Positions 1 to 64,000 of a stretch of 64,000 bases of DNA are shown here, piece by piece. This DNA is from Prostheceraeus crozeri (taxonomy: Eukaryota; Platyhelminthes; Polycladida; Euryleptidae), in assembly GCA_907163375.1 (NCBI GenBank), contig CAJQUW010014423.1, forward strand, positions 299,897 through 363,896. The letters are read 5' to 3'. The translations under genes were made by a program, and so were the position numbers. A model generated the notes under the pieces. The model searched no databases. It was given only the letters and a program-made list of their open reading frames with translations, and had not been told where the DNA came from. Each line of letters starts with the position of its first letter. The stretch's first letter is position 1.

Positions 1-181
1 TGCTCAGATAATTCACATTTAAAATGCCCACATCAACTCAATTTCTTCCACTAAATAAAAGGGCATGTAAGAGTTGAATTCAGGTAGCAGCAAAAATATT
101 CAGTAAAAATATCCCGGCGCAAATGACAAAATAAATCGTACAATGATTTATGCCAAAGTAGAGAAAATATTGTATAAAATA

Positions 182-2028
182 CTATCTATTCATAAAAGGT
201 CGCGTTCGCCAAAATTGTCGCCATTGGAAAAAAGAGCTTCTCCTCCGAGTTGTTCCAGTTTGCGGTTGAATAAATCTTCCCGATCGAGTGGATTTCTGAG
301 GACACATTTGGTGTAGTGAATGAAGCGGAAAACAAGAAATGCTCTCCAAAAGTCGAATAGTACTTCTTTCACGTCGACCTTTGATGTTAGGATAAGCATC
401 ACAAGTGCAATGATTCCCGCAGGTCAGTCTGTGCGCTCCTCGCTGAATTCTATTTAATACATCCTCATTTTGCGCTGATAATCCAATCATCAATGGAAAA
501 CAATATTCTATGACCGACAGTATCAGACCATTATATGCTCGAATAAGGTGATCAGAAATTTGTTTAGCACTCTAAGAGCATATGATCGACGAGATGCACA
601 AGGGTTGATATGCTTTATCAGCCTGTTCCATTTCAGGTCATTTGTGAAGTAAACCCCAAGCATTTTCAATTCAGTTACCAAGGATATACCCGCACTGCTA
701 GGAGCCACATTGGCAGAATATTTGGAGATCCACAGATGTTTGCACTTGTCAATATCGAGACGTAAACCCACCGATGATGACCAGTGCAACATATTCTGAT
801 GCTCATCAAAGCAAGAAAGAACAGATGAGTCTGTGACCGGAATGACAAAAGTACAGTCATCTACATATTTGATTACAGAGTTAGTATCATGCAGTGGTTT
901 TAGGGAGCTCATTACTAAGATAAACAAAATTGCCAGAAATGTGGAAAGAAGCAAAAATGTAGAATGCCAGAACATACATGTATAACTCGCTAACTGCCTG
1001 TATAGTTTGCTAACTTTAGCGCTTGAAAACGACTTTGCAAATAATTAAGTATCCATTGCACAAATCCACGTGGAAATCGATTTTCCGAAAGTGTTTTGAT
1101 AATATCATCATGACCAAGTAGGTCAAATGTCTTACTAAAGTCGTGGGCTAAAACACATATTCATGTCGTGCGGTCAACATCAAGTGCATCAGTTGTTTTT
1201 TCATGTATAACAATAAGGGCTGACGCTGTAGATGATAAGGGTTTGTTCCCGAACTTAAGAGGTCTGAAATTCTGTCGCAGGCGGGATGCCATGCTCGATC
1301 AAGGATCGCCTTTCCGCCGATTTTTGAAAGGAGTGGAAGCAAGGAAATTGGTCGCAATTCTTCCTTGGATACCGGAAAGTTTTGGGTACGGGAGTAATCA
1401 AGCTCTGCTTCCAACAAGTTGGATATTTTCAAGGCAAAATCGAAACGATAATTATGTGAGTAACAGGAGCCGCTATTAATTGGGTAGCGATCTTGTACGA
1501 AATTCCAGGTATATCTCCCAGTCCCGGTGCTTTGTTACCCTTCATAGTATCAATCATCCGGTAGACAGCATCAATTTCAACAACTGGCGCCCAATCATCG
1601 TCCAAGTCACTCTCTCAAGACTTAACGGTGTTGATGGAGATGGTCTGTTTACCTGGTTTGATATGAAAAGATCATTTATTTCTTCTACCGCCTCAAAGAC
1701 ATTATCGAACTGATTAATCAACAAGTTCATTGGTAGGGCATCTCGAGCTTCGTGTCCTTCTTACTTCATTAACAACATGCTACAACTGCTTCGAAGATTT
1801 TCCTGCATTTACCGCCCATTCGTATTCAGCTCTTCTCAACATCTCTTTCACCTTCTCACTAAGTTGCTGGTACAAAGCAAAGTTGCCTTGTCGATAAGCT
1901 GTCCATCGACGGTGTATGAGACACTTCAATAAAGGTGTAATAAAGGGCTTATCACGGAAGGACATGACTAGAGGAAGCAGGTAAATGCAGGGTTGCCGTG
2001 GGCATAGGGATTCTGTGGGTATACACAT
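182..2028 (-). pseudogene. Non-LTR retrotransposon (LINE) reverse transcriptase remnant
   Basis: Three minus-strand open pieces in different frames together look like one decayed LINE reverse transcriptase. The 5' piece (about 2028-1780) resembles the linker before the RT domain. The piece at 1432-1148 has the RT signature RPISLLPLLSKI. The piece at 975-523 contains the catalytic box YVDD followed by the GVYFTNDLKW segment that typically follows the palm in LINEs. The piece at 493-182 resembles the cysteine-containing LINE C-terminus. No endonuclease domain is seen. Frames are broken by stops and shifts, so this is a non-functional copy. The clade is not determined. Confidence 0.65.
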
Positions 2029-4121
2029 GGGTATGGGTTGGGCATGAATGCTGAAGCCATCCCCACAGCTTCCATAGCGCTTCTATTTGGATTCTGTGCG
2101 GATTGTCATGATTTTTGATATTCACTAGAAGCAATCAGAACTTACATTTAATCACAGGATAAATTCTGACTTTGAAATGTCAAACACCTCACCATCTCAC
2201 AGCTTCAATTCTATGAAATATCTGTGCTGATTTCACATCCGGGACACATCGACAATGATTTTGAATGACTAGTAATAACCTCGGGACGTCTGAATGGGAA
2301 GAACACTGCAAGCTGGTTTTAGAACAGAACTGAATGGAGGCTGATTCGCACGCCTCTTTATCGCCGACATAATCGCCGGTAAATCATGTAGAATATGCCG
2401 GCAAAACATGCAGATCAAATCACTTTGATTCATAATGATTGTGTGATGTAATTCTACCGAAGTGATAAATGCCATTGATCATTAACCTATGTTTGAGATT
2501 TATCACGATATAAAATTGGTCTTGATAAACATCTCTTTTACAATATACGCACAAAGCAGATAATACATGGGTCGCTCCACAGAAAACTTGAAATTTTGTA
2601 TCCTAATTTCGACTACACAGGATTATCAAATAGAGGATGTCTGTAATGCAACAAGATTGTAGGCGCGCACGAATTTCTGAATTTTATCAATGTATAGAGG
2701 CATTTCAAATTTCTCAGCAAATCCGGTGTATAAGAAAATCTCGCTGATTTGAAAATAAGGCAGATGATATTAGAATTTCAGTTGGATGATATTAGTAGGA
2801 TGTGCTGCAAACGTGCAAACCTCATTTGCAATTGTAGAAAATAGTAAAACGACCTACGTGAATTCTTCCTGTCCCTAAGATTTCGTGTAGTGGTGCAAGC
2901 TAACACGATGCGTTTAGACTCCTATCATCATCTTCTCGTGTCTAATTTGGCATCAAATACGATTTTGTTTGAATTCGGGAGTGTAGAGGCATTCATCCAT
3001 TTAAGTTCAAATTCATCTTCTATCCTGCAACACGCATTTCAAAATGCTTACTTCATGGTACACACTTATTCCTAATTCGTGGTGCGACGGTCGACATCAC
3101 AGGAGAATATCTTCAATTTTTAATATCGCTAAAATTGATGAAACCTAACAAACGTCATTTTATCTGAATTTCGCTTCAACTTATACACTGAGGTTGAAGC
3201 GATTTTTTAAATATCGTTATTGGTGTAGCAGTTACTGGCAAGGACATTGGTCAGTGATGGTGTAGTGGAAAGATTCATTACACCAAAGACATCCCGTTAC
3301 ACCCCTGACAGTTCTTCCGAAGGCTTCAATCACTTTCGCGATCTTTTTCTACTGTTCATATTTGTATGTACATTATATAGTGTATGACTCGCATGCTCAA
3401 AAATTGCTCAAAGATAGATCGCACTGCTTCAGATGCAATGCAAAACTTACAGTCACATTTACAACGAAAGGAAAGCTATGAAAAAACAGAAGATACCTAT
3501 AAAGTTAGTTTAATAAGTTGAAATCCGAAGATCCCTAAAATTAAGTCTGAATTGTTGATGAGTAACCTACTTAAAAATAATAGTCGAATAGTCAAAACAT
3601 GCAAGTAGTTTCATTTCACAGTGATCGATGATCTTAGATCGAAATTTCTTTTGGCTCGTCCGTAGATAGATAGTAGAAGATCGCTTTCTGTTTGAAATTC
3701 CACCAATGAGTGATGTGCATGTTCAATGTGATTGCAAAGAATGACAATGCTGCAATTCTTATTTATGAAGAAAATTATATCCAAGGTGACAATCTGACCA
3801 CACATGAAAATATTTATCCGGAACCACTACATTTGGCAAATTACAAACAAATAATACCATAGTAATTGGTATCCACTCTCTGACGGCCTGGCAACCATTG
3901 AAGAGCAACTTCGATGCAAGTGCATTCGCCTGAGTTCGCTGTGTTATTAAAGCAATGCATGTACTATATGTGCATGAGTTGATGAGGCGATAGGAAAGAA
4001 ATTGCAGTGAAAACCATTGTGTTATAATTCAATCATCAAATGCAGCTTCCGGATTCTATCATGCTTTAAGTTCTACTCTACTGAAATTGAAATATCTGAC
4101 ATCAGTTATTCTACACAACTG
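2029..4121. other. Intergenic, no gene seen
   Basis: AT-rich sequence with only short open frames that show no family signature. A GTGGG-rich stretch around 1990-2105 resembles one around 5290-5390 and may be a shared repeat fragment. Nothing else can be supported. Confidence 0.5.
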
Positions 4122-5242
4122 ATCATAAAAAAAGGACCACCAAAATTGCGTTGAAGTTCAATCGATTATCATGCCTTCTAATCGCTTCACACAATAACGT
4201 ACCATACATCATTTGAGAGCTTGCATTCTCAGCTTTAAAATGAGCTATGATAGATTTGTGACCGCTATTGTATTTGCTGAACAGTGCTCAAAATGTGAAA
4301 ATCGTTCAATTTACGAATTGCAATTTTTCTATAAGAAAACATGTGAGCATGATAATGAATCAGGCGCGGGGAGAACAAGCATTTTCTGAGCTCTCTTTTG
4401 AGATACTGGTCATCAAAATCGGTGAACTCGGAAAAATAGTGATATCGTGAAGTTATCACAAAATCCTGACTCTTTTGACCGAAAATGTTATATTCTCACT
4501 ATTTCATCAAAAGGTTCATAGTTGGCATCTTCAGAATCCTTGCGATGTAAGGAATGCGAATATGTAAGTATCGTTCAAATAAGTTCAATGGTTATTTTTC
4601 AAACTTCTACAACATTTTTCCTCGTTACTGCAAAAGTGCACAAACAATCAAGATAAACAATCTGCAGTCGTGGTCAGAGAACAAAAACATTCCTTCGCTA
4701 ATTGTTTTGTTTTGAACCTTCGTTCACCTCACATGCTTTGTTTGTGTACTTTAGCGGTTATGAGAAAAAAGTGTTGAAGAAGTTTGAAAAAGAATGATTG
4801 AACTTATTTGAATAATACTTACATATTCGTATTCCATACGTCCTACGTCCCTAGAATTCCTACGTCGCAGGGATTCTGAAGATACATTTTCATTTGAAGA
4901 TTTTGTGATAACTTCACGATATCACTATTTTTCCGAGTTCACCGATTTTGATGACCAGTATCTCAAAAGAGATCTCAGAAAATGCTTGTTCTCCCCGCGC
5001 CTGATTCATTATCATGCTCACATGTTTTCTTATAGAAAAATTGCAATTCGTAAATTGAACGATTTTCACATTTTGAGCACTGTTCAGCAAATACAATAGC
5101 GGTCACAAATCTATCATAGCTCATTTTAAAGCTGAGAATGCAAGCTCTCGAATGATGTATGGTACGTTATTGTGTGAAGCGATTAGAAGGCATGATAATC
5201 GATTGAACTTCAACGCAATTTTGGTGGTCCTTTTTTTATGAT
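4122..5242. repeat. Palindromic foldback (long inverted repeat) element
   Basis: The left arm (from 4122, starting ATCATAAAAAAAGGACC) and the right arm (ending at 5242 with its reverse complement) are nearly identical over several hundred bases. Both arms even hold the same 64-codon open frame, minus 4265-4459 and plus 4905-5099, differing by one residue. The arms continue with lower similarity toward a short centre near 4680. I see no coding capacity and no clear target duplication. It fits a foldback or MITE-type DNA element. Confidence 0.8.
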
Positions 5243-8200
5243 GAGCTCTGTATATGAAGAAAAAATAGCCTATAAATCAGGTGTCTAATCCTGTGGGGGT
5301 ATGCGGATTCTGTGGGGCCATAGCCAGAGGTTTTCTGTTGGTATGGGGTTGAGTGGGGACTCAAATTTCAATCCCCACGGCAACTCTGGGATTGGCTGTT
5401 ATCTGAGATTCAGTGGCTGACTAAATGTTCTCGATCTGATGCATTATTTGATGGTCAAAAATACATTTCAAATTCAGTTGTTTAAAATGAAAGCATCGAT
5501 GCTCAGGTGATATTATCGACCTTAGTTGATTATTTTTGATGTGTTGATTGAGATCGATGTACAGTTGCAAATCGCATTTGTTTTTTTCTGTGATAAAATT
5601 GTGCGATTAATTATGGTATACATGCTTGATGTAATGACGGATAGAAGATGTTGATTTGATGGTGGATGAATGTACGGTGTAGAGAGATTTCCGAGGGTGG
5701 CACACATTCTCTGTGCACATTCATCGACCATCATCGTCTGCAACATCTCTACAATGAAGAACCTTTCATGATAAAATCTCACATCGATGATTATACATCT
5801 CTCATGAACAATAACCTTCAATCTGAACATTTTCGCAGCATGCACTTCGTTTGAATGCATAAAATTGCTTATGAAATTCGATCGACTGAATGTATTTGGT
5901 ATTCTTCATTGATTGTTTCGGTTGCCCTTGGGTAAGTGATACAAAGCGTTGCATATACACAAATCAAGTTATAAAAATACATTTTGATAAAATAAATAAA
6001 ATAAGTTAATTAAATCAAATACATTTTAACCCATTTATGCGCAAGATGTCAAAAAATTGTATTACCGTAGTGAAAATTTGTTTCCTAGGGTAATTCAGCG
6101 CGTAGATTTCATATTTGGCATTAGTTTACACAAACAAAGTGTTTTTTTTATTTTCCCATAGATATTAAAAAAAAAAAAAATTTAAACAAATTCAAAATTC
6201 ATCAAAAATTTTATTTTTTCATCTTCCTTTTTTTTTTATCAGGAAAAAAAACAAAAAACAGCGTGTGTGTGTGTTGTTTTGATACTTGAAATCGTATGTT
6301 TCGGCCACATTTTTCGCACTGAAAACTGGCGTATTGCCACAGATACCCGCAACGATTAGTTTTTGCATTTAAACAACGGGAACAACAGAGATATCAAATT
6401 CATCCATATCCATGACGATCGACTGACACTGGACTGAAACTACTGGATCGTGCCGATGCTGCTTCTGCTAGCAGACAGCTGGATTCGGAATTGGAAATTG
6501 TATCCAACCGTTCGTTGTGTTCGCAGATTCGCACACAACAGTATTCGATGAATATGAATATGGAAACTAATCAAATCAAAAAATAATGGGGTAATAAATT
6601 TTTTAAATATTTTGTAATTTTGCGATATCCGAGAAATCCTTGATCATTATCAACGCCGCCGTCTTCTTCATTTACAATTTTATAGATTCGGGACATGAAT
6701 ATGTTTTTATAATTTCAACATGAGATTGTCTTCCGCGCTGCGTTCCGTTCGAAAGATCGGCGCGCTGCTCCCTGGGCAACGCATACCTGCGGCAGTCGCT
6801 TGTTCGTGCACGAACCTTGTCAGATGAACACCAGACCAGATTGAACACCAATGAATTCAAAAATTGTGTTCAGAATGAAATTTATTTCATTCAGAATTTG
6901 TTCCAAAACTTATTTATTTCTCCAAACATGCTTTCAACCACCTTCGAATTCATTCTTTGTTGCTGGCCTAATTCTTGGACTTTGGAATCGTTTTGACGCC
7001 GTTGGATTCCTGTCGCCTTGATGTTCAAGAAAGAGAATGGATGTAAGATAATTTGTAAGAAAGAAAATGAGTTGTAGTGAAGAAAAACCATAAAGGGATA
7101 ACTTTCATTTAGATCATGACAACGTTTGCTGATGGCAACAAGATTGGCTCTGGTTCTGTTTTTTCAGCAGGTTCAGCAGTTTTCGGAATTGATAGACGTA
7201 ACCTCGTTGGGTGCGGTTGTTCGACCAGGAATCAGGCACGAAATCCGAATTCCCGAAACGAATCGTTTTGACGAATTCGATCAAAAAGAGCGATAAAATG
7301 AATTGACGACGGTGCATTCTAAATAAATTGCAAATTTCAAGAAAATTCCGTCAAATGATTTCAATAGAATATTTACTTTATTTTTTTTTATTAAAGGGGT
7401 TATTTTTTTTATTTTTTTTGGTAAAATTTTGCTTCATTAAATTTTATGAAAAATCTTTTTACAAACAACTTTCATTTATTCTTAAAATTGTTTTCAGAAT
7501 AGTTTTTTGTTAATTTCTCAGCAAATCACTTTTTTGACCAATAACATTTTATATAAAAAAACCAAAAATACCATATATAATTGAACATCCCAAAACCAAA
7601 ATTATATATTTGATCTTGTGAAGATTCTGTGAAAATCTTATTTTGTTTGAATTTGAAATGATAAATTGAAATTCCAGAAAATTTTCAAAAGAAAAAAATG
7701 ACCTTAAGAAATCATTTCAATTTCATCATCATTTAATTCGTTGTTTTTCTCTCTTTCACATTTTTCTATTCACTACTTTCTTTACTTTACTCTTTTTCTT
7801 TGTCTTTTCTTTTGATACTTCTTTTCTTTCTCTTTTTTTTTTTGTCTTGGTGATATTTCTTGTTGCGCGTCTGAGATTATTGATGATTCCTTCTCCCTCA
7901 TCCTCTGATTATTTCCTTCTTCTTGATTATCCCCTGATTAGGTGGAATTTCCTTTCTTCTCCTTTCGGATTTCTCGTCATCATTCTCGCAATCTTTAACC
8001 ACCGTCAAACTCAATTCACATCATCGAACCCATTTTGCCAATCTTTTTCGTCATTAAAATATTATTGTTTTAAAACTTTTTTATTTAAAAAATTTTTGTA
8101 TCTTTGTTTTTTTGATTTTTATTATTATTGTAGGTTAAGTTGTTTATCTGCTTATATTTAAAAAAATAAAAACAGTGCTTATTTGCAGTAGCGAGTAGGG

Positions 8201-9508
8201 AAACGCTAAACTGCTCAGCCATCGCCTACTCTATGTATAGTAAAACTATGGCTAGCAATATTATTTTTTGTTTTCTACGGTGTCAAAAAAATAATAAAAC
8301 AAATTGATGTTTTTTTTTGTGATCTCTCACTAATAGATAACAAAATTCACTACAATTTGATCTCTAAGTTGACATACAGAATTATGTTTTTAGAATCAAA
8401 AATAAATTTTCAATAAAAAAATTGTTTATTTTTAAAAATTATTACATTTTTTTTGATTTAAAAAAAAAAATGTTGGTTTTTTTAAAATTAATTATTTTAT
8501 GTTTTTAAAAAAAATCTTAACTAGTTTTTTTATTCTAAATAGCAGCATCATTCTTCATAAAAAATGTTCATCAGATCAAAATATTTTCAAATCACAATCA
8601 TTTACCAAAATAATTCCTCAAATTGAAAAATGCGTTCAAAAAAACTCGAAGTCAAAAATAGAAAAAAGAAGACAAAAATATTAAAAAAAAATGAAAAAAA
8701 AAAAATAGCAGTATGAAAAAAATGATTGAAAAAAAAATAAAAAAAATTACAATTATAATAAAAAAAATTGAGGAATTGCAAAACTATAAAAAATGTTAAT
8801 TTGAATCTTAGGGAAACTACATGATAAAAGCATAAAGTTCTCAGTTTTTTAATCAAAATTCCACACAATTCACAGAATATTTCAAATAAATGGTTGTTAG
8901 CCATTTTATACAATTTTGGGCTTGACAATTTTGGCATTGAAAGTTCGTAAATATTGTATTTGCTCAGAGCCTACATGCATTTTGTTACATTTGTATTTCA
9001 TATATTTATTTATATATATATTATGTATGTCTTGTATGCATTATATGCATATATATATATCATATGTATACTCATATTTCATATCTTCGTAGTTCTCCTC
9101 GCACCCCTCAATTCTTCTAAATGATAAAATCAAAACAAATGCTTTGTTATGAGCAATGTGCAATTCAATCATAATTAAATCAAAGATCTTCAATTGGTCA
9201 GTATATCAGTGTAGGTTGAATTTAAGGAAATCCATGATACGTAATTTAGGCTGCTGATAGCTATTGCAATAAAACATCGTTTCCCACTACTACCACACCT
9301 CCCATGGGCCCAAAAGGAATTTGGCATATATAAGAATTTTTTTGTCAGCATAAAATACAAAGAATGCACTTCGTTTACTTGACTCTACTCATTAATTAAC
9401 ACTTGGGCTTGGGTTTTGGGTTTTTTCACAAGTTTTTGCATAACCTTGCTTACTGGGCCTGTTGATCTCGCTTGATCCAACCAATGGACGCGGTCGCATG
9501 TAAGCGAT
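5243..9508. other. AT-rich low-complexity region, no gene
   Basis: There is no supported gene. Poly-A and poly-T tracts dominate 6160-6250, 7380-7560, 7740-8160 (T- and CT-rich) and 8400-8790 (A-rich on the plus strand after a T-rich part). A TA-rich microsatellite lies at about 9000-9070. Open frames here are translations of homopolymer runs. Confidence 0.6.
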
Positions 9509-9590
9509 CGGCTCGTAGCTCAGTTGGTGGAGCAACAGGTCTAGATAACCGTGGGTCACAGGTTCGAGTCGCACTAGACGAACATTTTTT
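9509..9590 (+). ncRNA. tRNA-like (tRNA-derived SINE or pseudo-tRNA) unit
   Basis: An A-box-like TAGCTCAGTTGG and a B-box-like GGTTCGAGTC stand at tRNA spacing and are followed at 9585 by a TTTTTT run, a Pol III terminator. The acceptor stem does not pair convincingly, so a functional tRNA is unlikely. A tRNA-derived repeat is the better reading. Confidence 0.5.
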
Positions 9591-11525
9591 GCATGACAAT
9601 TCGATCTACCGTTTATTTCATTTCGTACTTATTGTTTAACTGCATTTGTCACGTATCAGTTGTCACTGAATTCAGTGACGATGAAATGATTATTCAGTGT
9701 CACTAGATTAGTGAAGATGGTCCGTCATGCGTCTTAAAATGTGTTTGCCAATAAATCATGTTCAATCTCAACGGCGCATCGCCTATTCTGCAAAACATGA
9801 TTTTCTTTTTTTTCTGAAAAGGGACACGTGACCCTCGAATACACAAGGCAGCAGCTTTCAATATCTCGAATGATACGTTTGCTCATATGAAAGTCATTAT
9901 TTTGGAATGTTATACTCGTTCCCTATTGGAGATATTTTTGCCAACAATTGCAAGCGCTTTTGGCATTCTTTGCCCACTCTACCATTGACTTCAAAAATCA
10001 ATGGCGGTAACACTCCGCGCTCCACATCAATCATTCTCTGGAAATACTTTCCTTCATTTTCCTGTTATTGAAAATGATTTCTATGGGCTTAGTTTGATGT
10101 GTCTTGTAGTTCACGTGCCTTATTCCTGCGTCAAAAAATGCTGTGACTACACGAGATTAAAATTCACCAGCGTTTACCACGGACTGGTAAATAGTATGTC
10201 CAGCCTCCTCACAAGTGTTATCTAATTTGAGACGGAATTTTTCAACGTCCAAAGGCATCAGATTTGGTTCAAATTCAGCATTCTTGTCACTTTTAATAAG
10301 AGAATAGTTGTTGAATAATTCATGTTGTGTGGTTTTTTTCACGTAAGTGTCATTGCTGTTAGACGGAATTGTAGATGTGAGAACATAAACAGGACGTCAA
10401 CCGATCAAATCTCAGAGCATCAGTACATTAAACAACAAAAAAGAGTAGCAATTTTATTTATGCTTGTACGAAGCCCATGAGGGGCCATAACTTTTTATTC
10501 TCTTTCTTTGATACTGGGCATCGAGGAATAATAGTAGACGTATTTATCATTTGTTTAGTCAAAGGCCGCATTGTTTTGCTACTAGATGCTAGATTTAGGT
10601 GATTTCAATAATATCTTGCAGTTCAATGCGACAGAAAGTTGTATATAATAATCTATTATTCGATATTTCTTTTACCTCTTTTAAAATACCTCTTTTTAAA
10701 CAATGATGCCTCACTCTAGAAAATTGAAATATTTGTTCTCGCCTCTGATTAAGTAATAAGAGCGGTAGTGGTAGGGACTAAATCAGAGAGTACTATCAGT
10801 CCCATATAAATAGAGAAAATATTCATGACTCCTTCTGAGACTGATGCTTCTTAAAAAGTTTTGAGCGGGAAGCACTAGCTAAGTCACATTATTAATAATT
10901 TTTAGCATGGCATCAATTTTTCTATCCTGCATGTGCTTATGCCTCCGATCAGTGATATGTACGGAAATATATTGAAGGACTTACTAAGTTTCAGCTAAAA
11001 CTTAATCAAGATGTTGTGTTTTACGACAAAATAATGATTTGATAAATTTATCTAAATGTGTTCAGCCTCTAAAACAATATGAACTGCATGACCTACAATT
11101 GGCTCTACACGCGCAGGTACTTCTCACTTAATCACAGAAAACACAGATAAATGCTATTTCACCGAAAACCTATGCCTGTTCCCATTGGATGTATATGTGC
11201 TTTCTGTGATCGTGTCTGACAAGAAGAAGTACCAAGTAGACCTCGACAGATGTGCAATTTCGCAGTAGCCATCGGGTATACATCATTCTGTGAAGGTCTC
11301 TTGTTCGTTTTCGTGGGGGCCCGACAATATGTCGAAGTATCTTGGGTCGGAGCCGGAGCAGCCCGTAGCCGTGGTAGAGAGTCGGAGCCGGAACCGTGGT
11401 GTCCGCTACTAGATGGTGTCGAACCGTGGTGTCGACCTTGGCTCCGAAACCCTGGTTAGGCTTGTAATGATTAACATAGATATCACACAATTTAAGTCCA
11501 AACGGACGCCAACAACCTAACACAA
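9591..11525. other. Intergenic, no gene seen
   Basis: Only short, featureless open frames. A locally GC-rich patch at 11330-11455 repeats GGAGCCGGA- and GTGGTGTC-like words but has no recognisable product. Confidence 0.45.
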
Positions 11526-11602
11526 CTTGTCTGACTGGGATTCGAACAGTAGGCGACTGGAAAGCTAAACAAGTTCTCTATCCGCACAGCCAGAGAGGTG
11601 GT
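11526..11602 (-). ncRNA. tRNA-like unit
   Basis: On the minus strand a B-box-like TGTTCGAATCCCAG follows a degenerate A-box-like GGCTGTGCGGATAGAG at tRNA spacing. Stem pairing is poor. It is probably tRNA-derived repeat sequence rather than a working tRNA gene. Confidence 0.35.
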
Positions 11603-12989
11603 GCATAATAGTGGGATTCATATTTTAAAGAAGTCATAATTGAAAATCTTATTTTGTACTGATGAGGAAAAGCAAGATAAACAGACAAGCAGACAAAAAG
11701 ATATTAAGGAAAACATCTTGCAAGCAACCTGCCTGAATCATCAAGCAGTTCCCTTCACTAATACAGGATGTAAACGATCGATAATAATTGAACGCACATT
11801 GAAATACCCGAACAATAAGAAATACAGTTGTCAGTTTAATGAACATTAAACGCAAGATATTTAAAACATAAGTGTTAAAACAAAAAAATGCATGAACATG
11901 TAAGAATGCTATGCCTTAAATGAACTAAATAGTCCGAGAGCTATACTGACCATTTATTCCTGAATTCGCGCACATCATTTCTGCTATTTTCTATTTGTAG
12001 ATTGTCATCCAACGTCAGCAATGCGAAGGGCTATAGCTCTAATCGTCTTGTTTGTTGGAGAGCGTCGAATATCGCAAAATCCTACCTGTTTATGGATCTG
12101 GTAATGATCCCGAGTTTTGTACACTCAAAATAATAAAATGATTAACATTCATTCAATTACTCATTGTCAATGCAAATTTGTTACTTTGCTTATTCTGATT
12201 GCACTATTATGGCTGATATCACCCAGCAGTAGGTAGAAAGAAATGTGATGTTGCTGGAAGCAAGTGGCTTGGGTGATTTGCTTATAAAGTTAATGATAAC
12301 ACCATGTCAATAATTTTGTTATTGCACTTAAACAGACACAAACACATTGTCGTACGTACAAAGTATAACGAAATATTCACACAATTTCTTTTAGATACAA
12401 AACGTTCTAGTCAGCAGTGATTTAGAGCAGTATCTCATTCGGAATTGAAACTGACTCTTCGCATTGACCATTGACCTTGCAAGCTGGATAATAGCATTCC
12501 GACAAGTGCAAACAGCGTCCACAACATTCTTGCAGTTGCTTTAGTTTCTAGCATACTATGATGAGCTCCTCTGAATCGGTTCAATTTCTATTCAAGAAAG
12601 GTCTTTTTCAGTATTTATTTTAACAGACAGACTTATCTGTGGAATTTCATTCGAAGCTCAAACAAGAAAATATTCGTCAGAAAATTAAGATATTTTCTGT
12701 TGATGAGATAAAAGATAAATGTACCGTATAACGTCGTTCGTGCATTGCAAATTGTATCGCATATGCAAAAAATATTGCGGAGGTGTCATCATTGTTGTAC
12801 ACAGATATAACTGATTAAATCGAATGTGAATTTAATAGGGCAATCCAATTATACGTATGTTTTTCTTTCTCATGTGTGATTTCATCGGCAAGAGGATGTA
12901 TTTATTTTCATTCAATATCACTTCGGCTTTTCTATTTCTAAGTGTTCATCCTACTTAAGGGGAAAGATGCGCTTTTTGTAATGTGATTC
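11603..12989. other. Intergenic, no gene seen
   Basis: No protein signature on either strand. The two overlapping frames at 11640-11855 are complementary shadows of one another and neither resembles a known family. Confidence 0.45.
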
Positions 12990-14430
12990 GCCAATAATCT
13001 ATGAAGAATATCAATGAAAATGGCATCCATAGATTGAATGGGCATTTGACATGGTTGATGGAAGAAGTCTCACGGAAAAATTGATTTGGATGGAAATGGA
13101 TGTGAGAATAGTTGACGTTGTGCGTAAAACTCATGAAAGAGAAAAAGTTATTATGAACTCCAATTTGGACAAATGGAAAGAAGCAGGTACCGGTATATGG
13201 CAAGGATGCAAAATTTCTCCAACGTTATTTGTCATAATCGAGAATGCACTTATTCGTAAAGTGAATCATATGTGGAAAAATGGGATAAACATAATTATAT
13301 TATCGGACGACGCTTTGATTCCAGAATATCTAGAGGAAAATTATCCGAAAAAATAACGCATACGAATATGGACGCTTTAGCTTACAGATAAATAATGATA
13401 GTGATATTCTGTTGCTAGGTGGAGGCGAGGCTAGAAGTGTTTGGACAAACACAGAAATGTGCAAATAGAAGAAGAAATTCATTGTTTAGGTATCAAATTG
13501 ATCGATAACAAGAAAATAACAAGATATCATATCAAACAGATAATAGAAAATGATAAAGTCATGGACATTGGATGCGTTACATGTTAAGAGGCCAAATTAT
13601 GAAAGAAAGGTTGGGGAGAGCGATTTGGAGTGATGCAACAATTCCTACAATAGTTTATGGTATGGAATCTATTGTGCTTACAAAAAAAGAAAGAAATTAA
13701 ATGGAAGCCGAAAGAATGTGCTTAGAAGTATGTTGCAATATCCTAGAAGAACAGTCCCTATAGATCTGTCTATTGGGTGAAATAGCTTCCAGCTTCCAGA
13801 GAGGAAGAGATAGAGAAAGTAAACTAATGCTCCTAAAACATGTGATGGATGATATAATTGTTTTAGAAGAAATTGTAAGACAACAGGAAGTAAAAGCTCA
13901 ATGCTGAAGCAATGTGAAGATTACATTATTGAAGTATGAGCATCGTGGAGTGAGATTGAAGAAATGTCGAAGAAGAATCTAAGGAAGATGTGCAAGCCTA
14001 TGAATGAGAAGGAATGGAAGAAGGAAATAGAAAAGTCAAGCCTAAAATACCGTTTGAGAATTAAGAGGAAAGTAGGGATGGACTAGAGGTAGAGTAGAAA
14101 GAAAAGTAGAGCCGGAGACCAACTGAAAACGGCACAGTGCTGCAAGGAGCAAAACAGGCCAAACAAGAGAAGTGAGGAAATGCGAAGTAGACGGAGTATA
14201 AGAAGATTTAGAGCACATACTAAAGGACTGTAAATAGTGTGAAGAGTTAAAGAAAAGATCTGACATGGAGAGATTGAGGAGGCATCTTCGGAAGAGAAGG
14301 CGAAAGTTTCAAGTAGGAATATTTTGCAACACACGCTGATGAGGGATATAAGCAAAGTAAATAGATAAATGGAGAATGAATAGGCAACGAATGAAAAATT
14401 GGTTACAGAGTGCCTCAATTAAGGCAATAC
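12990..14430 (+). pseudogene. LINE reverse transcriptase remnant
   Basis: The open piece 13051-13356 reads GIWQGCKISPTLFVI, the RT block before the active site, then LSDDALI at the place of the FADD/YADD catalytic box. The first residues of the box have changed but both aspartates remain. Beyond 13356 homology continues only through several frames. Near 14190-14260 a C...H...C pattern resembles the cysteine/histidine tail of some non-LTR elements. Multiple stops and shifts make it a dead copy. It looks different from the 182-2028 copy. Confidence 0.6.
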
Positions 14431-15760
14431 TCCACCCCAAACGTAATCAATAGTAAGCATGCATCTTCTTTGTTATCACTTTTATTGCTAGAAAAATCGC
14501 AATACAATTAATGTCTTCTCTTTCTATCAGTTTGTTTCCTGCACTGCACATGTCAGAAAATGAATTTGTTGCATTGATTTGTCGTCTGCAATCCGTGATG
14601 TTCATCGCCCCATCAATGCGTCTACATCTTGACGTCTCTACCAACACTCAAGGAAACTATTAACCAACTCGATTGAAGTTTCAATGCAAATTTGACTTTG
14701 TCTAGAAGGTAATAATTCATGAGGAGGTAATGATGTAAGAGAAATTGCATTGGTATGAGAAATGATGGCTGAAGAAATACTGCGCACGATAAACGTTGTT
14801 GTAGATTTTGCCACATATTGATTGCACAAGAATTTAGTGCTGAAATTTAAATTTTGATCAACAATTTACGTGCACGTACAATACAGACATTATGAATTCT
14901 ATACTGTTGAATATAATTAAGAATAATTAGGAATCATATATTAGTGGCATTAAATATTGCTAAAGAGAAACTGTAATTCATTCCGCTGGAGGCATTTTCA
15001 GCGTGCAGATATCACCCTAAGTGTTATCACCATTTCAACTTAAACACAGTTGCATGTAAATGATGCATGTAGGTAGATATGGTCGATTTATTGGCTGCAG
15101 TTACTTTGGCTCATTTCACCGTTACGACATGTTCGCACTTGTTCGTGTTATTAAAAGTTTGCTGAGCCTCATTTATGGACGATGTTTACTTACATACAAC
15201 GTCAAAATACTGTGGCATCTTATCAAGCGGATTTATCTTTTTTAAGGAGCGGATCAAACATTTTGCATGGGTGAGGTAATAAAGTCTACTAGGCACTACC
15301 GTTTAGCAAACACCACACAGCCATATGCATGTTAAAAAACAAAGCAATGCATTCAGTCGTAGACAATGTCTTTTAATGCATTTCCATTTACTCAATTGTC
15401 TTGAACAAACTGCTTATACAAATTAAATATCGGCTGCCATGGCGATGACATTAGTGATTAGAGAAACGGATTTTAACTTGGTTAACAGAATTAACATAAG
15501 GACCAGTAATGTATTGTCATTGTGTTCGAGCCACTTTTGAAGTCAATGAAAAGACACATTTTCAGCGCATCATCACTTTGAACTCAAGAATGCATTTTCA
15601 TTCACAACGTCTGTAGGCTACAAATATTTGAGCTCCTCCACTATTGCATCGCCGTTCTTGCTGTTATGAACAATGAACTCTATCTGAAATTATGAAAAAT
15701 TTAAGGAGCAGTGTCATTCTCTCCGATGATAAAATATCTTGACATTGGAAGATGATGCGA
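14431..15760. other. Intergenic, no gene seen
   Basis: AT-rich with short open frames of no recognisable family. No repeats stood out. Confidence 0.4.
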
Positions 15761-16270
15761 TCACAGGAGCCAATTTATACTGTAAGTTAATAAACATACA
15801 GTAATTCCACTCATTGGGAAAAAATTGCATTCTGATATTTTAAAGAGATTTATTGGAGTAGGTCTCCGGCTATTGTCAGACAAATTCGTTTTATATGTCG
15901 AAAACGTACGCTCGACGTCGACGATCGTGATAGGCGCAAAGGTAAAGGAAACATGTTGAGGAGACATGTTGTCCGCAAATGAGTTCTCGTCACCTGACAA
16001 CACTGGCAATTTTTTGATGGCATTCTCCACATCGGTGACGGCTGAGAAAGCGTCAATCAGACTCAATCCTTGGGTTTCCAGTGATTTTATCAGATTAGGT
16101 AGAAAGTGCAAGTTGGCTGCGATATATGCTTGCCCTGATCTTAAGTCCTTGTTACCGATGATTGCCTGACATTGTCTGATCGATGCTGCATCGTCAGAGT
16201 CAAATGAATGAAGAACAGTTTGTACGGAGTCCAAATTTTCGGCGCAAAATCGTACAACGTTTACCCACAT
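15761..16270 (-). pseudogene. hAT transposase C-terminal fragment
   Basis: A 169-residue minus-strand frame has, near residues 110-140, the hAT C-terminal dimerisation signature, read as FAPITIVDVERTFSTYK followed by an LSDN segment. It includes the conserved ERTFS-type stretch with the catalytic-region glutamate. The N-terminal BED finger and the rest of the catalytic core are missing, so it is a truncated relic. It is only distantly like the hAT transposase at 25795-28950. Confidence 0.65.
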
Positions 16271-19200
16271 TCCCGATACGATCAGGTGGCAGAGAAAGTG
16301 TCGGATTTGCTTCTTTCCATGAAACTATTTATTCTTGACAGATCATTAAAAATTTCAAATTTTTGATAAAATATGGTCAAAGACAATGGAAAATGTACAT
16401 AGCCTTTGAATATGGTGACTGTCGATGTATCCCAATTTTCAATATTTTTGCTTTTAACAGGTGATTAAATCAAGGGCGCTCAACAAAATGCAAAGTATTT
16501 GAGCAAGCCTAAATGCAATTGAATCCACAAACCCTAGATATTTAAAAATGTTTAGTCAAAATATTGAAAATACCCCAAAAATCCTAAGTTATTTTTAAAA
16601 AGATATATTACTTAAAAAAAATTTTCCAGGCCATAGTTATAACTATGTATTGGACCCCACCGTATCGTGCATTGTATTGATATATCGAATGATCAATTAA
16701 TTATTGATAATGATTAATAAATTGAAATGGACCATCGAGTCATGGGAAGAAATCAAGCTTCTTTCTTGACATGTGTGGTAGTCAATGTCTTTGATTTTGA
16801 TATTTTATAGAATTCGCTAAGACTCAAATAATCTGTGCTTTATGTAGAATAATAGATTAATCATGGATAGTTTGATAACAATTCGCTAACAGCACTCTTT
16901 CAATGAAAAAGCGTGTTTTGCAAAGCTCCCGTCATGGAATGTATCGCACAAAGGTGGGATGTTCAAAGTTTTTGTCTTCCAATACAAATTGAACATTCTT
17001 GGGTGTTACTTGCCTTTCAATATAATTGATAAACGCAATCTATCTAATTGCAAGAACTAGCATCAAATTCAGGAGGACGAAAGAAATCAAATAAACTATT
17101 TTGATAATAGCATTTATTCAAGACTGAGCAGATTATAGATGACCATTTCTATAATTAATGTGATTAATCAGATTTAGTTGCACCGATTTTATTCAAATAG
17201 AATGATAAATTTGTGGATGAATTGCTTGGGGGAACTTTATCCACTGGCGGGGTGGACGCAATTTGATTTTCTAAAATTTAGTGATTAGAAGGTTGCAGTT
17301 AGTCTAGTTTGCATTACTTCTTATCTCTTGACCACTAGTTTCATTATGCATTTTATAATTCCATTAAAATTGATACTGAGACACCTAGCTTAACGAGACA
17401 TTGAATTATTACTGCCCTATAATTGGTGCGATGCTCTGGCTGTAAATGTTTGGAAATACAGAGTTATGAAGAATCAGAACACATAGAAGATCGCAAACAA
17501 GGCAAAAAATGTCTTGCTCTAAGATTAATATCTTGCTTGTGAGGCAACTGATGAAATACTTTAAATGAAATCCGCATGACCAGCAACACCGCTTTGACTC
17601 AGATAGGCGGAACATATGGACCAGAGTGAGCGACACAAGAGGACACTGAAACCCTTGACATATTTCATGCGGTACTATGAAGCATCTAGCAATATTTCTA
17701 AGGCATGTTTCACAATTTTAATTCCCTTGTCATTATCAATTATATTTTGTCAAGCATAGCTGTAGGCATTTTACCATTTCTTTCATCAACCTTGCTTAAT
17801 ATGCAAAATGCTATGTATTAAACCATTAAATAATTCAAACCATTAATGGACATACTAAATAACGCTTTCAAAATGATAGCGAACATGTATTGCAGGCTAT
17901 ATGAGAACGTAATTATTAGGTACTGGGTCTCCATAATGTGCATAATAAAAGTAAATTAATCATCTCTTATCAATAAATTTCATGCTTGCTTTCAATACTG
18001 AGATATCATATTATAACATCTCAGGCACTTAGGCCTACTATACTTGACACCATAATTCACCTTTTGCATAAATCGTGTAGTATATACGAACATACTATTG
18101 CATAAAATAGTGCATTCTTGCGGCGCGTGGGGATTCCCATAGGATTTCCATGGAGATTTAATGCTGTCAGGTAATGAAGAATCAAGTCATACGGTAATTC
18201 TGTCTCAGTCTAGCCATACATAATCTCAGGCACGAGCTTCCATAGGTGTTCCTTCGCAGGTATCAAGCTTCTATTCAGTTCAGTGCAATTATCATGAAAG
18301 TTGAAAGAGTATAGCCTTATTTCTTCCTCATGAGGCAGATTTCATTGAGAAGTCACTATGCAAAAAATCGCGTGATTCCAGGTCATTCATTCATGAATCG
18401 CGCGATTGATTCCATCGCACGATTAATCGAGCGAAATCGATTAACTGCACACGCCACTAACTTTTTGCAGTTTCTGGAGACCGAAATAGAATGCAAATTT
18501 TGCAAATTTTTCGCAGGATGCATTGTCAGAATAACATTGGCTACATAAGGGGTACCAATAGCCGTTGCGCCCTCCGTTATCGCCTGTGGTTATTTCAAAT
18601 ACCCGATTGTGTAATAGTGTGAACGGCCTATTATGAACATTATACCACGTTGTAGCATCTCTTGCAATCACATTCTGTAACATCGTTCTAAAAATGGAGC
18701 TTTTGAAGCGGATTCGGTTCCACGGTTCTTGAACAGGGGTTGCAAAAAATTAGTTGATAAGTGAAAAGAAATTGTAATGATAATCACTTGATTTTATTTG
18801 CCAGATTCGAACATGCATTATTGCAATTACTATATTTGTAGTTACTAATAGTACATGTATTTTTGAATGTGAAGCAGCTCCTCTTGTTTGAGACTGCTCA
18901 CTGGCAGTTCGTAGTAACAGATATAATAGGAAGGAGGGCACTGGTGTGTGCATTTTTGTTCACAGTCACCTTGCTCTCCCTATTCGTGTTCATTTTCCAG
19001 ACTGTCCATTAATTACTGAAATTGTGTCCTTTTTTTATTAAAATCCCTCTATGTAATTGTATTGTGCATCCCACCTAACTTATGGATTGGTGAGGTTAAT
19101 GACGTCTCTGTTTTTCTGCAAAACTGTTTGCGACTATCTTGAAAATCAGTCATCATCTCGTGTAGAACTTTGTAGGTGGTGATTCCAATACTTTCCCTTA

Positions 19201-19780
19201 CAACATACTTAGAAATGATTTGGGACAGTTCCAAATGGTCCAGTCACCTACACTTGACTCCTCTATTCTGGACAAAATTTTTTGTTGATCCTTTGATGCA
19301 AACAAAATATAGTACACATGCTACGTGTACAGCATTCGGTGTTTCCATTCATTCACTCGTCATTATGAGACCCTTATTAAATGGCATGTGGCGCATCACT
19401 CATGTAAATCGTGTGTAAGATTTAAGAAAATGTCAAATCGATTAATTTGTTGAATTCTTCAAATAACTCGTGGCATTTTACTGACCATCATTGAGCTTAG
19501 AAGATTAATATACTATTTCTTATAATTTTGTAAATGTGGCTGTCAATGCTATACCGCAAAGCTATGTAGAGATTTCATCCCGGGACAGGGCATGGATGAG
19601 GCCTTTCATAAAACATTTCATAATATTAATCAATATTAATTCAAATATTGCATTCTCATTTCGAAGATTAAAAAAAAGCAGGAGAGGCTAAAAGTAAAAA
19701 GACTTTAAGAAAAAAGGTCAAAGATGAGATATCCAAAACAAAGCGTTTTTGGGTGAAGAAGCGCCAATGAAAATAGCGCA
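16271..19780. other. Intergenic, no gene seen
   Basis: More than 3 kb of AT-rich DNA with short open frames that I cannot assign. No inverted repeats or RNA genes were recognised. Confidence 0.4.
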
Positions 19781-20077
19781 GTGAAAATAAAAGTATATAG
19801 TCCATTGTGCGATCTGAGACCCAAATCTTTTGCTCTTTTTGAGGACTTTTTCCCCATCTCTTCAACTGTGAAATTTCGTCGCGCAACATTTGATTCATCG
19901 TTTAATTGGGACTATAACGTTAATTTTGTGCTTGTTTGCAAAGGAATTAACGCATTTCGTCGTCTAAAATCGTGTGGTGTTTGTAAATCCAATTTGATCC
20001 CAGAATTGTGCGTTTTCATGCGATCCATAGTTATCCAGACTGTTCTAAGATGCTCTGAGTGCTATCCCGTGACATGA
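19781..20077 (+). pseudogene. Possible LINE fragment (region after the RT palm)
   Basis: A 98-codon frame contains FNWDYNVN and INAFRRLKSCGV..., which resemble the region after the RT palm (thumb/connection) of animal LINEs. It stands before a separate LINE piece in the same strand. Short and weak, so low confidence. Confidence 0.35.
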
Positions 20078-20099
20078 AGTTCAGATGTTTCAGCAGGAT

Positions 20100-20823
20100 A
20101 AACCCTAGTTGACTTCAGTCCTGAAGAGAATGATTAATGAAAGAAGAATGACGTACACAGGTCTAAACACTGACCTCAATACAATCATTTGAAGGAAGTA
20201 CGAAATTTATAAAGCCGGAAAGTCATGAAGCGGGAGGATGACATTAAGGAATAAAAAGGCATTGAATATTGTTAAATATGGATGTTTCAGGGTACAAAGA
20301 GCTTCAGGGTGACCAAGCAACCACTTCCCCATTTCCTGATGAGATTTTGGGGCTGTCGCACTTTGTTATGGAAATCTCTAACCGTTTTTCGGCATATTTC
20401 AATAATGATCCTGATTCGATAGTGATCAGATATTTGAAAATGAAGTTTGAGACATCAATATATCTGAAGAGATGGTTTACCGCTCAAAAGAAAACAATCT
20501 CGTGATTATGACAGTACTGATGCCAATTGACTGCTTCGAGAGAGTGCGGCGGAGATTATATTAGCACAATTGGCGGATATTTTTCGAACATCCATTGAAA
20601 GCGAATGCTTTCCAGATTTATGGAAGAGCGCTTTTGCAAGACCGACTCCGAAAACAAAAGAGCCATCGATTCATGATTTTCGGCCTATCTAGTTGCTGTC
20701 TATGATATCTAAAGTTTTCGAGAGACTTGTCCTTGCTCAGATAAAGTCGTAGCTCTTAATACACTTTGGTGATAATCAACACGCGTTTCGCCCAGATCGT
20801 TCCACATCAAGTGCTATCATTGA
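20100..20823 (+). pseudogene. LINE reverse transcriptase, 5' half, cut by hAT insertion
   Basis: The sequence around 20640-20823 translates, with stops, into RT-type blocks: FRPI-LLSMISKVFERLV, then HFGDNQHAFRP and STSSAIID. The match breaks off at 20823, where the hAT element begins, and resumes at 29518. One LINE copy was therefore already present and possibly decaying when the hAT inserted. Confidence 0.6.
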
Positions 20824-21881
20824 TAAGGATATGAAATGGAAAATTTTCTGGAAATTTTTCCGGTCATTTTTCTGGAAAAATTACCGGAAAAATATAACAT
20901 TTTTCCGGAAAAATATAATATTTTTCCACTTGTAATTTTTCCGTTCAATTTCTGTATTTTGGTGAATCACTTCATTAGTAATTTGAAAAAGATATAATAA
21001 CAACATTGCGGTTTGTATCATACGACTGCATATGACAGCCATAGCTTCAAAGGAAGAGAAATATTTGCTATCATAATAGATAGCATAATAATGTGTTTAT
21101 CTGCGAAGTTTAGCTAAACGTTTTTGCTTTAATTTCTTTAATAGTAGCCCTAAATTTTGTAAAATGTTGTAATGGTACATTAAATATTTCAACTTTCATT
21201 ATCATGAATCATTCTTATTAATTATAAGATTTATAACCGTATAAAAGCGTGAGCCGTCACGCCGTGTAGCCTACTATTTCATTAATGTTGTAGCCTACTA
21301 TGAATCCTCAATGTTGTACTTCTCGAGAATGTCATCTGAAAATATAAACTCTCAGAACAAGCCCTAAACCTAAATATTGAATGAGAGCGTGCTGCATTAT
21401 CAGGGTCGACTGTAGTGAATGAAATAGGCCTAAATACATGTTTAATAATAATCGTTTACTATATTTATTGTTTTACACTGATAGCTGTTTCGTGTATTTG
21501 AAACATACAGCTCTAACAGCTCTAACTTTCAAACTATTGAAGCGATTGACTTCGTCTATGAGAAACGGATGAATCAGAGAATTAGGATCATTTCGTCTAT
21601 TCATTTAACTAAAAATTCTCAATACGAGAAAAGTTATGTAAGATAGATAAAATTCAATGCCTCAAAATCTCCTTGTCGCCTCTTCCCTACAACATTTTAA
21701 TTATGCGCGTGCGTCGGCAGGGAAGAGCCACCATAATTCACTATGAAACCCGGTCTCTATTGATGGATGAGACACGATGGAATTGGAGGTGAGATAATTG
21801 GAGTCATAGAAATGGACATGTTTCGCTCCTCTGTTTGTCTAGAAGAGACATGGCGAAATCCCAGTGGCAACACGGCGGCCT

Positions 21882-24800
21882 CAGTGGTGGCGCCAGGGTC
21901 CTAGAGCTGGGGCGTCCATGGAAGCGTTGTGCCGACAGTTTTAACCGAGGTGCCGACAGGCTATACCGGCTAATTATTGTAATTTATGAACAGCTATGCC
22001 TACTTGTGGGCTATACATACACATGTCAATTGTGCAATTGAGTTGTAAATGTGCAATGTTTGCACACATAAAAAATTGTGCAATCGATGCACACTTTGTT
22101 ATGCACCTACACATATGTCCGATTTCTTCTTTCAGACAATTTACATGTTAACTGTCACCAAAAATGTGTTCCTATATCTGAGATTTCTTTAACTATTAAT
22201 AACGAGTATATCTATGATTTTCTTTCAAAATCTTACGTGATGCATGTATGTTAACTTTGAGAATTTTGAAACAAATGCCTGTTGGCTTACCTCGTGTACA
22301 TTGCATAAGAGCAGGTAGCAAGTTTTGTAACGGTTTGTTAAATTTCTTCTTGCGGGAACAATTAAAATTCGTAAATAAGTAGCTATGAACTGAAAGCATC
22401 TTCGCCGTATGTAAACGCTACGTGTTGTATAAATACGAGGATGCTTTGACTCATGTAGCGTGCGTGATGATGACCTTCATCATGCACTCTATTTTCTAGG
22501 AGTTCTCGACTACACCATAAAAGCTGTCAACTATGTCAATCGATTTAATGCTAATGCATGCATGTAACTCAAATAATCAGAGCCTATGTAGGAACTTTAT
22601 GCATTTGTTTTCCAAATTCAATTTGAGAAATAGGTATATAGAGAAAATATTAGAATTTTTATTATGTACAAATGGTGAGGACAAGGAACTGCCGCATCCA
22701 TATGTCATAAAACTTCGAAAGACATGGGATGTATACATGTACTTTTCCTAACGTGTTAGGACACGATTTTCAAGAAACAATATCATTTATGTACAAAAGC
22801 AAATGGATAGAGCTTGCAAGTTATAACTTCGTTTAAATCAGTATTGGGCCTACATTTACAAAAGATACGAGCAAAACTGAAATGAGATAGGTCTACAAAA
22901 GTAATTGCTATTCGTGATGCTATTTTATACATAAACAGAGAAAATAACACTAAGGACAATGATCAATGCCGTCCTTTTTTCTTGATAGTAATCGCATCAT
23001 ACTTTTCACCTCAATATCAAGATCGTCTTGTTGAGCATTGTAAATTTCTCCGAAGGGTCGGATGATATCCTACCTTAAAAAAGCTTTGCTTCCAGGGGTC
23101 AGTGCCGATATACCTTTCATGATAACCTTATTTTCCTCGTTAAATCATCGGTTCAATTCGTTCATGCAAAGATCAATTATCGGATAAAATACTTGTGTGT
23201 GGAAATCAATAATGGAAGAGGATCCTAGCGAAGATATAACTACACTGTCTTTTAAACATTTCGATTGTTTTCTAATTCTTTTTCTAGTGCTTGTACTTTT
23301 TCAAGACCACAAGCATCACAAAGCCCATCTGCTTGATTTGTTTCATAACTCCTTGGCCTGGCTAAGTTGAACCCGGAGAAAGTTTAACCTTATTATCTAG
23401 ACTCCTACAAATTGAATTAGAAATATTTCGATTACTATATAAAAAGTGAAATTTAGATATAGGCATACTAAATGTGCATTTATGTCCAATTGCAAGAAAA
23501 TTATGTATACTGCATTATTATGACTATCACTTAGGAACTACAACCTTGCGCTTAACTACAAAGCATTTTGTATGACTGACCATTTGACTGCATGGGATGC
23601 AGACTATTTGCCTACACGGATGCTATGGTTATATGACTACCCATACTGTAGGTTACACTGCATGTACACTATATATCTGAATGTATGTGACTTCTGTATT
23701 TCGCAATAGTAAAGGGGATTTTCAGTCAAAAAGATGCAAATTTTTCTTGAGTACTTTCAAAGTATATTTGTAACTATTAAAGCCTATCTTAACTACTTCC
23801 AAGATGAGACTTGCCAAGATCTCATGTTTGAAGCTGCTGTCGAATCGATTGCAATTTTGAACTTCCGTCTCCACTCTCAGGCCGGTCCCTCTCAGATTGT
23901 CAAAGTTGTTGCTTTCGACACTACACCCAGACAGGTCATTCAAACGAAGTAGGAGAGGAAATCTTAATTTCTATTAAAACATACTGTAAGTGGTGGCCAG
24001 CCGTCACTGGGGTGTCCCTACTTCTCATGGCCAAGTCAGTGGTACATCTATGCCTCCATTTTTTCCTTCGACTGCTTCACTCAGCGGAAAAATTCCACAT
24101 TCTCGCCAAAGTCAACCACCTGGGATGATGTCCCAGTAGCGACGGCCAACACGTCGAAGTTAGTCGGAACTGCTTCCAGAAACGACGCAGCGACCAGGCA
24201 ATAGAGCCGCTGATGAGGTTACTCCATACCTTACTGTACCACTGACTTTGAAAGTAAGGCATCAATTCATAATTTGACACTCTGTGTAGCAGATCGACTT
24301 ACCGTTTGAACTACTCGACAACGCGAACAACAGGCGTTCTATTGACTGTTGAATCAGTCGTGCGACTTCAGAAATGGTGCAGATGTGGCGTTTCGTTTTC
24401 CTTTAAACATCCAAATGAAAGCAAATCACATGACTGTAGCATATTTGGACCATCTCATTGGCAAAATAGCAAGATCATCGCACGATATGGTCTACGCACG
24501 ATCGCTATACGCTCACGCAAAATTTGATCGATCACACCACTACCGAAATCTGAATTAGCTCCTTGTCTCTCAAGATATACGATCTGTTGATTGATTGTAT
24601 TAGCAGGTGGAAATCTCTAGTCGAAAATCGCTTATCTATTATCCTATCTCATCATCATTCAAAAAAATCCACTGAGAAATCAGTTGTAATGCTACATGTT
24701 AATAGGTAGCAAATCTATCAGATAAAATACGCTCGTATATTCTGAACACGGCAAAATCATCAAAAATGACAATTGCTCCTTCATATTGTCAGCTGCTCTA

Positions 24801-25247
24801 ATTATTCATTAAAGTAATGTCTCAGAATAAGATCTCAGAAACGTGATACCGAACCTTGACAAGACGATAACAAACTTTTATCTTGTGTTTAATGATCATC
24901 TATTATAGTTGTGCACGTGTCAACTATTATCAAATAACCAAAAACTCGACACAGAGAAAATCTCTTCCCTATACAATCTTGATACCGCTCAACAGGATAA
25001 AGAGATAAAGTTGTAAACAAAAATGCTTGTAGTAATGTTGCTGACTTGGCTAGCAATCCAAGTCAATATCTAATGTAACGATTCGTAACTGTACTCTCTA
25101 TTATTGTAATGCAAAATATAGGTGCTGGAGGCCGACTGCCGACAAAATTTAATCCGGGTGCCGACAGTGGCCCTGCCGATGGGGGGTCCAATAATTTTCT
25201 TGGGGGGCATGTGCCCCCCCCCAGGACCCCCCGTAGCGCCACCCCTG
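21882..25247. mobile_element. Non-autonomous hAT element nested inside the larger hAT
   Basis: Flanked by a perfect 8-bp duplication GGCGGCCT (21874-21881 and 25248-25255). The terminal inverted repeats read CAGTGGTGGCGCCAGGG on the left and CAGGGGTGGCGCTACGGG on the right (reverse complement), a typical hAT CAG...GGTGGCGC terminus. Both subterminal regions repeat GTGCCGACAG. The 3.4 kb interior shows no transposase or other recognisable gene, so mobilisation would need a transposase in trans. Confidence 0.85.
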
Positions 25248-25794
25248 GGCGGCCTAGTAAGACGGGTCAAGCTCTGAAGCACAATATATTGCTGAGATAT
25301 GAAAATCACACCAGATGTAGACGCGGGTGGCTGTAGATTCCAGAAGGACTGTCCGATTCCTGTTATTCCAGTGGCAGTTGAAAATTCAGATCTTCTACAA
25401 TTCATCTCGATCATGCGAGGGTGTTCGAACAAAATTGTAGGATTTAGCAGGCGATCGAAGTTGAGTACCACACTATCACCGTCTCAATGCTATTGACACA
25501 CTATGAATGGGAATCCTTCATCGAGATAGCTGCGCTTAGCGCCCTCACCTGGTGCATTGTTCGGGATTGTCGCGTTGTCAAGTGAGCAGGTCAGGGGAGA
25601 ACTGGCTGGCTGTCACGAACAATAGAATTCGCTGCACGTCTTCTCTAGGCAGACAGACGCCCACCTACCCAATCTATCTCTGTGATTAGAGCTATTACAT
25701 CATTGTCCTTTTCTTCCTCAGATTGAAAATTCATTGCTTTTTGTCGATGTTGTTATCTGCGGTAGGTCAAACAGTGTGAATTGTGAATTCTGTT

Positions 25795-28700
25795 ATGGGG
25801 AAAAGAAAAAGCAAGATTTGGAATCATTTTATTGCATCGAAAGTTGAAGGTCAACTACATGGAAAATGCAAATATTGTCAGTCTACATCTTATCGCAACA
25901 ATGCATCACGTATGGAGGGGCATCTCAAGAAATGCGGAGCGGTCCCTAATGCGATCAAGGAGTTATATTTTGGTCCTGCGCCACAGAAGAAATTCAAGAG
26001 TGATGATGCAAGTACCAGTGTGAATACTGTCGATGTTGATGACTCCCTTTCTGATTCTGGCTTCACAGTTCCAGAAGAACCACCTTCAAATTCAGTGGAC
26101 ACCACCCCAACAAGCTCTGTGAGTAATTTCAACCCAAATAGCTCGAGTACCTTACCGACGACTGGTGGTAATTCAAGCATAGTGAGCTATTTTGACGTCA
26201 TGTCGAAAACTGAAAATCAGCGAATCAATGAACTGTTCGCCAAAGCATTATATGCCACAGCTGCCCCATTTTCTATGGCTTCCAATCCTTTCTGGTCTGA
26301 ATTCTTTAAAGAATTGAGACCCAGCTGGAGACCACCCTCGGAATATCAACTCAGAGGACCATTGCTGGATTTGTGGGATATCAATGTGTCGAATGAAAAC
26401 GACAGGGCATTAAAGAATTGCGGAGCATCGGTGTTAATGACTGACGGGTGGTCATGTGTATCAGGCGACAGCCACATCCAATTTTTGGCAGCGACACCCA
26501 GTCCAATATTTCTAACATCGATCCATCCAAAAACTAATAGACACACTGCTGCTTTTATTTCATCCGAATGTAAGAAAGTCATAGAAACTATGATGCAGAA
26601 TTCTCCACCCATATCATGCTAGTAACATGGTACGTGCATGGCAATTATTGAAGGAAGATTATCCGACGTTACATATATATGGATGCGGAGCACATGCCAT
26701 CGAACTGCTCGCAACAGATTTTCTGAAAGTAGACAATATAGGAATAGCTAAATGTCAAATGCAAGAAATCAGCAAGTTCTTTCGTCAGCATCAAATTCCT
26801 CGAGCTGTCCTTAAGGAATGTCAATCTACGGGTATTCCAGTTACATGTCTCATCTCTGTACCAACACGATGGTCCAGCTGCTACGAGATGATGAAGCGCA
26901 ATCTTAGGTTCCAAAATCAATTGCGCATTGCCATTTCTGATCCACGATGTTGCCGTGAAGTACGGAGCCACCAGCATCTAAAGGACATGTGCTTCGATAC
27001 CGATTATCTCTGGCCTCTCGTCGAATTTTCTGCAAAACTTCTTGAGCCAATACGGAATGCGATAAAGGAAGTTGAAGGAAACTTAGTACGAGTTTCAGTT
27101 CTCCCCCGACTTTGGCGCTACATCGAACACTGTGTAGAAAATAGCTTGCGGGAGGCAAACTGCCCATTGACCAAAGACGAGGCAGATCTACTCAGAGCGG
27201 CTATTCGAGAAAGAAGAGAATTCTCAGTGCGATCAACTAAGATGGCAGCCAATCTTCTGGACCCAACATTCTGCGGGGATGATTTGGACGAAGTTGAACA
27301 TGCGCAGGCTATCAAGGAAATCGTTAAAATTGCTGAGATGCTCGGTGTAACTAACGATTTAGTCATGAAGGATTTTATTGCTTTCAAATCTCGAGATGGG
27401 CCAGTTTATAGTAATGAACTTTACTGGTCTATGATTGAAAATGAAACGGATCCACTACAATGGTGGAATACTTTTTGTGGCCACAGAGTGTTAGCGCCAG
27501 TCGTTAAACAACTTCTCAGTCTTCCAGCATCTGTGGCTTGTGTAGAGAGATCCAACAAAGAATATGGCATGCAAAAGACGAAAATAAGAAATCGCCTCAC
27601 AAATGATCGCTCTGCAAAACTTGCAAAAGTGAGTTACAATATCAAGGTGAGGCATTTTGCTAATAAACGTAAAGCTGATCAGAACCAACACCAGGCCCTG
27701 ACAGTTCCCGATCTTATTGAAGTCGGCACTGAACCAGCAATTGTGGGTGCTGACGATACAACAAATAAGGAAGATGATGAAGAGCAAGTTGTTGAATTTG
27801 ACCAACATGTCGGAAGCTGCAGTGAAGAGGATGACAATGACAATGTGGAAATGGTGGAAGAAACAATTGAAGTTGGTAATTGGGTCTGTGTAGAGTGTAT
27901 GATACAAAATCAACGCAGTCGCCGAGGAGTAGTACGGTTATATTACGGCTGCGTTCAATTTATTGAAGGTGACCAAATCACTGTTAAATTTCTAAAAAAG
28001 GTAAGAGACATGTAAATATATATAAGTATGATAGCCTAGATTTAACACACAGTACCTTAGCTTTATCTAGTAGCCTACAATCTGGACAAACTGGCATTAT
28101 GAATATCCTACTGGCCATATAAAATTGAATAATTATTATCGTAATTGATTTGCCTTTAAATGATTATAATAATTTGAAGGTAAATCAATTAATTTACTAT
28201 AATTTAATTTAAATTGGCTTACTTTGAATAGCTGTCTTTCATGAATGAACGTAGTAAACTCAGCTCATATTGTATCCGCATGTAGAATTAAGTACGTACA
28301 GACTTAGGAAAAATGACAGTGAATAAAATAGAAGATATTTTCAACAAACAATTTTTAGGTCTACGAGATTGTTTATTCACTAAATAATATGATCTAATAA
28401 TATAATAGATAGATAATGATAGATAATATAATAGATAAAGATAATATAGAAGATCATTAAAGATTGAATCCATTATCAAAGTTTGAACTATTAATTGAAT
28501 CCATCATTATGATTATGGATATGGATTATGATTATGGATGATATTGATCCATCATTAAAGTTTGAAGACATTATCATTAAAGATAATATAGATAAAGATA
28601 AATATATAGATAAATAATAATAGATAATATGATAAATAATATAATATAATATGATTTTAATGAAATGCTCACAAAAAGTATGTAGGCCTAATTATTATTC

Positions 28701-28950
28701 GTATAAATCCCAGAACATTTGTTAAATGTTCATATTATATCGTGTTCTTTGATATTTGTTTCACTTTCAGATTCTCGTGAGTAGCTATCAATTTCCGGAA
28801 GCGAAGGAAATCGACATAGTAAACCGTGCATTCTGCACACGCGTCAAAGAGCCGGAGCTGGCCTCTGGCTCTACCAGGAGGAGAACTATCTATGTATTCT
28901 GCGAGTTAGAGCGTGAATCCTTATTGAGAAAGGTAGCAAAAAATACATAA
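25795..28950 (+). pseudogene. hAT transposase with BED zinc finger, frameshifted; likely two coding exons
   Basis: The first frame (ATG 25795 to about 26615) begins with a BED-type finger (C..C near residues 27-30, H....C near 46-51) and reaches the catalytic aspartate region VLMTDGWS. One frameshift near 26613-26625 separates it from the rest (to 28015). That part contains the Y-GCGAHAIELL segment and the dimerisation block SVACVERSNKEYG. After an acidic linker comes a small domain beginning VGNWVCVECM. The frame runs into a donor (AAAAAG/GTAAGA at about 28001). An acceptor near 28770 (TTTCAG/ATTCTC) continues in phase to 28950 with a FP..KEID..V motif that fits the same domain. The frameshift makes this copy inactive unless it is a sequence error. 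Confidence 0.75.
28375..28660. repeat. AT-rich imperfect microsatellite in hAT intron
   Basis: Dense imperfect GATAATATA/GATAGATAA/GATTATGGAT repeats. They lie within the proposed intron of the transposase gene and are non-coding. Confidence 0.6.
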
Positions 28951-29517
28951 CCTCAAGCACAGTGAAAGACTTCGTATGGTATTGTTTTTCTTTATTGAAG
29001 ATTTGTAAGAGTATATAATTTTGTTATCCAACTTTGTCTGTGTTGTTAGCCTCCAATTGTTAGACTACTGATTTTTTTGTTTTAATCAAGAAATAGAGAT
29101 TTTTGTAATTAGGTGATGTTTTCAAGTATCGGTAGATTATTTAGGCTTATTCATGTCCAAATCAAAGTCAATATCATAGAATGCCTTGATATCCTTCTCC
29201 CTCATATAGGCCTAATATATTCTTCTCTATTTCTTGTCGAGTAAATTTCACGATATATCCGTGTTTGTTTAATACTCCTAGTTGTGTCTTCCCGTATTTG
29301 TTTAATTTAAATTAAGCCTAATTTACCAATCTCTTAAATAAAATTTGCGCATATGTTGCTGTACCATAATACTTGTTTCATTCAAAATGAGATACCGTAT
29401 CATTTACCTAATCAACACTATATTCAAATTTACTTAGATGGAATATTTTTCGTTGACAGGACATTTTTTTTTATTTTTCCATATTTTTCCGGTAATTTTT
29501 ATATCTATAATCATTGA

Positions 29518-30560
29518 TACGCATGACAATATCACAATGTTCATAGAAGATTCTCATGTTAGCTCCGTTGAGTGACCTGCCTAGATTTCTCATAGGCACT
29601 CACTTTAACACGGCAGACTCATCGAAACTTTGTCTCTGTATACATGTAATTTCAACTCTGCATCTCTGGCATGGCTACTTTCATATCTGAGTGGTCTATC
29701 TCAATGATTCATCTGGTCCCCTCATTGGTGCATCGTCTGGGTGCCATAAGGCTCCCTTCTAGACTTTCCTACCTATTTTCTCTATTTATCGCCTCCTTGA
29801 AAATTGATCTTCCAAACGCTAAGCATGTCAAATTTGCTGGTGACTTTACTCTGATTGAGGCAGGTAGCACATTTTCCGAACCCTGACACCCCATCGTCGA
29901 TAGAAAGTTGGACAACCGAAAACAATATGAGCCTCAATCATGCTAAGTGTAGACGAATGATTGTAAAATGCACCAAAAATTACTTTATTGCACCTTACCG
30001 TGGTATGCAGCTAGTATCGCACTAGACCATCTTGGGAGTGACTTTGAATGATACCAGGGATAACCATTTCGATCATGTTATTCTGACAGCCTCGCGCAGA
30101 CTACATACCATCAGACTCATCAAGCCGTTTGCTTCCAAACAGGAATTACTAGTAGTGTTTAAGGGATTGATCCAGATTCCGGAGACAATAGAGAGATTAA
30201 TCTTAGAGGGATCTGATCTGCATTGATGTACGACTCTCCGGTTTTTTTGCTAACACTCTGCATCTGTCAAAGGGAGGCTGGACAGACTGCGTAAACGTAT
30301 TCATCTTATTATATGTGATTTTTTGTGCTCTGCAGTTCCTAACTTAAATGAAATGCATAGATATCTTGCTGCACGCTTCTTCCATAATTGTAATCTCACA
30401 GGTCATCCATCCTCTGTATTCTCTCGTTCCGGTATTATTGCCGAGATCAGGGAAATATCAGGTGCCATTTTATTCAACTTTGAGAAGTCAACCTTGATTC
30501 TTTCACTGGATTTGTAGTATGTTGAACGGCTCAATATCATGTGACTTAGCACAGACCCTC
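29518..30560 (+). pseudogene. LINE reverse transcriptase, 3' half, after the hAT insertion
   Basis: The translation resumes the interrupted LINE. The FAGDFTLI box at about 29830 stands in the place of the FADD active site (one aspartate changed to glycine). GVTLNDTRDNHFDHV at about 30035 and a C-terminal region to about 30510 follow in several frames. It is a dead copy. The bases up to 30767 are probably its 3' end or the flank in which the Maverick inserted. Confidence 0.6.
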
Positions 30561-30767
30561 TTCTTTATAGCAAATTAAAATGCCCAATCCCATTTCCTGT
30601 GGCTTCATCTGTGTGTTTCCTCTTTCGTTGTTAGCAGCTTCATTGAATGTCAGCATCATTCCATCTAAATCGATATCTTGTTGTGACATTATCTTCTGCA
30701 TAATTTCGATTTACATTTCTTCAATCAATAACCGCCTATATAGGTATAACGCGCCCATTTTAATTGT

Positions 30768-30773
30768 AATGTC
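30768..30773. repeat. Maverick target site duplication, left copy
   Basis: AATGTC directly before the element; the same six bases follow its right end at 59586-59591. Six-base duplications are the rule for Maverick/Polinton insertion by a retrovirus-like integrase. Confidence 0.95.
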
Positions 30774-31379
30774 AGTAGTAAGCAAAACTCCACCACTGGA
30801 CCGCGCAAGATGGCCGCCGTCGCTGACGTCCCCCCTGTCCGTCGAGTCGGTCGTGGTGTGCCGCCGTGTTGCTTCGAGTCTGACGTCCCCCCCTCCTGTC
30901 CGGCCGTCGTATAGCGCGCGGTGATGTGCTGTCCAGGTTGGCGTGGTGTGCCGGCCAGGTTGGGAGGGTGGACTGTTGTAGCTCACCTGAAAAAATCCTA
31001 AGTGTCAGAGTGGCTTTGTATGGGGAAAATTTTCCAAAGTGTGTCATTTCGACCTGGGACCCTCACCAAAACATTTTTCATCAAATTTCACGGACCCCCC
31101 CCCCCCCGACAGCAATCTTCTAACTTTGGTTCTAGTGAACGGATTTTGTCTTACAACTACTCGTTTGAAAGAGGAGAAAAAACTGCTCGACACCATTTTT
31201 GCCGCGAGTCAATCGGACCAGCCGTTCAAAAGTTAGAGCTGTTACAAGATTTTAGGTCGGAGCTCACCTGAAAAAATCCTAAGTGTCAGAGTGACTTTGT
31301 ATGGGTAAAATTTTGAAACTTTTCCAAAGTGTGGCATTTCGACCTGGGACCGTCACCAAAGTTTGTTTCATCAAATTTC
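30774..31379 (+). repeat. Maverick left terminal inverted repeat
   Basis: About 606 bp that match the reverse complement of 58888-59585. It starts AGTAGTAAGC, carries a GC-rich part with CTGACGTCCCCCC motifs, then two copies of a module starting AGCTCACCTGAAAAAATCC (about 30980 and 31260). Similarity stops at CATCAAATTTC, 31369-31379. Confidence 0.9.
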
Positions 31380-31900
31380 ACTGACCCCCCCCTCGGGAGA
31401 GCTAGCTTCGATCTTGGCTTCCAGTGGACGGATTTTGTCGTGCAATAGCTCGTTTGAAAGCTAAGAGTGAGAAAAATTCACTGAAAGAATCGGCTTGTTC
31501 ATATCTGTCTTCGTTTAGATGTGAGGCGCCATTTAAGATTTTAGGAAACTGTCGAAAAACGACAGAGTTAGAATTTTGGACGTTTTGGGCTGTAGCGCCA
31601 AAACGAGGCATCGGATGGGAAAACGGAGGCCAGATTCGGATTCAGCGTGAAATTCTGCATCAGTATGGTGAATTTGAACGCAATCGGAGAGAAAAATTTT
31701 CGCTGACGTCCCCCCCCGGCACCGATCTTCCAACTTTGGTTCTAGAGATCGTAGAAAGTCGTGCAATAGCTCGTTTGAAAGCTAAGAGTGAGACAAATTC
31801 ACTGAAAGAAACGGCTTGTTCATATCTGTCTTCGTTTAGATGTGAGACGCCATTTAAGATTTTGGGAGATTGACGAAAAACGACAGAGTTAGAATTTCCC
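31380..31900 (+). repeat. Subterminal direct repeats next to the left TIR
   Basis: A stretch of about 140 bp (GTGCAATAGCTCGTTTGAAA ... GACAGAGTTAGAATT) occurs at about 31440-31577 and again at 31754-31895. Both are relatives of the TCGTTTGAAAG-containing module inside the TIR, so the left end is a graded tandem array. The 149-codon open frame across it is repeat sequence and I do not call it a gene. Confidence 0.8.
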
Positions 31901-31979
31901 AAGAAACAGCTCCAGCGGGCGAATGAAGGCTCGGATTGGTAAACGGAGGCCAGATTTGGAATTAGCTTGATGTTATTGT

Positions 31980-32028
31980 CCAATGAGGATCATCATCCAA
32001 TGAGAATCAAGCATTTCTATATAAATAG
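31980..32028 (+). promoter_or_regulatory. Promoter: two CCAAT boxes plus TATA box
   Basis: CCAAT at 31980-31984 and 31997-32001 (17 bp apart), then TATATAAATAG at 32018-32028. It stands about 105 bp before the ATG of the first gene, with a CT-repeat leader at 32091-32106. The same arrangement stands in front of the polymerase gene on the other strand (48333-48378). Confidence 0.8.
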
Positions 32029-32133
32029 CGAGCCTTCCACAGTGAGAATCATTCCATCGTTGAATCACACGAGTGACGGACGCACATTTTCTCTCTCTCT
32101 CTCTCTAGTTCCCTATTCTACTATCCAACTAAA

Positions 32134-32908
32134 ATGGTAAGTCGCTACTTTCCTCCCTCTCCTCCCTTGAACGTAAACTTAATACAATCTTTTTCATTTT
32201 CAGGCATCTACTCCATCTGCTGCACTAGTAGGACAAAATGGCGGTCAAACGTTACAAGGTTCGCTACGATCAGATCATCTACAACTGAGGCCAGTGGAAG
32301 AAACAACCAAGGTACATAATTCTACACCGCTACAGCGTAAATTTAAACAAGTCTTGCGTTATGACGATCATGGCGTAGTACTCCAAACGGGAATGCTCCG
32401 TTCCACGGATGTCAAGATAATGCACAATCAGTATGGGGACTACATACTTATCCCCGTGAGTCCGTACATTCGCCACCAACTTGATATTATTGAGGAGTAC
32501 GTGACATTAAATATGGACATTCCTACTCCTCTTGCTCAAGAGTGGAAGGCGAGAGATGACAAGGATACTCCCTATAGAAAGATTTGGGATGGTAATCAAA
32601 TTTGCCTACCGGTATCAAATTGGTGCACTTACTATAAGAAGGAGGGAGATCATTTAACACCCATCACATGCGACGAGCTCGGAGAAGGTACTTGGGATAT
32701 CCTTTTCAAAGTGAATGGGCTATATTATGGTCGTCATAAGGATAATAAAATAGCCTCTGTCTCCATGCATATGGAATCCATCCTATATATTCCAAAACCA
32801 CCCAACGTGGACGACATAATTGATCAAATCCTTAACAGCAGTGGTACGAAGCGCAAGTCGGACAAGAATGCTGCATCAAAACGCAAATCAAAGAAGGAGA
32901 ATTACTAG
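32134..32908 (+). CDS. First left-end gene, 235 aa, two exons; possibly ssDNA-binding (function unproven)
   Basis: Exon 1 is only the ATG (32134-32136). A 67-bp intron follows (32137-32203, GTAAGT...TTTTCAG) and exon 2 runs 32204-32908, open and in frame for 234 codons. I prefer this to the internal GTG at 32294, which has no promoter fit. The protein has a Ser/Ala-rich start, a middle with GDYILIPVSPYIRHQL, a strand-rich segment KVNGLYYGRHKDNKIA ending near SILYIP, and a basic tail KRKSDKN..SKRKSKK that could be a nuclear signal. The Y-G-K pattern recalls OB-fold ssDNA-binding proteins. That is my inference and could be wrong. As the first gene behind the left promoter it may be expressed early with the polymerase. 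Confidence 0.65.
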
Positions 32909-32942
32909 TCCTTTCCTAACTCTACCCTATGACAATTCGCTT

Positions 32943-33068
32943 ATGTGCTTTGAGTGTCGTAGACGTGGTCTTATTAGATACATTTTACTTCTTCGTTGCC
33001 ATCATATCATTTGTGTATTTTGTCGTGAAAGGCATCGATGTAATTCTTCATTTTGTAATATGTTATAG
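32943..33068 (+). CDS. Mini RING-type zinc-finger protein, 41 aa
   Basis: Too short for most gene finders. Cysteines and a histidine are spaced C2-x2-C5-x13-C19-x-H21-x2-C24-x2-C27-x5-C33-x4-C38. This is the C3HC4 RING order except for the last pair, which is usually x2. RING proteins are typically ubiquitin E3 ligases; the role here is inferred from the fold only. It lies 34 bp after the first gene on the same strand. The RING gene at 34152 uses the same C-x2-C-x13-C-x-H core spacing, so the two are probably related. It could also be a 3' remnant of a larger protein. Confidence 0.5.
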   Translation: MCFECRRRGLIRYILLLRCHHIICVFCRERHRCNSSFCNML

Positions 33069-33120
33069 AACGTTTCCTTAGATGTGTAAATTTCCGTTTT
33101 AGGCTTCTATCATCATTTTT

Positions 33121-33651
33121 ATGGATTGTGAGGGTGAACCTGTGCAGGAGCTCAGTGCTATTGCTATGAACAATTGGACATATCAGATTGTCAGTGTCTA
33201 TCATCAACATGCCAACTGCAATCCCAATGTTGATCAATGGGCGAGAAAACACATTCATGGACTTAATCTGAAATATTTGCAAGACCATGGCTTTTCTTGT
33301 GACAGTGCTCTTCTTATTGACTTTAAACGATGGTTAGCTGCTTTCAATGTTATACGCATCTTTTGTAATAATCCTGGTAAGGAGAGGAAAGTATTTCCCA
33401 ATCTAATCATTGATGATATTTTGCTCCCACCTTGGGATAGTAGAGTGAATCAACATTATCATGAAGTCACGAAACGTTTTAAGGATTTGTCTGTTCCTAA
33501 TTTGTCTGTTCGTTATAGTAGCTACGTTCATAACCAATGCTTCTTTCCTCCTTACCTCAGCACTGCCAAAGTCCTGTATGGTTATCATTGCTCGCTGTAT
33601 GATAGTTACCAGCTGCATCTATTTTATCTGTTTCAAACCATTGATTTATAA
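33121..33651 (+). CDS. Possible DEDD-type 3'-5' exonuclease-like protein, 176 aa
   Basis: It starts MDCEGEPVQELSAI, with an Asp-x-Glu pair at residues 2 and 4 in the place of the exonuclease I motif of DnaQ/RNase T-type enzymes. It continues with a strand, then RKHIHGLN (about 42-49) and SALLIDFKRW (about 62-71), which could supply another acidic ligand. The usual C-terminal H-x(4)-D motif is not obvious, so activity is uncertain. The start is the first ATG after the preceding gene. The neighbourhood (RING proteins, first left-end gene) suggests an early or accessory role. It may instead be a Maverick-specific family with no nuclease activity. Confidence 0.5.
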   Translation: MDCEGEPVQELSAIAMNNWTYQIVSVYHQHANCNPNVDQWARKHIHGLNLKYLQDHGFSCDSALLIDFKRWLAAFNVIRIFCNNPGKERKVFPNLIIDDILLPPWDSRVNQHYHEVTKRFKDLSVPNLSVRYSSYVHNQCFFPPYLSTAKVLYGYHCSLYDSYQLHLFYLFQTIDL

Positions 33652-33738
33652 TGCATGCTTGTTACCGTTATTCAATAAATGTTACTATGAGAAGAGTTGT
33701 TGTTTTCATGCAATAGATGGGTTAGATAAAGGGCGATC

Positions 33739-34149
33739 ATGTCTTTCTCAAACGACTGCGGAACATTACATTTTCATAGGCAAAGTTTAAAAGGAGCTGT
33801 TCAAGATTATGTGATAAATTTTCATAAAGATGAGACCGACATCGAAGCAGTGGTCGATGATGCTAGCACTCTATTTCTAGAGTTAATGAATACATTCTCT
33901 GATAGCATTGTCATGGCGCGATTAGTTGCGAAAATTAAGTTTAGTCATTTTGGAAAGGAAGAGGTGGAAAGTCGCTCTTTCCATTTTGCTTCTTATTCAA
34001 TGGAAGTGGTAGATCACCCCGAAGAATTTTTTAAAAGACATATGATAAAAATTGCTGAACGTCTTAACGCATTTAACCATCATGGTAGCAGTCTAGTGAT
34101 TGAAGCGATTTCAGATATTCACATTCAACTTTCCATAAAGAAAAATTAA
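33739..34149 (+). CDS. Hypothetical protein, 136 aa, Maverick-type
   Basis: An intact frame from ATG 33739. The C-terminal half alternates charged and hydrophobic residues, with FHFASYSMEVV, RHMIKIAERLNAF and HGSSLVIEAISDIHI (about 85-130). This general pattern recalls the domain that in many Mavericks stands before the DNA polymerase, which is my impression only and not tested. There is no signal peptide or membrane segment. It ends 2 bp before the next gene, consistent with a compact block. Function unknown. Confidence 0.55.
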   Translation: MSFSNDCGTLHFHRQSLKGAVQDYVINFHKDETDIEAVVDDASTLFLELMNTFSDSIVMARLVAKIKFSHFGKEEVESRSFHFASYSMEVVDHPEEFFKRHMIKIAERLNAFNHHGSSLVIEAISDIHIQLSIKKN

Positions 34150-34151
34150 AA

Positions 34152-34475
34152 ATGCAGTGGTACTTAATTGTAGCACAACTGGTTTTCGAGCTATGTCTGC
34201 TCACTCTCGAAGTATATTCCTTCTGTACATGCGTCTATTATTTAGAAAAGGCTAGCAAATTCATATCTTCAAAAAGACTTGCTATAGACATCAGTAACGG
34301 TGAAACTATGTGTTGTGATGTATGTAAGCGAAAGGATGGAAATGAAAAGCGCATCTTCAAGAGATGTAAGCACGCTTTTTGACAACGCTGTTTCATACGT
34401 AATTGCATTCAACTTTGCAAATGTAACCACTGTGATATTGCTCATTTCGAGTGTCACTTATGTCGCAATAGTTAG
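34152..34475 (+). pseudogene. Membrane-anchored RING-type protein interrupted by a TGA codon
   Basis: Residues 3-33 are strongly hydrophobic (WYLIVAQLVFELCLLTLEVY...), a likely membrane segment. A RING-like cluster follows: C-x2-C-x13-C-x-H-x2. At the fifth zinc position, where the mini RING at 32943 has cysteine, there is a TGA (34380-34382). After it, the same frame continues with more C-x2-C pairs to a TAG at 34473-34475. The TGA could be a recent nonsense mutation, a sequence error, or, less likely, a selenocysteine codon. If translation stops there, a 76-residue protein with half a RING is made. Confidence 0.5.
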
Positions 34476-34526
34476 TACCTATGCAAATGTGGTAAAGATA
34501 GGTTTTAGCAAAGACTAACACGGAAA

Positions 34527-34892
34527 ATGGCGAAATGTAAAATGGCGAAACGTAAAAGTCAAAAGTCTTCAAAGGTTTCTTCAGCCATTCAAGCTCACCG
34601 ACGAATGAAAGCAAATCAGCGATACAATGCTATACGACATGCCAACGATAAATTCATTCGTGAAATTATTTCTTATGTCAGAAAGTTGAGGACGAAGAAA
34701 TTAGCGCCAAAACAACGAAAGTTACTTAAACGATATGCCACAAAATTGCGTTTCATCTCCAATCCTAAAGTCACCCTTCAAAGAAAGAGGAAAACTCTAA
34801 CTCAAAAGGGCGTTTTCCTTTCAGCAATACTTCCAATGTTAGCTCCAGCCGTGAGCAACCTATTGGGTAATATCTTCGGCTCTAAGCGTTAA
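34527..34892 (+). CDS. Small basic virion-type protein, 121 aa
   Basis: Very rich in Lys and Arg through residue 90 (KCKMAKRKSQKSSK, KLRTKKLAPKQRKLLKRY), then a short hydrophobic end GVFLSAILPMLAPAVSNLLG before GSKR. This basic-then-hydrophobic layout resembles DNA-condensing or core proteins of adenovirus-like and Maverick elements. It lies directly upstream of the packaging ATPase, so a role in virion core or packaging is a reasonable inference. No catalytic motif is present. The ATG at 34527 is preferred; a second ATG lies six codons in. Confidence 0.6.
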   Translation: MAKCKMAKRKSQKSSKVSSAIQAHRRMKANQRYNAIRHANDKFIREIISYVRKLRTKKLAPKQRKLLKRYATKLRFISNPKVTLQRKRKTLTQKGVFLSAILPMLAPAVSNLLGNIFGSKR

Positions 34893-34923
34893 TTATGCAA
34901 ATGTTGAATCTCAAAGTAATAAA

Positions 34924-35532
34924 ATGGATTTCAGACTTCAATGTGATAAAGTTCTGACTGTATCAGGTCCATCTCATGCAGGTAAAACTGTTTTCACGCT
35001 GAATTTATTGGATAAAAGAAGGGAGTTGTTTAAGGAACCTATCAATCGAGTGATTTGGTGTTATGGTATTTATCAACCGTCGCTGTTTCAGGAATTGCAA
35101 AGTCGCAACTTTATTCGACATGAAGGAATTATTGCAGTGGATAAACTTCAGTCTAATGATGTTGTTGTATTGGATGATTTATTAAAAGAAAGTAAGAATT
35201 CAAAAGATGTTACAGATATGTTCACTCGTGCAGCACATCATAAAAGGTGCTTTATCATCTATATCACACAAAATTTGTTTCCTGATGGAAAAGAAGCTCG
35301 TACACGAAACCTGAATATACACTATTATGCTATTTTCAAGAATCCGCGAGATAAAAGTCAATTTGAAATTTTAGCGCGACAAGTTGCACCCAGAGGATCA
35401 AAAACCTTAATTAAAATTTTTCAAGCAGCTACTGAAAAACCATACGGTTACTTATTCATTGACTTTACGCAAGAGTGTCCGGAAGAATTTAGATTTCGAA
35501 GTGATATTTTGAAAACTCCCATGATTATCTAA
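34924..35532 (+). CDS. FtsK/HerA-type genome-packaging ATPase, 202 aa
   Basis: Walker A is GPSHAGKT at residues 15-22 and Walker B is VVVLDD at 80-85. Then come HHKRCFIIYITQN, fitting the sensor strand, and an ARTRNLNIHYYAIFKNPRD segment, typical of the A32-like packaging ATPases of Mavericks and related DNA viruses. The frame is intact, length is near the family norm, and the start is the ATG directly after an AATAAA-like run. In the family this enzyme pumps DNA into the capsid. It is followed after 5 bp by another plus-strand gene. Confidence 0.9.
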   Translation: MDFRLQCDKVLTVSGPSHAGKTVFTLNLLDKRRELFKEPINRVIWCYGIYQPSLFQELQSRNFIRHEGIIAVDKLQSNDVVVLDDLLKESKNSKDVTDMFTRAAHHKRCFIIYITQNLFPDGKEARTRNLNIHYYAIFKNPRDKSQFEILARQVAPRGSKTLIKIFQAATEKPYGYLFIDFTQECPEEFRFRSDILKTPMII

Positions 35533-35537
35533 AAACT

Positions 35538-36230
35538 ATGAGTTCTTATTCTCGCATGATTGTTATTCCTCAGAATGAATATGTACAATTGACTGCCATG
35601 CAGCAAGTAAAGCAACCTCTTGCAAATCAAATGTATAGGAAAGAAATAGATTATCAGCAAAATGTTCACATCAAAGATCCACATCGTGCTGTATTATTAC
35701 AATCGGAAACTGTTGAACAATTGAAAAACTTGAAGAATAAGATGCGTGACTCTGTATCGACTGCTACACCTTTAGCATCTCGCGCACATGCCATATCTCT
35801 TTTCAACAGTATTGAACCCCATCTCAATGTAAATGATAGAGGAGAAATCATTACAGATGAAAATAAAGTGATTGATGCTTCACATTATGAAGACTTGATT
35901 CAGTATGCGACACGTAGAAAGCGCCGTCAGGGCTATGTTCCACCTGGTTGGTCATACTTTCTTAAACTATTGAAAAAGCATAATGTGCCAAAATTTGCTT
36001 TGAATAATGAGACATTGAAAGAACTTGATTCAACAGTGGATACTACTCCAATGCTTCAGACGATGAAAATGCCAACAAATTGGTTTAAGACGTCACCTGC
36101 TACATCCCCTCCCACACTCACTAAGCAAACAAGAGAAAGAACTCGACGTAGATCTACATCACCACTAAAACTAGTAAAAGGAAAACGTAAAACAGCTCCT
36201 CCCAGGAAATACATGTTCTCAGACTATTAA
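35538..36230 (+). CDS. Hypothetical Maverick protein, 230 aa
   Basis: Intact frame starting 5 bp after the ATPase stop. The N-terminus (SRMIVIPQNEYVQL) and a middle segment (HYEDLIQYATRRKRRQGYVP, then PGWSYFLKLLKKHNVPKF) are of a kind seen in Maverick proteins next to the ATPase. The region from about 50 to 75 could be helical. The last 45 residues are Ser/Thr/Pro and Arg/Lys rich, like a disordered nucleic-acid-binding tail. No enzyme motif. I infer a virion-associated protein and cannot assign a function. Confidence 0.6.
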   Translation: MSSYSRMIVIPQNEYVQLTAMQQVKQPLANQMYRKEIDYQQNVHIKDPHRAVLLQSETVEQLKNLKNKMRDSVSTATPLASRAHAISLFNSIEPHLNVNDRGEIITDENKVIDASHYEDLIQYATRRKRRQGYVPPGWSYFLKLLKKHNVPKFALNNETLKELDSTVDTTPMLQTMKMPTNWFKTSPATSPPTLTKQTRERTRRRSTSPLKLVKGKRKTAPPRKYMFSDY

Positions 36231-36231
36231 T

Positions 36232-36447
36232 ATGAAGCAGATGTGTTGCTTGCCATGTAATGAGCCGCCAGAGGTGAATGTCGTTGTCACTTGCACTTGC
36301 TGCGCCAGCTCTCACAATGAAACCCCTAAGCAATGTGAACACGATCGCAAAACCGCTAAAGCTAAATGCTGCAGTTGTTGTAAATGTAGAAAGGCAAGAA
36401 AACAAAAAGATGAGAAGGAGAAAAAAGAGTCAGTCGTCATCGACTGA
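36232..36447 (+). CDS. Cysteine-rich small protein, 71 aa, overlapping the integrase start
   Basis: The ATG stands 1 bp after the stop of the previous gene. Cysteines are packed as MCCLPC, CTCC and CCSCCKC, followed by a highly charged tail. It overlaps the integrase frame, by 38 bp if the integrase starts at 36410. The dense cysteines and tight spacing argue for a real metal-binding protein, but no family is recognised and it is short. It could also be a shadow of an N-terminally extended integrase. Confidence 0.45.
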   Translation: MKQMCCLPCNEPPEVNVVVTCTCCASSHNETPKQCEHDRKTAKAKCCSCCKCRKARKQKDEKEKKESVVID

Positions 36448-37498
36448 ACGTTTGAAGTCAATCTATTATGATGTAAAACATCCGGCAGGATTTGCATCTA
36501 TCAAGAAATTATCAAAAGCGAGTGGTCTTCCACAATCACAAGTGAAACGATGGTTAAAGGGTCAGGCTACCTATACACTCCACAAACAAGCGAAAAAGAA
36601 GTACCGCATCCGCCATTATATTGTTCATGACATCGATGAACAGTGGCAAGCAGATTTGTGTGATGTTGCCTCCATTTCAAAACATAACTCGGGCAATAAT
36701 TTTATTTTAACCGTCATTGATATTTTCTCGCGTTATGCGTGGGCTCAACCTTTAAAAACTAAAGAAGGGAAAGGAGTAGCAAAAGCATTCCAAACAATTT
36801 TTCGAGAAGGTCGCATTCCAAAAAGAATTCAGAGTGATCAAGGAAAAGAGTTTGAAAATCAGCATGTGAGAAGATTATTTGAGAGGCATGACATTGAGTT
36901 GTTTAGTGTAAAGAGTGCTTATAAAGCTGCACTCGTTGAACGTTTTAATCGCACATTAAAAAATCGCTTGTGGCGACATTTTACTGCCAACTTGACACAA
37001 AATTGGACAAAGGTTCTACAAGATACACTCCATGCCTACAATCACTCTATCCATCGTTCTATTGGACTCAGACCAGTAGATGTAAATGCTGACAATGTAG
37101 ATAAAGTGCGCGAATCATTCCAACGTAAACGCACTCATGTGAAAAGTGATGTGAAAATTGGTGATAAAGTTCGTATCTCAAAAGTGAAGAGTGTTTTTGC
37201 CAAAAGGTACCTTCCGAATTGGACAGAGGAGGTATTTACAGTATCAAGGATTAATCAAAAAGACTCTCCGACCACCTACAAGTTGAAAGATTACGATAAT
37301 GAAGAAATTGAGGGTAGCTTTTACCGCGATGAGATTGAGGTAGTCACTGAAAGCGAAACATATTTGGTAGAGAAAATCATTCGATGTAAAAAACGGCAAG
37401 GTGAAGAATGGTGTCTTGTTAAATGGACTGGTTATCCTTCAAGTATGAACTCTTGGATGCGTCGTGCCGACATCTTTCATCTAAGTGATCGACAGTGA
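36410..37498 (+). CDS. Maverick integrase (RVE) with C-terminal chromodomain, 362 aa
   Basis: From the ATG at 36410: a basic start, a helix-turn-helix-like segment (FASIKKLSKASGLPQSQVKRW, first part at about 28-48), then the RVE core. The core has acidic residues in QWQADLCDV (D82), QSDQGKEF (D143) and ALVERFNRTLKNR (E176), the D,D-E triad. An SH3-like region (KIGDKVRI) and a chromodomain (YLVEKIIRCK to VKWTGYPSSMNSWM) close the protein. It is intact. The enzyme joins element ends to target DNA and would produce the 6-bp duplication seen; the chromodomain may direct insertion to chromatin. The frame is open up to 36278, but the extra part lies inside the Cys-rich gene, so I chose 36410. Confidence 0.9.
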   Translation: MRRRKKSQSSSTERLKSIYYDVKHPAGFASIKKLSKASGLPQSQVKRWLKGQATYTLHKQAKKKYRIRHYIVHDIDEQWQADLCDVASISKHNSGNNFILTVIDIFSRYAWAQPLKTKEGKGVAKAFQTIFREGRIPKRIQSDQGKEFENQHVRRLFERHDIELFSVKSAYKAALVERFNRTLKNRLWRHFTANLTQNWTKVLQDTLHAYNHSIHRSIGLRPVDVNADNVDKVRESFQRKRTHVKSDVKIGDKVRISKVKSVFAKRYLPNWTEEVFTVSRINQKDSPTTYKLKDYDNEEIEGSFYRDEIEVVTESETYLVEKIIRCKKRQGEEWCLVKWTGYPSSMNSWMRRADIFHLSDRQ

Positions 37499-37539
37499 TT
37501 CATGCAAAGTTGTAACTAACAATGTTTAGGGTTTGAGCT

Positions 37540-37995
37540 ATGAATCCAACTGCCTCATTTTATTCACGACCCTCCTATGTAAGTGGTGGAGGACAAATTT
37601 ACATCGGCGCTCGCCGCCAACGTGGAGGTAGCATACTTGGTGCACTGAAATCTGTTGTAGCACCTCTAATACCCAATGTCCGTAGATCTTTAAAACGAAA
37701 TGTTTTAAGTAATGCCGTTGGCTTTGCTGGTGATGTTGCTAGTGATCTTTCCAGAGGTAGAAGTTTTAAGAGCAGTTTGTTGAATCGTGGGAAGGAACGC
37801 GGTTTAAAAACATTGAAGCAGACCTTTGCTGGTGTTACTCAAGGAAAGAAATCACCTAAACGAATGAAAAAAGGAAGGAGGAAACATCGCGGAGCTGGTA
37901 AGGTGCGATCTTCAGTCAAAAGGCATTCACGCAAACGTCGCACAGGCTCTAATCATTCATCAGGCGCTAAACGACCACGCTGCCATAACTTATAA
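37540..37995 (+). CDS. pVI/pX-like virion protein, 151 aa
   Basis: Gly-rich N-terminus (SGGGQIYIGARRQRGG), a hydrophobic amphipathic segment SILGALKSVVAPLIPNV (about 31-47), then a long Lys/Arg-rich tail ending in KRHSRKRR. An amphipathic N-part with a basic tail resembles the adenovirus-type minor virion proteins also found in Mavericks. That is resemblance in layout rather than proven homology. The frame is intact and lies directly before the capsid gene. It probably contacts DNA or membranes within a particle. Confidence 0.6.
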   Translation: MNPTASFYSRPSYVSGGGQIYIGARRQRGGSILGALKSVVAPLIPNVRRSLKRNVLSNAVGFAGDVASDLSRGRSFKSSLLNRGKERGLKTLKQTFAGVTQGKKSPKRMKKGRRKHRGAGKVRSSVKRHSRKRRTGSNHSSGAKRPRCHNL

Positions 37996-37997
37996 TT

Positions 37998-39272
37998 ATG
38001 GAGTGTAAAACTTCCGGGTTTTGTTTGATCAACAAGCCATACAGACAGATATTCTTAGTTCAAGTATTGTAGATTATCATCCTCGAACAGCTGAGAATGC
38101 TGGCCCCATTGAATTTGTTATTCCTGGTGGTAGTGATGAGTACATAGATTTGAGTTATGCGATGCTTGATTTGAGGTTTAGAATTCAGCAAGCAGATGGA
38201 ACTGCTATTGACGATGCACATAAAGTTGGACTGAACAATTTACCATTGACTACATTACTTCGCGATGTTTCTCTAACGATTGGAGAGCAGCAGGTGGAAG
38301 GTGATCAAAGCGATTATCCCTATTAATCATATTTCAATCATGTATCACAGTTTCATCCAGCAGCACAAAAAAAGTCATATGGAAGCCATGGGATGGTACA
38401 GAGATGAAGCAGGAAAATTTGATGTTGAAACAAACAGTGGCTTTGTAAAGCGATCTGCTATGATTAAAGATAGTAGAGTATGTCAGCTATATGGTCCGCT
38501 GAATTTAGACTTCTTTAGACAGTCAAAGTTTTTACTCTGTAATACCAGCATGCGACTCAAGCTGACATTAAATAAGCCTGAATTTGCGCTGAATGCATTT
38601 GCTAAAGTTGACAATTTTAGAATTCTTGTGGAAGATATTGCACTTTACATTCGTCGAGTAGTACCGAATCCAAGTGTCATTAGAGGGCATGCTGAAGGTC
38701 TTAACCGCCAAAATGCCATTTACCCCGTTCAGCATACAAAGCTTCTCACCTTTACAATTCCGAAAGATCAAAAGAGTTTCATGAAAGATGGCCTCTTTCC
38801 ATCGGAAGCACCGAAGCTCCTCATGGTGGCAATGGTTAAAAATGATGCATTTAATGGTAATATAAAGAAGAATCCTTTCAATTTTAAACACAATCAGTTA
38901 AGTAAAATTGCTTTACGTGTAAATGGTGTGACTCATCCTGGTCCACCCTACAAACCAGATTTTGCTTTGGATCAATTTATAAGCAGTTATGTTGATTTTA
39001 TGGATGTCTTTGGCTTTTACAATACGGATGACACCAACGGACTGACTATGAAAGAGTTTAAGAGTGGATATACTATTTATGCGTTTGATTTGAATGCTGA
39101 CAGCGATATTAGTGCACCCTATCGTCAAGCGAACGTGCCTCATAATATTCGTTTGGATTTGACGTTCAAAAGAACACTACCTGAGACGATCAATGTATTA
39201 ATTTATGCAGTCTTCGATTCAAATATTGAAATTACAAAGTATCGTGACGTGATTCTTCAGTATAATCGTTAA
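37998..39272 (+). pseudogene. Capsid protein of the F54H12.2-type family (probable jelly-roll), broken
   Basis: Blocks of a conserved Maverick capsid-type family are seen in order: IEFVIPGGSDEYIDLSYAML (about 38108), then EAMGWYRDEAGKFD (38378), LNLDFFRQSKFLL and NPFNFKHNQLSKIAL (38870). I think it is the major, double jelly-roll capsid protein, but the minor one is possible. Three lesions: a one-base shift near 38020 just after the ATG at 37998, an in-frame TAA at 38324-38326, and a shift in an A7 run at 38367-38373. The last 300 codons are open. Its TAA overlaps the protease ATG (TAATG at 39270-39274). Confidence 0.75.
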
Positions 39273-39735
39273 TGAGTTGGTTGACTGCTGACGATATTCA
39301 AACTAAAGTGCATGCAGCGTAATGCAGACGAAGCGACGTTGAAAGCTTTCGATAATGTCTATTCACGCGATACCTTACCACCTGCTGTAAATCACTATCC
39401 CATCTTTATTGTGCTAAACACTCATCCGCAGAATTTAGGCGGTGAGCATTGGAAAGCGATCTTTATTGGAGAAGACCGACGTGGTGAACTATTTGACTCT
39501 CTTGCTCAACCTCCAAATATACCAACACAGCAGTGGTTGAGAAAATACGCGTCAATATGAGCAAAATGAACGCATACTACAACATCCACTTTCATCAACG
39601 TGTGGTGCTTTTGTACTGTACTTCATCTTAAAACGTTTACATGTATCTCGATTTGTATCTGTTATTCAAAACTTTTCATGTAATCCATCCTCTAATGAAA
39701 AAATGATTTGTAAGTTCTATCATGATTTGAAATAA
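39272..39735 (+). pseudogene. Adenain-like cysteine protease, frameshifted
   Basis: The ATG at 39272 overlaps the capsid stop. Recognisable blocks: a DNVYSRDTLP-type N-part, the catalytic-histidine block GGEHWKA (about 39438-39458), the acidic LFDSLAQPP block, and in another frame near 39600 a TCGAF block that would hold the nucleophilic cysteine. Frame changes fall near 39312 and near 39550, so histidine and cysteine are not in one reading frame here. In the family this enzyme matures virion proteins. The final TAA (39733-39735) lies within AATAAA (39731-39736). Confidence 0.75.
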
Positions 39736-39768
39736 AAACATCCATCATGTTGGAATCATCATTGTTTT

Positions 39769-40314
39769 TTATTTTACAATCCGCTGGGTACGTACATACT
39801 CGATGAGATAGTCTAGGATCACATTTGCTTGTACGTGAGATTTTAGTCCAGTAATGATCACTTTACTATTATGAAAGATTGCCACATGCACAGGTAACCA
39901 ACAACTAATGAGAGCTGCAGGAAAAAGTTCGGGTTCATAACACAAATTGTAACTGCTGGTACGAATCTTCAAAAATGATACACTTTCACTCAATTGAGTA
40001 GAGATCACCATATTGTCCACAGTCAGATTCGACATCACACACCTCTCCCTCTTCCATATCCGACGTAGTAGTCTCTGTAGTTCTAAGCGCATTGACTGCG
40101 CCGATGAATGAGAAAGGGCGCCGAGAATCTGTACAGTCCCATTTGGGAAGAGTTGAAGATTCCGTGAATTGTTCATCTTCACCACTAACATTTGAGGTCG
40201 GCCCGGGTAATACTTGCTGTTTGGAAAGTGTTGGTGTAATGTTGTGAGATCGATTTTGGTGTAGAGTCTGAAGCGACGGAGAATGTTGACGATGGTGTAG
40301 CGATGGCGCTTCAT
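39769..40314 (-). CDS. TATA-box-binding protein (TBP) homologue, 181 aa
   Basis: From the ATG at 40314 the protein is 181 residues, close to the size of a bare TBP core. Two repeats are visible. Residues about 6-86 run from YTIVNILRRF through SKYYPGRPQM to LFPNGTVQILGALS. Residues about 98-178 run from LTVDNMVIS through LCYEPELFPAALI to AIFHNSKVIITGLK. The second repeat carries the YEPELFP and IF..-KV--TG motifs that mark TBP, with both DNA-intercalating phenylalanine positions kept (F131, F147). In repeat 1 the second is kept (F56) and the first appears to be Pro40. It should bind TATA-like DNA and act in transcription initiation. A TATA box lies 43 bp upstream. The frame extends to 40458 without a better start. 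The stop overlaps an AATAAA. Confidence 0.82.
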   Translation of the reverse strand: MKRHRYTIVNILRRFRLYTKIDLTTLHQHFPNSKYYPGRPQMLVVKMNNSRNLQLFPNGTVQILGALSHSSAQSMRLELQRLLRRIWKRERCVMSNLTVDNMVISTQLSESVSFLKIRTSSYNLCYEPELFPAALISCWLPVHVAIFHNSKVIITGLKSHVQANVILDYLIEYVRTQRIVK

Positions 40315-40636
40315 GATGAAAAAATGAGTAAATTGAGCGATGTACCTTCCTTTTATACTTTTCCCAACTACCTTGATGAAATGTGAAGTTAGTATGAAGT
40401 TGGGAATGATAGAGTTGAATTCGCCGTTTGTTGACGCGCAGCCAGATGCGATTTCCAATACGTGAATGTCTTTTCATATAGAAGTATTTCAAATCCTTCA
40501 TGATATAATGTAGAAATTGAAAATGACGATAAGATAAAGCAAACTCTCTTCTCAAATTTCCAGTTGAATCTTTGAAATAGACGTTTCGATCATGATCCGT
40601 TTCAATACGTTGTAGGGAATCTAATTTCCAACTCAT
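39986..40636 (-). CDS. Duplicated small protein, copy 1, weakly PC4/p15-like
   Basis: The frame opens at ATG 40636. The first 100 or so residues (WKLDSLQRIETDHDRNVYFK, then NLRREFALSYRHFQFL, GNRIWLRVNKRRIQL) align with copy 2 at 41027-40749. The pattern of strands, a basic/glycine step, then L-x2-QF--L recalls the ssDNA-binding fold of the coactivator PC4; that is weak evidence. Beyond about residue 100 the frame runs antiphase over the TBP gene to 39986 and shows no conservation, so the true end may lie near 40330 or a stop has been lost. It sits directly upstream of TBP on the same strand. Confidence 0.5.
   Translation of the reverse strand: MSWKLDSLQRIETDHDRNVYFKDSTGNLRREFALSYRHFQFLHYIMKDLKYFYMKRHSRIGNRIWLRVNKRRIQLYHSQLHTNFTFHQGSWEKYKRKVHRSIYSFFHHEAPSLHHRQHSPSLQTLHQNRSHNITPTLSKQQVLPGPTSNVSGEDEQFTESSTLPKWDCTDSRRPFSFIGAVNALRTTETTTSDMEEGEVCDVESDCGQYGDLYSIE
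40351..40357 (-). promoter_or_regulatory. TATA box before the TBP gene
   Basis: TATAAAA on the minus strand, 43 bp before the TBP ATG, within AGTATAAAAGGAAGGTACAT. A diverged copy (AGTATAGAAG, near 40733) lies at the matching place after the upstream paralogue, so the duplicated unit included this promoter. Confidence 0.6.
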
Positions 40637-40748
40637 GGTGCGTGGTAGTCATGTCTGATTAAGATTTGCATAGTAGGGCGATAAACTCACGACGAATAAA
40701 TGTCATGATGGAGCGATGTATGTATCTTCTATACTTCTCCCAATTGTA

Positions 40749-41027
40749 TTAGCGAAATGAGAAACAGTTTGCGGAATGAGAATCGCAGATTTGAATTTCA
40801 TTTCTGTAATGTTGAAGCCAAACTTGATCACCCAAGGAGATGAATCTTAATGTTTCAAAATATTCCAAATCCCTCATGATATCATTGAGGTTGACAAATT
40901 GTCGCCATGTTAATGTAATACCTCTTGATGTATGACCATGAGAATTTTTGAAATGTACGTTTCCATTTCGATCAACTCTGATATATTGTAGAGAGTCCAA
41001 AATCCAAGTCTTCATGATGTTATGCAA
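40749..41027 (-). CDS. Duplicated small protein, copy 2, weakly PC4/p15-like, 92 aa
   Basis: Starts at ATG 41027. WILDSLQYIRVDRNGNVHFK, then SRGITLTWRQFVNLNDIMRDL and LGDQVWLQHYRNEIQI match copy 1 block by block, so the two are tandem paralogues. RGITLTWRQF--L resembles the KGI-L---QW--L segment of PC4-type coactivators. The frame stops at 40749, but similarity to copy 1 continues for about 25 codons after the stop (NWEKYRRYIHRSI), so the stop was probably gained. It diverges from the plus-strand gene at 41051 with only 23 bp between the ATGs. Confidence 0.55.
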   Translation of the reverse strand: MHNIMKTWILDSLQYIRVDRNGNVHFKNSHGHTSRGITLTWRQFVNLNDIMRDLEYFETLRFISLGDQVWLQHYRNEIQICDSHSANCFSFR

Positions 41028-41050
41028 AGTCGCAGATCAGCAATATAAAA

Positions 41051-42448
41051 ATGTCGTTTTATCATATTTTGCTTAGCAATGCGGCCGCAAATAGATTTGC
41101 TAGTAATCGAGCCGCACTCTTTTCTACTCCCATTGATCATACACAACAGCTAAATGGAAAGTGGGAAGTGGGTGTCACTCAACTTGTTCACAGTAACTGT
41201 GTCTATACTTTTGATTATGAGGTGATGACTATTAATATGAGACGCACAGCTGCTTACCAATGTGAAAAGGGCTGCCGAGTATACATTCCACAATGGTCGA
41301 AGAAAGATCTTCTATCACGTCAGAAATTCGTTTATAATTTCCTGAATAAAGCGTGTAAACATATTGTCCAATTTACTCCGCACAATGATGATCATAATTA
41401 TGTACATCATGTAGTTGAGAAAGATTGGATTGTTGGTTTAAGTCCAAGTTTAAGAAATGATTTAGGTTACCTCGCTAGCGCCTTAACAAGCTATGATAAT
41501 TATAACGTTAATTACCACCCAAGTGGTCATAAAGAGTTAATATATCGAGAGGAAGCTTATTATGTAGATCTTATTCCAAGAAATGAGAAGACGTTGGTGA
41601 AGAAGATTGTGATTAAGCCAAGAAAGACAAACATGACTCCTGAAACATTATTGAAGAAATTTAATTATCTCCTTCGAGTTGATGGTAAACAATTGGCAAC
41701 ATTGACTTATATCAAATCATCTAATCATATTGCAATAAGCAAATTAAATGATGATGATCTAGTATTAGTTTGTTCAAAAGATTTTCATCAGTTCTTACGA
41801 CATCATTCTGCAGCTGTTCATGGAAAATTTGATATGCAACATATACCATGTGAAAGGTCAAATCAATTTGATACAGAATGGACCGTATCTTTATACAGAA
41901 AGTGTGTAGAGCCTTTCGGTGGTATCTTACATGAAACAAGAGTGTTGATGCCTCGCATTATTACTTCGGTTAAATTGGTTGTAGATTATTTAAATGAAGT
42001 GATTAATGAGCAACATATTTTATTTTCTGAAAAAGAAGGTGTTTTGTCTCTCACTATAAGTGGAAAAGGTATTGAACTAATTATGGATAAAACTCTAATG
42101 GACATTTTGGGTTTTGATCAAAATATCTTTAAAAGTGGTACTGTAACCAAAGCTAGCGCAGACATGTCGCTATCGCGTCGTATTAACTATTTTCAGATAT
42201 ATTCCAATATTGGTGAAGATGTACGTGTGGGAGATGTTAAAGCTCCATTGCTAGCAATGATACCATACCAGCCAAAAAGCTGTAGTATTTTATCTGAGCA
42301 TACTTTCAAGAAAGTGCATTATACAAAGCTGAAATCAAACTACATCCCACAAATTGATGTTGCCATTTATGATGATGCTGGTGCGTTGATTCCTTTTCAT
42401 GAAGATGCTGTGACAAGTATCACACTCCATTTCCGAATGAAGAGTTAA
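41051..42448 (+). CDS. Capsid-type Maverick protein, intact copy, 465 aa
   Basis: The N-terminus SFYHILLSNAAANRFASN, then LNGKWEVGVTQL (about 36-47), and the C-terminal part (VRVGDVKAPLLAMIP, then IDVAIYDDAGALIPF and a final TLHFRM) are the hallmarks of an abundant Maverick protein family that I believe is a virion protein. The family is either penton/minor capsid or another jelly-roll type; I cannot decide from sequence. It is intact from ATG 41051, directly preceded by AATATAAAA. A broken paralogue follows at 42524-44007. Confidence 0.65.
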   Translation: MSFYHILLSNAAANRFASNRAALFSTPIDHTQQLNGKWEVGVTQLVHSNCVYTFDYEVMTINMRRTAAYQCEKGCRVYIPQWSKKDLLSRQKFVYNFLNKACKHIVQFTPHNDDHNYVHHVVEKDWIVGLSPSLRNDLGYLASALTSYDNYNVNYHPSGHKELIYREEAYYVDLIPRNEKTLVKKIVIKPRKTNMTPETLLKKFNYLLRVDGKQLATLTYIKSSNHIAISKLNDDDLVLVCSKDFHQFLRHHSAAVHGKFDMQHIPCERSNQFDTEWTVSLYRKCVEPFGGILHETRVLMPRIITSVKLVVDYLNEVINEQHILFSEKEGVLSLTISGKGIELIMDKTLMDILGFDQNIFKSGTVTKASADMSLSRRINYFQIYSNIGEDVRVGDVKAPLLAMIPYQPKSCSILSEHTFKKVHYTKLKSNYIPQIDVAIYDDAGALIPFHEDAVTSITLHFRMKS

Positions 42449-42523
42449 TGCAAAAGTATGCTAATATATTTTTCCAATGTGAATAATATGTAAAGTGAAA
42501 ATAAGGACTCGTTTCTAATCTAC

Positions 42524-44007
42524 TTGCCCAGTAATGCTTCTATGAATAAATTTCCCAAAAATAAACCATCAGACTATCGAGTAGAATTAAATCTCCCACT
42601 ACATTTAGAAGGTGAATGGGAGGTTGGCGTTTCTAGTATTTGCTATGATAGCAATATTCAGAATGTGAATGATTTGGAAGAAATGATATTGACTCCTCGC
42701 ACCCATGATGGAATAACGATGAATAATGCATTCCAATTCCCATACAATTTAACATCAGATGGAAAGTGGAACTATGAATGGATTCAGATAAAATCAGATT
42801 ATTATGGTCCATTTGGGGATGAGAAAATTATTAAGGCATTCAATAGTGGTAATACTTCCATCATGAAGAATAAAAATCAGAAAGTTTATGAGTTTACTAT
42901 CTATCATTGGAGTGGGAGACAGTTCCTTCGCTTTCATTCTTTTACTAAAGGTCTTACACTGAGGTTGGATAATGAATTCTATCCACATCTTGGTTTTGGT
43001 CATGGACTACATCTAACGTCAATTGCTACTGCAAATGTTAAAAAAGTTTATTCAAATCGAATCACCAATTTCATTATAGATTTTAAATATTTGATGAAGA
43101 TGTTGTAGAATGCGAAGAACGCATCATTTTGAAAAAGCGTGGTGTTCAACCTTTATCACTTATTGAGTTAGTAAAACGATGGAATGAGACCGTGGGTAAG
43201 AAGTATGGAGAGAAAATTATGGCGGACAAAAATAAGTTGGTTATTCAGAAATATGATGACAAACTTACAGTTTATTTCTCTCCAACCTTGCGTCATTTTG
43301 TAAGACATTATACACCTATTATTGGAAGCGGTCTGGTGTATGCTTCTCATGAATATCAGACTAAAGCTGATTAAGTTAATTATGAATGGTGGGTGGACAT
43401 CTATGGTGATCGCATCAAGAAAATTTACCAGTCTTATGAAGAATCTAAAGTTGCTATCAATATAATGCCGCGTCTATATCATACAGTTGAAAGCTTCATT
43501 CATGTAGTAAATCCTTATATACAACAGAAGTTGAAGCATGTGATGAAAAGTAAATATGATGTAAAGACACACCACATTTCGTTTTCAATTGAAAATCAAC
43601 GCGTTGTTCTGAAACTGGGCGATGACATTCAATGTCAATTGAGTAAAAATTTGAAAAAACTCTTTGGTTTTTCAATGCTACATACTGTGTTTACTGCTGC
43701 GCATACGACTGGTATAGAAACACCAATGAAACTTGATAAACATGAACAGGACCTTTACATTCAAAGTGATTTGATTCTTCCTATTTCTGTTGGTGAGAAA
43801 AAAGAATACATTTTACGTGATTTCATTCATGATAAAGACGCTTCATATGGAATAGTCGAGAAGATGTTTGAATCTATTTTCTATCATCCAGTCGTCAAAC
43901 AAACTATACCCTCTATTGCTATCAAAATTACCAATGGTTTACAAGAGTGCATCCATGTGAAAGATACTAAATCCCTCGTAACTTTAGTGTTTCGGAAAAC
44001 AAAGTGA
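42524..44007 (+). pseudogene. Capsid-type paralogue, broken into three frames
   Basis: The same family signature as the preceding gene: LPSNASMNKFPKN at the N-terminus, LEGEWEVGVSSICY, and an ending with SLVTLVFRK. Three consecutive frames (42524-43108, about 43090-43374, about 43385-44007) carry successive parts, so two frameshifts are present near 43090 and 43375. No ATG is found in frame at the start; the frame begins shortly after a TAA near 42490. It arose by tandem duplication of the upstream gene and has decayed. Confidence 0.7.
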
Positions 44008-44185
44008 AGTCATTGTGATATGTTTATTGAAATACAAATATGTGTATGAAAAAATCTTTTCACAGATATAGGGAAATGGGCTGACTGTAGGCATATATTC
44101 ACAAGGAAGAAACGATCTCATGCGATACATAAAACAACCATGTATATCTACAAAAAGCAACATCAAAATACCGAGTTAAAGTTGA

Positions 44186-47100
44186 TTATGTCAATACATC
44201 TCCTGAATGTGGTAGCGTGAGTTTTATTCTTTTGGGTGGAGGTATGTTTGTGTCAGGATGTCCATGTGGAAGAGATGTGTTATGTCCTATCCAACACCTC
44301 TTATCCTCCCATGCTGAAAGCGCTCGTTTCTTGAACGTGTGCGTTTTCACAGTATGAACTTGAGATTTTAAGATTGTCATATTGACAAACGTTATAGTTT
44401 TATTTTTATAGGCCTTCTTATAGGACCGATGTTTCATTTTGTGAACAATGGATTTTGATATACCTTTAGCACGCTCAATACTAAAAGCATGCTTAATACT
44501 ATCTGCACATTCTTTTAATTTCATGGAATACATTTTAGGACGGAGGAGAATCATTTCATCTATTTCCTTTCCTGCTGTTTCATCCTTAAAACAACCAAGT
44601 TTGGCTTTATTCTCTATGGAATAGAGTGGATGAGTGGGATTGTAGTTAGATGTGTCGAAATATTTTTCTAATGACTTACCTACTTCATTAAAATTTAAAT
44701 CTTTTTGAGTGGTAATTCCTTAAAAGAAACTGTCTGTATCACCACCCAGCAAGCGAACCTCTTTTACAAGAGGGCACGGTTTTAATATTTTGTAGAAGAG
44801 TTGATACATTTCAAGCTTGGAATAATCTCAAACGGCTTGCCCAATATAGATGGGTTTGCACAACTCAACTTCTGATTTTATCATTTTAACACCTACAAGA
44901 TCCTCATCGATAATGTCTCTATCAATGAAAAGAGGTGATGAGGTCAATTTGTGATATTTTTGATCATCAATGACTAGTTTGTAGTTCATAGGTTTTCTAA
45001 CATCCTCCATGGTCTTTCCGAAAAGACTGTTATTCTTATATTTATAAAAATCCTTTTCAAAATTATTTTGGGCGAGTGCACGTTTTTGACTGTTACTATC
45101 TATGTAGGGTTTGAGGAAGGCTTTCTGTCTAAATTTGATAATGCGGTGAACTGACTTTAGAAGAATGCCCATTTCTAAATAGAATTTTAGTATGCAGAAG
45201 TGTACGAGATAATTTTTCTTATCATATTGGGTGAGTAAAAGTTTGCGGCATGGTTTGTACCTTGGCTGTCCACACTCTGTTAAGTTATTATGAAATTGTG
45301 ACATGAATGGTGAAAACATATCTTCAGTCACTTCACCAGATTCAGGTGCGAGTGGGAAATCAGCAGTTTTATTTTTGATACCATTTGGAAAAATCAAATC
45401 CACTTCAAAATAATATCCCCAATCACCTTCATCTGGAATCTTCAGTATGTTTGAAGGGTTGGAGTAATACTCAAGCTCATCTTGATTTAACCAACTAAAC
45501 TCGGAATGAGGTAGTGGTTTAGACAGTGAACTGCCATATAAATTATTTTGGTCATGGTACTTTAGGTGGATATGATCATCACCTACTGTTTCAGATTTTA
45601 TATGATGTTTATTTACAAATGTGAGACCACCGCGTATTCCGCGCTCAAATATATTATACATCTCCGGGTCTTGTAAGAGATGAATGGTCTCACCAGTCAT
45701 TTTAAAGGCTGATTTAAAGGACATGGCTGGTAGACTGACAAAGTGGACAGGATCTAATTTGTCTTCTTCTCATGCCACTCGTCGAAATTCCTGAAAGACA
45801 TCAGCCAGCAAAATGACATCTAATTCTAAGTAAGCGATCATATAATCGCCAAACGTTTTACAATCAAATTTTAACCATGCCTCTTGACCACGTTCATAAT
45901 CTTCTACTGGACAATCTTCACCCGTCAAATCGTTTTTGAATTTGTCAATGGAAGGAAGGGTTGTTTCATTTAGTTTAGACATTGAGCTAAAATACGCATA
46001 AGGAAAGACTCCTTTGCGAGTGATTATTTCATCCGTTAAGTTTGGATAGTGTTTCTTCAAAGTTTGACTATGGGGAAGAAACTTCAGATTACGAACGAGA
46101 GAAGCTAGTGACGCTGACATGAATTGGAATGAATCTAAAAATTTTATTTCGAAGAAGACTGTCTTATTTTCTTTAGTTTTATCTACTGATACTTTTGCTG
46201 TCATTGCCATGAATTTTTCTCTCGTTTGCGCTATTACATTAAACTGCCACGATTTCATCTGGCTCAACCCTCCTTTTATGAGCATATGACTGTCATAGCC
46301 CTTAAAGTTATGAAAAATGACGGGTAGTACACGACGTCTCAACCTAAGTGAAAAATTACATTTGGAGCAGAGTGCGTTTCTAAATTTACCAGTGATGTGA
46401 TCATGATCACGCACTTTCTTAATTTTATCGTCATCAAACGTTTTATGACATTTAGGGCACGATGTGCAACTTTCAAATTTTTGTTTGTCTTCATCTGACA
46501 TATGTAGTGACTTACGCTGCAATTGGGAATCATATGATTGTTGAAATTTAGCAGCTTTATCGAGAAATTCTAGAAATTTTGAAATGCAATCTTCACCTTG
46601 CCAAGTATGCATTTTGTTTTGTCTATTCCTAAAGTGGTCATGCCATACTTCATAGCAGGATATGGCTGCTGGCTTGTGGATGATATCATCAATGTAGCAT
46701 TCTATGTCTGCGTAAATGACACACAGGGGACTTAATTCGTCACCATTATCCCTATGTGAAAATATTTGATCTTTGGGCATGCGTTCCATTTGTAATTTAC
46801 CTCGCTTGCACCATTCATAGTGAGTTTCAAATTTATCTTTACTCCAAAAGGAGCGGATGCAGCGGTCGCATACAAAATGTTCACCTCTTTTAGAGTGCCC
46901 CAAGTGAGTGTACAAGCGAGAGATTTTGGGAATACCACAGTAGTGCCATTCCTCGCTATCATCTTGTTTTACTAATAAGAGGTTGACTACACGTTCATAA
47001 CAAGTTGAACGTGAATTATAGCGGGCACCCTTCAACCCCTTCTCCCACACGTGAACTACAATTTTAATCTGATTATGTTTCTCGAACGTTTCTACATCTT

Positions 47101-48178
47101 TGATTTTCATGTTGTCACTATCACAACCTTCAAAGTCTAGTTCATCCTCCCACTGTCTATAGCTATAGGTGCGATCTCGGTGCGCGTTGATATCATTATA
47201 GTGAAGGATGGATAGGACTGCATATTTGAAACACTGTGATTTACAAACGACATTGATGACAGCTTTCTTATTATACAACGTTTTTGGTAGTTTAAATGTG
47301 CCTCGAGCTGCATGACTTTCTAATAGGGAAATTTTGAATATGGCTGAGTCCACACCATCAAAAATGAGAGCGCTGTCGCGTTGATTGAATTTATCTACAT
47401 TTGATTTTAAACATTGAATGTGAAAATTTAGCCAAGACTCGCAGTCTACAACTTCGGTTGCGGAAGAGGAAGGAACATGAAACTGTATTCTGTCCGTCAC
47501 TTGACCCGTTTGAGAATCTATTTTAATGTATTTTAGTTTGAGGTAGATGAGCGCCTTCATTCTAAAATTGTCTAAATTGTTGAAGAGCGCTTCGATAATG
47601 TTAGAATTTTGAAGGAGCCACTCAGGAAAATCTACTATTTGAGTATTGGACTCCATGCAGTAGTCGCGTACTAAATTATTATGTGAAACATTAATGAGGG
47701 AGATGGTAGAGGTACCGTTGGTGTAGTGATCATTTGCATGCGTGTGTTGAAGTCTGTGCGAAGATCGCTGAAAGTGACTATCAAAAGAAAGAGGGCACAA
47801 ATCGCAAGGAAAGGAGATGTCATCGTCAGAATCAACTTCACCTCCGGAGATTGACGCCGCTTTGCGTTGACACACACGTTGTTTGATGTGTCGAAGGAGA
47901 CTGTGCTTCCTTGTAAAAATATGTCCGCAGTCGGCACATTCCCACTCGTTGCCTTGTCGCGAGAGTCCTGAGCTGGAACTCACATCACCTGAAAGAGAAA
48001 TCATTCTATCATCTCTGTTCAAGTCTCAGTGTATTGTTACAACCTACTTTGACTCAACAACTCTAAACTTTCCTCGAGAAGGGAGGGCGTTGGTGATGAA
48101 GTTGATGCCTGAAATTGAGGAAGATGCTATTAGCCACACGTTTGAGGGAGATGAGTGAAGAAATTTTCAACTTACCAT
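44186..48178 (-). pseudogene. Protein-primed DNA polymerase B, three exons, three nonsense codons
   Basis: Proposed exons: ATG alone (48178-48176), 48108-48048, 47988-44186, with introns of 67 bp (48175-48109) and 59 bp (48047-47989), all GT-AG and in phase, 1,289 codons in all. Domains: two N-terminal C2H2-like fingers (CADCGHIF, CDLCPLSF), a third Cys/His cluster (CDRCIRSFWS), exonuclease motif I YADIECY, an endonuclease VII-like Cys cluster with RDHDHITGKFRNALC, Exo II HNFKGYDSHM, Exo III YLELDVILLADVF, polymerase motif A with NNLYGSSLSKPLP, motif B with KNNSLFGKTMEDVRK, and motif C DTDS (44740-44729). One frame throughout, but with TGA at 45772-45770, TGA at 44830-44828 and TAA at 44722-44720. 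It would replicate the element; this copy cannot make a full protein. Confidence 0.9.
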
Positions 48179-48332
48179 TTCAACGAAATCGAGTTTAAGG
48201 TTGATACTTCAACAAGATAGAGACTTCACGAGAGAGCAGTTCACTTGTACGCCTCAAATATAGAATTCGCCAGAGAACACTTCACTTATATGTCACAAAG
48301 ACAGAGTGAAATGACACGAATGTCACTTTACA

Positions 48333-48378
48333 TATATACTTTCATATTCATCATTCATTGGCTGTTCATTCTGATTGG
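48333..48378 (-). promoter_or_regulatory. Polymerase promoter: two CCAAT boxes plus TATA box
   Basis: On the minus strand CCAAT at 48378-48374 and 48361-48357 (17 bp apart), then TATATA at 48338-48333, about 155 bp before the proposed start codon. Same spacing of the CCAAT boxes as the left promoter (31980-32028), and TATA placed 23 bp (left: 21 bp) after the start of the second CCAAT. Confidence 0.75.
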
Positions 48379-48435
48379 TTGCTTGTTGATACTTAAGAAT
48401 TAGAAAACATTTCAAAGTTATTATTCACAGTCAAC

Positions 48436-48882
48436 ATGACAAGCCCTCCGACAACACCAAACACAAAATTCTCTTCTCCATGCTCAACACCAAAGGCGCT
48501 CGTTGCACCAAACGCTCCAACGAAGGGGAAGGTAGAGAAGGTGTACCGACTGGACAATATCAGAAAGTTGTCATTACCAGCGGACGACGAAGAGAGTGTA
48601 TGTGAGAAGGAGTGTCCCGACTTAACAGGCGTGAGGTGGAAGTATCTCCAGTACGATACTGACGATGTGATGGAGATCACCAGCACCAAATTCCTCAACC
48701 AATTATGGGAGTGGTACACCCCTAACTCCCAGCCACGAACTATGGCGGAGTGGGAGTATATCGACAAAGTGAGGCTCGCAGTGGAAGAACGATTAAAACA
48801 AGTGAACTGTTTTTGTTATCTATGTGAAGCCAGACTCTGGGACGATATTGACGATGAAGACCTTTTGAAATACATGCCATAA
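48436..48882 (+). CDS. Hypothetical protein, 148 aa
   Basis: Intact frame, divergent from the polymerase gene with about 257 bp between starts. The first 40 residues are Ser/Thr/Pro rich and probably disordered. The rest is acidic with WKYLQYDTDDVMEI and FLNQLWEWYTP, and a short CFCYLC pair near residues 131-136 is followed by an acidic end. No family recognised. The stop codon (48880-48882) overlaps an AATAAA at 48881-48886. It is the last plus-strand gene of the element. Confidence 0.6.
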   Translation: MTSPPTTPNTKFSSPCSTPKALVAPNAPTKGKVEKVYRLDNIRKLSLPADDEESVCEKECPDLTGVRWKYLQYDTDDVMEITSTKFLNQLWEWYTPNSQPRTMAEWEYIDKVRLAVEERLKQVNCFCYLCEARLWDDIDDEDLLKYMP

Positions 48883-48940
48883 TAAATTTTTATTTCGTAT
48901 TATCTTTGCTTTCATACTGACTTACTTGAAAGGGGCTTCA

Positions 48941-49343
48941 GTGGATGATTTAACCATGTATACTTTTTCATTTGGAAATAGTAGCACGCTTAGTCTAACT
49001 TGTAAATCTTAAAACATTTCATATGGGCGATGATGATAGTTGAAATAGTGTCAAATAAAATTAAGATAGCTTACACTTCTGATACAGGGATAGCAATCGA
49101 CTGCGATCCATGTGTAAAGAGCTTGTTAGACTACGGATGGGCTTAAGTGGATGATTTAACCATGTATACTTTTTCATTTGGAAATAGTAGCACGCTTAGT
49201 CTAACTTGTAAATCTTAAAACATTTCATATGGGCGATGATGGTAGATGAAATAGTGTCAAATAAAATTAAGATAGCTTACACTTCTGATACAGGGATAGC
49301 AATCGACTGCGATCCATGTGTAAAGAGCTTGTTAGACTACGGA
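48941..49343 (+). repeat. Tandem duplication, two copies with a 206-bp period
   Basis: 48941-49137 and 49147-49343 are almost identical (start GTGGATGATTTAACCATG, end TAGACTACGGA). Both contain CAGGGATAGCAATCGACTGC, which recurs once more near 50189, next to a promoter repeat. The roughly 340 bp that follow, to 49681, hold no gene that I can support. Confidence 0.9.
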
Positions 49344-49681
49344 AGAGAGAAGTGTGTTATGTTGCGTGTGGCGCGTGAGTGTCCTCCCATTTCATTCCAT
49401 TCATCAATTCGTCTCATTGATAGAGCCAGGTAGAACTCATGGTTCTCATAACGTATGCAATGGAAAGTTTTAGGCAACCTTTGACAGTTGGCTAAATGTC
49501 GCCCTGACGCGAATGCATACTACGTTGAGACAGAGGCAATCACTTGCAAACATGACGCAGAGAGGTTAAACAAGATTGACCATTGCCGAATGTCCCTTGC
49601 GGTATACATAGCTACGGGTTTCACCGCCGCCCTTTACAGGAACGCCCGTCGAAAGGAAGTATTACACCGAACTTCATTTGC

Positions 49682-49822
49682 AACGTTCAAGTTGACTGAT
49701 AGCAGATTCAACTTAATGATAGTATTCGCCAGTCCGAAGACTGCCCAGGGCAAACCGCGAGGAGGTTCTATCAAATCTTGCCCCATGGTGGCCCTTAAGA
49801 GAGCCGATGGTTCGTTCTCGGG
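49682..49822 (-). repeat. 141-bp dispersed repeat, copy 1
   Basis: Copy of a repeat starting AACGTTCAAGTTGACTGATA on the plus strand and ending TTCGTTCTCGGG. In minus orientation no TATA box or gene follows this copy, unlike the other two. Confidence 0.9.
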
Positions 49823-49829
49823 GTGTGAA

Positions 49830-50096
49830 TTAAGTTGAATATTGGCTGGAATAGTCAATGGGTATGACGGTTAGGTTGTCATAGACCCTATACCGCCTAG
49901 GTCGTGCTGGTGCATCTGGCACCTTTCGGATGCGAGTGGTATTCGGAGTCCACACCCCATCCGTCCAAACGATCTTCTTGATCTTCCCCTCCTTATCATC
50001 CTCTTCATCCCACTCGTCGAGGATGATGAACTCGGGAATGGCGTTGTCTTCATCGATGAAGACGGGAATGCTGTTAGCAGGAGACGTTGCTTCCAT
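49830..50096 (-). CDS. Small acidic protein, 88 aa
   Basis: Starts at ATG 50096, 41 bp after a TATATAAG box. The middle is strongly acidic (EFIILDEWDEEDDKEGKIKK) and the last third is basic, Pro/Arg rich and ends with Ser/Tyr. No domain recognised. The promoter is preceded by copy 2 of the 141-bp repeat, the same layout as the gene at 50629-50363, so the two genes form matching cassettes although their proteins do not look alike. Confidence 0.55.
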   Translation of the reverse strand: MEATSPANSIPVFIDEDNAIPEFIILDEWDEEDDKEGKIKKIVWTDGVWTPNTTRIRKVPDAPARPRRYRVYDNLTVIPIDYSSQYST

Positions 50097-50136
50097 CGTG
50101 ACTTGAAATTGAATGAGAAGCGCTACAATCTTCTGG

Positions 50137-50144
50137 CTTATATA
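50137..50144 (-). promoter_or_regulatory. TATA box (TATATAAG)
   Basis: On the minus strand, 48 bp upstream of the ATG at 50096. It lies 65 bp beyond the downstream edge of a 141-bp repeat copy. Confidence 0.7.
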
Positions 50145-50209
50145 GGGTTTTCAACAATGAATTGCTCAACAGCGAATCAGAATGCTTCAGGGATAGCAAT
50201 CGACTGCAT

Positions 50210-50350
50210 AACGTTCAAGTTGACTGATAGCAGATTCAACTTAATGATAGTATTCGCCAGTCCGAAGACTGCCCAGGGCAAACCGCGAGGAGGTTCTATC
50301 AAATCTTGCCCCATGGTGGCCCTTAAGAGAGCCGATGGTTCGTTCTCGGG
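50210..50350 (-). repeat. 141-bp dispersed repeat, copy 2
   Basis: Nearly identical to copies at 49682 and 50687. Lies upstream of the TATA box and gene 50096-49830 in minus orientation, so it may carry activator sites. Confidence 0.9.
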
Positions 50351-50362
50351 AGTAACGTCATC

Positions 50363-50629
50363 TTACACCCTACCAATTCTGCTGAGAGAGTCTTTGACTC
50401 TCTCTTTGGTAGCAGTGTCGACTTCCACACTAATTGGCACATGGCTAAAAAGTGGAATGTAGCGCCATTCCGTTGGATTGACAACAGTTGCTGTCATCGG
50501 ATTGCCAATCCGAGCAAGATTATTGCGGACTCTGTCTTGCTCCTCTAGCCTGACAAACTCCTCAAATAAATTTCGCGGCCTTAACTGCGGTCCGCGAGGA
50601 GAGCTGACTTGACTGTTCGGCGTCTGCAT
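50363..50629 (-). CDS. Small charged protein, 88 aa
   Basis: Starts at ATG 50629, 33 bp after a TATATAAA box. Contains NLFEEFVRLEEQDRVRNNLA (about 21-40), probably helical, and a second helix-like part near VDTATKERVKDSLSRIG. No known domain. It ends 13 bp before copy 2 of the 141-bp repeat. Together with 50096-49830 it belongs to a set of repeat-plus-TATA cassettes. Confidence 0.55.
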   Translation of the reverse strand: MQTPNSQVSSPRGPQLRPRNLFEEFVRLEEQDRVRNNLARIGNPMTATVVNPTEWRYIPLFSHVPISVEVDTATKERVKDSLSRIGRV

Positions 50630-50661
50630 GATTGAAATGAAATGAAATGAGAGGCAGTGGT

Positions 50662-50669
50662 TTATATAC
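50662..50669 (-). promoter_or_regulatory. TATA box (TATATAAA)
   Basis: On the minus strand within GGGGTATATAAACC, 40 bp upstream of the ATG at 50629 and 18 bp from repeat copy 3. Confidence 0.75.
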
Positions 50670-50686
50670 CCCTCTAACGCGACGCA

Positions 50687-50826
50687 ACGTTCAAGTTGAC
50701 TGATAGCAGATTCAACTTAATGATAGTATTCGCCAGTCCGAAGACTGCCCAGGGCAAACCGCGTGGAGGTTCTATCATGTCTTGCCCCTAGGTGGCCCTT
50801 AAGAGAGCCGATGGTTCGTTCTCGGG
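50687..50826 (-). repeat. 140-bp dispersed repeat, copy 3
   Basis: Third copy, directly upstream of the TATATAAA promoter of gene 50629-50363. It differs from the others at a few bases (for example near 50778-50790). Confidence 0.9.
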
Positions 50827-50861
50827 AGTGAATTGATGGGGTGGTGAAGGCGGGCAAAGAT

Positions 50862-50933
50862 CTGCAATGAAAGTGATATGTATTAGAATAGGATATACTA
50901 TCTTATTTACTTTTCACTTACCAAGTTAGCCAT
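50862..50933 (-). other. Candidate short exon and 60-bp intron
   Basis: On the minus strand ATGGCTAACTTG (50933-50922) is followed by a strong donor GTAAGTG (50921) and an acceptor TTTCATTGCAG ending at 50862. The ATG overlaps the end of the coiled-coil gene (stop at 50928-50926). The frame after splicing is short, about 25 codons, so the protein is doubtful. It could instead be a 3'-UTR intron of the coiled-coil gene. Confidence 0.35.
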
Positions 50934-53034
50934 CCTTAGGTAGTCTCGCGGGCTTCCGAATAGAAAATTTGTGGAGATGGCCGCGCATTCTCAAGCTGGC
51001 ATGGAGACATTTTTTGGTTGGATGGCCGTTGTAACATATGATGGAGTCATCTAAATTCTGGTTTACAAGAACTTGACCGTCCAAATGATTATCCCGTATA
51101 GGGATGTGAAACGCAAACAACCTATCCTCATTCACACGATTCCACTCATCCCTCATGCGCTCCAACTTCTCATACGCCTGCCTCTCATCACCCCGCCGAG
51201 CCACAGTCCTCTCCAACTCAACATTCCTCGCTCTCAACGCACTCATCTCCTTCATCATCTCCTCAAACTTCGCTTCTGCATCTCTCATTCTTCTCTCCGC
51301 AGCACTCGCCCTCTTCTCACAGTCATCATTCTTCTCTTCCAACTCTCGCGTCTTATTCTTCAAATCAGTCACACTACGCCTCATTCGAATATTCTCATCC
51401 GCTACCTCCTTCGACTTCAGATCCTTCTTTTTCAACTCATCCAACTCCTTCACAACTTCATCCTTCACCTTCTTCAAACTCTCATACTTATTCACCAACA
51501 AATCATGCGCCATCTGCTGCGATACATGCCTCTTCTCTTCATCCTTCAACCACCTCGCCGACTGCATACGAATCCCACCTCTCTTCACTTTTGGGGAAGA
51601 TGAGCTCTTCGGGGGGTCGGTGATGACAATGTTTGACACCTCCGACGACGAAGAGCTCAACTTCCTCACACGCTCCCTATCTAAATCCACATCATCCTCA
51701 TCATCACTCTCAAGCACTCTCTTTCGCCCAATCTCAGCCTCCAACGACGCAACTGCTCTCGCCAACTCATCATTCTCAACAACATTATCAACAACATTCT
51801 CAACCTTACCCTCTCGCTCTATCGCCAACATTCGCTTCCTCTCTTCAACAATCAACTGCGTGAATCGCAAGTCATTCACCAAACCTCCACTACAGTCAGC
51901 ATGCACTCTGTAAAAACGCGCCTCATCCTCATCACCCTTCAACACTCCCCAAGTAACACAGATACGTTGGTACTACGTTGGACCTTCATTGGCCATTTAC
52001 AATGGTCAAAAGTTGGAAATGATACAGCGGGCCTACATTGGTTCTATGAAGGCAATCCAACCTAGAACCGGTCTTGAACCAACGTAATCCAACATATTTT
52101 CGTGCGATAGCCATCCAAGCGCCACTCTAGCCATCCTTATGCCAACAAACGCCAATTTAATCCCACTTTATTGCCTCTTTAAGCCGACGTAACCTTCAGC
52201 TGCCGCCGATAGCTTATATTGGTCAACCTAATCCCACCGTAGCCTCCCATTAGCAAACATTGGTCGACTTAATGTACGATCAAACGCGATTTTCACTTTT
52301 CGCACTCGATCGAACACAAATTAGCGTGATTGTCAATACATCGCTCTTGATCGAGAGCGAAGAAGCGTGATTACATTAAATTTCGAACTCGATTGAGGGC
52401 GTAGTTCTAATATTGCGGCGATATCTGACTCGTTCTGTTCTTACATTGTTACTCTTTGATGTGTCCGGCTAGATTCAACTGTTGCATGAGTATGAAAACA
52501 TATGAACAGTTATTCCATTTATGAAAAATGCTGTCTTTACCTGTTAATTGAGTTATCGAGAATGAGCACGACTTTGACACATTTGCGAAGCATTTCAACA
52601 ATAATAAATTCGAAAAATTTGTAATATTTAGTATTCATGTAGTATTGCTTCATAAGTGTTTCCAAGATTTTTTAAACATATGATTGTACATGATGTTTCG
52701 TCCATACGTCAAAGTCGCGCTGCTCGAAAACTCCATGCATAGACAAGAACAGCATTTCCGGAAACAATCTGTTCATGCATTTTCCCTATCAAGTAGAAGC
52801 TGAATTAACCGTGCGAATACATACCGATGAGCAACAATGCAAGAATAAAGCGAGTCTGTTATCACTGAAAAATCAGGAACATACTTGATGAATGATATCG
52901 AGTGTGTCAGTAGGCTTAAATTCACTCGAATTTCAGTGTCTCCTTACCTTGTCATACCGCTGGCCTACTTCGAACTCATAAAATCTTCTACGAGAAACAG
53001 TTGTCCTATGCAGCAAGCATTTGGATGTTGGTGA

Positions 53035-53681
53035 AATTGAATCATGAGCGCAGTGCTTCATCATCTACAAAGTAAACCCATAGATGTGTACTTTAAAAAT
53101 ATCTCAATTTCTCCAATTCGTAATCCCGATTCTTGTCTTACCGGAATGTGTTGGAACTCCTGATGCTGTAGCCAATTCAGATGATTATGCCAAATAATTC
53201 AAATATTTCGTGAAAATGATGCGCAATATAGCAAACACTTCACCATAATCACTTATAGCTCTGAATTTTGGCAAAAGTGACTGAAAACTAATTAGAAACA
53301 TTAGATACAAGGACATAATAACAAGCAAATAAGATGTTGATGAGTAAGAATTGAATCATGAGCGCAGTGCTTCATCATCTACAAAGTAAACCCATAGATG
53401 TGTACTTTAAAAATATCTCAATTTCTCCAATTCGTAATCCCGATTCTTGTCTTACCGGAATGTGTTGGAACTCCTGATGCTGTAGCCAATTCAGATGATT
53501 ATGCCAAATAATTCAAATATTTCGTGAAAATGATGAGCAATATAGCAAACACTTCACCATTATCACTTATAGCTCTGAATTTTAGCAAAATTGACTGAAA
53601 ACTAATTAGAAACATTAGATACAAGGACATAACAACAAAGAAATAAGATGTTGATGAGTAAGAATTGAATCATGAGCGCAG
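53035..53681 (+). repeat. Tandem repeat with a 314-bp period, two copies plus a start
   Basis: AATTGAATCATGAGCGCAG recurs at 53035, 53349 and 53663. The two complete units differ at only a few bases. Inside the nested transposon. Confidence 0.9.
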
Positions 53682-56600
53682 GGAATTGAATTACAACACG
53701 AAGATATAATTAAGATGCAAACATAGTTTTGGTTAGGTATTCACAAAAGCACTGAGTGCTGAAACCACGTCGAGCAGTCTGTATAATATTTAAGTGACCA
53801 ATAAAGTTTCGGCTAAAAGAAAAAATATGTGCTATTTTAGGATCGCATGTATATGGAATGCACTGTATCATATTCATCAAAATTTTGGCGAGATACAAAC
53901 CTGACTGTAAACATACAAGAAAATGCACATTATGTGCACAAATTTATACGCACATTACTAGCGTGATGAAAAATGAAACGAGGGAATGATTTATAATTCA
54001 TAATGGACTAATATTCCGGAAGCAGAAACGATTTAAGCGATTTGAACTTAGTCTCACATGTAGCCCATACATTGAACAAGTTGCTACGCCGCTTGTCTCA
54101 CGTGCCATGTCTTACTCGAAGACATGTCTGCATGAGCATAAGGTCCCCTAACGTCATACTCATTTGTAGGAATTCAAGACGGCATTATCTGTGTATTGCA
54201 TGGGTATATATTTACTCTTACTCAAAGGACATCAAACGTAGACAATGAAATACACAGACAATATTGTCTGAAATTTCTGCGTAAATAAACGTCGTTTGGG
54301 GTCATTGTCCGGTCCATACCGATATGGTCTCGGCTTTCGAGTAAGGCATGGCACTCAAGACAAGCCGCGCAATTTGCTCAGAATTTCAGCAACACGAGTT
54401 TCTGAGGCAGCAGCAAATGTTTGGACTTGCTCAAGAACAGGCATGAAATTAGTGGTTGTTAAGGTAGATGCCGTCAATCATGAAGAATTGCACAAATGAA
54501 ATCATGAAACCCACACGTATAGACTCTGATGTGGATGTTTTAAAAAAACTGAGTGAATAAAGGGATCAAGAGTCTAGTAGATGCAGACGTCGTTAAGGCA
54601 AGGATTTTTGACGATAGCAGCGGCAACGAGGACAATGGATCTCTTGAGCGAATGAAAAAATACGACTGATGTGACAAGAGTAATCTCTCAAGTTCAGGGC
54701 ATTTGCAATGTGAATCATAAAAACGTGCTTCTGTTCATTTAAGAATAAAATTTGAATCAAACTGAAATCACTTTCATTTTCATAAGCAATCCAAAAGGAA
54801 AGACATTAGTGGGTAGTTTCTACGCGATTACTTTTGGGAGACCGTAATAAACAGTGTCATACTAATTAAATGAGGTGTAGTTAAATATTTCTGCCGTCCG
54901 ATAATATTGGAAACATTTATTGACTTATTAGGCAGACGAATTCCTGACGAATCATTCGAGCAGTCTGATTGGATATTTAACGTGTGCTACGATTAAAAGA
55001 GTAATTCAAAAATTGATGAATATTAGTAACTTCACCATTGTAAGAGCATCGTTTATTTCTCTGTGGTCTGGCTCGATCAGTGCCGGCGAACTGAATTTGC
55101 TCTCAACAATTGCATTCAACGTGAGGCAGCTTGCCCGAAGCCGGTCCAAAATAGGCCTTGAAAACAGGAAACTGAGCTAAATGGGCTGAATCTTGGATAA
55201 AATCTACCTGAAGCCGGTATAAATCCCGGTCTGAAGTTCGATCTAGGCCGGCCGCGGAGCCCGACCGACACCAACATCCCGGCCGGTTTCCATGTCAGAG
55301 TCGAATCATCGACCATCGTGTAATTTCTTAAGTATGATGGCAATTTTCTTCAACAATGCAACGCTGCTTGTCACTTTAATCGGAAATGCATGGAACATTT
55401 TCGAAGGGAATCAATGCCGCAACTAGGCCTTGAACCCATCAAAAAATTTACTGGCCATCGAAAAAATATCGCAAGGCATAGCAACAGATGGTCTCAACTT
55501 TCCTAATGATGTGGTATCATGACGAAGAAATCAAGGAAACATACACATGTGGAAAAGAATTCACATTGTGATCGAATCAAAAGGAGAATGGACAAAGAAT
55601 CTGCGTAATTCAACCTGTTGGTGATACACAGTATTGCACTCACTTTCTCTATGAAGCATTGCAAATTGCTGTCGCGATAGTCAAGAAAATCATGATCGAA
55701 ACAAGATAAGGCCGATTGATAAAGTAACAAAAATAGAGAATGGAAACAAAAAATGCAATGACATTAGATGCATAGCTGCCAACAGAAGAAAGTCGTTTTG
55801 TCGGAAATTTTTTAAACATCAAAAGATCGAATGGCCGGATAATAAAATCTCCAAAATTATGTTAAACGACAGAGTCACGATACAACCAATATCTGAGAGG
55901 CATTGTAGACAATTATCAGGTTGAATCAGCTTGAAGCACGTAACATTAACGATTTCACCGAATTTATAGAGAGCAAGCCGTCCGTGTGCGTGGATGAAAA
56001 ATAGTCGACTTTTCAGACCCTTTTTTGGCGAATTTCAGCCAGATGGCGGAAGATTGGCAGCTGACTATGACATATAGCTATGTGTAGGCGTATACTAGAA
56101 CTTAATAGAAATAATGCTACACACTAGAAGTAACACTACACAAAATAAATAACTACTCTTTTTCTACATTTCTACATAGTAGTGGAATACTACACTTATG
56201 CCACAATCTACAGATGATCAATTTCTACCAATACTGAACCTATTGACCAAGGGACGTACTAATGCTGCAGGTGGTCAGCCATCAGCAGGTGCTCATCTAG
56301 TTCGTTTCGACCTTAACCTAAACACTCTAACCCTGACGAGCGGGGTCTCACACACATTGCGACTGACAACATGCTCAACTGGCAGTGATATATTCGGAAA
56401 GACATGCCAACATGTTGATAAAACATCATGGAAATGCTGCGTTTCCAAGATATGCGCTGATCCTGTCTCTTCATTCATCCCATCTGTAAATGCTTCATAA
56501 TATCAGTGATTCCCGAATGAAAACGAATTCTGCACATCCTAAATTCCCAAATATAGGTAACGGCACATCATGTGTTAACAATTCACACATACGCATATAA

Positions 56601-57549
56601 GTACGATTACCTCCTGCAAAAGTGAGGATGTTCCATTCACCTTAACTTGTTTTTGTATGTGTGTGCATCGTAAGAATTGCATGTGTAAGAATCGTAGTCT
56701 GAGAATTAACAACAACGAGATTAAATACACGATAGATCAGATTGCCATTCAAAAGATGTGCGACTGGTAGGATTCGAACCTAGGACCAAGGTTAACTAGA
56801 CCTGTGCGCTAACCATCTAATGCACGATTTGCATTCTGAGATCTCATCGTGACCATAGTCTGGTTTTGTTGTCATTAAACTGTAACAATGGCCAATCTCA
56901 ATCAGGAATTCGAATATTATCAAAGCGAATCTATTTCTCACTCTAGCCGTTACTGAATACGCCTCTTACTTTTGTGGTCTCTTCCAATCTTGTGCTCATT
57001 GCTTGAAAGTGAAAACTTATAACAAAAGAGTAAAACAAACAGAATGGTGATGTAGTAAGTCATTCGTTAATTCAAACACATTTCACATCACGAGCAACTT
57101 TCACACTGTCTACTGACATCTATATATGGAGGGTAAATGTCATTTACAAAAGAGACAAGCCAATTGGTGCTGGTTGATAAAAAATCAGGTAATTGATAAT
57201 TCAGGTCTTCAGTCTGAATCAAGCAAAGTTTACAATAGGTTGATTTGCCTGTTTTGAGATACAATTTTCCCAAAATTTACCGACTTAATGTTGACAACGA
57301 GAAGTAGAGAAATCTGTTGCCTTGTTGTGCTTGTCAGTTGAAGAATTCTAATAACTAAATTCGTGAATATTGCATGAAACATTCAGTGTCATCCCATGTG
57401 TTTATCGATAATTTAATCTGATTCAGAATTATATTTCCATTAAAATATTGTAATAAAACAATAATAGGGCAACGCTAATAGAGTATGTTCCATGACAATG
57501 TTTTTCTTCCTATGCACTTTATTTAACTGCCATCTAGCCTTTCAGTCAA
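53682..57549. other. Interior of nested transposon, no gene seen
   Basis: Apart from the tRNA-like unit at 56757, the open frames are short and show no family signature on either strand. Confidence 0.45.
56757..56828 (-). ncRNA. tRNA-like unit, possibly Thr (AGU-like anticodon loop)
   Basis: On the minus strand a B box GGTTCGAATCC is flanked by a TAGG/CCTA T-stem. An anticodon-arm-like AGGT-CTAGTTA-ACCT has a 7-base loop whose middle three bases are AGT. The A-box region GATGGTTAGCGC is acceptable, and GTGC.../...GCAC could close the acceptor. It is better formed than the two other tRNA-like units in the window but the acceptor is imperfect. Confidence 0.45.
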
Positions 57550-57946
57550 AATTACCATTAATGGTCCATCATTGTCTCGAAGATGGCTATCTACATTTTC
57601 ATTTTACATTGGTTCATTAAAGGATTAAGATGGCCAGTGTAAGCCAACTCCACGCCAACAAATTTTCGAAACCAATGGAAAGATCCAAACGTTGGACCAA
57701 TGCTGGCTTATGTCGGCTAACGAAGGCCACTGAAAGCCATTGTAACATTCAAAGGACCAATGTAGGACCAACGTATGTAAGGAGTTTGTGCTACTTGGGT
57801 CTACACTTCACACACGCAACCCTATTCAAGATAATCATGTGGTCGGTGCCCGCCTTCTTGACATGAGCCTTGGCGTCCGCACTGCGATTTATTCGCCCAC
57901 AGGTACACATTTTAATATGGAATTTGCGGTTCTTATCGTTAGCCAT

Positions 57947-58887
57947 GCCTGAGATTTCTTGTTAACTGTAAGATAATGAAATTTGTATAAGTTTGGAATC
58001 ATGTAGTACAGTCATATTCCTAAAGCATTACACTTAGTGAGGAATGATAGATTTGAGTATAGTGAGTGGCACTCGATCCCGTCAAGAGCCCGAAGGCCTT
58101 GTACTGATCACTAGGGAAGTGAGGGATCTTCCCCGATACCCGCCCTTTACAGCTGAAGACATCATTGTCACTGCCCCGAAGTGGTAACAGCAACGCCGAG
58201 TCAAAGGTAGTGATCAGTAGCTGGGATCTAACCCCTCAAAGCTGCCTTAGACTTAGTTATATTTCAAATCTGATAGCAGATTTGAACTCAGCATACTTGA
58301 AAACCTCACACTACATGTTAAAACTTTGAAAAAACTGAAAATTAAGAATTTTTAAAAAATTTCGCATTTTTACTACTCATACTACTTTTAAAAAATTTTA
58401 TCAGTAGTAAAGACACTATCAAACTCTATCATACAAACTTTGAAGTAAGAAGATAGCTTGCCTACTTCAAAAGATAGAGTCCTTTGAAACACCCGATATC
58501 GGGAGCTCAGAGCGACGACCGTCGCTTACCTCGTCTTTCGATGAAGTGATCAGACTTACGTTGTCGGGGGTTTATATATGCTCGGAAGAAAACTTAAAAT
58601 GGCTCTATCTCCGAAAGTATTCATTGTAGCGACATGCGGTTTGTTGCAAACGATTTGTCTCATCATTCTCTATCATATGACACCTGAACCATTCTCATAT
58701 GACCACGGGAAGTCGGTCCGTCAGCACATGTCCATGTAACATGCCACAAGTGAAAAAATTCCTTAGTGTGAGAGCTCCAGTGTGGTGAAAATTTTGAAAA
58801 ATTTAAAACTTCCGAATTTCGACCTGGGACCTTTACCAAAACATTTTTCATCAAATTTCACGGACCCCCCCTCCCCCCTCGTTCGGA
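57947..58887. other. Right subterminal region of the Maverick, no gene seen
   Basis: No supported gene. The 13-base core AATCTGCTATCAG of the 141-bp promoter repeats recurs here in minus orientation near 58270, close to an ATATAACTA, possibly an old promoter for the split coiled-coil gene. From about 58790 to 58960 the TIR module appears in opposite orientations around 58880, giving a hairpin-forming inverted repeat. Confidence 0.45.
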
Positions 58888-59585
58888 GAAATTTGATGAA
58901 AAATGTTTTGGTGAAGGTCCCAGGTCGAAATGCCACACTTTGGAAAATTTTCAAAATTTTACCCATACAAAGCCACTCTGACACTTAGGATTTTTTCAGG
59001 TGAGCTCCGACCTAAAATCTTGTAACAGCTCTAACTTTTGAACGGCTGGTCCGATTGACTCGCGGCAAAAATGGTGTCGAGCAGTTTTTTCTCCTCTTTC
59101 AAACGAGTAGCTGTAAGACAAAATCCGTTCACTAGAACCAAAGTTAGAAGATTGCTGTCGGGGGGGGGGTCCGTGAAATTTGATGAAAAATGTTTTGGTG
59201 AGTGTCCCAGGTCGAAATGACACACTTTGGAAAATTTTCAAAATTTTACCCATACAAAGCCACTCTGACACTTAGGATTTTTTCAGGTGAGCTACAACAG
59301 TTCACCCTCCCAACCTGGCCGGCACACCACGCCAACCTGGCCGGCACACCACGCCAACCTGGACAGCACATCACCGCGCGCTATACGACGGCCGGACAGG
59401 AGGGGGGACGTCAGACTCGAAGCAACACGACGCCACACCACGACCGACTCGACGGACAGGAGGGGGGGGACGTCAGACTCGAAGCAACACGGCGGCACAC
59501 CACGACCGACTCGACGGACAGGAGGGGGGACGTCAGCGACGGCGGCGATCTTGCGCGGTCCAGTGGTGGAGTTTTGCTTACTACT
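58888..59585 (-). repeat. Maverick right terminal inverted repeat
   Basis: About 698 bp, the reverse complement of the left TIR. It is about 92 bp longer because the GC-rich unit with GGGGGGACGTCAGACTCGAA is present in extra tandem copies (59400-59540) and a 22-bp AACCTGGCCGGCACACCACG unit is also repeated (59320-59365). It ends GCTTACTACT at 59585. The open frames on both strands here are repeat translations and not genes. Confidence 0.9.
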
Positions 59586-59591
59586 AATGTC
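59586..59591. repeat. Maverick target site duplication, right copy
   Basis: AATGTC, identical to 30768-30773. Confidence 0.95.
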
Positions 59592-61515
59592 AAAGAAAAA
59601 CATTGATCATTTGTGTAAACTGGTTCGGTTTTCTCATCACGATCATATGCGGTAAGGACACATGCCTTGGTGACGTTGAGAATCGACGTGCTGTTAGGGC
59701 GCTCAATCTGTTTCATGACTTGCTTCGTCTGCCTCAAAGTGTGCTTAATTACCTGGCTCCCACACACTGGCGGTATACTGCAAGTACCGTTACTGTGGTC
59801 ATCTCGAAGTTTTTCTTTCGCGCACTCATCGCAGACCTACATGTACATCATACGCTGCTCCTTTGTGTATACCAAAGTGTTTAAATATATCAAGTGTGGA
59901 AACCCCATTACTCTAATGTATTTTTAGTGGTGACAAATCCGCCATCTTTTTTCGCCAAAAATAATTTTCAGATATTTATATTTATCAATTTCAAGAAGTC
60001 GCTGTGGCTAGAATATTTGGTGACAACTTCGCTTTTCAAGTAATTGCTACATAAAATTTACTGCTTTATTCATTTTTCACATCAATTTTGAAGTTGAACG
60101 TGTCATTTCTGAATGGTATGGCTTTATAGATGAAACAGTGGAGAAATTTTGTCATTTGGCTCTCAGATCTTGTTTATCTACAGATTGAAGATGCATCTAA
60201 TACAAATATTTCCTGGAATGAGAAGAAAGAAATATTTTTTTTTATGACAAACAAATATTACAATGAAACAAATATTTATGTCGCTATTTTAGCAACAATT
60301 TTGTGCTTTAGATGGTTTTTTAACGTTTCATCTGCCAATGAAGATCAACTCCGATTGGTTGACGCACGTGACTCTTGCGCTTGTCCTAAAACATCCCGTC
60401 ATGCTCTTATTTTACCGATATCTTTGTTCATACATTGATTACACCACAGTAGCGGTCAATTCACGTCATTTACACCACAGTTTTCTTACAGCTGTCGGTA
60501 GAAACTGTGGAATAAAATGTCATACACCGACAGTTTTAATCATAGAAATCTGATTGATTTCAAGGATTAAGTTCCATAGCGAAGACGTTTCTGCTTTTCT
60601 GTGTTGAAGAACGAGTTTATTAAAATACCACCGGCGACACTGATGCAGTTGCTGAGATATCTATGATTTTGACGACCGTCCGTGGACCTCTTACAGCACA
60701 GAAATTGACAACAATAAAACCTCTAGAATGGAAATTAAGCTTCATGCAATGCACAATAATGGCACATAAATCGCACGCATTTTCACTTAGATGCACCTGC
60801 CAACGTCTGTATGATTGGGTCAGAATCAGTCACATGTGTAAATCGAAGCTTTTCATTGGTGGTTCATGCCCCAACTTAGTTCCCCCGGATGTGCCGCGAC
60901 CTTGAGTCAATTTCCATTCTAGTCAACTTCAGATAAACAGTTTATTTCTATGTCTTACAGCGTTGATATTTCTCGGACTGAAATACATATGTATATAACA
61001 GCATTCGTGTGCTGGCCATTACTGGAGGGTTGATCACACAGAAAGATAGCTATTGTTTGTCGACCATTATTGTGTTCAGCAGACGCTTATTGTGAATATA
61101 ATAAACGGCTAAATGCGTACATGGTACTTAATTATAGCTAACTTCGTATAGAATTGTTCGATTTCAAAGCTATACCATTGAAGCATTGAATTCACTGTCA
61201 CTAGGCCCATTGTCTATCAATCAGCAAGATAAACTTGTGGCTAAGTGTGAATGACTTATTATTCTAAAATCTTGGTGAAATTACATGAATTGCTAGATTT
61301 CTATGTCAGACAATAGAGAATAAAGTTGAATGTGGAGTGCGTATAACACTAGACGGTAGCATAGTCACTAGACGGTGGTTATCTACTCACATTCATTCGC
61401 TACCAATTTCACTAGCATCACATAGCATGTAGAACAGATATTGGTATCATTAAACGGTAGTTATCTACTCACTGTAAGGGTAAGGAACTGTGGTGTAATT
61501 CCGTTACACCACTTG
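59592..61515. other. Flank, no gene seen
   Basis: AT-rich flanking DNA. Short open frames at 59600-59930, 60130-60550 and 60663-60905 show no family signature. Confidence 0.4.
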
Positions 61516-61548
61516 TTTTGTCACTCGCGCTTCGCGCTCGTGACAAAA
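61516..61548. other. Perfect-ended hairpin
   Basis: TTTTGTCAC...GTGACAAAA with an inner GCGC-TTC-GCGC, so a 33-base stem-loop with two central mismatched positions. Role unknown. Confidence 0.6.
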
Positions 61549-61652
61549 CGCGTGGTTTAACCTACAAGTGCACCAGCTGCAGGAAATTCCACCATCTTCA
61601 CGATAATTGAGCGAGATGTTCCCACACAAATCACTCTACGCTTTCACTGCTG

Positions 61653-61801
61653 TGACGTCATGCCTAGTCGCTGTCTGATTGCTTTATTAACTAAGGAAGC
61701 AGACAGACAGTCACAAATGTGAGTGTTCACAAGGCGGACGATATTCTAAATTTTGCTGTTCAGTGAATCATTATGATCTGTGCGAGAAATGGCGTCTGGT
61801 A
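61653..61801 (+). promoter_or_regulatory. Candidate host promoter and first coding exon
   Basis: A CRE-type palindrome TGACGTCA (61653-61660) is followed 130 bp later by GAGAAATGGCGTCTG and a consensus donor GTAAGT (61799). This could be the first exon of a host gene with an intron leading to the right. No further exon is recognised up to 63086. Confidence 0.3.
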
Positions 61802-63086
61802 AGTTAATGTTAATGATAGTTAATTGAATCAACTCAAAGTTTTGCAAAACGAGTATAGTCACTACATCTGATGCAGTTGATATCACCCATCCACGGTTAA
61901 ACATTTCATTTAGTAAAAGTATAAATATTTTTTAAGTGGCAACTCAGTGATGGTTAACTACACTTACTATGCACATAGTCCACACAACCTCGTTCATGAT
62001 GATGCTCAAGGTTAACAAACACCCTATCTAATGGTCGATCTTGTAAAAGTTTGACACAATGAACTGGATCAGTAAGTCGGTCAAATTTTTGGCATATAAT
62101 GAAACTATGTGTAAAGACGATAAGTGTATAAGGTGCAATTATGATAGGGCAACAAGATCAATTTCGCACAATTGATCCGATTCAACCCAGTTTACCACAT
62201 CATGAATGTTATACGAAAAGCTTCTTCTAAGTTACTATGTTTAATAGCGAGCACCCTTTAATAACAATTGTAGTAGGCATATTAGAGAAAAAGTAGTGAC
62301 AGCTGACGAGTCTTTTTGTGAGAGTACTTTCAAAAAAAGAAAATTTGCGGTTCTTTAATTCAATTAGTAAAAATGAAATTAATTTTTAGTTACCAACAAG
62401 GCTTGATTTGATCCGATATCAAAAGACGTGAGGTTATTCGAACGCAATGTTGCGTGTAAATAACCAGACATCTGAGGCCAAGTTATTCCCACGAAAAATT
62501 GGGTACCAGCAGCCATAACTATACAATGAGGTTTTCAGACGCAACAATTCGTCGAGATGGTAACTGTATTTGCTGAACGGTTATATCTTTGCATGATCAC
62601 TTCAAATATTCCGCATAATTCATTTATGCATTAATCGTTAGAATTAAGCAATTGCTTCTTAGAAGTAGTTATCTACTGAACACGATACCAAAGTTTCATA
62701 GCATCAAATTTATAGGAAATTTTGTAGTTTTCTAGCATATACATGTAATGATATACTGAATCTGTCTTCTTGGCAATTTGTAGTCGCTGTTCGTCCGCGA
62801 TTTCCAGATCATCATCATTGTTCTTCAGTAATTGTACAGTTTTTAATTTTATGTGAAATCAACATGTTTGAGAAAAGTGGTAGGCATATCAGAAGGTAAA
62901 AATTGATGCACTTGTTTAATCTCTAGGAGTAGGCATATTCAAAATGTTCAAGCGGGCATTGATTCCTTTGCTTAGTAATTCGGATGAAGCTTTTTGACAT
63001 ATGGTAATCTAGGGCGAATCAGACATTGTCGGTGAGAAATCTGTTTATTTGCTCATTGATAGCCACTATGACATGATAACTTACGT
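61802..63086. other. No gene seen
   Basis: AT-rich; possibly intron if the upstream exon is real. No coding signature found. Confidence 0.35.
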
Positions 63087-63170
63087 CAGTGGTGGGCAAC
63101 CAAGTTGTGGTAGCCACAAGGAGTGGCCCGCGAAAAGGCTAGCGGGCCACCAATTTCAAAAGATAGCAAG
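63087..63170 (+). mobile_element. hAT-type element end or fragment
   Basis: CAGTGGTGGGCAACCAAG is a typical hAT terminus, followed by GTAGCCACAAGGAGTGGCCCGCG and the partly complementary GCGGGCCACC. No matching right end was found before 64000, so a solo end or truncated copy. Confidence 0.5.
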
Positions 63171-63873
63171 TAGTAAATTTAATTTATTCCGGCTGCTGCA
63201 TCGTATCCCTGTCTATACAGTTGTCTTACATAACAAAATTTTACATGTAGATGTATACAGCAGTACTGTAGGCAACTAATTTGTTTGATGTTAAAGGAAT
63301 CATGAATGACTTTCTATAATTCATGTGAGTATTGAGGATCGTAGTACATGTGTATCCTATAAATGCGTATCGTAGTGATTATTAACGTAGGTGCATATAT
63401 ACAACTTGCAATTTCAGAGAAGACCAAAAAAATGGCAGACGTACAGATCTAGTTGATTACATCACAATTCGTTGTACTGTATCGGCTGTTAGATGAATCC
63501 AATACCTTCTATGATGAGTCTGACACCTTTGTTGCAATATTTTTATTTACGCCTTTAACAGAAGCTTAATAATCAAATTTTTATCAATTTAGAAAAGCTG
63601 TTTCTTCAACCGAAATTTATATTTATCATGAATTGAAAATGCCCAAAATAACTACGCTACATTTATTTTGTAATATTTGTAAAACTAAAACTATTTATTA
63701 TATATATATATGTATTTATTATATATATTATAAAAATATAGTAAATTTCCGTCATGACAAAATGCTATTCATGTTTATTACTTTCTTGCAGTAGGAATAA
63801 TGAAAATATTGCATTAGGAAGTTACTTTTGATCAGTCCTATATATGTGCATTTTTGTCAACATCATGAAGCAG

Positions 63874-64000
63874 AGTAGTAAGCAAAACTCCACTTCTGGA
63901 TAGCGCAAGATGGCCGCCATCGCTGACTCCCCCCCCCTCTGGAACGGCAGAGTGTCGTGGTCGGCCGCCGTGGTGCTTCGTCTGAGTCCCCCCCCCTCTG
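63874..64000 (+). mobile_element. Left terminus of a second Maverick, cut by the window edge
   Basis: Starts AGTAGTAAGCAAAACTCCAC, identical over the first 20 bases to the termini of the 30774-59585 element. It then diverges but keeps GCGCAAGATGGCCGCC and the CTGA-plus-C-run motif. The interior lies outside the window. If it is full length the preceding AAGCAG (63868-63873) should recur after its far end. Confidence 0.85.

Follow-up and report, generated by a model that had tools for sequence, protein, structure and literature searches.

The TATA-binding protein (TBP) is normally a hardly changing hub common to all nuclear polymerases. Virus-encoded forms of the TBP fold are known from giant viruses and mirusviruses: TBP was reported in 59% of mirusvirus genomes (PMC10132985), while algal mirus-like elements (PMC10675990) and giant or large algal viruses (PMC4602308, PMC11464507, PMC12085832) are the subject of further papers. 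As far as the excerpts of these papers go, virus-borne TBPs come from large viruses, and the large virus of PMC11464507 owns an RNA polymerase and TFIIB. In the excerpts of a review (PMC7786948), Polinton-type and TBP-type terms both occur, unconnected. A description of a Polinton/Maverick TBP was not found in the open-licence PMC literature on Polintons, Mavericks, adintoviruses, and virophages, in keeping with the original prediction for this locus, which knew of none; the novelty is provisional, since the search covered open-licence papers, without subscription journals and preprints.

The window, that is, the whole 64,000-nucleotide stretch of Prostheceraeus crozeri DNA analysed here, contains a roughly 16-kb element (Table 1) that shares with Mavericks/Polintons and adintoviruses an rve integrase with chromodomain, a PolB-like gene, and terminal inverted repeats, as well as a Ulp1-type protease in the related family C. 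Its TBP sets it apart from the members of these groups described in the papers searched, and its small size and the absence of a recognised polymerase subunit set it apart from giant viruses and mirusviruses. The scan of the element proteins, in which most ORFs have no Pfam match, recognised neither an RNA polymerase subunit nor TFIIB, and use of host Pol II is therefore presumed. We put the probability at roughly one half that this Polinton/Maverick lineage relies on the RNA polymerase of the host while supplying a promoter-recognition factor itself.

Table 1. Features of the element and its upstream words in the window (positions relative to the ATG are negative)
Feature	Position	Strand	Remarks
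Left inner terminal inverted repeat arm	32132..32217	+	74% complementary to 48095-48180
ATGCAAA motif	34481..34487	+	-46 of ORF at 34527
ATGCAAA motif	34895..34901	+	-29 of ATPase-like ORF
ATPase-like protein	34924..35532	+	putative packaging ATPase; weak Pox_A32 and AAA matches, below cut-off
rve integrase with chromodomain	36278..37498	+	rve 5.2e-11, Chromo 6.1e-07
ATGCAAA motif	37502..37508	+	-38 of ORF at 37540
Capsid-like gene	38021..39272	+	label from place and size; two frames in window copy
Element TBP gene	39769..40314	-	181 aa, two TBP repeats
216-aa ORF	39986..40636	-	PUR/Whirly-like N-terminal domain (residues 1-110) and disordered tail
TATAAAAG box	40350..40357	-	43 nt upstream of TBP ATG, within overlapping ORF codons Y-K-R
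ATGCAAA motif	40665..40671	-	-35 of PUR/Whirly-like ORF
Paralogue of PUR/Whirly-like domain	40749..41015	-	40% identical to other copy
ATGCAAA motif	41022..41028	+	-29 of ORF at 41051
Two genes with related N-termini	41051..44007	+	461-aa and 514-aa frames in L026; putative structural role
ATGCAAA motif	42448..42454	+	upstream of ORF around 42524
DNA polymerase B	44186..48022	-	label from DTDS motif by eye in L013 equivalent; three frames in window copy
Right inner terminal inverted repeat arm	48095..48180	-	

The rve integrase was also matched in family C (1.4e-13), and the Ulp1-type protease in the family C copy L026 (PF02902, E 7.1e-05, 23.2 bits vs 20.7). The capsid-like gene gave no Pfam match above the cut-off, the 426-aa candidate included, and the polymerase gene gave no Pfam polymerase match, its DTDS motif having been noted by eye. 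TBP had been said to be open while other genes are broken, and this holds in the window: the capsid-like gene lies in two frames, the polymerase in three, and there is no open frame for the protease. The terminal inverted repeats measure 86 nt at 74%, and are longer if gapped. In both repeats (32134-32217 and 48095-48178) an ATG is followed directly by an intron-like stretch, GTAAGT...CAG, and in the left repeat a TATA-like word, TATATAAATA, lies about 115 nt upstream of this start; a start exon and promoter carried on the repeat may therefore be common to the two divergent genes at the outer ends. Small gene families of about 140, 176, and 205 aa (32294-34149, L013:1-4122, L033) occur in all three element families, with more than one copy per element in family B, and gave no Pfam match above the cut-off in the members scanned.

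The TBP gene had been predicted to encode a bare TBP core of two repeats, with a profile search and a structure prediction proposed as checks. Both agree with it: the PF00352 match reached 73.1 bits against a curated cut-off of 22.9, and the predicted structure is a two-repeat saddle. In an alignment with host, human, microsporidian, and archaeal TBP, Pro40 occupies the first intercalating Phe position of repeat 1 and Leu64 replaces the Thr that ends the G-K-x-x-x-T-G strand of the same repeat; we take these positions to be the DNA-contacting Phe and Thr of a canonical repeat 1. Repeat 2 of the window protein retains both Phe, the Thr, and the YEPELFP that had been noted in it. Conservation was counted in the alignment also used for folding, which joins the window protein to 71 of the 132 metagenome proteins listed (72 sequences). 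P40 and E129 are each conserved in 71/72, so that the claimed replacement of one of four intercalating Phe, with the other three kept, extends to nearly the whole set; R39, F56, F131, F147, and T155 are invariant (72/72), L64, E127, and L130 are each conserved in at least 90%, and the Pro between the two stirrup Glu is variable. These counts indicate a protein family in which repeat 1 is altered and fixed while repeat 2 is canonical. A canonical TATA-specific TBP has four intercalating Phe and paired central Thr, a definition that leaves the element TBP outside. The middle of the TATA box is met by paired Asn and Thr in cellular TBP; one of these residues would be Leu in the element TBP.

Cellular TBP (human 1cdw, yeast 1ytb, M. 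jannaschii 2z8u) shares with the element protein the saddle, the repeat 2 Phe pair and Thr, and the YEPELFP stirrup, but is only 19-26% identical to it; the element TBP differs by the Phe to Pro and Thr to Leu changes of repeat 1, is without an N-terminal extension, and falls in a separate clade. TRF2/TBPL1, which serves promoters without a TATA box, is likewise a diverged TBP with altered DNA-contact Phe (host copy L002, labelled by eye), but its changed residues are not those of the element TBP, and the host TRF2-like fragment clusters with cellular TBPs, on a long branch. From its TBP and TRF2-like genes, the host would be an animal.

A single-sequence search with the element TBP gave 60 protein clusters at E <= 0.001, of 87 candidates, and a profile search gave 4307 clusters at the same threshold, of 7993 scored, a number that will include cellular TBPs. 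The phylogeny that had been suggested, with host TBP and a TBP-related factor, was built from 36 rows: seven own-element TBPs, 23 of the 132 metagenome TBPs, and six cellular proteins (host TBP, host TRF2-like, human, E. cuniculi, and two archaea), viral TBPs being left out. A 100/100 branch splits the 30 element and metagenome TBPs from the six cellular rows, among which the TRF2-like and M. jannaschii rows form long branches; family A TBP groups with P0002-P0004, and families B and C with P0008. On the predicted fold and this tree, the element TBP is a TBP-fold protein of its own clade. Recent capture of host TBP is ruled out by the tree together with the low identity (22% to human TBP). No relative of the TBP, the TBP alignment, the host TBP, the integrase, or the capsid-like protein was found in IMG/VR viral contigs, and gene neighbourhoods are therefore seen in this genome only.

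This divergence might point to a role directed at the host, in which the element TBP titrates TFIIB/TAFs or occupies host promoters, damping or redirecting host transcription, without promoters of its own on the element. Such a role would suit the identity of about 22% to human TBP and the better conservation of repeat 2 than of repeat 1, an asymmetry because of which the protein might compete for TFIIB and bind DNA differently. We consider it unlikely, since it leaves unexplained both the positional motif common to element genes (see below) and the retention of TBP in family B, where no capsid-like, protease, ATPase, or integrase gene is detectable.

In the genome (2.05 Gb), at least 150 matches to PF00352 were scored, some of them exons of host TBP and of the TRF2-like gene, and the element TBP itself gave at least 150 matches, 99-100% identical over residues 1-181, with internal stops in 0/150 among the matches listed. 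Twenty stretches taken from the PF00352 matches, that is, chosen by TBP, were sorted with the window into family A (window, L017-L023, L028; TBP at least 96% identical), family B (L009-L016 and L024, the latter in two pieces; TBP about 43% identical), and family C (L025-L027; about 43%). The same gene, which was to be sought in related elements, is thus present in three families of elements within this genome. In A and C alike it is flanked by the capsid/protease side and by the next structural-type gene. A chance capture or misreading is ruled out by the PF00352 match, the recurrence in element families, the tree, and the open copies genome-wide. Because the first 20 stretches had been chosen by TBP, ten were chosen by polymerase: a full-length TBP match was found in 9/10, open in all nine, and the tenth stretch fell on the neighbouring gene. 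Out of 19,929 first-look candidates genome-wide, 132 polymerase matches were scored, 97-100% identical and in many cases with a frame that stays open for about 1273 codons; by these figures the polymerase copies represent a large, recent Polinton expansion.

Among open-frame copies only, TBP pN/pS was 0.33 (15 family A copies) and 0.53 (five family B copies). The filter was an open frame of 150 aa with an ELFPA motif. It left 15 of 18 family A copies, L023 having failed it and L019 and L028 having been removed by hand for a differing start or stop, and five of nine family B copies, L009, L014, and L016 having failed it and L024, with a broken frame, having been removed by hand. The ratios indicate that the element TBP is kept open under purifying selection.

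Family B holds PolB and the pair formed by TBP and the overlapping PUR/Whirly-like gene; no match to the integrase, capsid-like, ATPase, or protease proteins was found in 9/9 of its stretches or in the flanking DNA fetched for two of its copies. It therefore looks like a capsid-less relative still keeping TBP, and for the absent genes it may rely on family A or C. Inverted repeats flank it, over 864 columns at 92% in one copy (reaching the end of the fetched stretch) and 167 bp at 94% in another. Across the wider set of family B copies (L009-L016, L024, L029-L032), at least 16.2 kb lies between the outer repeat ends seen in one copy. That this family keeps polymerase and TBP without detectable capsid-like genes could also suggest a DNA-bending or architectural protein serving replication, integration, or packaging, and not transcription; small elements are generally known to reuse DNA-binding folds. 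We hold this to be very unlikely, given that the stirrup E-x-E-L is conserved at E129, E127, and L130, a surface that contacts TFIIB in cellular TBP complexes, and that a PUR/Whirly-like partner overlaps the TBP gene.

The 216-aa ORF overlaps the TBP gene over 39986-40314, where its tail is read in the +2 frame relative to TBP. Its modelled N domain points to a PUR/Whirly-like fold at 8% identity to PURalpha/Whirly, with no Foldseek match at E <= 0.001; compared with that single-stranded nucleic-acid-binding fold, the element protein adds the disordered tail that overlaps the TBP gene. A guess by eye that the ORF was PC4 was rejected, there being no Pfam PC4 match and the model favouring PUR/Whirly. 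Dual coding is supported by the open frames, by similarity beyond permutation, and by full-length metagenome relatives. Synonymous constraint in the overlap, as expected under dual coding, left no clear sign in the A-B, A-C, and B-C comparisons, same-codon counts in the overlap and the rest being 22/47 and 17/28 (A-B), 21/42 and 13/29 (A-C), and 30/49 and 22/41 (B-C). The A-C similarity of the overlapping frame is weak (153/5000 permutations with stop columns excluded; identity P 0.077), and its pN/pS is 1.56 in family A and 0.67 in family B. The JGI metagenome protein P0134 is 97% identical to the overlapping ORF, which indicates that an environmental sample contains DNA of the window element or of one very similar to it. 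The contigs behind the metagenome proteins P0046, P0020, P0042, and P0134 measure 24.7, 20.5, 17.6, and 10.3 kb, respectively.

The TATAAAAG box recurs ahead of the TBP ATG in the other families, at -43 in L013 (family B) and at -46 in L026 (family C), a recurrence that rests on a small sample of three families and concerns a word within Y-K-R codons. From -60 to -18, TATA(A/T)A precedes one of 13 family A genes (TBP) and 3/13 in family C (TBP, protease, and one more), and TATAAAA stands at -22 of one family B gene (L013). All 4096 6-mers were scanned over this interval ahead of 13 genes each in families A and C. The top word in family A, where the motif had been spotted by eye before statistical testing, was ATGCAA (7/13 genes, with 12 occurrences over the two strands of the entire element; P 1.1e-10 uncorrected, about 5e-7 when multiplied by 4096 words); in family C it was AAGCAA (6/13 genes, 19 in all; P 3.6e-7 uncorrected, about 0.0015 when multiplied). 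The joint word A(A/T)GCAA is present at 8/13 family A and 6/13 family C gene starts, and absent from 5/13 and 7/13, respectively. It lies ahead of 7/12 gene starts in the window, as many as in 0/2308 shifted placements (mean 0.42, maximum 3), with one match on the opposite strand. The element as a whole has no excess of ATGCAAA (8 vs 6.1 expected), and only its placement is unusual. Among those of the eight motif-bearing family A genes that were compared with family C, four have motif-bearing C equivalents (ORFs at 34527, 37540, 41051, and about 42.5 kb); the family C counterpart of the PUR/Whirly-like ORF is without the motif, as is a second C copy of the 34527 ORF. Five family B gene starts of L013, read by eye, gave one AAGCAA and one TTGCAA.

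A host factor, POU/octamer-type or other, might read A(A/T)GCAA, the element TBP then being an ordinary extra TBP on TATA-like sites. The family A word ATGCAAA(T) matches the octamer (ATGCAAAT being the POU/octamer word), and TATA-like words do stand at the TBP gene in every one of the three families, as well as in the left repeat and ahead of some genes of families B and C. This explanation is nevertheless doubtful: the family C word AAGCAA is not an octamer, the spacing of -29 to -46 to the ATG in family A suits a core promoter element, and Pro40 in 71/72 sequences means that repeat 1 has not stayed canonical. The element-wide upstream motif lends indirect support to an element TBP that, as first suggested, might choose its own promoters. 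Several motif sites (TATGCAAA or TTAAGCAA) can, in our own reading, be taken as a TATA-like word with a G-C centre.

Starting from the observed fold, conservation, gene order, and motif, we infer binding, recruitment, and timing as follows. On entry or reactivation, host TBP/TFIID would use the TATAAAAG box to start the TBP gene, and might also start the repeat-borne outer genes, which bear a TATA-like word; TBP need not be the only early gene, because such words also occur in the left repeat and at a family B gene. The element TBP, with its canonical repeat 2 and altered repeat 1, would then bind A(A/T)GCAA some 30-50 nt before the ATG and recruit host TFIIB and Pol II to later genes, assisted by the PUR/Whirly-like protein, which would bind single-stranded DNA or activate transcription. 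The outcome would be an early/late switch without an element-owned RNA polymerase. This full programme, in which host TBP serves TATA genes and the element TBP reads A(A/T)GCAA and co-evolves with a partner that binds single-stranded DNA and is encoded in a frame overlapping its own, is put forward tentatively, at less than even odds.

What is provisionally new here is the carrier of a virus-type TBP, a roughly 16-kb transposon, together with the altered contacts of the protein, its overlapping partner, and the candidate promoter code. The element TBP clade, with its many metagenome relatives, offers a marker for finding more such elements, and its natural series of TBP variants, together with candidate cognate promoters, could be used to study how TBP reads DNA. 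The finding opens a testable possibility: small DNA viruses and transposons might have a promoter code of their own and yet no polymerase, and the specificity of TBP might evolve anew. If the proposed programme is true, the promoters of the element and the specificity of its TBP would co-evolve, as a transcription code private to Polintons.
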